Shown piece by piece: positions 1 through 64,000 of a DNA stretch of 64,000 nucleotides (the stretch's first letter is position 1; every line of letters starts with the position of its first letter). The notes under the pieces were generated by a model that ran no database searches, had not been told where the DNA came from, and worked only from the letters and a program-made list of their open reading frames with translations. Origin of the DNA: Amphirosellinia nigrospora (Eukaryota; Ascomycota; Sordariomycetes; Xylariales; Xylariaceae); the NCBI GenBank assembly GCA_004123355.1, contig SCHM01000001.1, forward strand, positions 4,952,001-5,016,000, read 5' to 3'. A program made the translations under genes and the position numbers.

Positions 1-2211
1 TGTGACCGAACTGCTAATGCCGTTCGTGACGATTGTTGAAGTTCGAAAAATGTAGACTGGATGCACTATCAGCTCTGAAGATGGTGACATACTATTACAC
101 AGAGAATATATTCACCTTGGGCATCATCACCTTCGGTAATTATGGCCGTGTGTGCCACGCCCTTCCAGGCATCCTAGCTCGCATGTTAGTTTAGAGCTTG
201 CATGGCTGGCTAATACATGTGTTTCTTACTCCGGCTTGGGTGGCTGACAAGCGAACGTCAAATCGCAATAAATTGTGATCTAGTACAATCTTTGTTAACT
301 GTCCGAAGCGGACACTCCGCCGCTCAGCTTCCGCGATCCCTTCGAGCACGTTATTGGCCTGGCTGTCTAAATATTTGCACAAGAACTCGACCTGAGGAAA
401 GGAGCCCACATCGGTTTGACCGGCTCTTGCTTCTTGACTTGTTTTTTAACAGTTCTAGGATAGAGCTGCCACTGTCGGCTAGCTTGCGGTCTCGGTCGGC
501 GTCCTCGGCTGGGACACTACCCAGATAGCATCTCAGGGGCTAGCTGGCATGTACTGTTGGATATAGGCCAGAATCTTCCCATGTTCCATAGAAGCCTCTT
601 TGTCTGTAAGCTCTTCGGTAGTAGACGAGGACGCTAGACGATCTATCTCATGGCGTAGCCAGATAGAAAATGCATGGAATAGTTCCAGCTCTTCCATGAC
701 AAGGAGAAGGATCTTATTACCCACTAGAATTAAGCACGATACAACGTCCATGACCTTCGTGATTTGTGTACTAGTAAACCCAATCTCGGCCCTGGATTCG
801 TGAAACCTCGCAATACCCAGAAGACGACTGAGGATGATGCTGATACGCTCGAGTACCGGAAGAAAGTTTTCATGGACTAAAGACCGAAGGGATTGCAGGC
901 CTGTTACAACTGCTTTATCCCATCTCTTATGACCCTGACTATCAGTTAGCTCCCGAGCAAAACGGCAGGCTTGAAGTAGGCATACTCGCTCCGCTAACTG
1001 GTCGACCATTCCTTTACTTCCGGGAACGTATGACCCGTAACGACTGAATGGTACATTGCCTGGCCAATGTTCATCTCACCATAAGTACCGGCCTCTCGTA
1101 GCGTTTCATTGATGCTATTTAGAAAGCGATTAGGCAACTCTCGAGTTGATTGCCATTCGTGCAGCATGTGGATTTGCACCTGCTTGACGTATCTCAACAG
1201 TTTTTGCAACGTAGTTGTTTTGGAAGCTAAGAGGGATAAATTCTCTGGGAGGAGTTAATAAAAGTCAGATCTATTGGCACAAGGTACAGAGACTTGGTCT
1301 TGTCTCCTGTGGATGGTTTGAAAATAAGCATAGTGTCGAAAGCTCTAGATGGGAGGCACTTCCACAAAGCTGCAGCCCGGCCTGTTTACCAGGTGAAGGT
1401 GGTAAAGAGTAATGAAAACTACCAATGACGAAGGAGTCGTAGATGCTGACGTGGATCCGGCCGTCACTTGTGCCCACGATCATAACGTCAACCTTATCGC
1501 TGTCTTCTTGAGAAAAGGGGCGAAATAGAAATTCCAGCGACGCTCTTGTCGTGAACACGAATGTGTCATCCCTAGGAAGCGATTAGTTCTCTACGTCGTG
1601 GCTCAAGCATCGTGCATGAACCGACCCTGAGCCCCCTGAAGCAGGCAAGGGACTAAGCTTGGGAAGAGCAGTCTCAATCTCAAGGAATGTAAGTTCTCGT
1701 GGTAGATCCGCAGTCGATTTATTCTTGCCTAGATCGAGGCCTTGGGATGCAACCTTCTCCCAGGTCCTAGCAGAAGACTGGGTAGTCGAAGCTGGATGCT
1801 TCCCGGCGAGATTCTGCGCCCATCCAATGCTAGTGATGTTTGATTTCCCGCTTTCACAAATAACGATCTGATGCACGGCTTTACTAGTCTCTAAACCCAT
1901 CAAGCGTACGATCCCGTCGCTCCAGCCTACGGCGAGGAACTGGCCTTACACGCGTTAGCCCGAGCTTGTCCTTTACGACGCGTAAGACACCCTACCATCA
2001 GGTTTCCAGCGGACGCCTGGACAGATACTCGTTCCCCGCGCTGGCTGTTCTTGGCGACGACCTGATTATTGGCACGCCATATCTGAAGCGTGGTGGGACC
2101 AGCAGCACCCGCGAACAGTTCAATAGTGGGATTATATGTCACTATTCCATCATGCAGCCTGGGTTCGAGTCTTGACCCGTCGAGCAGGCTCAACTCAATC
2201 GGATCCGTCAT
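1..2211 (-). CDS. apc4: Anaphase-promoting complex subunit 4 (partial, several frameshifts)
   Basis: APC4 is a scaffold subunit of the anaphase-promoting complex, the nuclear E3 ubiquitin ligase that drives mitotic exit. The ATG at 2209-2211 opens an N-terminal WD40-like segment. An intron at about 1945-1995 splits the blade motif WKPDG/QFLAVGWSDG. Further down are the long helical APC4 domain (LLRYVKQVQIHMLHEW, about 1150-1210) and a segment FSIWLRHEIDRLASS (about 625-670). A second intron lies near 180-225, and the gene probably continues past the left edge. The frame is broken near 2034-2037, 1339-1341, 1241-1242, 1006-1007, 536-539 and 442-447. Five of these six are explained by one base missing from a homopolymer; the A run at 442-447 instead looks one base too long. 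A stop codon in the exon near 1585 is avoidable with an intron using a weak GTCGGT donor. The family call is firm; the exact exon map is not. Confidence 0.85.
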
Positions 2212-2703
2212 GGTTCAGCCGGCAGATCGCTCATGGCGTGGCTCTTCGTATCATACGCTCGAGTCTGCGGAGTTGACCTCAACTAGTACCTCTTGTTACT
2301 TACCGTTATCAAAGCCCTCTGATATCCGGCCTGATACAATGCTTGGTTGGGCACGCTCACTGTCGAAGGCTGTCTTTCCCAGGTCACAACTTACCTAAGT
2401 AGGTAGCAAATAGCACAGTGCGCAGGTGACCCGCTTTCTCTAATTAGCGCGCAAAGTAGAAGGCAGGCTGCTATGGTATACTGTATGATCTGTGTCCAAT
2501 TCAACTGCATTCGCAATAATGAGCTTCAACATCTCGTTTTGAAAGATTTATTCTCGTGTCGTCGTATAGTGATCTACTGGCTAGCTTATAATTTTATCCT
2601 TCCACCATGCACGATCAAACCTCGACGCTTTAGTTTATCGTCTCTCGGGAATCCCTGTCTAGGCCGAGTCTCCATGTGAACATTCAAGCCATACTTAAGG
2701 TAT
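2212..2703. other. Spacer: apc4 promoter and ret2 3' region
   Basis: There is no supported gene. The stretch lies between two minus-strand genes, so it should hold the apc4 promoter and the delta-COP 3' UTR. A CCTAAGTAGGTAG element at about 2394-2406 belongs to the spacer motif family seen throughout the window. Confidence 0.5.
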
Positions 2704-4455
2704 CTACTCAACTAGGTAATTGTCGGCCACCGATTTGATATCTTTTCGAGAATGTGACCTCCTCGTCTTCCTCTACCAACGTCACAGACGAAACCTGTAG
2801 CATCAATTAGCATTGCATCTGCTGTGAGAAGATCGCATAGTACTTACGTCGACATTAATAAACGGTGACGTCTTCGAGAACCGCACCTGCATAGGGAAAA
2901 ACTCATTCTCGTCATCGGCCTGAGCATCGAACTCAAAGGAACCGCTTCCATTATCGGGCTCTATGGTCCCAATTGTCCATTCTAAGCTATCGCCTGATAC
3001 TTCGTAGACGGCATCAAAGCTGCTGACCGAGGGTTCGCTTGTGGCGTACGGAATGACCACAGAAACATCCTTCAATACGTCACCCCCAGTGAGCTCATAC
3101 TCTACCGTGATGGTGTGGTTGCCACCGGTACCCTTGTTTACCCATACGGTAAAATTGATGGGGAGAGCACTTGTATCGTCGGTCTTGGGGCAGTCCGCCA
3201 CCGCAGAACCCCGACGGAGTTGTTCACAGGGAACCCGCGGGCAACGTTGCTCATCTGGATGGTCTTAGAGCTCGTGAAAAGACCGCGGTCCACATTGGGA
3301 TGCGTGCGGAATTGTACGCCATGCGAAGCGTCGGCTATCAGGTGGAGTTTGACTTTGGTCAAACTGGGGTCGGATATCCGGAGGCTTAGGTCGCCGGTCA
3401 CCGTCAAAGAGCTTAGCGACCCTTCTCTCGAGATCTTGGCGCCGATGGACTCATTGATGGTGAGATGTATGGCGTCTCGATCTAAGGTGGAAGACATGCG
3501 TGGTGCAGCAGGTTCGGCAACTGGCGCAGGAGCGGCTGGCACCAGCGGTGTGTCGTCAACCTCGGCCCCCATGTCACCTCGTACTCGCTCAAACATGTCG
3601 GTAGTTTTAGATTTCTTTCCTAACTGCATACCCTTCACCTTCGTCGCCGCTGGTCTACCCAACAGTTAGTCATGCATGCTGGTGATTTCGAAACAGCACA
3701 TACTTGTAAGATTTGTTTTTTCTCAGCCTCATATGAATCGTAGGTATCTGTTGGGGTTGGCCGGCTGGGAGGTGTGTAGGTGGGGTATACGGGAGTCGAG
3801 TTCGTTGCACCAGGACGGCCAGTGCGTGCAGATTCCTTGCGTTGCATCTCCAGCTGCTTCGCCTTCCTCTTGCGCTCCTCGGGGCTTCAAGCTCCTTATT
3901 CTGTGATAACGTTTAGTAGGCTGCTGCGAACGCTCGCCAGTGGGAAGACGTACTCGTGCTATAATCTCCTGAATGCGCTCCTCGTGACTTTCCATCTCAA
4001 GGAAAGTCTTGATCTGGCTAAGAGTCAGGTTCTCTCTATATCCGAGCGTGACGAGCTCATCAAAGGCGCTGAGCAGCTCGTAGGCATTTTTCACTATCTC
4101 CCTTTCGTCCAAGGTTCTACAGGTACTCGAAACAACCTGGGCAAAGAGGTGGAGGGTATCAATGTCCTGCAGAATGTTGCTCTGTCGGTTGGTAATTAGG
4201 ACTATATAGAGTTCGTCGAGGGGCTGATAGACGAAGCGGACATTGTCCTGTTCGACGGTGGTATGTTGGGTGCCCGAGTCGGCGTGCTTAGGAAACGAGG
4301 CCAAGAGGGCTTCGATTCGTGACCGGGGCATTTCTCGGAACTGCCTCGAGAGGACAGCTTTCCCACCACGGGTGCAAATGGAGGCCGCGAGGACAACCTA
4401 GAGACATAGCAGGTATTAGACGACAGCCAGAAAGGGCGCATTGGTGCCATACCAT
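2704..4455 (-). CDS. ret2: Coatomer subunit delta (delta-COP), frameshifted
   Basis: Delta-COP is a subunit of the COPI coat for Golgi-to-ER and intra-Golgi transport. The first coding exon is only the ATG (4453-4455). It is followed by a GTATGG...TAG intron and then VVLAASICTRGGK, the conserved start of the family. The longin-like N-terminal domain (IEALLASFPK...LDELYIVLITNRQSN) is followed by a linker, a second and a third intron (near 3905-3955 and 3655-3707), and the C-terminal mu-homology domain (FTVWVNKGTGGNHTITVEYE). A final intron separates the last exon, which ends DNYLVE at the TAG of 2704-2706. Breaks occur at GGGG 3881-3884, T6 about 3714-3721 and GGGG 3187-3190 (one base short each) and at TTTT 2743-2746 (one base extra). 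Between breaks the protein is highly conserved. Confidence 0.92.
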
Positions 4456-5759
4456 CTTGAAAGCACGGCAATATGACGGAAGGTGAGGGTATAGGTGGTC
4501 CCTAGAATGGGTGAGCTATGGTAGGTTGCTGTCGCGTTGTGTGGTGGACAGCCAACTTCAAGGACGGACAGGTACTTTAGCCCAATTGCCATTACCATGA
4601 TCCAGCCAGCTGTCCCACCAAAGATTGGGGTGTGGGTGTCAGCCACACATGTACCTACCTCTAATAAAGCCACATGTTTGCTCATTCTTACAGTTTGGCA
4701 GGCACAGACCAACTGCTGCTTCCCAATCATTACAGCCCTGTAACCTAGACCCCCTGCCTGCCAAGTTCCAACAGGCCAGGCAATGATGCCCATTCTCTTC
4801 CTGACACTACCTAGGTACACTACGAAACTGGGTGCACCCATCGCAATTACCTGACCTGACATAAAGTTTGACCATTTTCATCCCCGCGTCGTTTATCCTC
4901 CTCTTCTCTGCTTCATCATCAACTCAGACACTCTAAGCCTTATTATCATCCCCAAATATTGCGACCACGCAACGAAAAGAGCGCGACCTGACTAGTTCCT
5001 TTGAACAAAGCCAGTCGCAGGTTGGGAACTGGCGATCCGCGTTGGTGCCGCCGCCCGCGTCCTACCAACTAGGTAGCCTTGGAAGAGGCTAATTTGTCTA
5101 CCTCCCTACCTCTTGCGCTTTCGAAATTTTCAACACTATTGATCTACATCATCCACGTCCTTACCGTTCGATCTACTATCGATATCGTGTCATTGTGACT
5201 TTGCCGATTCCAACAATCATCTGTCAGCCGCCTATTTATATGGTCGTTTGCGGGCACAACTGCGATAAGATTAACAAAGGCCCTCCACTCACTTTACCAC
5301 CTACCTTGGTATAGTTTGACACGCATTGTGAAACCGCCGTTCGTACGTGTCGAAGATAGCAGTTGCGACAAAACCTCTCTTCCACCAATACTTGTTTCAA
5401 GCCTGCCTCGCGCATGGCTGATTGAAAAAAACAGACAGAGAAAAACCTTTATTGTTTCTATCACCTTAATCGCTAGGGCTTCTCACACAAGCTGCGTTTG
5501 AGTATCTTGTGCCCTTCATTGCGACTGATCTACTCCATATTCTACGGACTCAGTACTTGCTGCTTTTAGTACCTCGAAGGGAACGGAAAAGGCAGCCCAC
5601 TTCCAACTGTATCGATTCTAATAAACACCGGCACCCCTGTTTCCAATGATCCCAACGAGCAAGATATCTTGCTTACCATATTTCCACATCATCACAGGTA
5701 GCACTCGTTAACAGAAGGACTGAATTTCCATCGTGTCTATTATTGGGATACTTGCAACA
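4456..5759. other. Divergent promoter region ret2 / acidic protein gene
   Basis: There is no supported gene. This is the shared upstream region of ret2 (minus) and the plus-strand gene at 5760. Pyrimidine-rich stretches at about 4880-5200 and a CCTAGGTA element at about 4811-4818 are visible. Short ORFs here have no recognisable protein signature. Confidence 0.5.
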
Positions 5760-8481
5760 ATGCCTGACGAAGAAATGGAGATGGTCGTCGATTTTGGCCC
5801 AGCGGGTTTCGGTGAGGACATCGACATAGATTTAGATTTCCCAGCTGGGGAGCCCGATGAAGATATGGACCTTGGGGACTTTGATGGCATCCCCGATATT
5901 CACAATTTCAACTCAGACAATCGTGATGAACTGATGGCGGAAGGGGACGATGCATCTTACGGCATGATCGACGTTGTAGAACCTGGCCATAACGCTCCCG
6001 CCGCGACTGCCAACGACTTTGACATTGAGCTTGAACACACAGCCGAAAGCATCTGGCAACAGGATGTGTCTCATTCTGTGGGCTTTAATCCAGATGCGAA
6101 TATTGATTACCTTGGCGAGACTACAGCTGATAATATGGACGCTGAAAGAAATGATGTCCAGACCAGTGAGTGGTTACCAGCTGCAACGAATCCCCAGGAT
6201 GCAAATTCTATGGGTCATGGCCATGGGGTTTCAGTTGAAACATCTGCAGATACACGAGAATCACACGGACGGCCCCTTCTGGAACGCTCCGCAACCTCGG
6301 ATGGAGAACCTGCTGGATCTATCAAGGCGCCGCACACTGACGCGGAAGCTACCCATTCCCCTGTAGCTTCTAGTTTGAAAAAGACAAGTCAGCCAGACCA
6401 TGTAGATGATCTACCCGAAGACGAAATAGCTGAGGTAGTAGCCCAAGTTTCGGACCAGCCATCAATTGTGGACCAAGATGAGCAGGCTGTTAGCCAACCA
6501 AATGCTGATGCTGAGCATCAGAGCCCAGGCTTCAAGTTTCAGGAATCCAATGAGCTACAAGAAACCAACTATCCGGGCGAAGCTTCTCAAACGAGATCCG
6601 ACCATATTGATGAATCTTTTGTATCTCCTAATCTTGAACAATTAGGACCTCCTGAGGTTACCGAGTCAAGTGACGTGAAAGAAGATAACACCGATTCCTC
6701 TCGCCCTGAAGTAGGTGAATTCGCCGATGATGCTTCAGAGTATCAATTAGGTGCTGAATCGTATAACGAGGACACCAATGACCAGGCAGACAATTATGAT
6801 GAGGCTCCTCAGGGTGAGTCTTCTACACTCGATCGTTCCTACTCGCAATCTCTGGAAGCCGGCCTTGTTCAAGGCAGCGAAGACTACCAGAACGAAGTGG
6901 CTACTGCTGCAGCCTCCGACCGTCCTACTCTAGGAGCCGGTGATAGAGATGACCCTGTCGAGTTAGCCGAACACTATGGTGTATATATAGCGTACGGCGA
7001 GACAGATTACCGGCTTTTCGCCAAGTCCGAAGATGATGACCCCAATCAGTATTTTCTTACCGATAAGTCGGTCTTGGATCTTTCTCTTGCTCAGTTTCTG
7101 ACAAGCGTGCGAGACGTGATTTCCGAAGAAGTATCACCTCTAGATGACTTGGTGATGCAAGTTGACGGTCTTGGGATTGAGTTTTCGGAGGTAAGTTAAA
7201 GGAACAAATCGGGCACTCGATCCCTACTAACTGTTTGATAGTCGACCAGTTCAGATTTCCTCGGGAAATTTACCTTTGGTGACCTAGTGGTTTTATACGA
7301 CAAACTTGTCAAAAACGAGGAGGCGGAATCACCACCACCAATCTATACTTATCTAACTGTAAGACCGAATTGTATTCGGCGCATGATGGCATTAGGGGAG
7401 AGCGCAAATGCTGGCCGAGGCTGGTCCGAGGTCGCTCTGTATCGTGACTCATCATTATTAGATGAAGAGCAGGCGAATGATGTGGAAAGCCCTATTACTG
7501 ACTTTTCGAATGGTGATTACAATGATGGTGAGAGTAACAGCATATGTCCACAGGAAGACTACGAAAAGGGCGATGCTGTCGACGACAATGATCAACAAAA
7601 CTTGCTTGCGGTAGCCGTCGAGGCGCAATTGGAACATCCCCTAGATGAGAATAAGGAAACCGACGAGCTTGGTAATGACGAAGACGAAAATTCCTTTCAC
7701 AACTCAACCAATGCCGCCGATGAATTGGATGTTTCCGTATCTAGGCAGGGTATTTACCCCCTCGTTTTCCAGTATCCCTTTTCCTGCACGCGGGACAGCA
7801 CTTGTTCATGCGAGGACTGCTATGAAGTTGAACTTCAGTCTCTTGCTACACCGATGCAAGCCGTAGTTCGGCTAGCCTCTGGCATAGTGGTGCCTATACA
7901 CGACAGCCCCACACATATAACTTGGATGACTAACCATACCATACATGAAGGCCCTGCGACAAGCGAGTCCTCGGTGCTACAATCACAGGAACTTCGCGAA
8001 CACGAGCCGCAACCCAACTCGAATACACCGGAAGCTACTGAATCGAAACTACACGTACCTGAAATTGCGCCAACACATCCGTCGGCTGATCTTCCAAACT
8101 CTGAGAACACCAGCGTGACTGCCACTCTTGACGGCGAGGAGCACAACGAGATTAACTACGATTCCGACTCTGACGAAGATGACGAAGACCGTCATAGTGC
8201 TGTCAACAAATCGAATATGTCAGATTTACCGACAACGCCGGATTTGAACGCACTTGTTGATGACGAGATTACATGGGAATCGGAAGAAGAAGAAGATGAG
8301 AACGAAACTAAAGATGGTTTGGTCAAAGATACAGTACAAGTGTCACCAGTATCTTTAAAACGGACTCGATCAGAGCTGGACGCTTTGGATGGCGCAGGTG
8401 ACAAGAACGGTATGACCTTCAACTCACAATACCGGATCGTTTAACTGACTTGACATAGATAACAAGCGTCGTCGGTCTTGA
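5760..8481 (+). CDS. Acidic protein of unknown function (873 aa)
   Basis: I do not recognise this protein. The exons are 5760-7190, 7242-8409 and 8459-8481. The introns are clean (GTAAGT...CTAACTGTTTGATAG; GTATGA...TGACTTGACATAG) and the frame is intact. The start is the ATG at 5760; the open frame extends upstream only through a GTG. The N-terminal two thirds is disordered and strongly acidic (runs of D, E, S, Q). An ordered-looking block at about residues 400-520 (YGVYIAYGETDYRLF; LVMQVDGLGIEFSE; then SDFLGKFTFGDLVVLYDKL after the first intron) is the best candidate for a folded domain. A second, cysteine-containing patch (CTRDSTCSCEDC) lies at about residue 660. The tail is again acidic (WESEEEEDENE) and ends in a basic KRRRS, encoded by its own 23-nt exon, which may be a nuclear signal. 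No function is claimed. Confidence 0.85.
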
Positions 8482-10899
8482 ACCCTGTTGCAGTCCCGCA
8501 GCTCTTTAATTTTCCACCCTCCACCTATGCATTTCTCACCACCTACAGCATCACCCCAATGTGACAGGATCCTGTTGATGCTGATCTCCAGCATTAGCGA
8601 GGAGCCCTTGATTCCTTCCTTCTCGACAGTTTTTTAGAATTACTAACCGAATCAGTTTTGCGCGTATCGTCCTGGGTCTAGATTGCCTCAACGGTAAGTT
8701 CTCCCGGCCGACTGCAGATACACGGCTACCCAACCGAGAAATTCTTTGCTACCTTGCAATGCATTTCCTACTCTTTTGCCCCCAATACTCGGTTAATCTG
8801 ATACCCATGGCGTTCGCATATGGTTTCAAGAAACAAACATAGTGGAGTTTGGCGATGGATATGGGTTATCTAATGTACAAGTAATTTCGATGGAACTATG
8901 GTTCTGAGGAAACACCTCAGGGTCACCCCCTCGGCCTCGGAGGAAAAGAATGCTTTCAGGAAAATAGTGGCGACTGGAGTAGTCTTAGTAATGATTCTTG
9001 CTGATAGCGATAATGGCTGTTAAAGCTGTGGTTGTATCGTGAGCTGGAGATGTGGTCGGAGCTTTACAGCACCATCATATTATCTGGTTCAGACACTCAG
9101 CCGATCAATTACCTACCAGTTTAGTCTCGGCAACAAATGCTTACTCTTAACAGCCTGAAGCTCATTCGTTTGGGAAAGGATAGCATATGTGGTAACCTGT
9201 AGTAGCCTCACGCGCCACGTATAACAAAAAGTTACCTGAGCCTTGCGATCCACGGCCGGTCGGGCGATACAATGGAGCGACTCTGATGTATCGGCTAAGT
9301 GGGGAGAATTCGTCATGTTTAATTTAGGTCTCCTTCCTCCACATTTTCTACTCAGCCACGCACGAGTCTCCATCTCAACGCGCGGACAGATCTATATGTA
9401 GTTTTCTCGACGCTTTGCTATATACGACCTAGTCAGGTACTTTGACCATAGGCTATGATCTAGAGCAAGCCGGTGGTGGGTTGCCAATGATGACTTCGAT
9501 TCATAGACCGTACAATACAGATCCGTGATATTTCTACATCATTGAAAAAATACTCGAAGATCAGGGTGTTGAAGGTTGTGCGGCCAAATGCCTACCTACA
9601 GAGACAATGTCTTGTACTTATGTACACTAGAAAACATCCCTGGCATTTTGGTTTCGAAACGCTCGGCCATGGGCAGGCATGGGGTCTGAGACGTAGACAA
9701 AAGTTTTCCTTACAAGCGCTTCGGCCTGTCTTGCACTTACACTACAGCTTCTGGCTACAGTACGTATTCTCGTCCCCTGCATATCCACCGCACGGTGGCG
9801 CCACTAGTCACCTAGTCAGGTCAGGGCCATCTTGGTAGAGAGTCAGGGATACAGGGCAGGGCAGACAGGGTACTGGACAGGGGAAATAGAATGCTGCGCA
9901 GGACCTCGGTACCTTAGGCGGCACAGATATAGGTACTCTTCTGAACATACACGTAACACGTAGTATAAGACACATACTATACCGTGTTCATATCTCCAGG
10001 CTGCATCTTAAGATACCAAAGCGCTAAGGTTAGACCTTATTATTTATTAGTACTGTAAGAATTCGTAATTACCAGGCGTACCGCCGGTAATCCAATATTC
10101 ACCTAAGTACCTACTTACTTGTAGCTAAGTAAGTGCCTACAGGTAGGAACAATAGGTAAGAAGCTGGAACGTGTTCTGCTGCACTATGGCACAGGCTTGG
10201 TATAGTATGGGCTACATCGCCCTCAATGTTATACGCCACATTGCACCCTACTGGTGGGCACGTGGGTCTGGATTAGGTATATACTTACCATCTACATATG
10301 TTATCTACCATTTTGTAGGTACCCCTTGTCCCCGTCCCGCGCGCCCCGGGTTTCCTTACTGGGGGGGTTCCTCTTCCCACTGGCTTAACTGGCACTCAAC
10401 TGACCTCTTTAATCGCCCACCTACGGCCAATGGGGCAGCGCCGGCACAGCGCATCCACCTCACCTGTTACTACCTACCTACACCACACCACACAAAGCCA
10501 CTTCACTTAGTATCCCAACTCCAACTCACTCAACCTTGCCTCCTCCTCTTGCGTGCCAGCCCCAGACTTGTCCAGTCCACTGCTTGCCCGACCGGCTTCC
10601 GGAAACTCTCCCTCGCTACTCGAAAGAACCTCGCCGGATCAAACTGCCCATGGCCACAATCGAGTAGTTGAATCGTCCTACCAAACACCGATCGTCATAT
10701 TTCAAAGCCGGCGACGCATCTCGACCGGGCGCAACCGATGTTTTAGGCCGTCGTGGCATCCACCAATCGAAGCGCCATCAACGCCCGAGGCCTCTACACC
10801 AACTCTCTCGCCCGGCGCGAGCTCTCAGTCTTGACCCCCGACTTTCGTTCCGTTGTTCCCGTCACACTCTTTCTCGGAAACCTGGCGCATTCCTTCGAT
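8482..10899. other. Long spacer upstream of the NIPA gene
   Basis: 2.4 kb without a supported gene. The last 500 bases before 10900 are pyrimidine-rich and probably form the promoter and leader of the transporter gene. An imperfect inverted repeat sits at about 10108-10141. Many ACCTA/TAGGT elements occur between 9800 and 10500. No transposase or repeat family is recognisable. Confidence 0.45.
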
Positions 10900-12506
10900 A
10901 TGACTATAGACGACAAGTACGGCCCCCTTCTACTTTCAGGCGCCTTGGCTTATTCTCCCTTACCATATATCTCTAAGCAATTGTCGCATATCGGCCTACA
11001 ATAGATAAACTGACGCGACTTTCTCTGGCAGATATATTGGCCTGGCTTTAGCCATTTCCTCTAGTCTGGTCCTCGGTAAGCACACGCGTTTGCGCTGTGG
11101 TAACACGGAAGCTAATCTCTACATTACTATAGGCACTAGTTTCGTCATCACGAAAAAGGTACGATAAATCGGAATTGCTTCTGCGCTCCTAGCGCCGCTC
11201 GCTGGATGCTGGCATTGTGCTGACTCGAGCCAGGGCTTAACACTATCGGAGGAAAAACATGGCTTTCAAGGAGATGGATTCGAATATATGAGGAATCCCA
11301 TATGGTGGGCGGGACTCATTACCAGTAAGACTCTATCTTGATGTATCCAATAACTTTGACGCTAATTCAAGCTAGTGGTGTTGGGGGAAACCTTCAACTT
11401 TGCCGCATATGCCTTTGCTCCAGCGATTCTGGTGACGCCGTTGGGTGCGCTGTCCGTCTTGATAGGCGCCGTTCTGGGGTCGTATTTCTTGAAAGAGGAA
11501 TTAGGAACACTCGGGAAACTAGGCTGTGCTATCTGTCTCCTCGGTGCTCTCATTATCGTGCTCCATGCACCTCCTGATGAGGTCGTCGAAACTGTCGACG
11601 AGATCTTAGGTTATGCACTTCGACCAGGTAAGGAAAGGATTGCAAACGTCTGTGCAAGTCGTTAGCCCAATACTAATTCGTAACCCAGGATTCTTATTAT
11701 ATTCTGTCGTCATAGGTATTTTTACTGTGGTTATGATCTACAAGGTTGCGCCTATCCACGGCAGGACCAACCCTCTGATCTATCTCTCGATCTGCTCTGG
11801 TGTCGGCTCCATCTCTGTTATGTCTATCAAGGCGTTTGGCATTGCGCTAAAGCTCACTTTCGCCGGACACAACCAGTTCACGCATGCGTCAACCTATGTC
11901 TTTTTAATATTGACTACCGGTTGCATTCTAACACAGATGAACTACTTCAATAAGGCGCTGAGTCAGTTCAGTACACAAATGTACAGTAGCGTCTTCGCAT
12001 ACTACATACCAATACTGGAACATTGCTAATATCGTCCTAGTGTGAACCCTCTATACTACGTGACGTTCACGACTGCCACTCTTGTCGCCTCATTTATTCT
12101 CTTCTCCGGCTTCAATACGACGGACGTTGTCAACACGCTCTCCCTTTTATGCGGATTTCTCATCACCTTTACGGGTGTTTACCTGCTCAACCTTTCCCGG
12201 CGCGATCCAGATGGAACGAAGATGCTCGCTGGCCAAGGTACTGATGCCATTGGAACCGACATGATATCAAGCATTCAAACTCGCCTTAGCATGCAGTCTA
12301 GAAGGAGCCAAGATCCACGAGCCAGCATAGGAAGTCGAGGTCACAGCGACAGAGATGGTTTAATGCGCGCATATGATGAGGAGCAAGCACACGACGACTT
12401 TGAACTGCCCAACAACATTAACGATAATGGAAGGTCGAGGATGCAGAATGGCATCAACGGGCATGGATCAAAAGCATACGAGACGATCGAAATGGAGAAT
12501 CGCTAA
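10900..12506 (+). CDS. NIPA-type magnesium transporter (395 aa)
   Basis: This is a polytopic membrane protein of the NIPA/Mg2+ transporter family (DMT superfamily). The seven exons are 10900-10916, 11032-11075, 11133-11158, 11234-11324, 11376-11627, 11689-11980 and 12041-12506; their sum is a clean multiple of three. Family landmarks appear in order: YIGLALAISSSLVLGTSFVITKKG (given by exons 1-4), NFAAYAFAPAILVTPLGALS, the helix after GSYFLKEELG, VETVDEIL, IHGRTNPLIYLSICS, QFTHASTYVF and NPLYYVTFTTATLVASFILF. About nine hydrophobic segments are visible. The cytosolic tail of about 110 residues is rich in S, R and N. Likely location is plasma or endosomal membrane. The frame is intact, unlike several neighbours. 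Confidence 0.93.
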
Positions 12507-13774
12507 AAATGCGAGTGTTCGCATATAGCACCCAATCCGAGAAAAATGTTTTTCTTGAGTCATCTACGCATACCTTGGCTTCCGTATTCTACGACCGCAT
12601 TGTATATTTCCCCCCGCGAGCGATTTATTCATTGACGAATTAGAGCGGCCGTCAAATGAGAATTGCGTATGAATAATATTACGGTTTTATGTTTCGTATC
12701 TCGGGATAAAGCTCACCACAGAGCTGCCTTATTCCATCGCATGGTGGCCGGGAAAGCCCGCCCTGGCCCTTTAGTGTAGGAGTATAGAGAGGAGGGTGCT
12801 TATTGCCAATTTCTGAGGGAAGCGGCAGGAATATTGTTTTTGGAATTTACTGTGTGGCGTTTTGGAGGTATTCCTTTTGGTGGGCTGGCTGTGAATATGA
12901 CGATATCACAGCTGGAAACCGGGAGACTAGGCCGTTTGCCATTAGTCGTGTAAAGCTAGTTCAAAGCATTAGAAGCAGAAGGAAAAGCTCCCAGTCCACG
13001 TCTCATAATGGAGATGTGTTTAGTGCATTACAGTCTATATTATACCTACAGTACTTGGGACTTGAACGGGCATTGTAATGAGTTCAGGACACGCATAGCA
13101 CTCATTATCTTGCCAGTTGATTCCGACCCTTTTGTTCAATTACTAGACTTGTCAGCTGTCTATCCTTTGTTTAGTGAGTTGGATATGGTATCCCCAACAT
13201 AACATGAAGGACAAATACCGTCTACCTGTATACTCAAAATGCACCTAACTTACTAGGGATGATGAAGAACTTAAATGAGTGAACAGAATAAACAGTAAAT
13301 TTTTATTCGCGACACAAGGTGTTGAAGCCGAGGGTGTGTAACAAGGCCAAGTATAGATAGTACCTAGTTCTCTCTCGGTTTCTCATTTCAATCCACACGC
13401 GGCCTGAAAGCCCCTTCTTAATGGCCAAGGCTGCTCATCCATCTACTTATACCACTTCATGAGATGAGATTCATGGAACGCACGACCCAGATATCATGAA
13501 GTCATAAATGTGTCCACTCGTAAAATCATTGCCTATCGCAGTCTACGTGCTCTACTGTCATGAGTAGATACACTTATACAGCATGCACCGATCGTTGAGT
13601 CCCTGATTTTGGATGATTCATGAATTTCCCTCCGTGCCCATACAAATGATCAAGACGCCGAGTTAATTGCCATCGCAGATTCTCCTTCTGCTTTCCCTTT
13701 CACTTTCACTATTTGTTCCGCTTCCACCACCAGAGGTTTCGAATTGAGGAGTCCAGCACCGACCGACTCAATCA
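12507..13774. other. Convergent 3' region NIPA / rps3
   Basis: There is no supported gene. The stretch lies between two convergent genes and should hold their 3' UTRs and polyadenylation signals. Short ORFs have no protein signature. Confidence 0.5.
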
Positions 13775-14722
13775 CTAAGCCTCGGCGGGAGCGGCCTCCT
13801 CACACCCTCCTCCTCAGCCGCACGGGCAGCTTCGGCTTGGGCCTGCACCTGAGCAGCCTTGGCACCGTAGTCCTGGCTCATGGGCTGAACAACGCTAGAC
13901 TCCTCCTTGGGCTCGATGATTGTGACAGCGTCAGGAAGAGACTTGGAGGGGCCAGCCTTGCCCTCGGGGTCGGAGCCGCGCATGATCTTGACCTTGATAC
14001 CCAAGACACCCTGGCGGAGAAGGACGTGGCGAGTGGCGCTGTCGATGAAGTCGCGGGCGGGCTGACCGGAGTGGATCATGAAGCCGTCGGTGAACTTCAT
14101 GGACTTGGCACGCGCAGCGCGCAGCTTACCAGAAACGACGACCTCGCAACCCTTGGCGCCAGACTCCATGATGAAGCGCAGGACACCATAGCAGGCACGG
14201 CGGACGGCGAGACCGTTGAGCAGCTTGTAGCGCAGGGACTCGCACTGGGCGACGGCAGACAGACCACGGTTCTGGACCTTGGCGGCGTAAAGGGAGACGC
14301 TGTTCTCGGGAACTTGAAACGCTTCTGGATCAGGGAGGTGAGCTCGCGGATGCGGCGACCTTGCTCGCCCAAAACTTCTTGGGTGTGGGTGGCTCGGATG
14401 ATGATGTCGGTAACGGTGGGTGTGACGCGGACCTCGACGCCCGAGTAGCCCTCCTCGGCCAGCTCGTGCTGGAAGAACTCGTTCAACTCGGCGTAGAACA
14501 CCCATCGCGACGAACTTTCTGCGCTTAGAGCTAAAATCGGGCGAGGGTTGGTCAGCAACTATGTGAATGAAGCCTTGACAGGTTGAGGGTTGCTATATCA
14601 CCGTGTCGCAAGACGCCCGGAGGGGTAGTCTTAGAGACGGCATGGCTCGGCAATGACGCCAACACACAACACACGATAGTAAAGGTCGTATTAACTCACA
14701 TCTGAGTACCGGCGGTGGCCAT
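13775..14722 (-). CDS. rps3: 40S ribosomal protein S3 (uS3), frameshifted
   Basis: uS3 is a component of the small ribosomal subunit at the mRNA entry channel. Exon 1 (14700-14722) encodes MATAGTQ plus two bases; a GTGAGT...TTTTAG intron follows; exon 2 starts at 14530 with ISKRRKFVA. The N-terminal KH domain ([20 protein letters not shown]) and the C-terminal S3 domain ([49 protein letters not shown]) are complete. The frame breaks near 14501-14510 (two bases short in all), at GGG 14308-14310 (one short) and near 13790 (one short), where the intended C-terminus EEAAPAEA ends at the TAG of 13775-13777. An essential ribosomal protein gene is unlikely to be dead, so sequencing error is the simplest explanation. 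Confidence 0.95.
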
Positions 14723-15504
14723 CTTGACTGATTTCCCTCTGGATTGACTGCTCGAATCGTCTGTGGGGTGGAGGAATAGGAGGATGGTTGTCGATCCGGT
14801 AGGTGGGCGATGGTCAGAGCAATGCTCACGAGAAAACCGAGGGTCGTGTAATTTTGGTGGACAGTGGTGCCAGCACTGTCTGGGTTTTTGGCGGTAGAGA
14901 TTTTTGGCTTAGGGCTCAGGTTTGTGTGGTGATAAGGTGCCCACTACGATATCAGTGATAGATAGTAGATAGTGACACTGCAAAGCAACGGTCATTTTAT
15001 CGATAACAGGAGCCCCACCTTACCATCACCTGCGGTGACATCGACAAGGTATAAGTGGCTAGTGACGTCGCCATCAACGACTATGTCCAACACCTAATTC
15101 GCTCTTTAGCCCTCAGCCTCGTGATAAGCTGCATGAGCCCGCGCTTTCCGTGGTTCATCATTTATGGTAGGTAGTGAGTTGCTGTCAAACCACCGGACGC
15201 TCGACCTCAAAGGAGGATCAAGAGTTGCCCGTGTATCGAGCCACAACATCTCGTCCTATCAACACGACACTGGCCAACATGCGTCATTAGTATACGTACG
15301 CAGAGACATGTGCTTTGGCTAAGCTCGCATTCGCACTGGCCGTCGCATTCTTGTAATTGCTCCGATACTTTGAGCCCGACACCTCTTCGGCCCATCAACG
15401 GCGCCGATCAAATGCACCCTTCACGCCCTAAACGCCTGAACTTGCCAATATCTACCTCTTCTTTTTAAGACCTCAGTCGCATTCACATAGCCCCAGACCT
15501 CACG
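14723..15504. other. Divergent promoter region rps3 / ymr1
   Basis: There is no supported gene. This is the shared upstream region of rps3 (minus) and the myotubularin gene (plus). No motif is assigned with confidence. Confidence 0.5.
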
Positions 15505-18033
15505 ATGCAAGTGAAGGTTGTACGTCTCGCCCGGCCCCAGCATGTGCCATCTAACAAAGTGCCCGGTTGCGAAGTCCCCTGCTTACTTGTCCATCGTTTC
15601 GTCTCCTAGATACCCAACGTCGACGCCATTCGCTTCGGCGACAAGTACTCGGGCGAACTGCGCCTCACAGACCACACGTCATATTCATCCACCCTGTCAC
15701 CTTCCCAGATGGCGCCACGCCGCCTCCAAGCACCCCGAAGCATAGGGAGTCTTACATCGCGTACCCCATATGCCACTGTCTCTTCAGACCGTGTCCCAGC
15801 ATTACGGACGCCCCTCTTCCATACGCCTGCGAGGAAGAGATTTTAGCTTGATAAATTTCCTCTTTCCGAAAGACAGCTGCTAAAGAAGCTTTCGATTATA
15901 TCCGTGCTCGGACTTGTCGGCTGGGGTCGATAGAGAAGCTGTACGCTTTTAGTTACCAGCCTCTCAAGTCAGAAAAGCCGTTTGATGGCTGGAGTCTATA
16001 CGACCCGAAGACCGAGTTTAGGCGGCAGGGTATCAGCACTAAGTCAGTAGACAGGGGCTGGCGAATCTCCCTGATTAATAAGACTATGTCTTCTCCCCGA
16101 CGTACCCTGCGCTGCTTGTCATCCCCTCCAAAATCTCCGACAATGTCATCAAATACGCCGGACCATATCGATCGAGAGCGAATACCTGTGTTGACATACC
16201 TTCACTCCCTCAACAACTGCTCCATTACTCGGAGCTCTCAGCCTCTGGTCGGCTTCAGAGGCAACCGAAGCATACAAGATGAGAAGCTTGTTAGCGCCTG
16301 TTTCTCGGCCTCGGCCACCGTCGAGTTTAACGGTCTTGAATTACCAAGTGTAGACACAGCAGAGCCAAGTCCTGCCTCTAGTCAGTTGATCTTGGGGGTC
16401 CGAGCTTGGAGAGGGGTTCTAACGGATACCGAGGCCTTGAAGATGAGTTCATTGCGGTAACGAAGGAAACGATGAAACTCAAGCTGGCAAGAGGATATAT
16501 GGCGCCCAGCAAGAAACTTGATTGTAGACGCGCGACCTACAATCAATGCCCTTGCTATGCAAGTAATTGGAAAAGGTTCGGAGAATATGGAATATTACCC
16601 GTTCGCAAAAAAGCATACTTGAACATTGACAACATACACCGTAATGAGGGAATCTCTCAACACTGTTATAGAAGCCATCAAGGACGGCGATATCTCTAAA
16701 TTGCCCCCAAACCGCGAGCTTCTAATAAAAAGCAACTGGCTTAAGCATATAAGAGGCGTCTTAGACGGCTCAGCTTTAATCGCGCGCCAAGTAGGGATCA
16801 ACCATTCGCACGTTCTAATACATTGCTCAGATGGATGGGATCGCACGAGCCAACTATCAGCTCTATCCCAGCTGATGCTCGATCCCTTCTATCGTACAAT
16901 CGATGGCTTCATCATCCTAGTCGAGAAAGATTGGTTGTCGTTTGGGCATATGTTCCAACAGCGTTCTGGACCCCTTGGCCATGAAAAATGGTTCGTTGTT
17001 GAGCGAGACGCCATGGCAGGCTCCGCATTGCAACCCGGAGAATCTGATGGGCGGGCTGGCGAGGCCTTCGAAAATGCCATTGCTGGTGCCAGAAGATTCT
17101 TCCATCGGGGTCGGAATCAGGAGTCGAGTGGTGATGTGGAAGCTGATAGCCCAGGGTCGCCCCCTGACGAAAATACACAAGCGAAGAGATCATCAGAATC
17201 TCCAGTAGTCACTGAAGCTACAAGGACTAATGAAATTTCACCAGTTTTCCACCAGTTCCTCGATGCGACATGGCAACTTCTACGGCAGCACCCAACTCGA
17301 TTCGAATTCAATGAAAGATTTCTGCGCCGGCTCCTCTACCATCTTTATGCAGGGCAATACGGCACTTTTCTCTACAACTGTGAAAAGCAGCGCATAGATG
17401 CTCATGCACGTGAAAGGACGAGGTCGGTATGGATTACTTCTTATCTCGAAAACACGAATTTCTTAACCCGGACTATGATGCTACAGTCGATGATAGACAA
17501 AGCGGTCGCGAGAGACTTCTGTTCCCAAAACTTACTGATATACGGTGGTGGGCGCAATGTTTCGGCCGCTCCGACTCCGAGATGAATGAATACTTAGACC
17601 AGGCCGCAGCTCATGAAGAAAGGATAGGTAGCTACGCCATGACACCGAACGGGTCCCCAATCAAGAATGGTAGTAGGTCGCCGCAACGCCCGCGAGTCCC
17701 AAACCGCCAGGTCTTCCAATGAGTCGGAGTGTTCTTACCACTGTAGAAACAGCCCATGACACACTTACGCCGGACACCAATAACCCCGCAACTCTCAAGC
17801 ATAGCTCTAGCGCTGACACTCCGGGAGCGTTTGCTACGAATCTAGCAAAGCTTCGGGATGGAGTTAGCGGGTTGGATCTCGGCCGTGGTTTATTCGGCGG
17901 GTCAGATAAACGGGATACCACAACGACCCATAACGCGACTAAAACAGAAGGCGAACAGGAGATGGCAGATATGCCAACACATCAGGTGCCCAGAGCCCTT
18001 GATTATCAGCAAGAGACGCAAAGCGCGCTATAG
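15505..18033 (+). CDS. ymr1: Myotubularin-type phosphoinositide 3-phosphatase, frameshifted
   Basis: This enzyme removes the 3-phosphate of PI3P and PI(3,5)P2 on endosomal and vacuolar membranes. Exon 1 encodes MQVKV; an intron 15520-15609 (GTACGT...CCTAG) leads into a PH-GRAM domain (about 15610-15900). The catalytic domain follows, with CSITRSSQPLVGFRGNRS (about 16200-16280), NIDNIH, and the active-site loop HCSDGWDRTS (Cys-x5-Arg) at about 16820-16850. RLLYHLYAGQYGTFLYNCE and DYFLSRKHEFLNPDY mark its end. A disordered tail runs to the TAG at 18031-18033. At least eight frame breaks occur between 15680 and 17720. Most fit one missing base; one near 16180 fits loss of a CG dinucleotide. The frame of the last 100 residues is less certain. 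Confidence 0.88.
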
Positions 18034-18928
18034 CTAAGCGCGGATTACGTAACACGCATTGTTTTGAGGATATTGTCACGAGGATGAAGATACTAGGGGG
18101 CGGATGGAAACCACTTTTAATAGCCAGATCCGATATGCACTCTGCGTCATGCCGTCCCATCGTCCAGTATAGTGTAGCGTTTGGAATCTTTAACTACATA
18201 GCATAATTAGGAGCGATCTATGGGGATCTCACGGTACAGCATAGGAGACGAAAACCCTGTGAGGATCGCAAGAAGCGCGGATGGCTAAACGGAGGTAGCA
18301 CTGTTTAATTTGGCTTTGTTGAAAGCAGTTCAACCATAGATCATCTAGACCTCAAGCTACTACGGAAGATGAGGAGAAAGCGAAGACGCAGGAGTTTCAG
18401 GCGTCTTGTACCATTTCAGGCATGTGATATAACAGCGAAAGTCGGGATGATGAAATGGCCTGAAGTCCTCTACTATAGTCTTTCTCGTTTTTAGTATTAT
18501 CAACCTCCCTTCTACAACACAGTTACCAAGGTTAGCCCTGGAAGGGATGTAGTGTACATAGCGTCAACCCGGGCTATTACAAAGCCGGTTTTGATAAGGT
18601 GACACTTTTGAACATTTGTAATCCCCATTAGGTAGAGAATCAAGGAAGGACAACAAGAACGAGGCCTAATGAAAGAATTATTAATGTATGACCTAGCATC
18701 GTGTCACTAGAATACCCATGTAGTTCCATTTCAAGGTCACTTGCAACTACATGACGGTCAATATTCTAGACTTAGCTATAGTAACTAGTCTATTCCATTA
18801 ACTAGTAGATTTTCATCTCACGGCTGTAAGCATTGAGTATTTTCCCCTTTGAAGGTTATCGTCCAAGGTACATCCATCAACGAGTCAGGTACCCGTAACT
18901 TCGATACTCACCGAGGAGGTACAGAGCT
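18034..18928. other. Convergent 3' region ymr1 / dehydrogenase
   Basis: There is no supported gene. The stretch lies between convergent genes, is AT-rich and has no distinctive structure. Confidence 0.45.
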
Positions 18929-20078
18929 TTAATATTCGGAGGGCATGACGCTCAGCCTACCACCGTCATTGACTAGCATCAGTCCGTTGCAGTACTGTGA
19001 GATGAAATGGTCAGCTACTTTCTCCAAATGATATACAGACCTTTTCAGGATCTATAGTGCCCAAAAGGTGGATATGCAAGCGCTATAATACTCATATATC
19101 GGGGGAATGGCTTCTGGGAGTACTCACCGCACCGGCTCTACTCGCCAAATAAAGTGCAGTCCCTGCCATCTCCTCTTCGCCGCCAAATCGGCGAGCGGGG
19201 ATGAAAAATGGGTGGTCATGGGGCTCTTTCGAGGCATCGCGTTGCTGGATGAGCCCGCTCGCTATCTCGGATGGAAACACTACATGAGTCGATCAGTATT
19301 TGTTACTACCGCCCGGCCGCGCTTTGGGCACGGAAAGTCATAAACTCACAACCAGGAGCCATAGCGTTGGCTCGTATCGAGTATGGCGCCAGATTCGTCG
19401 AGGCGTGCTTCATCAGGTGGGCGATGGCCGATTTGCTAGCGGTATAGGCGGGCGTGGATAAATATGACCTGCTGTATGCCGAGACGCTGCTGATGAAGAT
19501 GACCTGGCTCTGTATGGAGGGGACGTCGCTGCCCTCGACCGCGGGCGCGCCGAAGCCGCCGAGAGCGCGTTCTTGTTGCCGGCGTCCAGCAGCTCGAGGA
19601 AGGCCAGCATGGTGAAGAGCGCGCCCGTCACGTTGATGTGCATGGTGCGCGTGAAGTCGTCCATGGACACGCCGTCGAAGAGCCGCTGCCTGAGCTCGGA
19701 GATGCTGAGGTCGGCCTGGTACCGCGTCTCGGGACCGACGACGCCCGAGTTGGCGATGACGAGGTTCACGTAGCCGACCTCCTTGGCGATGACGTCCACT
19801 GCGGCCTGCAGCGACTCCTTGGACCCGACGTCGCAGACGATCGGGTGCAGGCTCTCGTGCGCCTTCGCGGCCTCGTCGAGGAGCTCCTTGCGCCGCGCGA
19901 GGATGTATACCTTCTTGGCGCCCGAGGTAGCCAGGGCTTTGGCCATGTTGAAACCAATGCCTAAGGACTACTTGTTAGTGAGGGCCCCTATTAGGGGGGA
20001 GAAAAGGGGCATACCGGTCCCGCCGCCGGTGACGACTGCTACCATGCCGTCGACCCGGAAGAGATTTGGTGTGGCCAT
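18929..20078 (-). CDS. Short-chain dehydrogenase/reductase, one frameshift
   Basis: This is an NAD(P)H-dependent oxidoreductase of the classical SDR family; the substrate is unknown. The exons are 20015-20078, 19350-19960, 19128-19279 and 18929-18994, with normal fungal introns. The cofactor motif TGGGTGIG spans the first splice junction. NSG (here in VIANSGVVG) matches the NNAG position. The catalytic serine lies in FISSVSAYS and the catalytic pair in YTASK. The C-terminal segment (FFIPARRFGGEEEMAGTALYLAS, then NGLMLVNDGG) is the usual SDR ending. A single break near 19560 (one base missing in CTCTCGGCGG on the coding strand) shifts the frame between the helix before the active site and the catalytic motif. 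Confidence 0.9.
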
Positions 20079-21193
20079 CTTGTAAGGTTATCTATAAGAT
20101 GGTCTCTTAATCAGTGACTAATTCTTTGCTTGGAGCCCAAGATGAGGCCTACTTTTCTTGGGTTTGTAATATTCCGCTCTAAAGTAGGCTCTAGTAGGGT
20201 AGTATCGCAGGTGTGTTGTCAATTTTATTAGGAGGTGGAAGACAAATCGCAATATAGAGAATAAGCAGCGTACTCTTTGAATATAGATCGATTCTGAAAA
20301 ATTAAATGAGATATCCCAATCTACTTATAACCGTCGATGAGAATACCTGAATGGCTGACGGCGTGCCGAAAAAGCCGCCGGGAAAAGCATGGGGGTTTGC
20401 CGTCCCAGCCAACCTTAAGATTGGAGCATGTCTCTTCGCTTGGTTTCGCTGCATGCTCTACACTAAAGTACGATGATATCATTCGATCGAAGTATTGATG
20501 AGCTAGCTTATTAATATTAATTGACTCTGAATCTGAATCTTGGTTAGTAACGGTTTTGTTCGTCCCGAGGATCTGGTAACTAGTATCGTTCTACATTCTT
20601 CGTATAGGCGGGAGGTGGGGCCGTGTTATTCACATTAATAAGCATGTAATTATCTTGATGGGATCATTTAAGTCGCTCGAAGGATTATACGTTGTTGGTA
20701 GATATCTGTTCACTTTAGTACAGTACTCCTTGGAAGCTCATCACTCTTACCGGGACTAGTCGTGCATTTGCTTATTTAATCAGTTGTGTTGGGCGACGTT
20801 GGGAGATGAACTAGGTCTCACTCCGACCCGCGGAGACCCACATCACGTGTCTAAGTGGGGGGGGGGGGTTCTCGGTGAGGATGGCTCCGCTTTGCCGGGT
20901 GGAGGATAAACTGGGGCTATTCCGCATACTGCCGGGGGTCGCGTTGTCTTGTCGCAGCAATGGCCTGGTCTGGTCTCGTCTCGCAACCCCTCCGCATTGT
21001 CATTTGTCAGTGACCCTCTGTGTATCCGTGGCCAGCAAATGACTTAGATCTGCCAGGATACTGGACCGGGTGCTGGCCGAATCAATTCCTTCGTAACATG
21101 CGCTGAAACGCCCGTCCAACCCGACCTATCCTGGTTGTGCACCAACCGACCAACCGCCTCGACATCGCCGACGTCATCATCGCCCATTTCACC
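20079..21193. other. Divergent promoter region SDR / DENN-like gene
   Basis: There is no supported gene. This is the shared upstream region of two divergent genes. It contains a palindromic CACGTG at 20844-20849 and, 8 bases further on, an uninterrupted 12-G tract (20857-20868). Confidence 0.5.
20857..20868 (+). repeat. 12-base G homopolymer
   Basis: Twelve consecutive G residues in an intergenic region. It is the longest G/C homopolymer I noticed and is prone to length error. Confidence 0.95.
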
Positions 21194-23116
21194 ATGGCCG
21201 CTTCACGACGCGGCCAACCCGAGCTCCACGTGCGGCTGCCCTCCAGCCCCAGCGTTGTCGCCTTGCCCGACCTGCCGCCCATCTCAGCCCTATTCCTCAT
21301 CGATTTCGACGTCAAAGCCGGATACACCATCTCTTGGAAGGCATCGACACCCGATGTGGAGCTCGAGGGCGTCGTCGAGTACAAATCGCTGCCTTCGGGC
21401 TTGCATACCGTATCCGACGATCTCATCTACTTCGTCCATGGCCGGTACGCCGGACTGAGCGCCTTCATCAATACACCCGTCGAAGATACAGCCGCCCGCA
21501 ATGCGCGCATGCTGGCGGTCGGCGTCTTGGTTCCGCTCAGCTATGGGCGCTTAGGCAGAGCATGGAAACATGCCGAGAGTCTGAAGGCAATTGCATCGTA
21601 GGTTGCACGGTTCGTCACGCTGTAGTACCCACTAACATGAGGCTCATTTAGAAAACTGGTTGTAAATAGCAAGGATGTTACCGTACTGGAAGAGTACTGG
21701 GCAAAGAACCAGGCCCGCGACTCAACTGTCGATGACGCCCCACCCAAAGACGACCCTGAGTCTCCAATCGCGACAGCGAAAAGTCCCAATACATCCCGAG
21801 GTCATAATAGGAATCGATCAGCCTCTGATGGAACGGCGTTGGTGCTGCCTGGTCACCGGCTATCGCCCTTCCACCCGGCCTGGAGCTTGACCAAACTCTT
21901 AGATACCTTTGGACCCCTCATCTTTCCCATGCACCGCGCCGCCCTGCTTCGCAAGCGAATATTGATTTCGGGCCATGCACCTGTAGAACAAGCTTGTAAC
22001 TTCGGTGAGTGCAGCATGTACTTTGATTGACCGAAGCGAGGTCTAAGAATTGATGCAGTCTATGATATTTCCGTGCTCTCCAATATACCACTAGCGACAT
22101 CAGATCTTTTGTCGTCCAGCTCTGTATCACATCGCCTACGACCTCTTTTTTCAATTGGCATTCACGATATCCCTTTCTTAACAGATGATGCGAAACGTCC
22201 TGTCAATCCAGACGTTGCCTCATTGGATGCCGACTCGGAAGCGGGGACTGGATGGGTAGCCTGCACAACCGACAGCATACTCTCTAAGAAAGATACGCTG
22301 TGGGACATGCTCATCACTATGCCACCGCCCCACGCTTCCAACGCAAAGAAACATGTGTGGCCCACCGTGGAATGGACGCGTGGAGTGCCTGTGAGGGCCA
22401 CACAGCGCGATCTGCGCCGTTGGCGCGCTCTCAAAGCCGGAATCGCTCGTATAGAAGGGAACGTCATCCTTTCCTCGCCTACTACGCCGCAGACAGTAGC
22501 TGCATATAAAGAAGATGACGCATTACTAGAAGACGCAGAGCAGGTGGCGGAGCCTACGACCTGGACCGCTCTCGCATATAGCGGGTTCATGTGGTGGGCT
22601 TCGGCGGGGGAGAAGCCACGGTCAGATGAAGCTGAGGAGGCTGCTCAGGACGCCGCTCTCCTCACTGATTTGGCCGCTTCATCTATGGGCATGAGTATGC
22701 CGCGCCCGGCAGACATGACCGCGTCAGTATCATCGCTCACGCGTAGGCGATCATCTATGGTAGCTTCAGCACCCTTAGATGCAGATGAAGCCCGTCTCGA
22801 GCTTACTATAATCTCCTACTTTCACAGGTTGACAACACAGCTCCTGATGACGTTGACGGATGCAATTGACAACACTAGCGATAGTGACATAGAAGATGAA
22901 AATCCAACAGAAGAAGACGATGCGCTCATCGACGCGGATGAAGTTGCACAAGGGCATGGCGTTCGGATCGATACAGACGTGATGAAGAGGATGGGTCTCG
23001 ATATATGGAGCCCGTCGGACGCCGAGTTCGTGAAGGAACTTCTGAAGACATATTTCGGTCGCCAAGCATATGTCGAAGGCAAGGGTGTCGAGGTATGCGG
23101 CATCCGAGTCTGTTGA
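21194..23116 (+). CDS. DENN-like protein with DUF4484 (LCHN/DENND11-like), 604 aa
   Basis: The exons are 21194-21597, 21652-22004 and 22059-23116, all in frame. The start is the ATG at 21194; an upstream GTG in the same frame is not used. The N-terminal half reads as a DENN-type longin/DENN fold (ALFLIDFDVKAGYTISWKAS, then DDLIYFVHGRYAGLSAF). It continues through FHPAWSLTKLLDTFGPLIFP and HRAALLRKRILISGHAPVEQ, which resemble the uDENN/cDENN segments of the AVL9/LCHN group. The C-terminal half, with MPPPHASNAKKHVWPTVEWT and RDLRRWRALKAGI, matches my memory of the fungal DUF4484 domain. DENN proteins are typically Rab guanine nucleotide exchange factors, but no activity is shown for this branch. 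The name rests on motif recall. Confidence 0.75.
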
Positions 23117-25166
23117 GCGTTTCCTTATAGGTAATGGATATCGGCGTACCGAAGGAGACTTGACTGTAGAATACGGTGAAGGCTTTGGCGCGGCATAGCC
23201 GCTAAGCTCAACAATGGGTTCTTTGCACGACGGTGACGGATATATTCCTACTGTCTTCATTGGAAGGCACTCAGGTGATACCAGTTGTAGATATACAGTC
23301 TCAGTACTATACCCACTGCTCTACGTTTCTGTGCAGCTAGGCAGGTAGCTAGCTACTTTTTGGAATACATATTTTTCAGACCTACTTTCCATAATCATAG
23401 TCAATATATGTAAATCAGCAGGTTGGCAGTTATTTATATCATTCCATCATTTAGTAGTAAGGAGTGACTTTTTGACTTTGCCTCTGGTGACATGGAAAGT
23501 AGTATATGATTACTTATCCATCGACTTCATTATAGGATTTCCACATGCCCTACCACCTCTGATATAAACTCTTTTTAATGACGCGCTTCTTTATTCGTCT
23601 CCTTTTTAAAATAAGAAGGGTTTAAGTCTAATGCTAATACGGTTGTTTCTCGGGAATTGCGCACCTCATTCTAGCAGGCTTTTCGTCAACTAGGTTCAAG
23701 TTTATTTTAACCAAGATAACCAAAAACAATAACAGAAACTTAAAACAAAGATTTGCCTCTTGGTCATTAAATAATATCTTTCTTGATGACGGTGAATTGA
23801 TTGGGTTTATGTAAACAAAAGCAGCTCCGAGACTCTGGACATTGCCACAATGGACGTTGCGAGACTGCGGCTTGAACTGAATACTATATAATTTGTTACC
23901 ATGAGTCTTAACTCAAGGTACCATTGAAACAACGTGAGCTGTATGCATATGCCTTTAGAAAATAGCTACTTAGATGCTGTAGGAAATGTAGCGAAGCGCG
24001 AAGATAACTACAGCTAGTGGGCACGTGGGGTCATAACAAGAAAGGAAGAACAGATGATCAAAAATATGAATAAAAAAGAGTGGTGTGTGCAGAATTGAAC
24101 TGCAGACTTGCAAAAAACTACCTAAGCGAAGCCGGTGTCCTTGGGGCCCTCAAGGGTTGACCAGTCTACAACTACATCTACGAGATAGTAGCTACTTCGC
24201 TGAAGAGATGTGCTGCTAAAGTGGTTTATAAGGGCAGGTTAGGTAGACACTGGGGTAAGGTGGGGGTGCTTGCCTTTGGTCTGGTTGGTATGGTGTTTAT
24301 ACGGTTGCTATGGTTGCTGTGGTTGCTGTGGTTGTGAATAACGGTTGTTGTGGTGAATGGGGGTGGCTTACGCGTCCAGGTGTTTTGGTTATGTTGCTGC
24401 TGTGCCCCAGTAGCCGAGATCGGCTCAAGACTCTATTTTGAGCTCAAAGATATAATATCGTTATAATTTGTAGATCTCGTAATTATTTCATTATCTAGAT
24501 TCTCATCAGATCCGTAACAACGGAGCAATATGGCAAGGGAATTAGCTTGACGGACGCGATGGCGCAGTGGCCGTGGAGATATCCTTTGCCGATGTCAGCT
24601 TGGCGAACTAAAGGACGGCATCTACGGGCAGCCCTAATATGATGGCTTAACTTACTTTGTCCCGTTGTGAAAAGGGGGGAACCCCAAACCTAACTCCCGT
24701 CATGTATATCACATCCTCAACAAAACAGACAACTTGAGAAACGCACACGGACATCAAGTTTTACCAAAGAGTTTGAAAAATATTTTTACAAAACATGAAC
24801 TAAACAATAAGACTAATTTTCCACCTCTGCCTACTCACATACGGTAGGCATATGCGGGCACTCCGGCAGCAGAAGACGAATCCCATACCTAGATAATGTT
24901 ACCAGCTGATGCAATGTGAACACAGAAGCACCCTTCCCCCAACGCCCGATTGCGCCTAACTATGCTTTGCTTTCGACCAACCAGTCGTTGTAAATTTTAC
25001 TACAAGGCGCACTGTGCCCTTTTCATCTCCTAGGTATAAATAGAAAGGGTGGTATAGAGGAGGGCCCAAACACATGGACAAGCCTTCTGTTCTATAGACT
25101 AGCTGTATATCGAGCCATATTTAGGTTGAAAATACGAAGAACGGTGGTAGCTTGTTGTGATTACCA
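23117..25166. other. Convergent 3' region DENN-like / sec63
   Basis: 2 kb, AT-rich, with no supported gene. It contains a short imperfect repeat of TGGTTGCTG at about 24295-24345. A T-arm-like hairpin (24088-24104) is followed on the minus strand by a T run, but it has no tRNA body. Confidence 0.45.
24295..24345 (+). repeat. Imperfect GGTTGCTGT tandem repeat
   Basis: Several adjacent copies of GGTTGCTAT/GGTTGCTGT occur in the spacer. It is low-complexity DNA with no coding signal. Confidence 0.7.
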
Positions 25167-27300
25167 TTAAGACTCATCTTCCGTATCAGTGTTGGTGGCA
25201 CTGGTATCGGACTCTTCCTCCTCAGTCCCGCTTTCTTCGTCGGATTCTTCCTCATCCGCCACCACTTTCCGCTTCGCAACGGGACCGCCCTTCAAGGCAT
25301 TCATCTGGCCGCAAGAGAATCTGGGGGTAATGTTAGTAAAGATTCAAATATAACGATAAGGCTGAACTTACCCTCTTCCGGCTCGCTGATGTCATCCTCT
25401 GCCGCCATTTGGGCTGCTTTGCTAGCTTCCACGACAGCGTGACCTCCATCTTAGTGTCGAAGCCGACATAGCTGTCGCAGACGAGATGCATGACAAGATA
25501 TAGTTGCCGGCTTGTGGAGGTGCGGCGAACGTGTGCCTTTAAGGTTTGCATGTTGTATGTAGGTTTGCCATCCGGTGTGAATATTGGCTTGTCAAATGTC
25601 GTAAAAGTGAAAGGGTACTGCCATTCTGCCTTGTTTGCTGTCTGACAAGAAAACGTGCCACTTAGGCGAATGATCTCGAGAATAGTAAGGCGCAAATGTT
25701 ATGGGGAGAAATTGGGTTGAATTCCTCAGTTACTAACTTTCCACTGGCATCTTTGACCGTCTTCTTTCGTCCCAACATCGCGTCCAAATCATCCTCGGCT
25801 GGGTCTATGTCTTCAAGATCAGTCTCGTTGACAGGGGGACGTTGGTGCTTCCAGGGGCACGAAACGGCCTTTTACGACAAAGGATACCAGAGACTGCGGG
25901 ATAATGTATTTCTCGCCAGTCACCTTGAAGAAGGCCTTTGCGACTTGGAAGTAAGGTAATTGTCGAGAGACCTCAAGAACTGTCTTGTACTGTTCCTCGT
26001 TTAGAAGATCTTTTCCAATGGCCAGCCTTCTCCGCTGGGCGTCAGGTAGGTCCATGTACTGTTGAATGTCAATGTGAATTTTCGAATCGCCCTCGACTGC
26101 CTTCACAACAGCAGGGGTGAAATGTGGGAGTTGAAAAAGCGGAGAGGCTTTTGGCGGCATGGCCTGAATAATTCGCTGGCTGAGATAGTAAGAAGCCAAA
26201 AGAGGTGATGTATTGCCATATGCAAGCGCTATGGCGGTGAAAGATCGGCAAAGGCTCTGGGCAACAGGCGCAACCAGGTATTTGGCGCCATTGAGGGCTG
26301 GATCATCTAGCTCGACTCTTCCTAGATAGGCCCAAAGAAGAGCGAGGACCTTCCGCCTGACGCCGCTCTCTAGATCCTCCAGCTTATCTTTATCCTTGTC
26401 GGAAAGACCGCCAGCGTAGGGAGTCACTTGGCCTTTATTTAAGATCCTCGATTCAATTGCCGAAAGACCCGACTCAGCCTTATCGCCCCTGAGAAACGAC
26501 CTGAACTCTTTGCCAGTGCTGAGAGCTGTGATCAAGTCTCCTTCATCGGTTGCCTCGGTGTATTCACGGAACAGGCTGTTGGCACTCTCGACTTGAACAC
26601 CCTCCTTGGTCATACGCTGGGTGCCGTACCACCATGATCCGACAAGATAGGGCAGTAGGACGCCTAGGAGCACGGCATATACCAGCACGACGTACTTCCC
26701 ATTGCCATCTGACACGATGAACTTCGGGAGGGCTATGCCGATAGAAAAGCCTTGCTTGCCGTCTGGGTGTCCGTATTGAATCCAGTTGTTCCGGACCTCC
26801 TCGTCGGTAAGGGCCTGATAAGCCTTGGTCAAATCGACCCATTGGTCGTTCAGTGACTCAATCGTCTCGTTCTTGGCGGGGTCGGGGCGGATCTTGTCGG
26901 GGTGGAACTTGAGTCCGAGCCGTTTGTAATGAGATTTGATCTGTTTCTCGGTGGAAGACTCGGACAGGCCGAGGATGTCGTAGGGATTCCATATCTTAGC
27001 GACGGTGCGCTGGGTGGTGATGATTAGGTAGAGCATGCCGGCCATGATGGCCCAGCCCAGGATGGCTGCGATAGCACGCTTCACCTTGCGCTGTTTGCGC
27101 TTGTGCGCCTTGGCCTGCGCCTGGATGAGGTCGCCATGCTCGGGCTTGTATGAGGTCCGTATCCTGGGCGCGAGGGCTTCGGGGTCCTTGGAGGGCGTGA
27201 GCAGGCTATACGTGAGTGGCAAGGTCACGATGGTCGACAGGGTGAAGATGAAGAAGGGGTAGAATTGACCCTGCTCATCGTACGAGTAGTCCGAACTCAT
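25167..27300 (-). CDS. sec63: Sec63, ER translocon J-protein, frameshifted at the C-terminus
   Basis: Sec63 recruits the luminal Hsp70 (Kar2/BiP) to the Sec61/Sec62 channel for post-translational import into the ER. The ATG is at 27298-27300. The N-terminus (SSDYSYDEQGQFYPFF) leads into two membrane segments, then a J domain (NPYDILGLSESSTEKQIKSH, with the HPD motif in LKFHPDKIRPD) and a third membrane helix. The Brl (Sec63) domain follows and ends in PLYMDLPDAQRRR-type sequence. The first 480 residues are intact. Breaks then occur at GGGG 25854-25857 and GGGGG 25834-25838 (one base short each), with several more between 25330 and 25630. Two introns (near 25655-25740 and 25325-25375) precede an acidic tail ending TNTDTEDES at the TAA of 25167-25169. 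Confidence 0.93.
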
Positions 27301-28516
27301 GGCGCAGATGTGCCCTACGACAGGGTCTTTATTAGCAGTCTTGCGGACGAAGCACCAGAGATTTGGGTGATCATGGGTCGGCCACCGAGATCAGGCGTGT
27401 TGCGTCGTGGACAGTTGTTGCTTCGTTGCTTCGATGGTGGTCTGGTGGGTTCGCTGTAATCAAGACTCGGGTGTTGAATCGTGTTCTTAATTACAATGCC
27501 AAGAATAGGTACCTGACCTAGTTTCCCACCTTCTGTCCCTCCGCCGCCTATTATCGATAAGTAAAAGCAATGTGGCTAGAAAGTTGTGGGTCCTTTGTTA
27601 GGCTCGAACCTCCCCCTGTCCGCAACAAAAAGCGACTACCAGCCTTCCTGGTGCTAGGGACCACGACATTGTGTCCCGGGAATACTACGACATCTGGCTT
27701 AAATAAGTCGCCAGATATTCATTATAGAGCAGCAAGTGAATATTGAAAGATGTACCAAATTCTGTGACTTTCCCTAGGATGGGGCTGTTCGATATGTTCG
27801 ACTACTACAATATCACTCTCGAGGGGTTCTACGAGTATCATCCTGAAATTGGGGCAGATCCAAGCAATCTATGGATTAGTGAAATGTGAGCCGTCTTTTG
27901 GGGTTACTTACCTGGAGGTAGGAGACCATGCGCGGACGGCAATGGAATCCGCCTCCGAAGACCTGTATGCTTGGAATGGCGCACTTAGTTCTGGTAACCT
28001 GTCTAAGTCTAGGGAGTCTGTTGCTTATGAAACATAAAGTAGCAACAAAAAGAGTTGTTGGACATTGACGACAGAAGAATAGACCGACGTATGAAGGGGG
28101 AGGTCTGGATTACAGCTCTAGGATACGTTTTATTATTTCTGGCAATACTCTGATTTTCAATAAAATGTTTTGGGACCAAGTACAGCAAAACGTGCGAAGC
28201 ATTGAGAAGAAAAACACTTATAATCAGTTACACAGATGCCTAGCCCATGCATCCAATGAGTAACCCGGTAGTCTATTTTAATATATTCTATTTTACGCCA
28301 GATTTAAAACGCTTCCTAATATGGGGCCGGAGAAAAGTTGGAAATAGTATTGGTGACTATAGAGGTGAGTTGAAATTTCCATAGTCAGCTTCTAGGACTC
28401 TTAGAATTCGACGATGGCTAGGTTACTAAGTGGCACGATGAACCGGCCAAGCATATGCACATGAATATTCGAGGTTTTCGGGATGGTGATTTCTATTTGT
28501 GTGACTCACGTCTTTA
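27301..28516. other. Spacer: sec63 promoter and ste14 3' region
   Basis: There is no supported gene. A tRNA-like inverted repeat at about 27586-27664 has matching ends but a T stem that does not pair (see rejected items). Confidence 0.45.
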
Positions 28517-29500
28517 TCACCTAATAAAAGGTATACCGGTGCCAACCCTCTTTCTATAGTCGACATAGTCATCGTCGAAGAACCGGACCAGATCACGCTC
28601 TTCCGACCTGATTCGCGACGAGAAGAACCTCCACAGCACGATCACATACGCAACAAAGCATATCGGGTTACCCAGGACCAGCTGCGTGCCGACCCCCCAA
28701 TAGAAGAACCCAAAGTACGCCGGATGCCGCAGGAACGAATACACCCCAGTGGTGACTAGCTCGTGGTCGTCCTTTTTCTTGCGTTGGATCTGATGGTTGA
28801 AAGACGGACCCGCTTGAACCATGGCCAGGCTGCGAGCGGCCTGGCCGACAAAGACTACCATGAAGCCTACGAGCAGAAGGATGTGGCCGCTATAGAACGG
28901 TGCCCAGGCGCGATCGGGAAATAGCAGCTTCGTCAATAGGCATTCCAGGGAGGCGGCCACGTGAGCAATGGCATACGCTGGCCAGTTAGCCGTCAGGAGA
29001 AAGGAGTCGATGTTGGCGACCGAGGTATTGTACTTGGCCGTCGTCCAGAACTCCAAGAAGTGGAAGGCCGAGAGCGCGCCAAAGAAGAAAGGTAGGCGCC
29101 AGAGAGGCGACGCGCTGAGCAACAGGATCGAGACCATGGCGGTAACAGAGAGCGCGAGTGTGCCGCCGAGACAGAAAGATCGTATGGCTATGCCCTCGAG
29201 GGATTTTGGCTGGCCGGGAAAGTAGGCATTATCAGGCCTCAACTGGACGGCCGGGGCACCGGGACTGTGCCTAGGCAGTAGTACATCGTCAGCATTCCTG
29301 GGCGAAGAACGGATCGGGGAGAGCGCGTCTGCAACAAGCGAGCGGTGGCGACGGTGCCTTGTAGCCCATGGCTTCTCATCATCGGGATTCTTGGTGAGGA
29401 TAGGGAGCGGGGAGAAGCCAGGCGTACGGGGTGGTAAGGCTGTCGAGACGACTGAAGGGGTGGAGGGTGGAGGTTTGGATTTGTTGGGTTCAGGCGACAT
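28517..29500 (-). CDS. ste14: Protein-S-isoprenylcysteine O-methyltransferase (ICMT), 327 aa
   Basis: ICMT methylates the C-terminal prenyl-cysteine of CaaX proteins such as a-factor-type pheromones and Ras/Rho GTPases, in the ER membrane. This is a single intact exon. A proline/serine-rich N-terminal extension of about 100 residues precedes several membrane helices. The catalytic C-terminal half carries the ICMT signature: HELVTTGVYSFLRHPAYFGF (cofactor-binding RHP motif), a hairpin helix pair, then SEERDLVRFFDDDYVDYRKR and GIPFI. The extension is longer than in yeast Ste14 and looks disordered. It is transcribed away from the acetyltransferase gene at 30304. Confidence 0.92.
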   Translation of the reverse strand: MSPEPNKSKPPPSTPSVVSTALPPRTPGFSPLPILTKNPDDEKPWATRHRRHRSLVADALSPIRSSPRNADDVLLPRHSPGAPAVQLRPDNAYFPGQPKSLEGIAIRSFCLGGTLALSVTAMVSILLLSASPLWRLPFFFGALSAFHFLEFWTTAKYNTSVANIDSFLLTANWPAYAIAHVAASLECLLTKLLFPDRAWAPFYSGHILLLVGFMVVFVGQAARSLAMVQAGPSFNHQIQRKKKDDHELVTTGVYSFLRHPAYFGFFYWGVGTQLVLGNPICFVAYVIVLWRFFSSRIRSEERDLVRFFDDDYVDYRKRVGTGIPFIR

Positions 29501-30303
29501 CTTATGCGGTGGTATGTGATGCGAATGGCATTTGGTCTGGGCTGTAGGATGCTACAGGAACCTGAAATGGGATTGACACGTCGCGCAAAGCTTCGAGGTC
29601 TTGGTCTTGATGGCGCGGACAAAGGGCGAAGAGAAATGCGCTTACCTTTGAGGTGGGAAATCCATTATGACACGCAATGGCTTTTTGTTGCCGTTACAAC
29701 TTCTTCGTGTGAACTGCTAAGAACAAAGACCCCGGCTAACAGTCGCCATCGCACTCGCTCTGTCGAAAGGTAGAGGGACAGTCCCTTGGGTTCTTTGTTC
29801 CCTGGGTAGGCCGATAAGAGAAGAAAATGCAAAATGGGCAGCTGAAATCCGGGTGCTGTCGCATAGCCCCCCACTGCCCCCGCGACCGGAATTGAAAACC
29901 GGAATGACCTCATCCCAACTATAAGGTATACATACCTATATGGAGGTTGATAGGTCACATAATCTACATAGATTTAGGCAACTTTATATACTTGCCTAAC
30001 CCATATATACATTGATTGACAAGACACATGAGATACTAGGTAAGTTTATAATTCGGTAACTTGTTATAGAGATGACTGAATATGAACGTGAACATACTCC
30101 ATGCGGTCAGATACAGTAGTCTGTGGGTCGGTATCTAATGCCAAGCCTGGGGTTGAGAAACAGCACCCCTCGAATCGGCCTCACGTTACGTGTATGTATT
30201 CCGTAGTTGGGGCCCTTGATTAATGCAGCCTTGAATAAATCATCCTTTTTTGGTGCCTGCCTAACTGCCCATTCTACTGTGATACTACCTAGGTATTGTT
30301 ACC
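29501..30303. other. Divergent promoter region ste14 / acetyltransferase
   Basis: There is no supported gene. AT-rich at 29930-30080; a CTACCTAGGTA element lies at about 30287-30297, just before the acetyltransferase start. Confidence 0.5.
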
Positions 30304-31112
30304 ATGGCTTTGCGGGCAGTCGACCAAGAAGAGAACAAGCGGCGGATGAGAAATGGACAGCTCTATTTCTGTTTCACCCCGGACCTCATAGCGGAGCGGC
30401 GGCGGTGTCGGCAAGCTTTTGAGAAGTTCAATAGCACCGCAGATGTCGACAGACGGACTGTTCTCGAGCTGTTCATGAAGTAGGGCTGCTTTCCTGTTAA
30501 GGTGGAATACTATCTCTCTGACACCGACCGAAATAGGATAGTGGATGATAAGACGCCTCTCCCACCGCAGGCAGCCACGCCAGAAGAAGACGAGGATGTG
30601 TTGGGTGACTACGTTTGGTGCGACCGCCCGGTCAAAATGGATTATGGCTACAATGTCAAGTATGTGTTCCCTAGAAAATGAAGTTAGCGTAGAGAGCTTA
30701 CCATGGAAGGATCGGCAAAAATGTGTACATCAATTCCAACTCAACATGGATCGACACGGCGCCCATCACCGTTGGTGACAGGACTTTAATCGGCCCCAAC
30801 TGCTGTTTTTTCTCAGGTAGCCACCCAACGGACCCGAGAGTGCGAAATGGCTTGAATGGCCCTGAAGATGGCGCCCCTATTACCATCGGCGAGGACTGTT
30901 GGTTTGGCGGAAACGTAATCGTCCTGGCAGGGGTCACCATCGGCCGAGGCTGTACAATAGGAGCGGGAAGCGTGGTTACTAGAGACATTCCTCCTTTCAT
31001 GGTCGCAGTGGGGAACCCGGCGAGGGTCCTGAGGCCGGTTCGAGAAGTGCCCGCAGAGGAGCTACCGCCTGGTTATGTTCCACCTGCGAATATCCCAATA
31101 TCCGAGACATAG
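30304..31112 (+). CDS. Hexapeptide (left-handed beta-helix) sugar O-acetyltransferase, 233 aa
   Basis: A maltose/galactoside/nodulation-type acetyl-CoA transferase. The exons are 30304-30479, 30537-30659 and 30710-31112. The TAG after FMK is not a stop: it lies inside an intron (GTAGGG...CTGACACC...ATAG). The N-terminal Mac domain (ENKRRMRNGQLYFCFTPDL) is followed by MDYGYNVKIGKNVYIN, then hexapeptide turns (APITVGDRTLIGPN; GAPITIGEDCWFGGN; VTIGRGCTIGAGSVVT) and the family end GNPARVLR. The catalytic histidine is expected in GSHPTDPRVR. The substrate cannot be told from sequence. It ends 12 bp before the convergent stop codon of the TMEM170 gene. Confidence 0.92.
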
Positions 31113-31124
31113 CAGGGAAGCTCC

Positions 31125-31622
31125 TCAAAGACCTCCCTGGATAGTAAAGGACGAGATAATCAGAATCAATACATTGATGAGCCCCCAGATGAAGGGAATC
31201 CATGTCGACATCTTGTAGCATGCGGCGATGTATACGGCGCCAAGACTAGTGATATATGATCAGTACGATTCTAGTGCCATGGTCAAAGGTGACCAGTCAA
31301 AGCCCAAGGGGCCAGATGCTTACACGGAACCAACAACGCTACCGGCCACGAGGGCTTCAACGCCAGCCACGACGGCATATACGATGGGAACGGCAACTAG
31401 ATACTTCCATCTCGATGGTGGCTTGCCAACCTGCATCAGCAAGGCGATGGCGGTAGCGCTCAGGTGGAATGCAGTGAAGAGGATCAAGGTCCAGATAAGG
31501 GTGAATCGCCATGAGTCGTAAACGGTATATATGGTGCAGGTACTCGGCCAGCAGAGAGAGGGAAAGGGAGGGGATTTGTAGTCAGGCGGAGGATAATTGA
31601 AACAACTATTGCGAGGAGCCAT
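31125..31622 (-). CDS. TMEM170-family membrane protein, 139 aa
   Basis: The exons are 31324-31622 and 31125-31245, with intron GTAAGC...CACTAG. Three hydrophobic segments are visible: WTLILFTAFHLSATAIALLM, a second starting YLVAVPIVYAVVAG, and a third in WGLINVLILIISSFTIQGGL. The spacing and the aromatic-rich N-terminus (SWRFTLIWTLILFTAFHL) match the TMEM170 family. Animal members help shape ER and nuclear-envelope membranes; the fungal role is inferred only. The frame is intact. Confidence 0.8.
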
Positions 31623-32082
31623 CGTTCATCCCTTGCCCGGCCTGGAGTTTACGCGACAGATCGGAACTAACTATTCGCGAATTAGGTATCTAGCCGACTT
31701 GCCAGAAAGAAACTATGTTGCTAGAAAATGTCCATAGGGTAGCATTTCCGTTACAATTGCACAGTAGGAATGTTGACAGGGGAGATCAAGAGCTGGGTCG
31801 ACTCAAACTGATGGTAAAGTGACGCGCAAATAAAGGAAATATTGGATGTAAGTACTACATGTAACTAAGTACCACCCATGGCTTGGACGGAGATCGGCGC
31901 TGCTGTATGATCGCGCCTGTGCCTCGGCAAATTAGTACCTGCCTATAGCTTCCCCCGACTACCTTACATTTCTATAACCGATAAGAAGTATCGCCATTAG
32001 ACTACCTACACCTTCATTTCCCCCCATTTTCTCGTCATGACCCGATTATAGCTATTGATCAATCGCAACCGATATTGCCGAT
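31623..32082. other. Divergent promoter region TMEM170 / pex8-like
   Basis: There is no supported gene; a short bidirectional upstream region. Confidence 0.5.
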
Positions 32083-34074
32083 ATGCCCGCCGACCGACTA
32101 CTCAACACGGTCCTGCGGGCCTACCAAGACGCACCCAATCCCTCTCAGACCGACAAGATCCTCGGAACAACGAACAGGCTGCTCACTAGCCTCAACAACC
32201 CCCTCAATCTCTCTCTTCTCACATCACACTTCTTGTCGCCCGCTCCATATGGCAACAGCCTGACGGTTTGCGCACCTGTCTTCGAATCATAAGCATCTTC
32301 AACACAGCCGCCATTCATGTGCGCCGCAACGAGCTGGACAATGCGAATCTACCGACGGGACAGCCCCTGACGGGTAGCGGTGTTTGCGCCGAGAACTGGG
32401 CGCGTGCGCTGTCGCGAAGGGCTTGGACGATAGGTCTAACAGGTGGCAGCACACGCTAGTTCTTGCTGGCATCTTGATGGGCATGGAGGGTGAGGATAGA
32501 AGGTCTCTATCCTGGCGTTTGCGGTCTACTCTCGAGCAGGCCGTAGCCACTGCGGCTAACATGGCATTGGAGGACAACTCGCAGACGGGGATATTGGGTA
32601 GAGGTGCAGTCGTACTAGCACTGACCTATGCGTTTCCATTACTGTCGGGTGCGAACAAGGCACTGCTTAATGGCAATGCCCTTCTCCCGGCCGTGGTGGA
32701 AGCCATGCTAGGGGAAGAAGGGTTCCAGCATGGCGAATTTATTCCAGTGATCGAGCTTGATGTCGCGCCCGCTCACAATCTTGCGTGGCTTGTTCACTCT
32801 CCTTCGGCCAATCGCATACAGCAGCTCGAGTCACGACCTCTGGCGCAAAATATTGGCCCTCTGTCTCGACTCTGTGTCTTTGCCGTGGAGCATGCTGGAG
32901 ACTCGAGCGTTGTTCTCCGTGTTCAAGACGAACTTCTGTCATTCACAGCCGGCATATTGGGGAAGTGGGAGCAATGTGCGCTTTCACTAGTCGATTTATC
33001 CGTCGAGTCAGCCAAGCTACCACCCGAGACTCTCCAAGGACCTTGGCCAATGCTATGGCAGTTGTTGAATAAGATTATGTTCGCGGTGGTTACAGCAATC
33101 CAGCCCATAGTTGGCCGGTGTCTTCTAGATCCTCATCTGCGCAATGATAGTGTGGCGCCAACACTTGCAACAAAAACACTCCACGTGCTGCGGAATCTGT
33201 CCTTCATCTCGTCTCGCCAAGGCGCAAGCGCATTCCCAGTCTACAGCTTCACATACCTCACGTCTCTCGACATACTAACCCGGTACCCGGATGTATGTGC
33301 CCGTTTCCTGCAGGAAACCCTGCCGCCGCCAACAACCCCGTGCCGTCTCCCGTACATCAGGCCTTGACCCTCTTCTACCTCAACACAGCTGAGCACCTCC
33401 CCCTATCTCTTCCAACGCCCCCAGCTGAGGCTTTGATTATCGCGCCCGCAACCGCGCATCTGTCACCTACGTCCTGGCTCATCTCGCCAGCCAACACTCC
33501 GCCATCATCGTTAACGCTCGAGCTTTTTGAATCCTCGCACGCAGCTTTATTAAGCGTTTTCTCCTGTCCCCAGCACAGCACGCTCACCGCGCCTCTGGTC
33601 CCGTTCTACATCGACACCTTACTCTCCTCCTTTCCCACACGTATCTCCCCACGCCAGTTCCGCCTTGCCTTCCGCACAATTATGCAAGTCGCGAGCCCGC
33701 CATATCCCATCTCGGTCATGCACCCCGAGCTCTCAGAAACCCTTCTCGAGATGCTGCGGTTCCGAGCGGAGGGCGCTTCCACGGTGCCACTCCCAGATAC
33801 ACCATCCTCGGGGCCCGAGCAGCAGTTGGCAGAGCCTGTCTCAGAACAGACGGCGCTTATATTGGCGCTCATTGATGCCCTGCCATTCTTGCCTGTGCAC
33901 CTCGTCGACGAGTGGCTCTCTCGCGCCGCGGAGGCGAGCAACGCAATCCCGGACCCACGGATGCGCGATGTCGCGCGCCGGCGCTTATGGGAGGTCCTCG
34001 CAGACGGCGAGCTAGACGTCGACCGTGCCGTCGCTGGCGTCACATGGTGGGGGACGCGCGGCGTCGTGGCATGA
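32083..34074 (+). CDS. pex8: Pex8-like peroxisomal biogenesis protein, frameshifted
   Basis: In yeasts, Pex8 is an intraperoxisomal protein that links docking and RING complexes of the PTS1 import machinery. The call rests on resemblance of two blocks to fungal Pex8 as I recall it: SIWQQPDGLRTCLRIISIFN with RRNELDNANLPTGQPL, and ALTLFYLNTAEHLPLSL with FPTRISPRQFRLAFRT. The whole protein looks all-helical (armadillo-like) and single-exon. The frame breaks near 32238, 32408 and 33312, each fitting one missing base. The C-terminus, GTRGVVA, lacks an obvious SKL-type PTS1. Alternative: another uncharacterised fungal armadillo protein. Confidence 0.65.
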
Positions 34075-34754
34075 TAAGTGGAAATGGAAGCGGGGAGCTC
34101 ATGATGAGCGGCGCGCTTGTTCAGAGCGAGAAGGAGAGTAGCAGACTGTAAAAACCACATGTATTATATCTCCTTCTCGTCAGTTCCGGAGTGGCGTTTT
34201 AGGAGTATGTTACAGTACAATACCCGACCTATGAGAACGAGGACATGCATGGAAGGGAACTAAACTTCTCGATATCGAGAGCGCGCCGCACATATATCTA
34301 GACTCAGTTCATCTCACAATGACATAATATAATATCTTATGAATCAAAGATAGAATTCAAGCAGCGCTATAAGTCGTCAATGACACTCAATTTCGTAATG
34401 TGGTACGTGGAGGAAGAGACGTTGTTTGTTCCATAATGCCCAACCAAACCAAACCCCTTGTGTTCCTTGCCACAATTTCGTGCTTGAACCAGTCCTGATG
34501 CTATAGGTATAAATAACAAACAATATAACAATGCATGTCCTTTTCCATCCGTCCTGAAAAACGCCGCCGCCAAACCGCTCATTTGCCCGTTATTTACTTG
34601 GTTGGTTGGTGCTCATCCGTAAAGTACCCTATAAACAGCAATACAATGCTACTAGCTATCTTTATAAAAAGTCCCGAAAAGTCCCGAATCATGTATGCCA
34701 CAAGCTGTCGCCGGAAGAGAGAAACCCATCCAGTCATAATATTCAAATGTGTCT
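34075..34754. other. Convergent 3' region pex8-like / zrt3
   Basis: There is no supported gene. A short direct repeat AAAAGTCCCG occurs twice at about 34667-34686. Confidence 0.5.
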
Positions 34755-36443
34755 CTAGTGCACATCCGAGGTGAACGCACTACTCAGACCCAGCAATGTC
34801 ATGCCGAGGAACGCGAACAGAATGCTCAAGTTCTGGTTGTGATTCAGGCTCAGGCTCTCGACGAATAGTTGTAGGGCGACGCTGACCATGATGCCTGAGG
34901 TTATGGCAAACAGGCAGCCATACGCCACGGCGCCAGGGGCGATGTGGGTATGGTTGGCCAGCTTAAACCAGGCGAAGGCGATGGCAGCGCCCACCGGCTG
35001 GCTCAACCCTCCTAACAAAAAAGACCACATAATCGCTTTTATTCGGCTGTTTAGAGCCATGTATAACGGTAGGGCTAGCGCAAACCCTTCAGAGATGTTG
35101 TGTACGAAGAGCGCAACAAACACGTTGAAACCTAGAGCTGGGTTGGCGTGGTTGGTGGCATATGTTATGAAGCCCTCAGGAAACTTGTGGAGAGCTATAG
35201 CCACAGACGTCTGCAGACCAATAGATAGAAAGGCATTCTGTGCGACATGATGGTGATGTTGCGCCTCGATATCGTCTGATAAGATAGAATCACATTCATG
35301 ATCATTAGGTTGTCGACTGCTATGGGACTGGGTGCGGCTTCTTTTGTGTTGGGCTCATTTGCGACATGTCTCTTTCTGTATCTTCCTCTACCCTATCCAT
35401 GCTAGAGCCGACGTAGCCCATATTTGTTCGAAGAAAGGTAGCCGATCGTGGAGTGCCGTGGAACCGAGTTGTCAAATGTTTAAAGCATTCTTGTCCGCAA
35501 GGGTCCGAGTATCCGTAGCATGGGCCTAACTCATCACAATTGGTCTTGGTGTCTTTCATGAATGATACGACTCTTTTGGGTACTCGTAGCACAGACGGTC
35601 GTCGTGACCCAGTTGTGGCACGATGTCGAGTTCCGGGTTTATACGAAGCTGTATGGTCAATTTGGACCGACTTTGCTCTCCTGAACTCGTGCTCGTCAGG
35701 ATGAGACACGGGGTCCGAGTTCGTCAACAGCGGCGTCGATTCGGTTGGGTGTCCATTCTCCTCCGCTAGTTCTGCTATTCTACCGGAGGCCCATGTCCAC
35801 CGTCCGATGCATGGGCGGGGTGATCACGCTTGTCAACACTACGAGCGCGGGATGATCGTTTTCGAGAATCGCCATGAATACTTCCATTCAAGGAATGTTC
35901 GTCATGGCTATGATCGCAATCCACAACATGGGATGGCAAGAGCTGATGGAATAATCTCGACAATATTTGGATACCCACAAACCCAGCGACGAAGCAACCC
36001 ATGAGGATGAGACTCGCGGTCTGATGATGTAAATCAGCTTTTTTCAGGTATCCCTTGCTCGGGTAACATGCTATACAAGGACATGAAGAGCTGTATGTTA
36101 CATCGTTAGTTATTGAGCCTTAAGTTGAAATAAGGACAGTATATATGTAGAGTGACCGCACCATGACACCAAAGCTCAAGCTCAGTGAGCAGGCTTGGAA
36201 TGTATTGCTGTCCTGCACTCGGAAATTCCTTTTGCCAGGGAAGAGCTGGATGATGACATCGACACAAATGATGGCAGCGCCGAGTACACACGCTACACCA
36301 CCAGGTTAAAGCCCGTCAGTAACCTTTGCGCGGGTGGACGGCGAAATGTGGTAGAGTCTGTGTAGCCGAGTCGACTTACCGATGCCGCTCACGATGCACA
36401 TAATCCATCCCCTCAAATCATTATCTATTTCCGCGATAGCCAT
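34755..36443 (-). CDS. zrt3: ZIP-family zinc transporter (Zrt3-like), frameshifted
   Basis: A zinc/iron permease; the Zrt3 branch exports zinc from the vacuole. Exon 1 starts at the ATG 36441-36443 (MAIAEIDNDLRGWIMC). Introns follow near 36307-36380 and 36085-36160. Membrane segments include SLSLSFGVMLFMSLYSMLPE and LILMGCFVAGFVGIQILSRL. The large cytosolic loop is histidine-rich (DCDHSHDEH, QHHHHVAQ). The metal-binding helices are TSVAIALHKFPEGFITYATN (HK-PEG motif) and FVHNISEGFALALPLYMAL (HN-SEG). The frame is broken near 36050 (fits loss of a GA dinucleotide), at CCC about 35800 and TTTT about 35342 (one base short each). The last 150 residues are intact. Confidence 0.9.
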
Positions 36444-37423
36444 TGTAGGCTTCGTATTATCACAACGTAAACGTCTTCCTGTCCTTCTTCGACCGCTCTC
36501 TCGTATGGGGGGGGCTAGGGAGGCATGGGACTCGTACGTGTCGTGCGGGATTCGCTGAGATGGGACAAGTTGATTGCAACTATAGAAAGAAACGACTTGA
36601 ACGGTACGGCGGTACAGTGCTGCGCGGCACTCGGGGTATTTGACGGATATACGTAAATACTGTATTACGAGAATCTAGCGGCAGAACGACGATCTTCTCA
36701 ACGTATATTGAAACGCGCGTTCCAGATAATGTCCCCAAAAAAGAGAAAAGGGATGTAGGCAAGCTAGGTAGGTAGGTAGTTAGGTAACGGTCAGAGCAGT
36801 AAATGACAATAGCTTGTGGTAGAATCGAAACAGAAAGTAGAGGCAGGGAACAATACGATTGTGATATATAAAAAGGTAAGGTGGTAGCAGATATGGAATG
36901 GAGGCTCCCGTTCATCATCCGCTGGGACAGTAGGTACATCCCAGTGCCACTACTGCCCGCCCCGCCCGCCGAAAACAGCCCTGCTTGTGTAATTGGCTTC
37001 ATGTGGCTATGATTGGCTAGGCTAGCCTGGATCTGGCTTATGATGACATGATCAGGGTTTTGGGAACCTTGATGGTCCAAGGACCCTTTCCGCTAACTTG
37101 CCCTGGGTACCTCAATTACAGCCGTGAGAACATGCAACCTACCTACTCTTATCCCACCTAGGCAGGAAAAGCATAAAAGTTAACCCATTGTCCCATGCAA
37201 ATCTGCCCTCATGACAGAACACAGGAAGCATGGAGGCTAATCTTATCTCAAGAGGATCCAGGCGCAAGGCCGCTCACTAGTAAATTCTGTGGCTTAAACC
37301 GAGTGCTAGGTGTATTTTCAGATGAAGTGCCAAGATAATGAGTGCGGGGTTCATCTAACAACATGAAAAAATATATCAACACTAGGTACCATATATAGAA
37401 GGAAAAAAGAACCAAGAAAAGAC
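36444..37423. other. Upstream region of zrt3 and 3' flank of tRNA-Asn
   Basis: There is no supported protein gene. A (GGTA)n-type run lies at about 36766-36786. The minus-strand T runs at 37417-37420 and beyond are the likely RNA polymerase III terminator of the tRNA. Confidence 0.5.
36766..36786 (+). repeat. TAGG/GGTA tandem repeat
   Basis: Adjacent copies of TAGG (AGGTAGGTAGGTAG) in an intergenic spacer. Confidence 0.8.
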
Positions 37424-37557
37424 CTCCCCGGGAAAGGCTCGAACTTTCAACCTCCTGATTAACAGTCACTGTACTTGTTGTTAGACACTAACTTGCTCTA
37501 CCGGACAAATGTTTGCGGTATAACTCACGACGCGCTAGCCAATTGCGCCACCGAGGA
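37424..37557 (-). tRNA. tRNA-Asn(GTT) with a 60-nt spliceosomal-type insertion
   Basis: Joining 37529-37557 to 37424-37468 gives a perfect 74-nt tRNA. Acceptor TCCTCGG pairs with CCGGGGA (one G-T); D arm GCGC/GCGC with loop AATTGGCTA; anticodon stem TCTGA/TCAGG around loop CTGTTAA (anticodon GTT, T33, A37); variable AGGTT; T arm GAAAG-TTCGAGC-CTTTC; discriminator G; then a T4 terminator at 37417-37420. The segment 37469-37528 must be absent for the anticodon stem to form. It starts GTGAGT, has CTAAC at 37480-37484 and ends TACAG, which is a textbook fungal spliceosomal intron. It sits between tRNA positions 28 and 29, not at the canonical 37/38 site. Canonical tRNA-splicing introns would not be placed there. 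Function after processing is inference. Confidence 0.88.
37469..37528 (-). other. Intron-like insertion inside tRNA-Asn
   Basis: 60 nt with GT-AG ends, donor GTGAGT, branch-like CTAAC with the branch A 12 nt from the 3' end, and acceptor TACAG. The boundaries are unique: shifting the junction by one base in either direction destroys the tRNA stem. It contains a perfect 5-bp hairpin (GTTAG-TGT-CTAAC, 37480-37492) that sequesters the branch site, and a D-arm-like GGTAGAGC (37495-37502). Confidence 0.85.
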
Positions 37558-38792
37558 TAACGGGCGATTGTTTGTTGGGTGTCGAACAGTGTAATCACAC
37601 TAGAAGGAGGTAGATCGCAGAACCTAATAATAAATAGAATAGTAGGTAAGCAGGTGCCTATTTTAGGTTGTCATTTTCAGATGTACGTTATAAGGCAAAT
37701 GAATAGATTAGTTCTCTATCGTATACCGAAATGCCAGTTGCGTGATGCTGCTGCGGAAGTGTCACGGGTTTTAAGTTTGTGCTGCCAATAGATTGGGCTT
37801 AGCGTGATCGCCTCTGATGCTCAAACCCAGGTCATTCCGAGGCGAGCTTGCCCAGCTGGCCTTGTTTTCGTATAAGCTTATTCGGATAGCTGTGAACCGT
37901 AAGAAACTGGCCGTGGTGACTATGAGTAAGCCAGTTTTATTATGTCAGCTTTTGAACTATAATCATTCAAAGAGGAATAGCATTTCCTCAAAGCCCATTT
38001 CATATGTTATGAGAACTGTTAGATGTGACATATCTATTCTTACTACTAGACATTTTATCTATCATCTTACTAAATAGATCATTAAAGTTCCCGAGCCTGT
38101 CGGTGGGATCAAACAAATAGCATTTTATTTTGCTTTCAAGCATCAGACTTGAATTTCGTAAACCGTACACTTCCGTAAATTAGTTGTGTAGTACCTAGGA
38201 GGTAGGTACCTAATAATCTCCGACATATGTACCTACAAGAACAGCTATGATAGCCATACCTAGGCAGCACAAGGTCGGACCAGTACAGATGACGTCGTGT
38301 TAGTATAGGGGACAAACATTGCAGGTGAATTGTCCGTTTCTTATTCTACGCGTCAAAAGTCATCCACATGGGCCAGGTTACGAGCCAAAGAGACACCCAT
38401 GACAGCTGCCACCACGTGGGGGCCTCAAACGGTATGGGTACCTACAGCTCGGGACAGCCCGTTCCTTGCAGATCGCAGCTTTGATTGGCCTAACAGACGC
38501 CCTGCACCCTTCAACCCCCGCCAAAACCCTACCGCTCTCGCTGAGGCTGAGGGCCACTATACAAAAACCCATACACCCTCCATCTGAGACAACCTGCACC
38601 ATCCCACACCACCACGAGGTCTTTGCATCCCCCCCGCGTGAGCCTCATATAATCTCAATCCACACGCGCCTGACAGTCTCTTCAGCTGGCCTGTCGTCAT
38701 CGAATCTTCCTCCTCTTCATTTCTCTGCGCTTCGCGCTCCCTTTTAAACCCAAGCCACGCAGCGCAGCTCCCGAGGAGCCCCAACCAGCAAT
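37558..38792. other. Upstream region of nuc1
   Basis: 1.2 kb without a supported gene. CCTAGGAGGTAGGTACC-type elements lie at about 38193-38212 and CCTAGG at about 38259-38264. The pyrimidine-rich 38560-38760 probably forms the nuc1 leader. Confidence 0.5.
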
Positions 38793-39888
38793 ATGTCCAA
38801 AACAACACTCGCAATCATCGCCGCCGCTAGTGCAGGAGCTGGTGCCGCCGCTACAGCAGCCATGTACTCCTTAAGATCGCAATCCGAGCGCAAGTTCGAC
38901 ACTCCTAGCAAAACAATATACAACCACAACAACTGTCTCTACCAACGCTACCTCAAGCCCCGTCCCATTCCCTCGAGGCAGATCTTTACGCCTCCGAATC
39001 AACAACATGGTCTATCTACCTCAGCCCCGGCTGCTCTCGGCGTCTTGCACCTGTCGACCCGGCCGGTCTATTCGAATATGGGTTCCCTGGCCCCGTGGCA
39101 GACATCGCAACACGACAAGCTCTTATATCATCCTTCGACCGTCGACTACGGAATCCGCACTGGGTCGTTGAGCACATAACCCCCGCGTCCCTAGCAATGA
39201 AAGACGGAGACCGGAAACACAGCGTTTTCTTGGAAGATGACGGGTGCCCGAGAAGTTCCGGGCAAACTGAAAGATTACTTTCGTTCAGGTTATGACCGTG
39301 GCCACCAAGTTCCCGCTGCCGACGCCAAGTGGGCGCAAAGCGCAATGAACGAGACTTTCTACCTCACGAACATGTCACCCCAAGTTGGCGAAGGTTTCAA
39401 CCGGGACTATTGGGCGCATTTCGAAGACTTCTGTCGTCGCCTCACACAAAGATACCCCAGCGTGCGGATAGTCACCGGTCCCTTATACCTCCCGAAGCGT
39501 GACCCTACCGACAACAAGTGGTACGTGAAATACGAGGTCATCGGCAACCCACCGAACGTCGCCGTGCCCACGCACTTCTACAAGGTCATTTTGCCGAGGA
39601 AGACGGCATGGGCTCGCCAAATACGGGTAAGGTCGCCATCGGCGCCTTCGTGCTCCTAATGCGCCCATTCCTAACGATAAGCCACTCGGCGACTTCGAGG
39701 TTCCCATCGAGGCTGTGGAGCGCGCAAGCGGTCTCGAGTTCGCTTCTAAGCTGCCCGCAGCGCCGGAAACGCCTCTGCACCGACACAAACTGCGCACTGA
39801 TCATCAAGAACTACGCCGACAGGCAAAAGGCGTTCAGCAAACCGTCCGCTGGCGCCCTGGTCAAAGGATCGGATGGGCATTAAATTAA
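38793..39888 (+). CDS. nuc1: Mitochondrial endonuclease G (Nuc1), frameshifted
   Basis: A DNA/RNA non-specific endonuclease of the mitochondrial intermembrane space, linked to mitochondrial DNA turnover and cell death. The N-terminus (MSKTTLAIIAAASAGAGAAA) is an alanine-rich membrane anchor/targeting segment, followed by a low-complexity linker whose frame is uncertain. The beta-beta-alpha metal nuclease core follows: NPHWVVEHITPASL, then SGYDRGHQVPAADAKW with the catalytic DRGH histidine, the metal-binding asparagine region NETFYLTNMSPQ, and RLTQRYPSVRIVTGPLYLP. Breaks occur near 39040, 39243, 39268, TTTT about 39590 and CC about 39656; each fits one missing base. Read through, the protein ends at the TAA of 39886-39888 (RIGWALN). 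Confidence 0.9.
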
Positions 39889-40689
39889 TACAACCTAAAC
39901 AAAACGTGGACGGATCAAAATCATGTAAATTAAAGACCCAGTCTTGTATATTACAACACCCAACATATATGACCGCATGACTTAGCGACTTAGGAGGGGT
40001 TTGGGCAACGGCGTCATCTGGACTTGCATTGTACTGTATAGCGAGGTTTCATGTATCGTCGCATCGAGACGAAATAATTATGTACTATCTAGCCACCTAC
40101 CTACCTATTTCAAATAACCATATCCAACAGAACTAGCACTTAGGAATAGCCTCACGGGTTTAGGAGGTCACGATCAATAGCATAGCGCCTCATTACATAA
40201 TATCAACATCACATATACTCCGCATATATCTTATCACTTCGAGAATTGCATCCTTGGAAATATCTCTTGTTCATATCATTTATAACCGAGCACACAGATC
40301 GCGGAATTTCAACAAGTCGTATTAAAAGGCAGAGGGCAAAAGAAAGCAAACATCTCGTCAAGTAACCCAGCCGCAGCTAATTAGATTAGTCATGAACTTT
40401 CTGCTTCCGCCAGCGTGATGCTCCCAACGCCTTTTCGAACCCAACCTAAGGTATCTGTGCGCTGTTTTCCAGCGAGTACTACTAATCGTACATCTGTAAC
40501 CCCAATTCATGCAGCCAATGATCCGCGCTGATGTGTATCTTACTGAATATAAAGGAAGCAGAAAAAGGTCACAGGACACGCGCAGGTTGTCAAAATCCTC
40601 GCAACTCCAATGTGTCAGAAATGACGTGGACTGATCTTGCCCTCCTCACCCTTACCTCAGAGCGATGGCGGAACTAGGACAATGACATC
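39889..40689. other. Convergent 3' region nuc1 / pfs2
   Basis: There is no supported gene. Convergent spacer with a CCACCTACCTACCTA element at about 40092-40106. Confidence 0.5.
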
Positions 40690-42801
40690 CTACCTAACTC
40701 GAGTATAGTTTCCTTTCTTCTGTTCCATACGCAGACTTTCTTCCTGACTAGGCAAGGGCGCCCTTCTGCGGGCATTTTCAGCCGCCAGTTCGGCAGGCGA
40801 CATCACCTGAGGAGGCGGTGGGAAGCCAGGCGGCACAGTGAAGTTGGGCGGTGGCATAAAACCTGGCGGCGGAATCATACCGGGAGGTGGTGGTGGGGAA
40901 ACCCTGACTTCTGAATCATCTCGGCGATCTTAGCAAGATCAGCGGGGTTATTAGGGTCCAGGCCAGGCAGTGGCGGCGCGCTGCCATTAGGGCCCGGAAG
41001 GGCGAAAGGCAGAGGAGGGTGTACCGCCCCCGCAGGCATACCACCAACACCAGGAATCTGTGTGGTGGGCGGGACGCCATTTGCCGGCAATGTTAGGCCG
41101 GGAAGACCTGGGAACGCAGAGGCCGCCTGTCTGAGTGGCATTTTCTGGTCGACGAGGCCTTCCATCTCATCTTCAGCTTCCTGCTCTTCTTCTTCCTGTC
41201 GTTGACGGCGGCCGCCCGTCGGTCCCATGTTCCCTGGACTTCAGCAGCCGCCTCGCCAATGTGATATCTGTCTTGGAGCACGTCCGTGTCTCCTGGTCGT
41301 GCCCGAGACCAGAAACGGGTTATGCGATCGTTTGAACCTGAGGCTAGGATATGACCAAGCGGATGCCAATCAAGAGACCAGATCGCAAAATCATGTGCAA
41401 AGGGGACTTTGTGGGCCGGAAATATACTCTGGGCTGGTGCCGCTAATGGGTCTGAACTCTCATACACAGCTGGGTTGTTAGGCTGGCCAGCAGGTGTGTT
41501 GGGTTCGTCAAGCAGGTAGTGATGTAAAGAGCCTTCGTTGCCTCCCGTGCTAAGAAGATTCGGATGGATTGGATGCCAAGCCAACGTCGAGATATCCTTC
41601 TCGTGTCCTTTGATGAGGCATATGTCTCGCATCATTCGTAAATCGAATATTCTTGCTGTCTGATCACGTGCGGACGTCGCAAGACAATGGCCCATGACAC
41701 GTTCAAAGAGTGTTTTAGTGATGTTGTTCTTGTGACCATGGAGGGTCGTAAGACAGCGCTGCGTCCTCGGATCCCATAATTTTACCAAGTGATCTTTCGA
41801 CCCAGACACAATCAAACCTTTTGTCGGATGCCAATCGCAACTCTTAGCATCCCAGCCATGTCCTTGTAGTGTCGATTCAGCAACGCCCCCAGCAAAATCG
41901 AAGATTTTGAGCGTAGAGTCATCAGAGGCAGTCACAAACTTGGAATCGTTAGGACTGAAGGCGATGTCACGTATAGGGTCTCGATGACCTTGTATCACCT
42001 GGACGTTGTTAAAGTTAGGCTGCCAGTATTTGATAATACCGTCATGGTCAGCTGACAAAAGCCAATCGTCGCTATGAGAATAGGCTAGCGCACGAATGGC
42101 AACATCGTGAGCTTGCATAATGGTTTCGAAGTTGAATCCAGTGCCATTCCATAAAGTAAACTCGCCACTGCTCGATGCAGTCAATAGTCTTCGGCCCTCG
42201 GGTGTCCATCTGACGACGTTGACAGGGTGTTTGATTTTATTAAGCGATGAATGTAAATGTTTTGTAGGGACGGTGTCAGCAGGGGTTGTTACTCTAGCTA
42301 ACGGCGGAAGCATCTGCATACTAGGTCAGTGTCTATAAACATCTCGATTTCTCTGAAGTCTCAAAGACCTTACGTCAACTATATAACTCGCGCTGGGGCG
42401 CTCCAGCTCGCTGTCGAAGGAGTCTTTGTAGCGTGGTTGGCGGTCACGCATCCACCGAGCCATTGTGGAGCCATAATCAGTCACAGGGCCTGCATCACTC
42501 GCGCGTTAGCAATAAATTTGGATGACTAGAGCCGGATAATACATGACATTAACGGAGCGTAGAGTATGTGTTGGCTTGGAGAGGAAGAGTGGTCATAGCC
42601 AACTCCCCGAGTGCATCGTCAATACGTTCGGGTAGCATGCTACCCAGTGGCCACAACACACATCCCAACTCATGAATCCAAACTTATAATAACGCTTGAA
42701 GGAATAAGACCAGAGCACTTACGGCGCCCTCTAGCCCTTACGAAACCGCCTTCGTGTGAATGACCAGGTCCGCCATGATCCCCACGCGGCTCATAAGCCA
42801 T
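40690..42801 (-). CDS. pfs2: Polyadenylation factor subunit Pfs2 (WDR33), frameshifted near the end
   Basis: A WD40 subunit of the cleavage and polyadenylation factor that recognises pre-mRNA 3'-end signals in the nucleus. Exon 1 (42723-42801) encodes [11 protein letters not shown]; a 233-nt intron follows; exon 2 (42374-42489) encodes [16 protein letters not shown]; a 60-nt intron follows; and the main exon starts at 42313 with [11 protein letters not shown]. Seven WD repeats are visible, for example [40 protein letters not shown] and [20 protein letters not shown]. The C-terminal tail is proline- and glycine-rich, as in WDR33-type proteins. Two breaks, near 41230 (one G short) and at GGGG about 40896 (one short), separate the WD domain from the tail, which ends at the TAG of 40690-40692. 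Confidence 0.94.
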
Positions 42802-44454
42802 GATGGTCAGATAGATGTTCGTTCCAGTGCAAGTAGTGAGTGCAGGGGGCTCTTAGGCTGCTTGGAGCTCCGAAATGAGAGAATAGAACGATAATGCAGA
42901 TGGTGTATTGTCGATGGTAGGATAAGTTGATAACTTGACTGGCGCCAAGGAAGGAATAAAACAACAGGCCCAAATTCACTTTGAACGAATGCTGTTGCAT
43001 GCTAGGACCCAATGTGCTGTAGATAGAAGCTTTCAGCCACGGGACGAGTTCTTAGCGCGTTTGGTGAGTGAGTGCGGTTGCGCAGTGGCTGACGGTGGTT
43101 GCTGAGATTACCTAAGGTCTTGTGGCTGTGCGCCAGTGGAAGCCGAGGCTACCTATATCCAGCATCAAAATACTTGTCTACTTTAATCTCAAAACGGGCC
43201 AAAGGGCTTTGAAGCTCCACTGAGCCTGCACCGGGAGGCTCCGAAGCTATTTTTCAAGATCCATTTTCACATGTCGGCTATCTCGCTCTCGATTTCCAAT
43301 TTGCAGTATTGCATGCTTTTTATATTTTCTGCCATGAATAGATACACCTCGGAAACACGCAACACCATCCCGGTAGAAAATTTTATAATCCCAGTCACAC
43401 TTTGTTTAGAATGAGAAAATTACCTCGGTAGTATGTAGTGATATATTGAGAGATGAATTTTGAGAGTGCTTTGTGTGAAACGGAAAACCTACTTGTTACG
43501 ATATCATGACGGCAATGGTCCGATATGGCGGAGCTAGGCAGGTTGCAGAGATACACACAGGTAACGTTGGTACAGTTGCAGAATATGCAACTCTCTTGCT
43601 GTATGCATGGTGATACACAGCTCCTAGTCTAGTGGCGCGTTGCATCGCTTGTAGTGTGTCGTAGGTATGTAAATACAAATAAGCTAATACTTATTTAGCA
43701 GTAATATCAGTGCCCCTCTATCCACTTCCGGCATAGCTTAGGCATCCACTAGACTATTTGCCGGGCTATTAGCGCTTCTTTCTGATGTCAGTGTCGATGG
43801 GACGGTTCATGACTCGGCCGTCGTGTCTTCAATAAATTTCCGCGATCTAGTACATTCCAATCGAACCAATTGTCTCCAGGGAACATATCATATGTGTAAT
43901 GCCGTGGACCTAGGGATAGCTCAATAGCTCAAGTTGCCTCAATACTCAATACTTGTCCATGCCGATCATCGCTCTTCCTACCAGGCCTCTTCCTTGTCTA
44001 CCCGGATAGATAACGAACTAGGACTATAGCTCGACCCATTTACTTTTCTTGAACATAATTCCAACCAGGGCATCCCTCCTCACTCCCTATCATCATATAG
44101 TTAATGTCCTCCATTCATAACTTTTCTGAAATATCATCAGGTCTGTTACCTTGTACACATCCGTCTTTCTCGTTTCTTGCTCGCTATTTCTCAACATCGA
44201 GCTCGAAGGTGTACGTACCCTAAGAGGCCAAGAAGGAGAAAGGATCGTCCAAGGTTAAACTTCTATACTATCAGTTGCGCCCTGGAACAAGCTTAGTCCT
44301 CAACCTTCGTCTAAACCTTGTGCCAGTTTGGTTACATAATATTTACCTCGTCCGGTGTTGGGGTGGTTTTCTTTCTACTTTCTTCCATTTCTATACACAA
44401 ATCTGAACGAGTCGCAGCTATTGGGTTAGCAATCCAGCCGAGTCGCGAGGCGTC
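42802..44454. other. Divergent promoter region pfs2 / acyltransferase
   Basis: 1.65 kb without a supported gene. AT-rich in the middle, with pyrimidine-rich sequence before 44455. No motif assigned. Confidence 0.5.
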
Positions 44455-46144
44455 ATGGACTCTGCCACGACCACGAGCGTGGAAACCTCGACGCCAGCCT
44501 TCCTCCGACGGAAGGGAGAGGCAGAGACATCGTCGGAGCCAAGTAATACGGTGTCCGGTCCCAAGGATAATAGACAGAAGACCTTTCTCCGGAAATATAG
44601 ACATGTAGCCGCTGTACACTCAACAGCTCGTCCCTCTACGCTGAGCCATGATACAGAGGCTTCTCCCAGCTTTCTCGGCTTTCGGAATTTGATGGTCATT
44701 GTGCTAGGTACGACAATTGGTCTTTGCAAGGGCGTGCTGTGCTTGGGCTAACACACGATAGTCGTGGGAAACTTGCGCCTTGTCATCGAGAATATGCAAA
44801 AGGTAAAAGCTCCCGCAGTCGAAGCTACCAGGAGACAATGCGCTAACTTCCCGAGCAGTACGGCAATCTTATCTGCATAACATGTCACGACTTTCGGCAG
44901 AAAGATGTCTTGCTCGGATTGCTTCTATATGTCTTGGTCCCCTGTCATCTCTTCATCGCATACCTTCTCGAATTAGTCGCTGCCAAACAAGCACGGCATT
45001 CACGAGCTCAGTCCATATCTAGAGGTGGTTCGACGAGCCCGACGATGGACCAACAGGCAGATTTCCGGTCAACATGGTCAAGCGTACGAATGGCGCATAT
45101 TTTCAATGCCACGTTGGCTCTCGCAGTCAACAGTTTTGTCGTTTATTTCCACATCCATCACCCGCTGATAGGTACTATTACCGAGCTCCACATCATCATT
45201 GTATACATGAAGGTGATGTCCTATGCCCTCACGAACAGAGACTTGCGACATGCATATCTCCATCCTGTGAAGGGCGAGCTTGCCGCACTACCCGAGATAT
45301 ATGCATCGTGCCCCTACCCGAGAATATCACCATGGGCAATCTGACCTACTTTTGGTGGGCACCAACATCATCTATCAACCGGTGTACCCTCGAACCGATA
45401 AAATTCGATGGGTGTTCGTTCTCAAACGAGTTGGCGAGACAGCGTGCTTGAGTGTCTTCATTTGGTTTTGCAGCGCTCAATATGCCGCCCCAGTCCTTTG
45501 GAATTCTCTTGATAAGGTTCACTCTCTCGATATCGTGTCTATCGTGGAGAGGCTACTGAAATTGTCGACTATCTCACTCATTATTTGGCTAGCTGGGTTC
45601 TTTGCCCTTTTCAGTCAGCATTAATGCATTGGGCTGAGGTCATGCGGTTTGGAGACCGCTCATTCTATGATGACTGGTGGAATTCAGCTGGACTGGGAGA
45701 ATACTGGCGACTTTGGAATAAGCCAGTCTATCAGTTTATGAAGAGACACATTTTCTCTCCATTGGTAGGTAGGGGCTACAAAATGGCCACCGCCAGCCTG
45801 ATTGTATTCTTCATCTCAGCCGTTCTACACGAACTCCTCGTCGGCGTGCCAACGAAGAATATCCTTGGTTAGTCCATCCCCCAACGTAGCTGTGACCTAA
45901 CTAACGTCTTCTAGGCGTGGCATTTCTAGGCATGCTTGTTCAGATTCCGTTAATATGGATAACGCGGCCGCTAGAGAAAATGAAGGGGCCCAATGGCAAG
46001 TTAATGGGTAACATCATTTTCTGGGTCTCGTTCACAATCCTCGGGCAACCATTTGCGGCCTTGGTCTACTTTTACGCATGGCAGGCAAAATACGGCTCGG
46101 TTTCGAGGAGGATGGGTATACACGAGCCCGTAGTGTTCGGGTAG
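44455..46144 (+). CDS. MBOAT acyltransferase, DGAT1/ARE type, frameshifted
   Basis: An acyl-CoA:diacylglycerol (or sterol) O-acyltransferase of the ER membrane, making storage lipid. The exons are 44455-44707, 44762-44802, 44859-45867 and 45915-46144. The N-terminus is hydrophilic, then GFRNLMVIVL-VVGNLRLVIENMQKYGNL across the first intron resembles DGAT1. The signature FYDDWWNSAGLGEYWRLWNK and the active-site histidine in VFFISAVLHELLVGVP are present, and the last helices end MGIHEPVVFG. Three breaks in exon 3 (CCC about 45318, CC about 45363, TTT about 45612) each fit one missing base. DGAT1 versus sterol acyltransferase cannot be settled by eye. Confidence 0.9.
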
Positions 46145-47445
46145 TGTACGAAATATTGTCTATCACCATTAATTATAGATCCTCTCCATATTAAACTCTC
46201 ACGAGTTTCGTAACATGACACAGTCTTGAGACAAAATCGTACAGTCTCTTCAGCTCTCTTCAGCCTCCTTTGAAGAATATGAAATGTTCGTATCTAGGAT
46301 CAAAGAAGGTGAAAGCAAGCGAGCGAGCTAGATCCGATAATCGGGCGCCTAGGTCGCAAGCCACAAGAGCACGTAGAGCTTCTTCCTATGCCACAAGCGG
46401 TTCTGAATTCGTAGTAGCATAGAAGATAATTACTACGAAATGTACTTCCCAGACCTTCTTCCATCTACTTGTGCCTGGGGTCCCCCATGGAATATTCGAC
46501 TGCCTGTCCTGAGGTATGATTATTTAGTAAGCATGGCTCTTGTATTCTCTTTATTGTACAGTTTATGTGCATGTCAGACTTGGAGACAGTTGGTAGTTGG
46601 TAGTACATGCTGACTAGCATGCCAGGATTCGATGTCGGTCTTCGTCATCACTTTTGTTGGACGTGAAACCTACTTGAGATAGTTGCGTACCTCATGCAAA
46701 GGAAGGGGTACCGAGACTTAATTTGACAATGTTTACGAGAAAGAACCATGCGATTGAAAGGCTGAGGATAGCCGCGAGGGTGTCACTGTGGTGGATGAGT
46801 TCAATAGCTCGGTTGCATAACTGCTTGCCGTGGGAATTCTTTGGTGACAACTTCTCGAACTGCAGTATTTAGAAATGTATTTCTTCTAATGTACAGTCGT
46901 GGGGTTTATATATCTAAAGCTCATGTTCGAATGCAGATCGTGCTGCTTCCCGAGGTGACGAGGGGCAGGCATTCCTGCTGTGCCGCTCGGCTCCATTGTC
47001 CTTCTTATCATGTTATCCTGCTGACTTTATAGTCTCTCGGGGAAGCGACGCATTTCGTCACCGCTTACCCTGAAGAGTAGTATAGGGTAGGCCATCTGTA
47101 CTTGTTATTGCGCGAAGGTCTCTAAACCGCCTCCTCTGCACATTGTGCAGGTGAAAGTACGAGAGCTCTGACACATCGTAGCTGTAAAGGTCACACTCGG
47201 ATATACCTAGGCTTACAGAAGTGCTTGTGACGGTCCGGATAGACTTCTGTGCCTTATCATATGTCATAGTTCAGTTATTCTTGTGGGCGTGTATGGTGCT
47301 ATTAAGGGTGGCGAGATACCCCTGAAAAGTGGAAGATAATAAATTATAAGAAATGTAAGATAGTCTGTCAATTGCAAACGAAAAAAAATAAAGGAAACCA
47401 AAAGGGTGTGTACGAGAAGAATAAAATATTGAAAAATAAAAGATA
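46145..47445. other. Spacer downstream of the acyltransferase
   Basis: There is no supported gene. It holds the 3' UTR of the acyltransferase and AT-rich DNA leading to the tRNA-like locus. Confidence 0.45.
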
Positions 47446-47560
47446 ACAGCCAACGGGGGAATCGAACCCCCAGCCTAATGATGCGGAGTAAGGATATAAA
47501 CGCTATAATATCGCTGTGGCATCGCTAGACCATTACCAATAAGGCCACTAGACATTAATG
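47446..47560 (-). pseudogene. tRNA-like locus, perfect T arm but unmatched 5' half
   Basis: The minus strand carries a perfect T arm, GGGGG-TTCGATT-CCCCC, at 47457-47473. It is followed by a 7-base acceptor strand GTTGGCT, a G and T-rich terminators (TTTTATTTTT). Upstream, GGCC...GGTC around TTATTGGTAAT resembles a D arm. CTCCGCA with TCATT could be an anticodon loop for Arg(CCG), but no 5' acceptor strand complements GTTGGCT and no 5' anticodon stem is adjacent. It may be a degraded tRNA gene or one with an unusual insertion between D and anticodon arms. The identity is uncertain. Confidence 0.4.
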
Positions 47561-50500
47561 CTGAAATAGTTTATATAGTACTCAGGGTAGGCATGGGGTA
47601 TGTCGACGGCAGGCTCGGGCCAATCAGTTTAGGTTTGGAAAGAGTTTGGGACACGTACATCCATAGTAGTTCTTGGGTGGAGGAGACAAGGGGGTCCTTA
47701 TATACTCAGGCTTTGCGGATATCAATTGTAAGATATTTCCCACTAGGGAATTCAGTATCCAGCGTATTCATATACGCGATCTCTACGGATAGTGACAAGC
47801 TGATCGACGAGAAACTATATGAAGGAGATGGCTTCGTTGCCAAACCTCCCAGTCGGAAGAGGAAGACATTTTTAGGCGCGAAGTTACATGGTTTAGTCTC
47901 AACAGTGGTATGGTCGAATAAAACTTTCTGATGAGAACTCCCGCGTGAAGGAACACCGACCTATCGACCTGAGTAGAGAAGGGCCGGCCCCGAGAGAAAC
48001 ACTACCACTCCTTTCATAGAGACAAACATATCTCATTAATACGCTTTCAAGTATTAGGTTATAAGGCTGGCTACACGAGAAACTAGGTCATTTGAGACGA
48101 AACTCCCGGCCCATTGCCAAGCTCTAGGCTGTAAGGCTGGGTTGAGTTTCGAATCCGCCGTTTGATCTAAAACTGTCCCCTTATCTACGGCAAGTAACAT
48201 TTCCCAAGTGCACGCGGTTTCTCGGACAGCGGGACGAGTTAGAACGTTGATATATGCGATTTAGCGGTGCGTGTCGTTGTGCTCTGCTTGAGGAACCTCA
48301 TTAGGTACCACTTCTCTTAATTTTATTTCATGAGATTGGTCTTCCCGTGGCATTATTACTCGCTGCCCGACATCCAGATACCACTACATCTACCCGTCAT
48401 GCTCCCCTATATCATTTTCGCCACGCCATTCCGTTCTTTAGACCTCTGCTCTAATGTGGCCCATCAGAAATATTTAGAGGATCTTAACATAAGACAAATA
48501 ACACAAGACCGCTTGAAAAACTAGCACAAATAAGCATAGAATAACAACAATTGCTGGTCGCAAAAAACATGAGAATATGTAACATAATGCCCATAGACAA
48601 TACAATATGTAAGTACGTTGTAAGAGCACGCCTTGTTGTACCAGGTTGGACATCGCGAAAAGGAAGACCAATGTTGTAATGGCTGTGAATGGTTTTTGCA
48701 AGACCTGCGCTATTTAGAATGTAGTCGATCGTGGTAAGTTGTAATAGTCTCTGAGATGTTTATTCTACTAATTTAACACTTTAGCGTACTGCCCTGTCCC
48801 TAACTTTGATGCGACGTGCAAGTTATGGATTGGCCATCTCTATCCTGAGATGGACGACGACGACGACATACTTGGTAGTTATAGAACTGATCTGGAAACG
48901 ATCTAGAAACGTTTCCTAGATGACTGACGACCGTCTTGTTCAGAGCTCAACTCCCGTCTGACTCCGACTCCCTGCCGCTTCTGTCTTGTTGTTCTCTGCG
49001 CTGCTATCTTTAGGCTGTATCCCGCCGGAGCAAACAGTGCTTTCGATGCGGCGGCTTTTTCTTCGACACGGCTGGTTATTTTTTCATCATAGTAAGGTAA
49101 AAGGAATCGATTACTGTTCACACAGCTCTGCGTAGTGGTACATAGCCTCGAGACGGCTGAAAGCGAGAGGCTGGAGACAGAGGTGCTCAATTTATCACTG
49201 TCAAACGCACCTTGATATTAATGTACTCGAACGGAAAACTACGCACCGCAAAGCCTCCAATTTATTAATTGATGTTAATACTAAGAGAATTTTATACATG
49301 AATCATGCGCTCATTCTCCAGCTCTGAAAGGAAGCACGAAGTTGATCTCTTATGAGGACTGTCTGACGAAAGATGGCAGTCAACGAGACAAACACGAAGA
49401 GTCTGCCATCCCCCATGCGAGCGACACTGTTAGTTTAGAGTCTCGGTAATATTGTAAATCTCCGGATAGAGATAGTTTGACGCCACAGGCAAGCACCTGG
49501 AGTCATCGGCGAAGTACCAACATTGAAACCGCCCCTATCAGCAAACTCAATTGTCCCCCGCTTACTCGTAGAGTAGCCTCAAAATCAAAAGCAGGGGATT
49601 TATAGAGCTTATCGTTAGTAAAGATTTTACGTTCTAGTAATTGAAGTTATGGTTGAACGATTAATTTTAAGGACCCTCCGCTTAGATCTTGGACGGTCAT
49701 AGCATGACAGGTACCTACTAAGTAGGTTTATAGCAGACCTGCACGAAAGTGAATCAAGCAATTTATAAATATGAGCTGTTCTAGTTCGTTGTAGGCGCAG
49801 CGCATTCTACCTAGGGAATTGAGCTACCATATTTCGCGTCGGGCTCTGAAAATACCAGTTTCGGCCGCAAGCTATTTTATACATGTCACGACAACACTGC
49901 TGAATAGTCAATGTGATACATTAATATGCGGTTATGTACGTATGTCAATGACATAGCTCCTTTTCTATTAAACAAGTTTGATACTTCGAAGTAATGGCGC
50001 ACGGTGTTCAAAGAGTGGTATTCGTGCGGTGATCGAAAGAAGCCGCCTGCCGGTTTGCATGACAATAAAACGCCGACTTCCAAAATATTTTTGATGATCT
50101 GTGTTACGATACTCAATCTTACCGCTTGCTGTCCATTGTCGAGTCCCAACATGATCACAAACTGGGTCTGAAGAAACGGATCTACGGTATACCCATACAT
50201 ATCACTGAATTGTGCTGAGTTGTAGACCTTGGACCTTACTTGTACACATATCGAGTGCGATGCTCTTACTCGTGTGCCATAAGTATCAACAGGCAATAAT
50301 TTCTATGAGGATTTTGTTACCGAGTGTTTGGGAGACTCATGTCTTGATTATACTAAGCCTTCAGATAGGCTAGTGAATTGGAAAGTGTGATAGTGCATGA
50401 TAGGACCCGTCATAGTTATCTATCTCACTCAGTAAGTATCTCTGTAACACTGATAATACTGCCATTAATTAGAGGTTATCCATATACGAACACGAAAGGT

Positions 50501-51420
50501 AAGATGGATTGACTGTGAGGATTGAATAGTCGTGGGATGAGGTGGGGTGAGGATGGGTACGAGAAGGTCCAATGTGGTAGTGACACTCCACTGTTCGGGA
50601 TGGACCGGCTACCGTTAAGATTGATCGTGATTATCGTAAGAGATTACCTTTGAGATGAAGAAACCAGATGTAATGGAATGACAAGTCCTCATTGACGACG
50701 CACTGGGGTGCGCAATCCCGCGGTCGTGTAACAAACCCGCAAACGACATCAATAACCGCGTATGAGGTAGGTACTTTCTCATAGTATTAAGTAATTCATC
50801 GCCTTCGTAGACATTCATGTAAGGAGTAGTAGCTTATCTAGCCATAACAGCTACAGCCGAAAGGCATAGTCGTAGAAGTGGCCTGACGAGTTGTTGATAG
50901 TTTGAAGTTGCGATAGTACTGACGAGCAAATACGCCTAGAGAACCTACATCGTATCGGCGTGTCTCCAAAACCCAGAAGCCCTTGTTGATTTGAGTGACA
51001 AGCTAGGTGAACTGGAGATATGGACATTGAACCTTGTTAAGCGGTCATCATAGTTTAACTACGATACTTATCAGCATATACGCATAGTGGCGCTCGAGAA
51101 TTCGGCAATAATATCTGCTGTCTGCTAGTAATCTGATAGGATAGACTTCACTTCTACCATATACTTCTACCATATAGCCGGGTAAAATATTCGTGGTACG
51201 TGACTAAAATAATTCTCTCCTTCAACATGCCTGGACCTCCAGCGTTTAATTAACGTGTCTGCTGTATTGCCTTCAGGGTGTGTTAAAACAGTGTATCCGG
51301 AGATTGTGGCGGTTACTACTTGCACAATAGCACCTCAGCTCAAACAAAGGCTGCTGGCCCGACTCTGCCGTAGGGAAAGGGGCAATTTAGCGCCTATGTT
51401 GGTCGTTCTCTAACCGCTGC
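47561..51420. other. Gene-poor AT-rich region
   Basis: 3.9 kb without a recognisable gene. Short ORFs (for example 48474-48701 minus, hydrophobic; 49886-50296 minus, 136 codons) show no family signature and no convincing splice partners. No transposase, reverse transcriptase or terminal repeat was recognised. A direct repeat CTTCTACCATATA occurs twice at about 51151-51176. Confidence 0.45.
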
Positions 51421-53090
51421 ACTAGGTAGTTTAAGCTATCAAGCTATCAAGCGGATGAAGGGCCAAGAGCTTGGCGGGCGGAGAGGAATACCAAGGCCAC
51501 CAAGGCTTGGCCATTGGCGGAGTTGATGACTGTGATAAGCTCCAAGACTTTGATGCCAGATTGTTGGATGTAGAATAGGTACCATAATAAGCATACCAAG
51601 ACTTCCTCCGCCGTCGACCTTTGGCAACGTGGAGTGAGATACATGCCTATTGAGAAACGGACGGGCTCCGGAACGAGGATCAGCGTAGAAGCGAAACAAT
51701 GTTGTTCGTGTGACATTGATGATACCTATGAAAGCTGGAGCGATCATCGGCACTTCGATTATTGTTTGGAGTCACGATTCATGCGCTAGGTAAAGGTAAA
51801 CAGGGTCGCGAGTTGTAAGTTGACAGTCTCCAATGAAGTCTAGACCTACGAGGGGCTGGCGGAGCGCGCACGCACCAAAGTTCTGCATTTGATCGAGTAC
51901 TAAGTAGATGGAAGATTGAAATCAAACCAAAAAATAGACAAAACAGACAAATATGTGCAATGTAGACCCAGCTTACTATGATCCATAAGAAAGGAAGTTG
52001 TCAACCCCATCAGCCGCTGCGACCGTGCAATAGACCACTTCGCATTGATATGTATGGCACGATGCAAGCTGCCAAAATGGCCAAGAAGAGAGCCAAGAAA
52101 TCCAAGACTAATGCCAAGGTGGGCGCAGCGAGAGACTCGGCACAGGAGCACCCGGAAAGCCAAGAATTTCTCCTCCGTTACCAAGACCTGGGCAAAGTCT
52201 GGGCAAGTCAAGTGTCTGGGCAAACGTGCTGTGCGGACACAACACAGAAGGACAGAGGGCAGAGGGCAGAGGGCAGAGGGTCTCGGCAGGCTGGATGTCA
52301 GGTGGCAGGTGGGTGGGAGGGAGGGAATACCTAGGTAAAATGAAAGAAGAGTCAGTTGGGCTGTGTGACACATTTGTCTGTCATACCCACGAGCGGCCAG
52401 CAGGGGCCGGCAGGGGCAAGCATCGAGACAATCGGTAATTGCCAAGACACGCCAAGTGTCTGCCAAGAGCTTATTCTTGTCTTGGCATTGCTTGGCAGTC
52501 TTGTCGCTGAGGAGAAGGAGGGACTTGGCTCTTGGCCACGCCTGCCACTGCTTGGGAAGTACCCCACCAGAGCCAGTACTCGACTTACTTGGCCCCCTCC
52601 GCGGCGTCCAATCATGCTCGAGGTACTGCTACACCCCGACGGCGAAAGACCCATTGCCAAGAGTTTCCGCCTGCCCATCGCCAAGGTCTAGCTACCATAA
52701 TCAGGAGCAGCAAGAGCGCCCGATTTACATAAACTGTGCTTGTTCGCCCGCCAAAAGTAATTTTGTTGAGTTTGCTTCTTCTTTGTTTGGGAAATTCCTG
52801 ACTTGCTTTGCTAAAGAATCCTTTTGTTCTTGGTTTCATGCTCGTATCCGAACTTTAACATATTGCCAAGCTATTACCTTGCTCCATTGAGTTGGGCAGT
52901 GATTGGAGGCACTGCTTAATCCGCTTTTAAATCCAATTTGGCTTAGCCCCGCTCCCACCAAGGTTTTCCACCAAGGTCCGCCTGGATACCTAGGTACCTA
53001 ATTAATCCGCCTCGGAAAAACATTTCCACCGAAAACACCGCAATCACGTGACCTGACCTGCATCTCCCTGCCAAGCTTCCTGCAGACATC
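51421..53090 (+). promoter_or_regulatory. pacC upstream region with a dense GCCAAG array
   Basis: Exact GCCAAG starts at 52080, 52092, 52113, 52159, 52441, 52451, 52462, 52656, 52680, 52865 and 53070. The complement CTTGGC starts at 52481, 52491, 52524, 52531 and 52588. That is 16 sites in 1 kb, where chance predicts roughly 0.5 on both strands. Three more lie upstream (51462, 51470 and 51506), the first two as an inverted pair with a 2-nt spacer. GCCARG is the known binding consensus of PacC/Rim101. The last site ends 15 bp before the pacC ATG. Binding and direction of regulation are inference. Confidence 0.75.
52253..52280 (+). repeat. CAGAGGG tandem repeat (4 copies)
   Basis: Four perfect head-to-tail copies of CAGAGGG lie between the two GCCAAG clusters upstream of pacC. 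Confidence 0.9.
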
Positions 53091-55058
53091 ATGTCTGCAG
53101 CCCCAGAGAGTAACCCGGTTCCATCCGGCGGTGATAGCTCCACGTCCAATGATGGCACAACCCCGGCCTCAACTACTTCAACCGCTCCTACTTCGCAGTC
53201 TAGCGCACCCACCCAGGATGACTCTCTGACATGCAAATGGTCTAACTGCAGCGAGAAGTTTACCTCAGCCGAGACTCTATATGTAAGGATCTCCTTCTCT
53301 ATCTTGTACCGGAAATAAGACTGGTGACGCGATGCCATTTAAAACTGTAGCTAACCATTGAACAGGAACACATCTGCGAGAAGCATGTTGGGCGAAAAAG
53401 CACCAATAACCTGAACCTGCAGTGTCAGTGGGCGCAGTGCCGGATAACAACCGTCAAACGCGACCACATCACTTCACATATCAGAGTCCATGTTCCCCTT
53501 AAGCCTCACAAGTGCGACTTCTGTGGCAAATCATTCAAGCGGCCTCAAGATCTCAAGAAGCATGTAAAGGTACGTCTTTTCATCTCTTCCAGGATCTCAT
53601 ATTTTGCTCGACTAGATAAGATTTTGGGTAGCTGCATTATAGTGCCAATAGCCTGGATTATAAGCTGCAGCTTTGTTTACCGACTAACACAAAACTATAG
53701 ACTCACGCAGATGACTCTGTCCTGGTCCGATCCCCAGATCAGCATGGCGGCTTAAACGGAACATACAGAGCACCCGGAAAAGGTAAGATACTAGCTCGGT
53801 TCAAACCCCGTAATTTTCCTTACAACGAGGCTAATTCCGCCTCCCAGCACCTTCTAGCTACTATGATCACAATGGCCAGATGCGTACTAACTCGGCCGCC
53901 TTTGGTCAGCCGCCTCATCCAGCCGGTCATACTAGTACCTACTACGGGCATCACCATGCGCAACCCCCATCATTTGGTGGTGCTCCCATGTACTATCCTA
54001 TGAACGGGCGAGGTGATCATATGGGGTATCAGGCTGCTACGGGCTATGACACTCGTAAGAGATCTTACGAAGCTATGAACGACTTCTTCAATGAAACCAA
54101 GCGCCGCCAACTCGACCCTACATCATACCAGCAAGTCAGCCAGAGGCTCGTCCCTCTTCATGGCGCGCTCCCTGTCCATGCTCATTCAATTGGCGCCGAA
54201 TATCTCCCTGCCCCTGCTGTTGTTTCGGTGGATGGTCATGGTGGCCATGCTCCATACCAACATTACGCTCTGCCACCTATGCCGGAACTACGCACTAAGA
54301 GTGATCTTGTACGCATGGACCAGATGCTAGAGCAGATGCAGAGCACCATATACGAGAGCTCCAATTCGACCTACATCCCAATCAACATGCGGCACAGCCA
54401 CTCGCCGCCGCATTCCGCCGCCCAGAGTCAGTCGGCCATGGGTGCTCATGCATACTCGGCGGCTCACGTGGCTTCACCTTTGACTGCCGTTTCGTCGACA
54501 CATTCCACTGGCACGCCTGCTGCCACGCCACCGTCCAGTTCTGTGTCATACACATCTGGCCACTCCCCCAGTGCCTCTTCGGCTGGATTCTCTCCCTCGT
54601 CACGCCACAGTTCGACAGCATCAGCATTATACCCAACGCTTCCTGCTGTGACTTCAGGTTATCCTGGTCAATCCGCTACGTCGACTTTGGGTCCTAGCTT
54701 TGACACGGACCCGCGTCGTCGTTACTCGGGTAGTATGCTCCAGCGTGCAAGTGCTGGCCCGCGATCGGCTTTCGATCGTGACGGCTCGCGAACACCAAAA
54801 GCCGAGTCGGCCATTTCCGCTGTCAGCTCGCCGTCGGCTGAATCTGAGCGTAGCTCGGAGGCTCGGGAGCGTGAAGACGAAGCTTACGAAGTATGGTTGG
54901 AGAATGTTCGCACCGTCGAGTTTCTGCGAGAGTACGTTAATGATCGTCTTCGACGCAAGGAATTCGATGCGGGTAGCCCTGGCTCCAGTTCGTCTATGGA
55001 AGCCGATTCGCCTGTCCGCCCCCCTTCTCAGCCGGCATATCCTGCACTTCCTCTTTAG
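53091..55058 (+). CDS. pacC: pH-response zinc-finger transcription factor PacC/Rim101, 562 aa
   Basis: PacC activates alkaline-expressed and represses acid-expressed genes after proteolytic activation through the Pal/ESCRT pathway. The exons are 53091-53282, 53366-53569, 53701-53782 and 53848-55058, all in frame. Three C2H2 fingers are encoded at the exon 1-2-3 junctions: [10 protein letters not shown]...[52 protein letters not shown]. The block [17 protein letters not shown] follows, as in all PacC proteins. The middle is rich in S, H, Y and P. The C-terminal helix [20 protein letters not shown] matches the inhibitory/interaction region of the family. The length is slightly below the usual 600-680 residues. 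The promoter carries many PacC-type sites. Confidence 0.95.
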
Positions 55059-56092
55059 CTTTTTCGTCGTTCTAGTTTGCCGGAATCTTTAGCGTTCGTT
55101 TGGCATGTATTCCGCCGACCTTTCATTCCAGGGTTTGTATTGAAGGAGGTCGAGAAGACACGGCGTATAATGACCTGCCTACTCATAAGTCGTATAGTGA
55201 GGTCTTCAAGTTTTATGTCACGGCCTAGGAAGTCGTATTGTTGAAGATTACTTACTCGCATGATGCTAAATGTAGAGAGGGATCACCTCTCCGTTGATCA
55301 TACCAAAAGAAAAGGGACTATATTATGTAAACATCGTTGACTTCGTCTTTCTCGTGACTTATTGATGCTTGCTCAGTGAAGCCTAATCATCTTTCACGTT
55401 CTACCCTATCCTGTTTTTGACGCCACTATGGTGCACCGTTTCGAAGTCATGGAATACAGTTGTTATCACAGCACTGCAAAGCCTCCAAAGCCTCCAAGAC
55501 TTGAATGTATCCGTCTGTAGCTGCGATCACAGTACATGAGATCTGTCTTCTAACTGACACAATCCCGAAGAACAAATACTAATCATGCAATTTCCTGATA
55601 TGTTTGTCGCGGAACAAATATGACCAGACTATGAACAATAAAAACTACTGTAGATGGAACGTGGAGGAAGTATTCAGGTATAGCTGAAGTGGGGTCATGG
55701 CAATCGTTGCTGTGGGGATGGGAATCGCACTTGCACTATGACGCCCGCCAACCAAAGCCGTCTCAACACGCCAGAGCGACACTGCCTTCCTATCCCATTC
55801 ATTTGGAAACACTTCAATATTGCTGTAGCAGTTCTTGTCTCAGACGTTTCCTTTCGCTTGAGGTGTAAACTAGACATTTCACAGACACACATACCTTAAA
55901 TCGCAACGTCCCTCCTTGCAATCTGCATCTATTTACACTTCATACAGATCTACGGCTTAATTCCCTTGCTGGGACGGAGACCTCACGTCGCGACAATGGT
56001 GCGTAGCGAAAACCCACTGTTTCAGTCCACTTCCAATCGTCACTAGGAAGGCCTGCTTTTGGAGTTTTGAGACTAACCCAAATCTCCAGGCC
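55059..56092. other. pacC 3' region and light-chain gene leader
   Basis: No additional gene. A direct repeat AAAGCCTCC lies at about 55478-55497. An ATG at 55996-55998 immediately followed by GTGCGT, with a CTAACCC...CCAG acceptor at 56090, could be a start-codon-only first exon of the downstream gene. Confidence 0.5.
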
Positions 56093-57077
56093 ATGCCAGC
56101 CGGATACAAGCCATCCCCCTTGGGGTACAACTCGCCGCGAGGCTCTCCCTTCCGAAGACCAGAGTCGCCTTCGTCGCCGTCTTCGGCAAGCAGACAAACT
56201 ACGCCGACGCCCTCGCCCACGAAGAACGCCAGTTTATTCACGCCCTCCAGATTCGCGAACCCCTCGACACCGACGACGCAGGATAGCGAGAGGCGGACGT
56301 CGCGAAGATTCACTCCCGCTGATGCCATGGAGCCGTCACAGCCTCTGGGATCGCCGGCTCATATCGGCCCGCATTCGCCTACGGCATTGCATCAATCCGT
56401 GGGACACGGTACTGCTTTGTCTCAACTGCAGCCCGCGCAGGTTCGCGTACTCCGCGATGGATTCCAGATCATGGACAGGGATAGTGACGGAGCTGTAAAC
56501 AGGGAGGACGTGGTGGATATGTTGACACAGCTGGGTGCGTACTTATAGTTGCATTTCTATCACAGCCATACCTCCTTGGTGCCTTTCCAACGACCCATGG
56601 CAGAGATAGTTACGATGATGATGGACAAATTCTAACTGCTCGTTGGGTACAGGCCTTCCAGCAAAACCTTCCGATGTATCACAGTTTTTCCCACCCGGTG
56701 GTCCTCAGACTCTAACGCTCGCCGCGTTCCTGAACTCGATTGCGACGTCGCTAGCCGCGCTTTCGCCCGCTTCGGAATTATTATCCGCGTTTTCGGCGTT
56801 CGACGACGACGATAGTGGACAAGTGGACCTGACCGAGCTCCGCGATGCCCTGTTACGTACGGCGCCCGAGCCCGGCGAGCGCGCACTCACGCCTTCCGAA
56901 GTCGACAAGATCATTGCCGGGTTCAGTGGGCGGCGGGCGTTTAGCAAAAGCAGCATGGGCGGAGGTTTAGGGGGCGCGAGGCGCGGCGAGGTGTTTCGGT
57001 ATCAGGAGTTTGTGAATTCCATTATGGGCGCCAATGGTGCCTCAGAGCCCAACTCGAATGAAAACTCGGAGGAATGA
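56093..57077 (+). CDS. rlc1: Myosin regulatory light chain (Rlc1-like EF-hand protein), 288 aa
   Basis: This would bind the neck of type II myosin and act in the cytokinetic ring. The exons are 56093-56534 and 56653-57077 (intron GTGCGT...GTACAG). A disordered, phosphorylatable S/T/P-rich N-terminus of about 110 residues precedes VRVLRDGFQIMDRDSDGAVN, whose DRDSDG loop is the one canonical calcium-binding EF-hand. FLNSIATSLAALSP, then LLSAFSAFDDDDSGQVDLTE and a degenerate last EF-hand (FRYQEFVNSIMG), follow the order seen in Rlc1-type light chains. The start could instead be the ATG at 55996 through a start-codon-only exon, adding two residues. The assignment to Rlc1 rather than another calmodulin-like protein is moderately firm. 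Confidence 0.8.
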
Positions 57078-59988
57078 ATGGGCTTTTGGATTTAGGAATC
57101 GGGTGTTGTCTGTGGGGACAGACAAACAAGCAAGCGAGCAAGTCAAGAACGACATATTGGGGTATGGGGTTTTGATGGGTTGTGATTGTGGCAATGGGCA
57201 TTTTCCCAGGCGTTCTGTGTTTATGGTATAATATCATGGTTGGGAGCTGCGAAAGGCATGGTTGAGTTACAACCCACGAAGTTATCTGATGATGGGACTA
57301 CTCCCCGTAGCCCTTTTTAGTAATATAAAGGACAGAAGATTAACCCTCAATGGCTGGCATGAGAGCTACAACTACCTCGGAAACCATACTTGTGTATCTT
57401 CCAGATCTATCAAATAACTTTCCAAGCACGCTACTTTGAACTATATATCTTTTAACCTTGATCTTTCCTTGTCGCTATCTGCTCCTCAAAAGGTTCCGCC
57501 TGAAAATCACGCTGTAATATAATGTGTAAACTGGCGTTATCCTAGTTTCTCTCGCACTGATACTCCTTTTACATCCTTAAACTTATAACTGAAACCGATA
57601 TGAATAAGTATTAGGGGCTCAAGAGTGACTACCTACAATGCCTAAGGCACCAGGGAGTACCCAGTACACTGCATTCAATTACATGTAGCCCTATTTAAGC
57701 AAGTTCCAAATATCCCGAGTCTCTATATATACAATTCTTCATAAATATTGTGCCACCCGGTAGAATGGTTCGAAGTTGCACTACACTGGTAGTTGTTTAT
57801 ACTATGACGTCTTCCTGCTTCTTATCGGAATCGATAAGGATCTATAGCATAACGGGGGTAGCAATATGTACTGCAGAGGGCGGGGATATCATTATTTTTT
57901 TTCTTTCGCTCCCAACTCTTTGAAGTCCAATCAATCCTCGAGAAAGGCTTAATTAACCTCAATCAAACCCATGCTCTTTGAGTTTCAAGTTCCAATCTGA
58001 GTGCCAAACAAGTAAAAGTGATCAACATCAACGCAAATCGCTCGTCTGCTGCACTGTGAACTCAAAACTCTCCTGTCATCTTTTTTTCGAACCCACAGAA
58101 GGTTCGAGAATCTAGTTGCACATCTCTGTACTAATTTGTGCTCGGGTGGCTGGAGAAGGCGTTGAGACAGGGGTCTTCGCGAATTCAATGGCCTATTGGG
58201 AACAGCGGTTGGGTGCCGCTCTCGGAACGAGCCAGGACGAGATAATCCCTGCCTCTTACCTGTCAACCTTCAGGCCAAAAGCTGTTCATCTCGGAACGCA
58301 AGGGTCGCTGGACCGTTCTTGTGACACCATACCGATAGCGTCGTAGTGATGGGGAATCGTGGTGCCCTCCCAATTTCACGGCTCTGGTGTCTTATATTGC
58401 CAGAGCTCCCGTCCACATTCTGTTCAGCCTCTTCAATTTTACACGGAGGTTGGCTGGAGTCACCCATCGTGATTGAGGCGATGCGCCGTCGCAGTAGAAC
58501 ACCCTTGGAGGACAGCCGCCAGCGAATACAAACGCAAAGCGATGTAAACAAGCAGGGTGACTGTCCATCCATTGGCTATTGAATCCTCCCAAGTCTGGAT
58601 ATTGGGCACTCGTCATTCGCTGTGGGGCTGAGACAGGGGTTCTCTGTAGGTAGACCGAACCTGGGCTCGCCAGCCATCTCTCGTGGACTAGCTAAGTATC
58701 GGTGACCTCTGGGAGCAAGGTTGCCCACACGTTAATGGGACCCTGCAGGCTGTTTCTCCAAATTTCACAAAAATTTCCCAATCCCAATCGTCCATCTCCC
58801 AGCCTGACGATTTATACACGAATGCTCTGCTGTCCTGCCGCTTATCACATTCTGCTTTTGTGCAAGTTCGTGCTAGTGGTGAATGCTAGTAGCGAATGTG
58901 TATGTGTATGCTGCAGTTATACTCTGTCCCTGTCCCTATGCCCTGTGCTGTGTGCTGTGCTATTCTGTGGCATGTACCGTAGGTTGTGCTATTTGTTGCT
59001 TTTATGTTCTGTCAACTTTCCTCGGCGGGCTGATAAATCGTTTGCCTGGTCTGGTCTACTCTTCCTTCGTCACCTTCTCATCCCTCTCCAGCAAGGAACA
59101 CTGTCTCGGCTGTTACCTCTCTTTTCCTCGAAGACCGTCTCTTCGTCTCACAGCATTCCCTGGCTTCTCCTCAGTCACCTGAATGAGATCCCTTTCTTGC
59201 CCCCTTCTCCCTCTGCATGCATGAATTCCATCTGCTTGTCTAGCGCAAAGAAGTAGTAGGGAGGAACCGACTATTCCAACCCGCGATCGGACTATATCTT
59301 AGTGGACCGAGACCCTCGGGCTTGATCGCACCAAGGTTGTTTGCTTGCTGTCACTGTCACTCACGCACGGCAAGGCAAGACAAAGGAGGTACGAGGCTGT
59401 TGGTTCGTAGTACCACAAGCGAACGGACTAAGACAAAGACGTCGACACCTGTCGAAGTTTATCTCGCACGACTGGTGTGAACGGACGACATTTGAGTTTC
59501 AGGCCATTATCCCTCGGCACTGGCTGTTCCCTCTCCCTCTTTTCTTTTTGGCTGCTTCGATCTGCGACCTGCATGAAGTACGCGGTTCGAGAGATACCTA
59601 GATACCTCTTTGACGACTTTGTGTTGGAAGCACAGGCTTCTGAAATCATCTGGCCATCTCACGACATCTGTCAGCATCGCTGTTACAGTGCTGTAAAAGT
59701 AGGTAGCTTGGGGGCCTCGACAGGGATCACGGCTCTTTGCACTTAGAGCCGCGTTTTGACGGCGCCCTTGGATACTGCACCGAGCCTTAAAAGGCCAACC
59801 AACAGGCAAGAAGGTGCAACCATACCTCTGCGACGCTGCGTCTTAGGTAATCCGGCCCTTCGACAGCCCGCGTTGGTGGAGTGGACACCACAGGTATAAC
59901 CGCCTTTTTTTTAGCACACTCTGGCTCACTACCTAATCTTTTTTCCCGCTTCCCGGTCTGCGGCGAAATCTAAAATCTTCTATTCCCA
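57078..59988. other. Long spacer before the TPR-DnaJ gene
   Basis: 2.9 kb without a convincing gene. ORFs such as 58702-59256 (184 codons) are cysteine/leucine/serine-rich translations of pyrimidine-rich DNA and overlap other frames of equal quality. The last 1 kb is likely promoter and leader of the gene at 59989. Confidence 0.45.
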
Positions 59989-62167
59989 ATGAAGGGCCTC
60001 TTCAACTCAAAAAAGCCCAGCAAGAAGCAGCCCGCCGGCGACGACACAGACCCCCCGCCTCTCTCGCCACAGCACGTACACCATCACCAGAGCCGCCCGT
60101 CGCAGCCCCAGCCCCAGCCCCAGTCCCACGCTGCTGCACCCCCGCGGTCGGAGCCTGTGTCGCCGGTCAAGTCCTCACCGGGCTCGTCTAAGTCAGCCCC
60201 CAAGAAACCCTCGCGCCCCGCATCGCCTGGCCGCACTCAGCGCGACCAACAGAAATCGAGGTCATCCCGCTCCTTTGGGAGACACGATTCACGGAGAGCC
60301 AAATTCGACCCCAACACCCACCCCCTGAACCTGCATCCAGACGAGATCAAGCGTTTGTCCGCTCTTTCCGCCATGAGCGACAGAAGCTCTTTTGAGAAGA
60401 TGGATGTCGACAAGGAGAACTCGGCGCAGCCTCCTTCCTCCCCTCCGCCGCCGCCCCAGCTCCAGAAGTCTTTCACTGTGCCTATCAATTCACCCACAAA
60501 CGGATCGAAGCCCGAGACTAACGGCGAGGGGCCAGCCCCACCTCCGCACCGGTCGAACCCCTCGAGTCCCGTACCCAGCGATGCCGAGCAGGCTGAGGGC
60601 TACAAGTCCTTGGGCAACAAGTCATTTAAGGACAGGCAGTACAAGAAGGCCATCAAGGAATATTCTCAAGGTACGGTGCTGTGACGCCGATTGGTAGAAC
60701 ACGTGACTGATTCTGATTTTAGCTATTGAATTGATGCCGGATTCACCTACGTATCTCAGTAATCGTGCTGCGGCTTACATGTCAGACGGCCAGTACGACG
60801 CCGCCTTGGAAGACTGCTCCCGTGCCGTTGACCTTGACCCGCAGAATCCTAAATTCTTGCTCCGACTTGCTCGAATCTATACCAACTTGGGACGTCCTGA
60901 CGAGGCTATCACAACCTTCAGTCGCATCCAACCTTCACCGTCGGCTAAGGACATGGTGGCTGCTAGGGAAATGCAGCATCACATGAAAGCCGCCCAGGAC
61001 GCCCTCAACAGCGGCACTAGTGGATCAATGGTTTTACATGCGATTGACCAGGCTGAGAAATTGCTAGCACCGGGCGCCACCAGGCCTCGCAAGTGGCAAC
61101 TTATGAGGGGCAATGCGTACCTAAAGATGGGCGGTGTCAACTCTCTAGGTGAGGCGCAAAATGTGGCCATGTCCCTGCTACGGCAAAATAGCCAAGACCC
61201 GGAGGCTTTGGTGCTAAGGGGACGTGCGCTATACGCCCAGGGCGAAAACGACAAGGCCATTCAGCACTTTCGAAAAGCTCTTAGCGGTGATCCTGATTTC
61301 AGGGATGCCGTGAAATGGTTAAGGACAGTGCAGAAGCTAGATCGAATGAAGGAGGAGGGCAATGCGGACTATAAAGCTGGACGCTGGCAGGCTGCTTTCG
61401 ATAAGTATACTTCTGCTTTAGACGTCGACCCCGCGAACCGGGGTACCAACTCAAAGCTCTTGCAAAACCGTGCGCTTTGCAGAATGAGGTTGAAGGACCA
61501 CGATGGAGCAATTGCCGATTGCGAGCGTGCAATCAGCCTAGATCCTTCCTACATGAAGGCCCGGAAGACCAAAGCGAATGCTCTAGGGCAAGCTGAGAAA
61601 TGGGAAGATGCTGTGCGTGAGTGGAAGAGAATTCAGGAGCTCGATCCCGAAGACCGGACTGTCATCAAGGAGATTCGAAGGGCCGAGTTGGAGCTAAAGA
61701 AGAGCCACCGGAAAGATTACTATAAGATCCTGGGCGTCACCAAGGATGCCGATGACTCCACCATTAAAAAGGCATACCGCAAACTGGCTATCATTCATCA
61801 TCCTGACAAAAACCGAGATGACGAGGGGGCTGCCGAGCGCTTCAAGGATATCGGAGAAGCCTACGAAACCTTGAGCGACCCTCAGTACGTACTGCACAAA
61901 ATTAGTTGATTGTTTGTACCTTTGCTAACCGGTTCTAGAAAACGTGCCCGTTATGATAGCGGTGAAGACCTCATTGACCCTTCTGAGATGTTTGGAGGAG
62001 GAGGTGGTGGCGGCATGGCTGGTGGAATTGACCCTGAAATCCTATTCAGTATGATGAACGGAGGTGGCGGGTTCGGAGGTGGTGGCGGCGGTGGTTTCCC
62101 CGGTGGTGCGTACGGCGGTGGCCGCCCGCGACCGCAGGGTTTCCCAGGCGGGTTCCATTTCGGTTGA
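59989..62167 (+). CDS. TPR and J-domain co-chaperone (DNAJC7/TPR2-like), 690 aa
   Basis: A cytosolic co-chaperone linking Hsp70 and Hsp90. The exons are 59989-60670, 60723-61884 and 61939-62167, in frame. A proline-rich, basic N-terminal region of about 200 residues is followed by TPR repeats starting [20 protein letters not shown] and continuing through [20 protein letters not shown] and [20 protein letters not shown]. The J domain ([20 protein letters not shown], with HPD in [10 protein letters not shown]) comes last, its final helix interrupted by the second intron. The C-terminus is a glycine-rich segment ending FPGGFHFG. The N-terminal extension is longer than in animal DNAJC7. Confidence 0.93.
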
Positions 62168-63276
62168 CAATCAGAGCCGAGCGAGAACGAGTACGAAGAT
62201 CAAGACCGGGAGGACGAAAACTCAGACGATGATGACTACGATGGCGATAGGGGTAGGCATGGCGGGCGAGCTCCATATAGCTTTACTCGCGGCGCGGACG
62301 TAGAGAAGACAGTGGCTCGGTTCCGATGGGGTGTAATGGCGATGGCGGGTTCCTTCATCTTCCTACCCTCGAGCTCGCGACGACGCTCCTTGTGTTGTAT
62401 ATTGGTGTTATGTTTGCGAAATCGTCGGGCATTACACTGGGCATCCTGTAACGATTGGACTCCTGGGAATTAGACTCTCCATCATTGCAGGCGTTAGATA
62501 GAGGACGGGTTTCCACATTCTCGCGTAGGGAAAGCGACAAGACTTGTGCGCAGAGAGCACCGCGAAGCAAAGGTGATTCCTTGGCTTTGATATAGTTCAA
62601 AAATCTGCATATAGAATTGACAGGAATATTGTGATTCTAAGTACTAGCTACCAACCTATCCGTGCCACCGCTGTTTGACGTCATACATAACATGGCATAC
62701 CAGTAGGACGGGAATACTACCTGGGTCTCACTTTGGGTAGACGCTTGAAAATCGGTAGCCAGACAAGATGGGTGTCGGAAAGATCACACGATATAAAATT
62801 ACCTCGTTATAATCCGAAGTCCGACTGTCCCCGGGTTATAAAGTGGGAAATATCGGCGATTAAGGTTGGCGGGGGAGAAGCTCCATCACGAGCGTAGCTA
62901 AAGCTACCTAGCTAAGCCAAAGTCTCGGACTAGCCAAGACCCTGACCATCTAACCTAGTTAACTGCGACAACTATAACGACTACGACAACTACGACAATC
63001 ATTCTCTTATATATAGTCGCCGTTCAGCCGCCCTCGAACTCTGTCTCCGATCGCCGAATCGTGTCACGGAACCCACCCATACTTATTAAGGTTACCTAAG
63101 TACCTATATACTGCTACCCGTCGACTCCGAGCAACCATTGAACGCCTACGCAGGCCCTCGCTACATTGCGTCTTGACTTCACTGTCTTGCCCGACAGGGA
63201 CCACAATACAAATAGCAACAAGAGAAGGCAGTAAGGAATCAAAGGAGAAGATAAAACAGAGGACTAGCAGAGAACC
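62168..63276. other. Spacer upstream of the MFS transporter
   Basis: There is no supported gene. ACCTAGCTAAGCC and TACCTAAGTACCTA elements lie at about 62907 and 63094. The final 150 bases are the likely transporter leader. Confidence 0.5.
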
Positions 63277-64000
63277 ATGGCGCCCTCCCGAATACCGGGA
63301 GCGACGAAGTCCCGTCTACTGCCCTTCAGCCCCTCGACGACGCCCCTCCAGGCGGCGACGTACCTGCTGGGCATCTCGCTCTTCAGCATCTCGTTCCTCG
63401 TCTTCCTCAACAGCGCCGTGAGCTTTGTCATCACGGACCTGCTGGGCGTGAAGAAGGGTGTGGGCGACATCGTCGGCACGCTCGGGTTCGCCGATGAGCT
63501 CGTCGCCCTCGTCGCATGCCCCCTGGGGCCTGCTGAGCGATCGCCTGGGCGTGCGCTGGGTCGCTGTCATCGGCTATACCGTCATCGCTGCGAGCTTGGT
63601 CGTCTTCGTTCAGTGCCGGAACGTCTATCCCGCCTCATCCTCGCGCGCATCATGTTTGCTGTGGGCGCTACGGCTGCTGCCACTATGGTCACTGCTGTAT
63701 TGCCCGTGCTGACGGGCGATGACGACGTGGAGGACAGCAACGACGATGCTGGGATTGGTGCGGGGGTTGTCGGTGGCGAGGAGGCGAGAGCTGAGCTTGA
63801 CGCTGATGCCGGCAACGCGAATGCGAACAACAGGCGAAAAATATCCCATGTCTCCCGTGGTAGTATTGCCGTCAGCATGGAGAGCGACGTCACGATCACC
63901 CCGAGCGACTCTTGTCCGAGAACGAAGGCGCCGCGCGGCGTGGAAGTAGCGCTAGCCAAATTTTCTACCCTTCAGCCCATGGCGATTCCTCCGCAGTAGC
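63277..64000 (+). CDS. MFS transporter (partial, frameshifted)
   Basis: The N-terminal part of a major facilitator transporter, cut by the right edge. After a short basic N-terminus, the helices start AATYLLGISLFSISFLVFLN and VSFVITDLLGVKKGVGD. The conserved loop 2-3 motif GLLSDRLGVRWV (G-x3-DR-G-R type) follows, then helices VIGYTVIAASLVVFV and RLILARIMFAVGATAAATMV, then a long cytosolic loop rich in D, E, G and S. Frames break near 63523 (one G/T short), near 63632 (CCC one short) and again near 63915. In the best reading the frame stays open to the last base, so the gene continues. The substrate is unknown. Confidence 0.8.

Follow-up and report, generated by a model that had tools for sequence, protein, structure and literature searches.

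Candidate spliceosomal introns at non-canonical sites in tRNA-Asn(GUU) and tRNA-Lys(CUU) genes of Amphirosellinia nigrospora

Can a nuclear tRNA gene carry an intron that is removed by the spliceosome? By the usual view, introns of nuclear tRNAs are dealt with by the Sen endonuclease and a tRNA ligase, and spliceosomal introns occur in mRNAs and a few other RNAs, such as U6 and U3. The question is raised by a tRNA-Asn(GUU) gene within a 64,000-nucleotide stretch of the A. nigrospora genome (the window, C1:4952001-5016000), which is split in its anticodon arm by 60 nt with the look of an mRNA intron. An earlier note on this DNA had read the 60 nt as a spliceosomal-type intron at a non-canonical site, as an introner-like element, or as an insertion that inactivated the gene. 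These readings were weighed against the rest of the genome (48.1 Mb searched, in 11 contigs). Among the best 120 of 704 hits of one protein encoded in the window, the nearest are from Xylaria flabelliformis (83%) and X. digitata (84%), in keeping with a Xylaria-like ascomycete.

Removal of 37469-37528, exactly as proposed in the earlier note, leaves 74 nt that ARAGORN identifies as tRNA-Asn(gtt), in which every stem pairs, two of the pairs being G-U wobbles (4:69 and 27:43). The joined exons form a complete cloverleaf, and precise removal of the intron restores a full tRNA. The insertion site at 28/29 and the motifs GTGAGT, CTAAC and CAG were likewise seen in the window sequence, and the junction is unambiguous, the uninterrupted tRNA-Asn genes of the same genome reading straight across 28/29. 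From the A of CTAAC, 12 nt lead to the end of the acceptor, with an additional AAG between the branch site and CAG. For a random insert of equal length and composition, the combination of a GTRAGY start, an AG end and CTRAY 6-30 nt from the end has p ~6e-6. The T4 run reported downstream is present and is followed by a T6 run (Table 1). Two internal segments are presumably the A and B boxes, assigned by the box consensus. With a cloverleaf, both boxes and a downstream T run, the gene has what would be expected of a functional tRNA-Asn gene. The presence of an interrupted tRNA-Asn(GUU) gene in the window is confirmed.

Table 1. Features of the interrupted tRNA-Asn gene, in window coordinates.
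Feature	Position	Strand	Remarks
Interrupted tRNA-Asn(GUU) gene	37424..37557	-	Genome C1:4989424-4989557; exons joined and called with ARAGORN
Exon 1, tRNA positions 1-28	37529..37557	-	Identical to the C4 copy
GT-AG intron, 60 nt, site 28/29	37469..37528	-	Single copy in the genome
5' splice site GTGAGT	37523..37528	-	GTAAGT in the C4 copy
Branch-site motif CTAAC	37480..37484	-	Expected branch A 37481; within a 13-nt block, TAGTGTCTAACAA, common to the C4 copy
3' splice site CAG	37469..37471	-	TAG in the C4 copy
Exon 2, tRNA positions 29-73, anticodon GTT	37424..37468	-	Identical to the C4 copy
Presumed A box, TGGCGCAATTGG	37539..37550	-	Position read from the sequence
Presumed B box, AGTTCGAGCC	37436..37445	-	Position read from the sequence
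T4 run, possible Pol III terminator	37417..37420	-	Starts 4 nt beyond the last tRNA base
T6 run, possible back-up Pol III terminator	37403..37408	-	

Such a gene is easily overlooked. When introns were allowed, ARAGORN miscalled the unjoined gene as Val(AAC), and when they were not, it reported no tRNA in the window; the Rfam tRNA model left the gene unreported at the gathering score in the window and also at E <= 10 in a 3-kb piece. Because standard finders miss or misname it in this way, more interrupted tRNA genes may hide in fungal genomes.

A genome search with the joined tRNA-Asn gave seven matches belonging to five loci, and a pattern running from the anticodon to the B box recovered the same five loci plus one match without the look of a tRNA. 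Two of the five are interrupted: the window gene and C4:7718820-7718946. The exons of this second gene are identical to those of the window gene (74/74), and its intron, at the same site, comprises 53 nt with the anatomy GTAAGT...CTAAC...TAG. The introns themselves have diverged, with 18 of 53 aligned columns differing and a further 7 columns gapped. Away from the splice ends, the two bodies share 30 identical positions against a mean of 27.7 for shuffled sequences, a value equalled or bettered by 14.5% of 200 shuffles; the 13-nt block listed in Table 1 surrounds the branch site in both. No significant similarity was found between the flanks of the two genes over 1.4 kb on each side. If the exons drifted at the rate of the introns, zero changes in 74 would have p ~5e-14. 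The identical exons are most simply explained by selection on the joined tRNA; gene conversion could contribute, or could as an alternative have kept them alike. The 5' leader of the C4 copy (L163) ends, directly before the tRNA, in TGTCTAACAACACCAG, which is similar to TGTCTAACAACAAGTACAG, the part of the window intron that spans branch site and acceptor.

The remaining three tRNA-Asn loci are uninterrupted. At C5:3585943 the cloverleaf is intact, and the sequence departs from that of the interrupted genes at bases 6 and 68 of the 74-nt string, which form pair 6:67, G-C in the interrupted genes and C-G in this one. C5:3723694 and C5:3722540 have altered acceptor or D stems, and ARAGORN still calls both tRNA-Asn. 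These two genes lie in inverted orientation about 1.1 kb apart (C5:3722540-3723767, L162). Given the swap at pair 6:67 and the two altered uninterrupted loci, the interrupted genes constitute a sequence type of their own and are not the worst preserved. A full uninterrupted set was named in the earlier note as something that would count against the intron; three such loci do exist, but only one of them retains an intact cloverleaf.

A second isotype is affected. The Rfam search of the genome listed a tRNA-Lys(CTT) gene with 69 nt at the T loop, C4:9402022. Comparison of tRNA-Lys(CTT) with the genome revealed nine loci, three uninterrupted and six matching bases 1-54 only. These six are broken in the T arm at 52/53, where the tRNA sequence gives way to GCGGGTGAGT or GCGGGTAAGC, and in two of them the 5' exon itself is altered. 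Both exons were found at five, in each of which AG precedes the 3' exon GTTCGACC...; in the sixth, C1:12141474, the 5' exon has diverged and the stretch examined contains no 3' exon. Joined exons equal the uninterrupted genes in two of the five, C4:1512455 and C1:5977507, and the introns of these two are unrelated to each other while their exons are unaltered. C4:9402022 has one exon base changed, turning a G-C pair of the acceptor stem into G-U, and its intron ends in AAG, with a TAG upstream; C1:5363214 and C5:3030425 have small changes in an exon. Exon damage was found at three of the six broken loci, including C1:12141474, which is without exon 2 in the stretch examined. The site at 52/53 is the edge of the B box, and the intron's last G leaves the DNA still reading GGTTCGACC. 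Two further features were observed at tRNA-Lys(CTT) genes. The intron of C4:1512455 (L164) contains a B-box-like CGTTCGACC, as the U6 intron of this genome does with AGTTCGAGTC. The genes (L001-L003, L103, L164-L167) also have a conserved 3' trailer hairpin, GCATCGGG-CTCAATT-CCYGATGC, with variants in some; its loop resembles a T loop or B box, and it competes with the acceptor stem.

The two tRNA-Asn introns and the five tRNA-Lys introns with both exons were then considered as one set of seven. Lengths range from 53 to 63 nt. All seven start with GTRAGY and end with AG (YAG in six), and all contain CTRAY, the acceptor end lying 9-13 nt after its A. The rules reported for fungal introns are GTRWGT, RCTRAY and YAG, with 6-36 nt from branch to acceptor (PMC5832005). 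On the strength of the GTRAGY starts, the CTRAY spacing and the six YAG ends, the tRNA introns match this consensus as given there, with the qualification that both Asn branch sites read YCTAAC, having T before CTAAC where RCTRAY wants R. Three introns (those of the window gene, C4:9402022 and C1:5363214) have an additional AG after the branch site and before the acceptor. The intron of C4:1512455 contains a T5 run, which may stop Pol III; for comparison, in 26 of 83 unfiltered ARAGORN calls the longest T run in the 70 nt downstream is a T5. T runs in the seven introns are not rarer than expected by chance, T4 or longer occurring in one intron where 1.5 would be expected. Neither 28/29 nor 52/53 is the canonical Sen position, 37/38. 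The likeness to coding introns of this genome asserted in the earlier note fits a heuristic scan of the window for putative coding introns, in which the best of the eight grouped candidates listed (7191-7241, GTAAGT..TACTAAC..TAG) lies between two long ORFs. An assembly artefact was considered and is unlikely, because the seven introns differ in body and lie at separate loci.

Other Pol III-type genes of the genome provide a background for these loci. No interruption was found in Gly(GCC), Thr(AGT) or Val(AAC) genes (11, 4 and 7 loci, respectively). Of four Arg(ACG) loci, one has no interruption, and each of the other three has an insert of about 25-32 nt placed one base 3' of the anticodon, at 37/38, where Sen introns usually lie. 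A B-box pattern gave 271 matches in the genome, against 180 for the reversed pattern. A simple scan looked for a T arm together with an A box and an acceptor strand some distance away; it is blind to T-arm introns and misses some ordinary tRNAs. It found no further isotype with a non-canonical intron in the loci that it covered, which, with three duplicates left aside, included 100 B-box matches out of 271 (from C1 and the beginning of C4) and the majority of 58 Rfam hits. Genes for Phe, Tyr, His and Ile were not among the loci obtained from the Rfam search, in which 63 of 1644 candidates were scored, and the B-box search, with 100 of 271 places listed. An uninterrupted anticodon-arm pattern for Ile(AAT) gave eight matches, chance ones as judged by eye, against 13 for the reversed pattern, and two exon-donor junction patterns gave no matches in viral_contigs. 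The U6 gene at C4:5776774-5776924 contains a 51-nt intron of the spliceosomal type, GTAAGC...TACTAAC...CACAG, with the B-box-like element noted above inside it. A second U6-like gene, C4:10119272-10119370 (L102), has no intron and a changed ACAGAGA region, like a diverged copy. Five Ala(AGC) genes (L027, L028, L029, L030 and L079) are followed directly downstream by a second element resembling a T arm or B box, GGAGG-TTCAATT-CCTCC, which varies somewhat among them. At L133, 246-321 (+), a tRNA-like stretch of 77 nt in which acceptor and T arm pair received no ARAGORN call.

Taken together, the anatomy of the introns, the exons and splice signals kept by paralogues at scattered loci, the return of the pattern in another isotype and the U6 intron make it quite probable that these are U2-type spliceosomal introns in nuclear tRNA genes (Asn at 28/29, n = 2; Lys(CTT) at 52/53, n = 5), which the spliceosome would remove. 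To this extent the first reading of the earlier note, that a nuclear tRNA gene holds a spliceosomal-type intron away from the canonical site, is borne out, and such introns recur in a second Asn gene and five Lys genes. We infer that Pol III probably transcribes the window gene, using the A box (37550-37539) together with the B box (37445-37436) as promoter and the T runs at 37420 and 37408 as the end. The spliceosome would then recognize GUGAGU, CUAAC and CAG in the transcript, take out the intron and join the exons, after which the cloverleaf could fold and the ends be trimmed; the joined tRNA would presumably serve in translation. There is precedent for such a route in Schizosaccharomyces pombe, where Pol III makes U6 and the spliceosome takes an mRNA-type intron out of it (PMC8917221). 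The interrupted genes need not be essential, since the genome has at least one intact uninterrupted Asn gene and three uninterrupted Lys(CTT) genes. Against this account weigh the damaged exons at three of the six broken Lys loci and a fourth locus with a substitution and an AAG acceptor, and likewise the additional AG in three of the introns, the T5 run at C4:1512455, T runs no scarcer than chance and the T that stands for R before both Asn branch sites.

It is also possible, if unlikely, that a Pol II transcript spans the locus, the intron being spliced there and the tRNA cut out of it or never made. The spliceosomal signals of the introns are ordinary ones, as would suit such a transcript, and the T5 run in the C4:1512455 intron would hinder Pol III. 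The window gene, however, has A and B boxes and downstream T runs, and loci with unrelated flanks have only the tRNA and the intron position in common.

A further alternative is that intron-like insertions inactivated the tRNA genes and that the cell uses the uninterrupted copies, which are known for both isotypes. At least three of the six broken Lys loci have damaged exons, and eukaryotic tRNA genes with non-canonical insertions are in most cases presumed to be pseudogenes (PMC4090602). Inactivation is nevertheless improbable as a general account: splice signals are kept in all seven introns, two Lys genes have unaltered exons around unrelated introns, and alterations also occur in two of the three Asn loci that have no intron. 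For the window gene, this claim of the earlier note is contradicted by the paralogue, in which 74/74 exon identity accompanies a diverged intron with its signals kept. From the sequences, inactivation is not favoured for the two Asn genes and the two best Lys genes.

Removal by the Sen endonuclease through a bulge-helix-bulge (BHB), as in archaea and Cyanidioschyzon, would account for sites other than 37/38, and PMC4090602 describes both non-canonical tRNA introns handled in this manner and a eukaryotic Sen enzyme able to cut BHB substrates. We consider it very improbable here. Pairing at the junctions was no better than in shuffled sequences, with 350-1799 of 2000 shuffles reaching the score for each of the seven introns, by a home-made score that would miss relaxed BHB motifs; GT-AG ends and a branch-site motif are, on the other hand, found in all seven. 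That a recently mobile introner or introner-like element entered the tRNA genes, as the earlier note had suggested, would suit several copies of two tRNA families with one fixed intron site each, but is scarcely credible, for near-identical copies would be expected whereas the 60 nt of the window intron match only themselves in the genome (very common words being skipped in the search), in the two pairs tested introns of one family do not resemble each other in body significantly more than shuffled sequences do, and one site per family fits inheritance and gene duplication better.

Spliceosomal removal may be put in a stronger form, in which the spliceosome is a regular tRNA-maturation enzyme of this Xylaria-like lineage and Pol III precursors with old, position-conserved introns supply part of the tRNA-Asn(GUU) and tRNA-Lys(CUU) pools. 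On the sequences at hand, we regard this stronger form as evenly poised between true and false. Were it true, spliceosome activity would directly limit translation, and in the Lys genes a promoter element and a splice site would overlap, the intron's final G restoring the B box in the DNA (AG/GTTCGA). More generally, if the introns are removed as proposed, the spliceosome would be able to process tRNAs, splicing would be coupled to translation, and these genes would offer a natural system in which to study how Pol III transcripts meet the spliceosome.

According to PMC5832005, no small structured RNA other than U3 and U6 is so far known to carry introns often. Insertions in the D or T arm of eukaryotic tRNAs are mostly supposed to indicate pseudogenes, nucleomorphs and Cyanidioschyzon being the exceptions given in PMC4090602. 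In the open-licence PMC literature, as distinct from subscription papers, we recognized no earlier report of spliceosomal introns in nuclear tRNA genes, and the available portions of PMC3978253, PMC6461891, PMC11782384, PMC12621601, PMC13130702 and PMC2784804 contain no such case. Spliceosomal introns in Pol III RNA genes are known; a tRNA host, with two fixed sites in two isotypes, is new as far as open-licence searches show.

The known systems resemble these introns each in part. The BHB introns of Cyanidioschyzon, nucleomorphs and archaea share sites off 37/38, the anticodon stem and T arm included (PMC4090602), whereas the present introns have no BHB above control and have GT-AG and branch-site anatomy instead. 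Canonical Sen introns share the nuclear tRNA host and occur in this genome, for example in Arg(ACG), but lie at 37/38, measure about 25-32 nt in the three Arg genes and do not follow the GT-AG rule. Fungal U3 snoRNA introns are likewise short, have GT-AG ends, sit in a small structured RNA and obey the same rules for donor, branch and acceptor (PMC5832005); the host RNA differs, and introns of U3 paralogues are almost always very similar, unlike those of the tRNA paralogues here. The U6 snRNA intron of S. pombe and other fungi is also of mRNA type, lies in a Pol III transcript and is taken out by the spliceosome (PMC8917221), but the host in the present case is a tRNA, an adaptor encoded in several copies, which must keep a strict fold and has promoter boxes inside its mature sequence.
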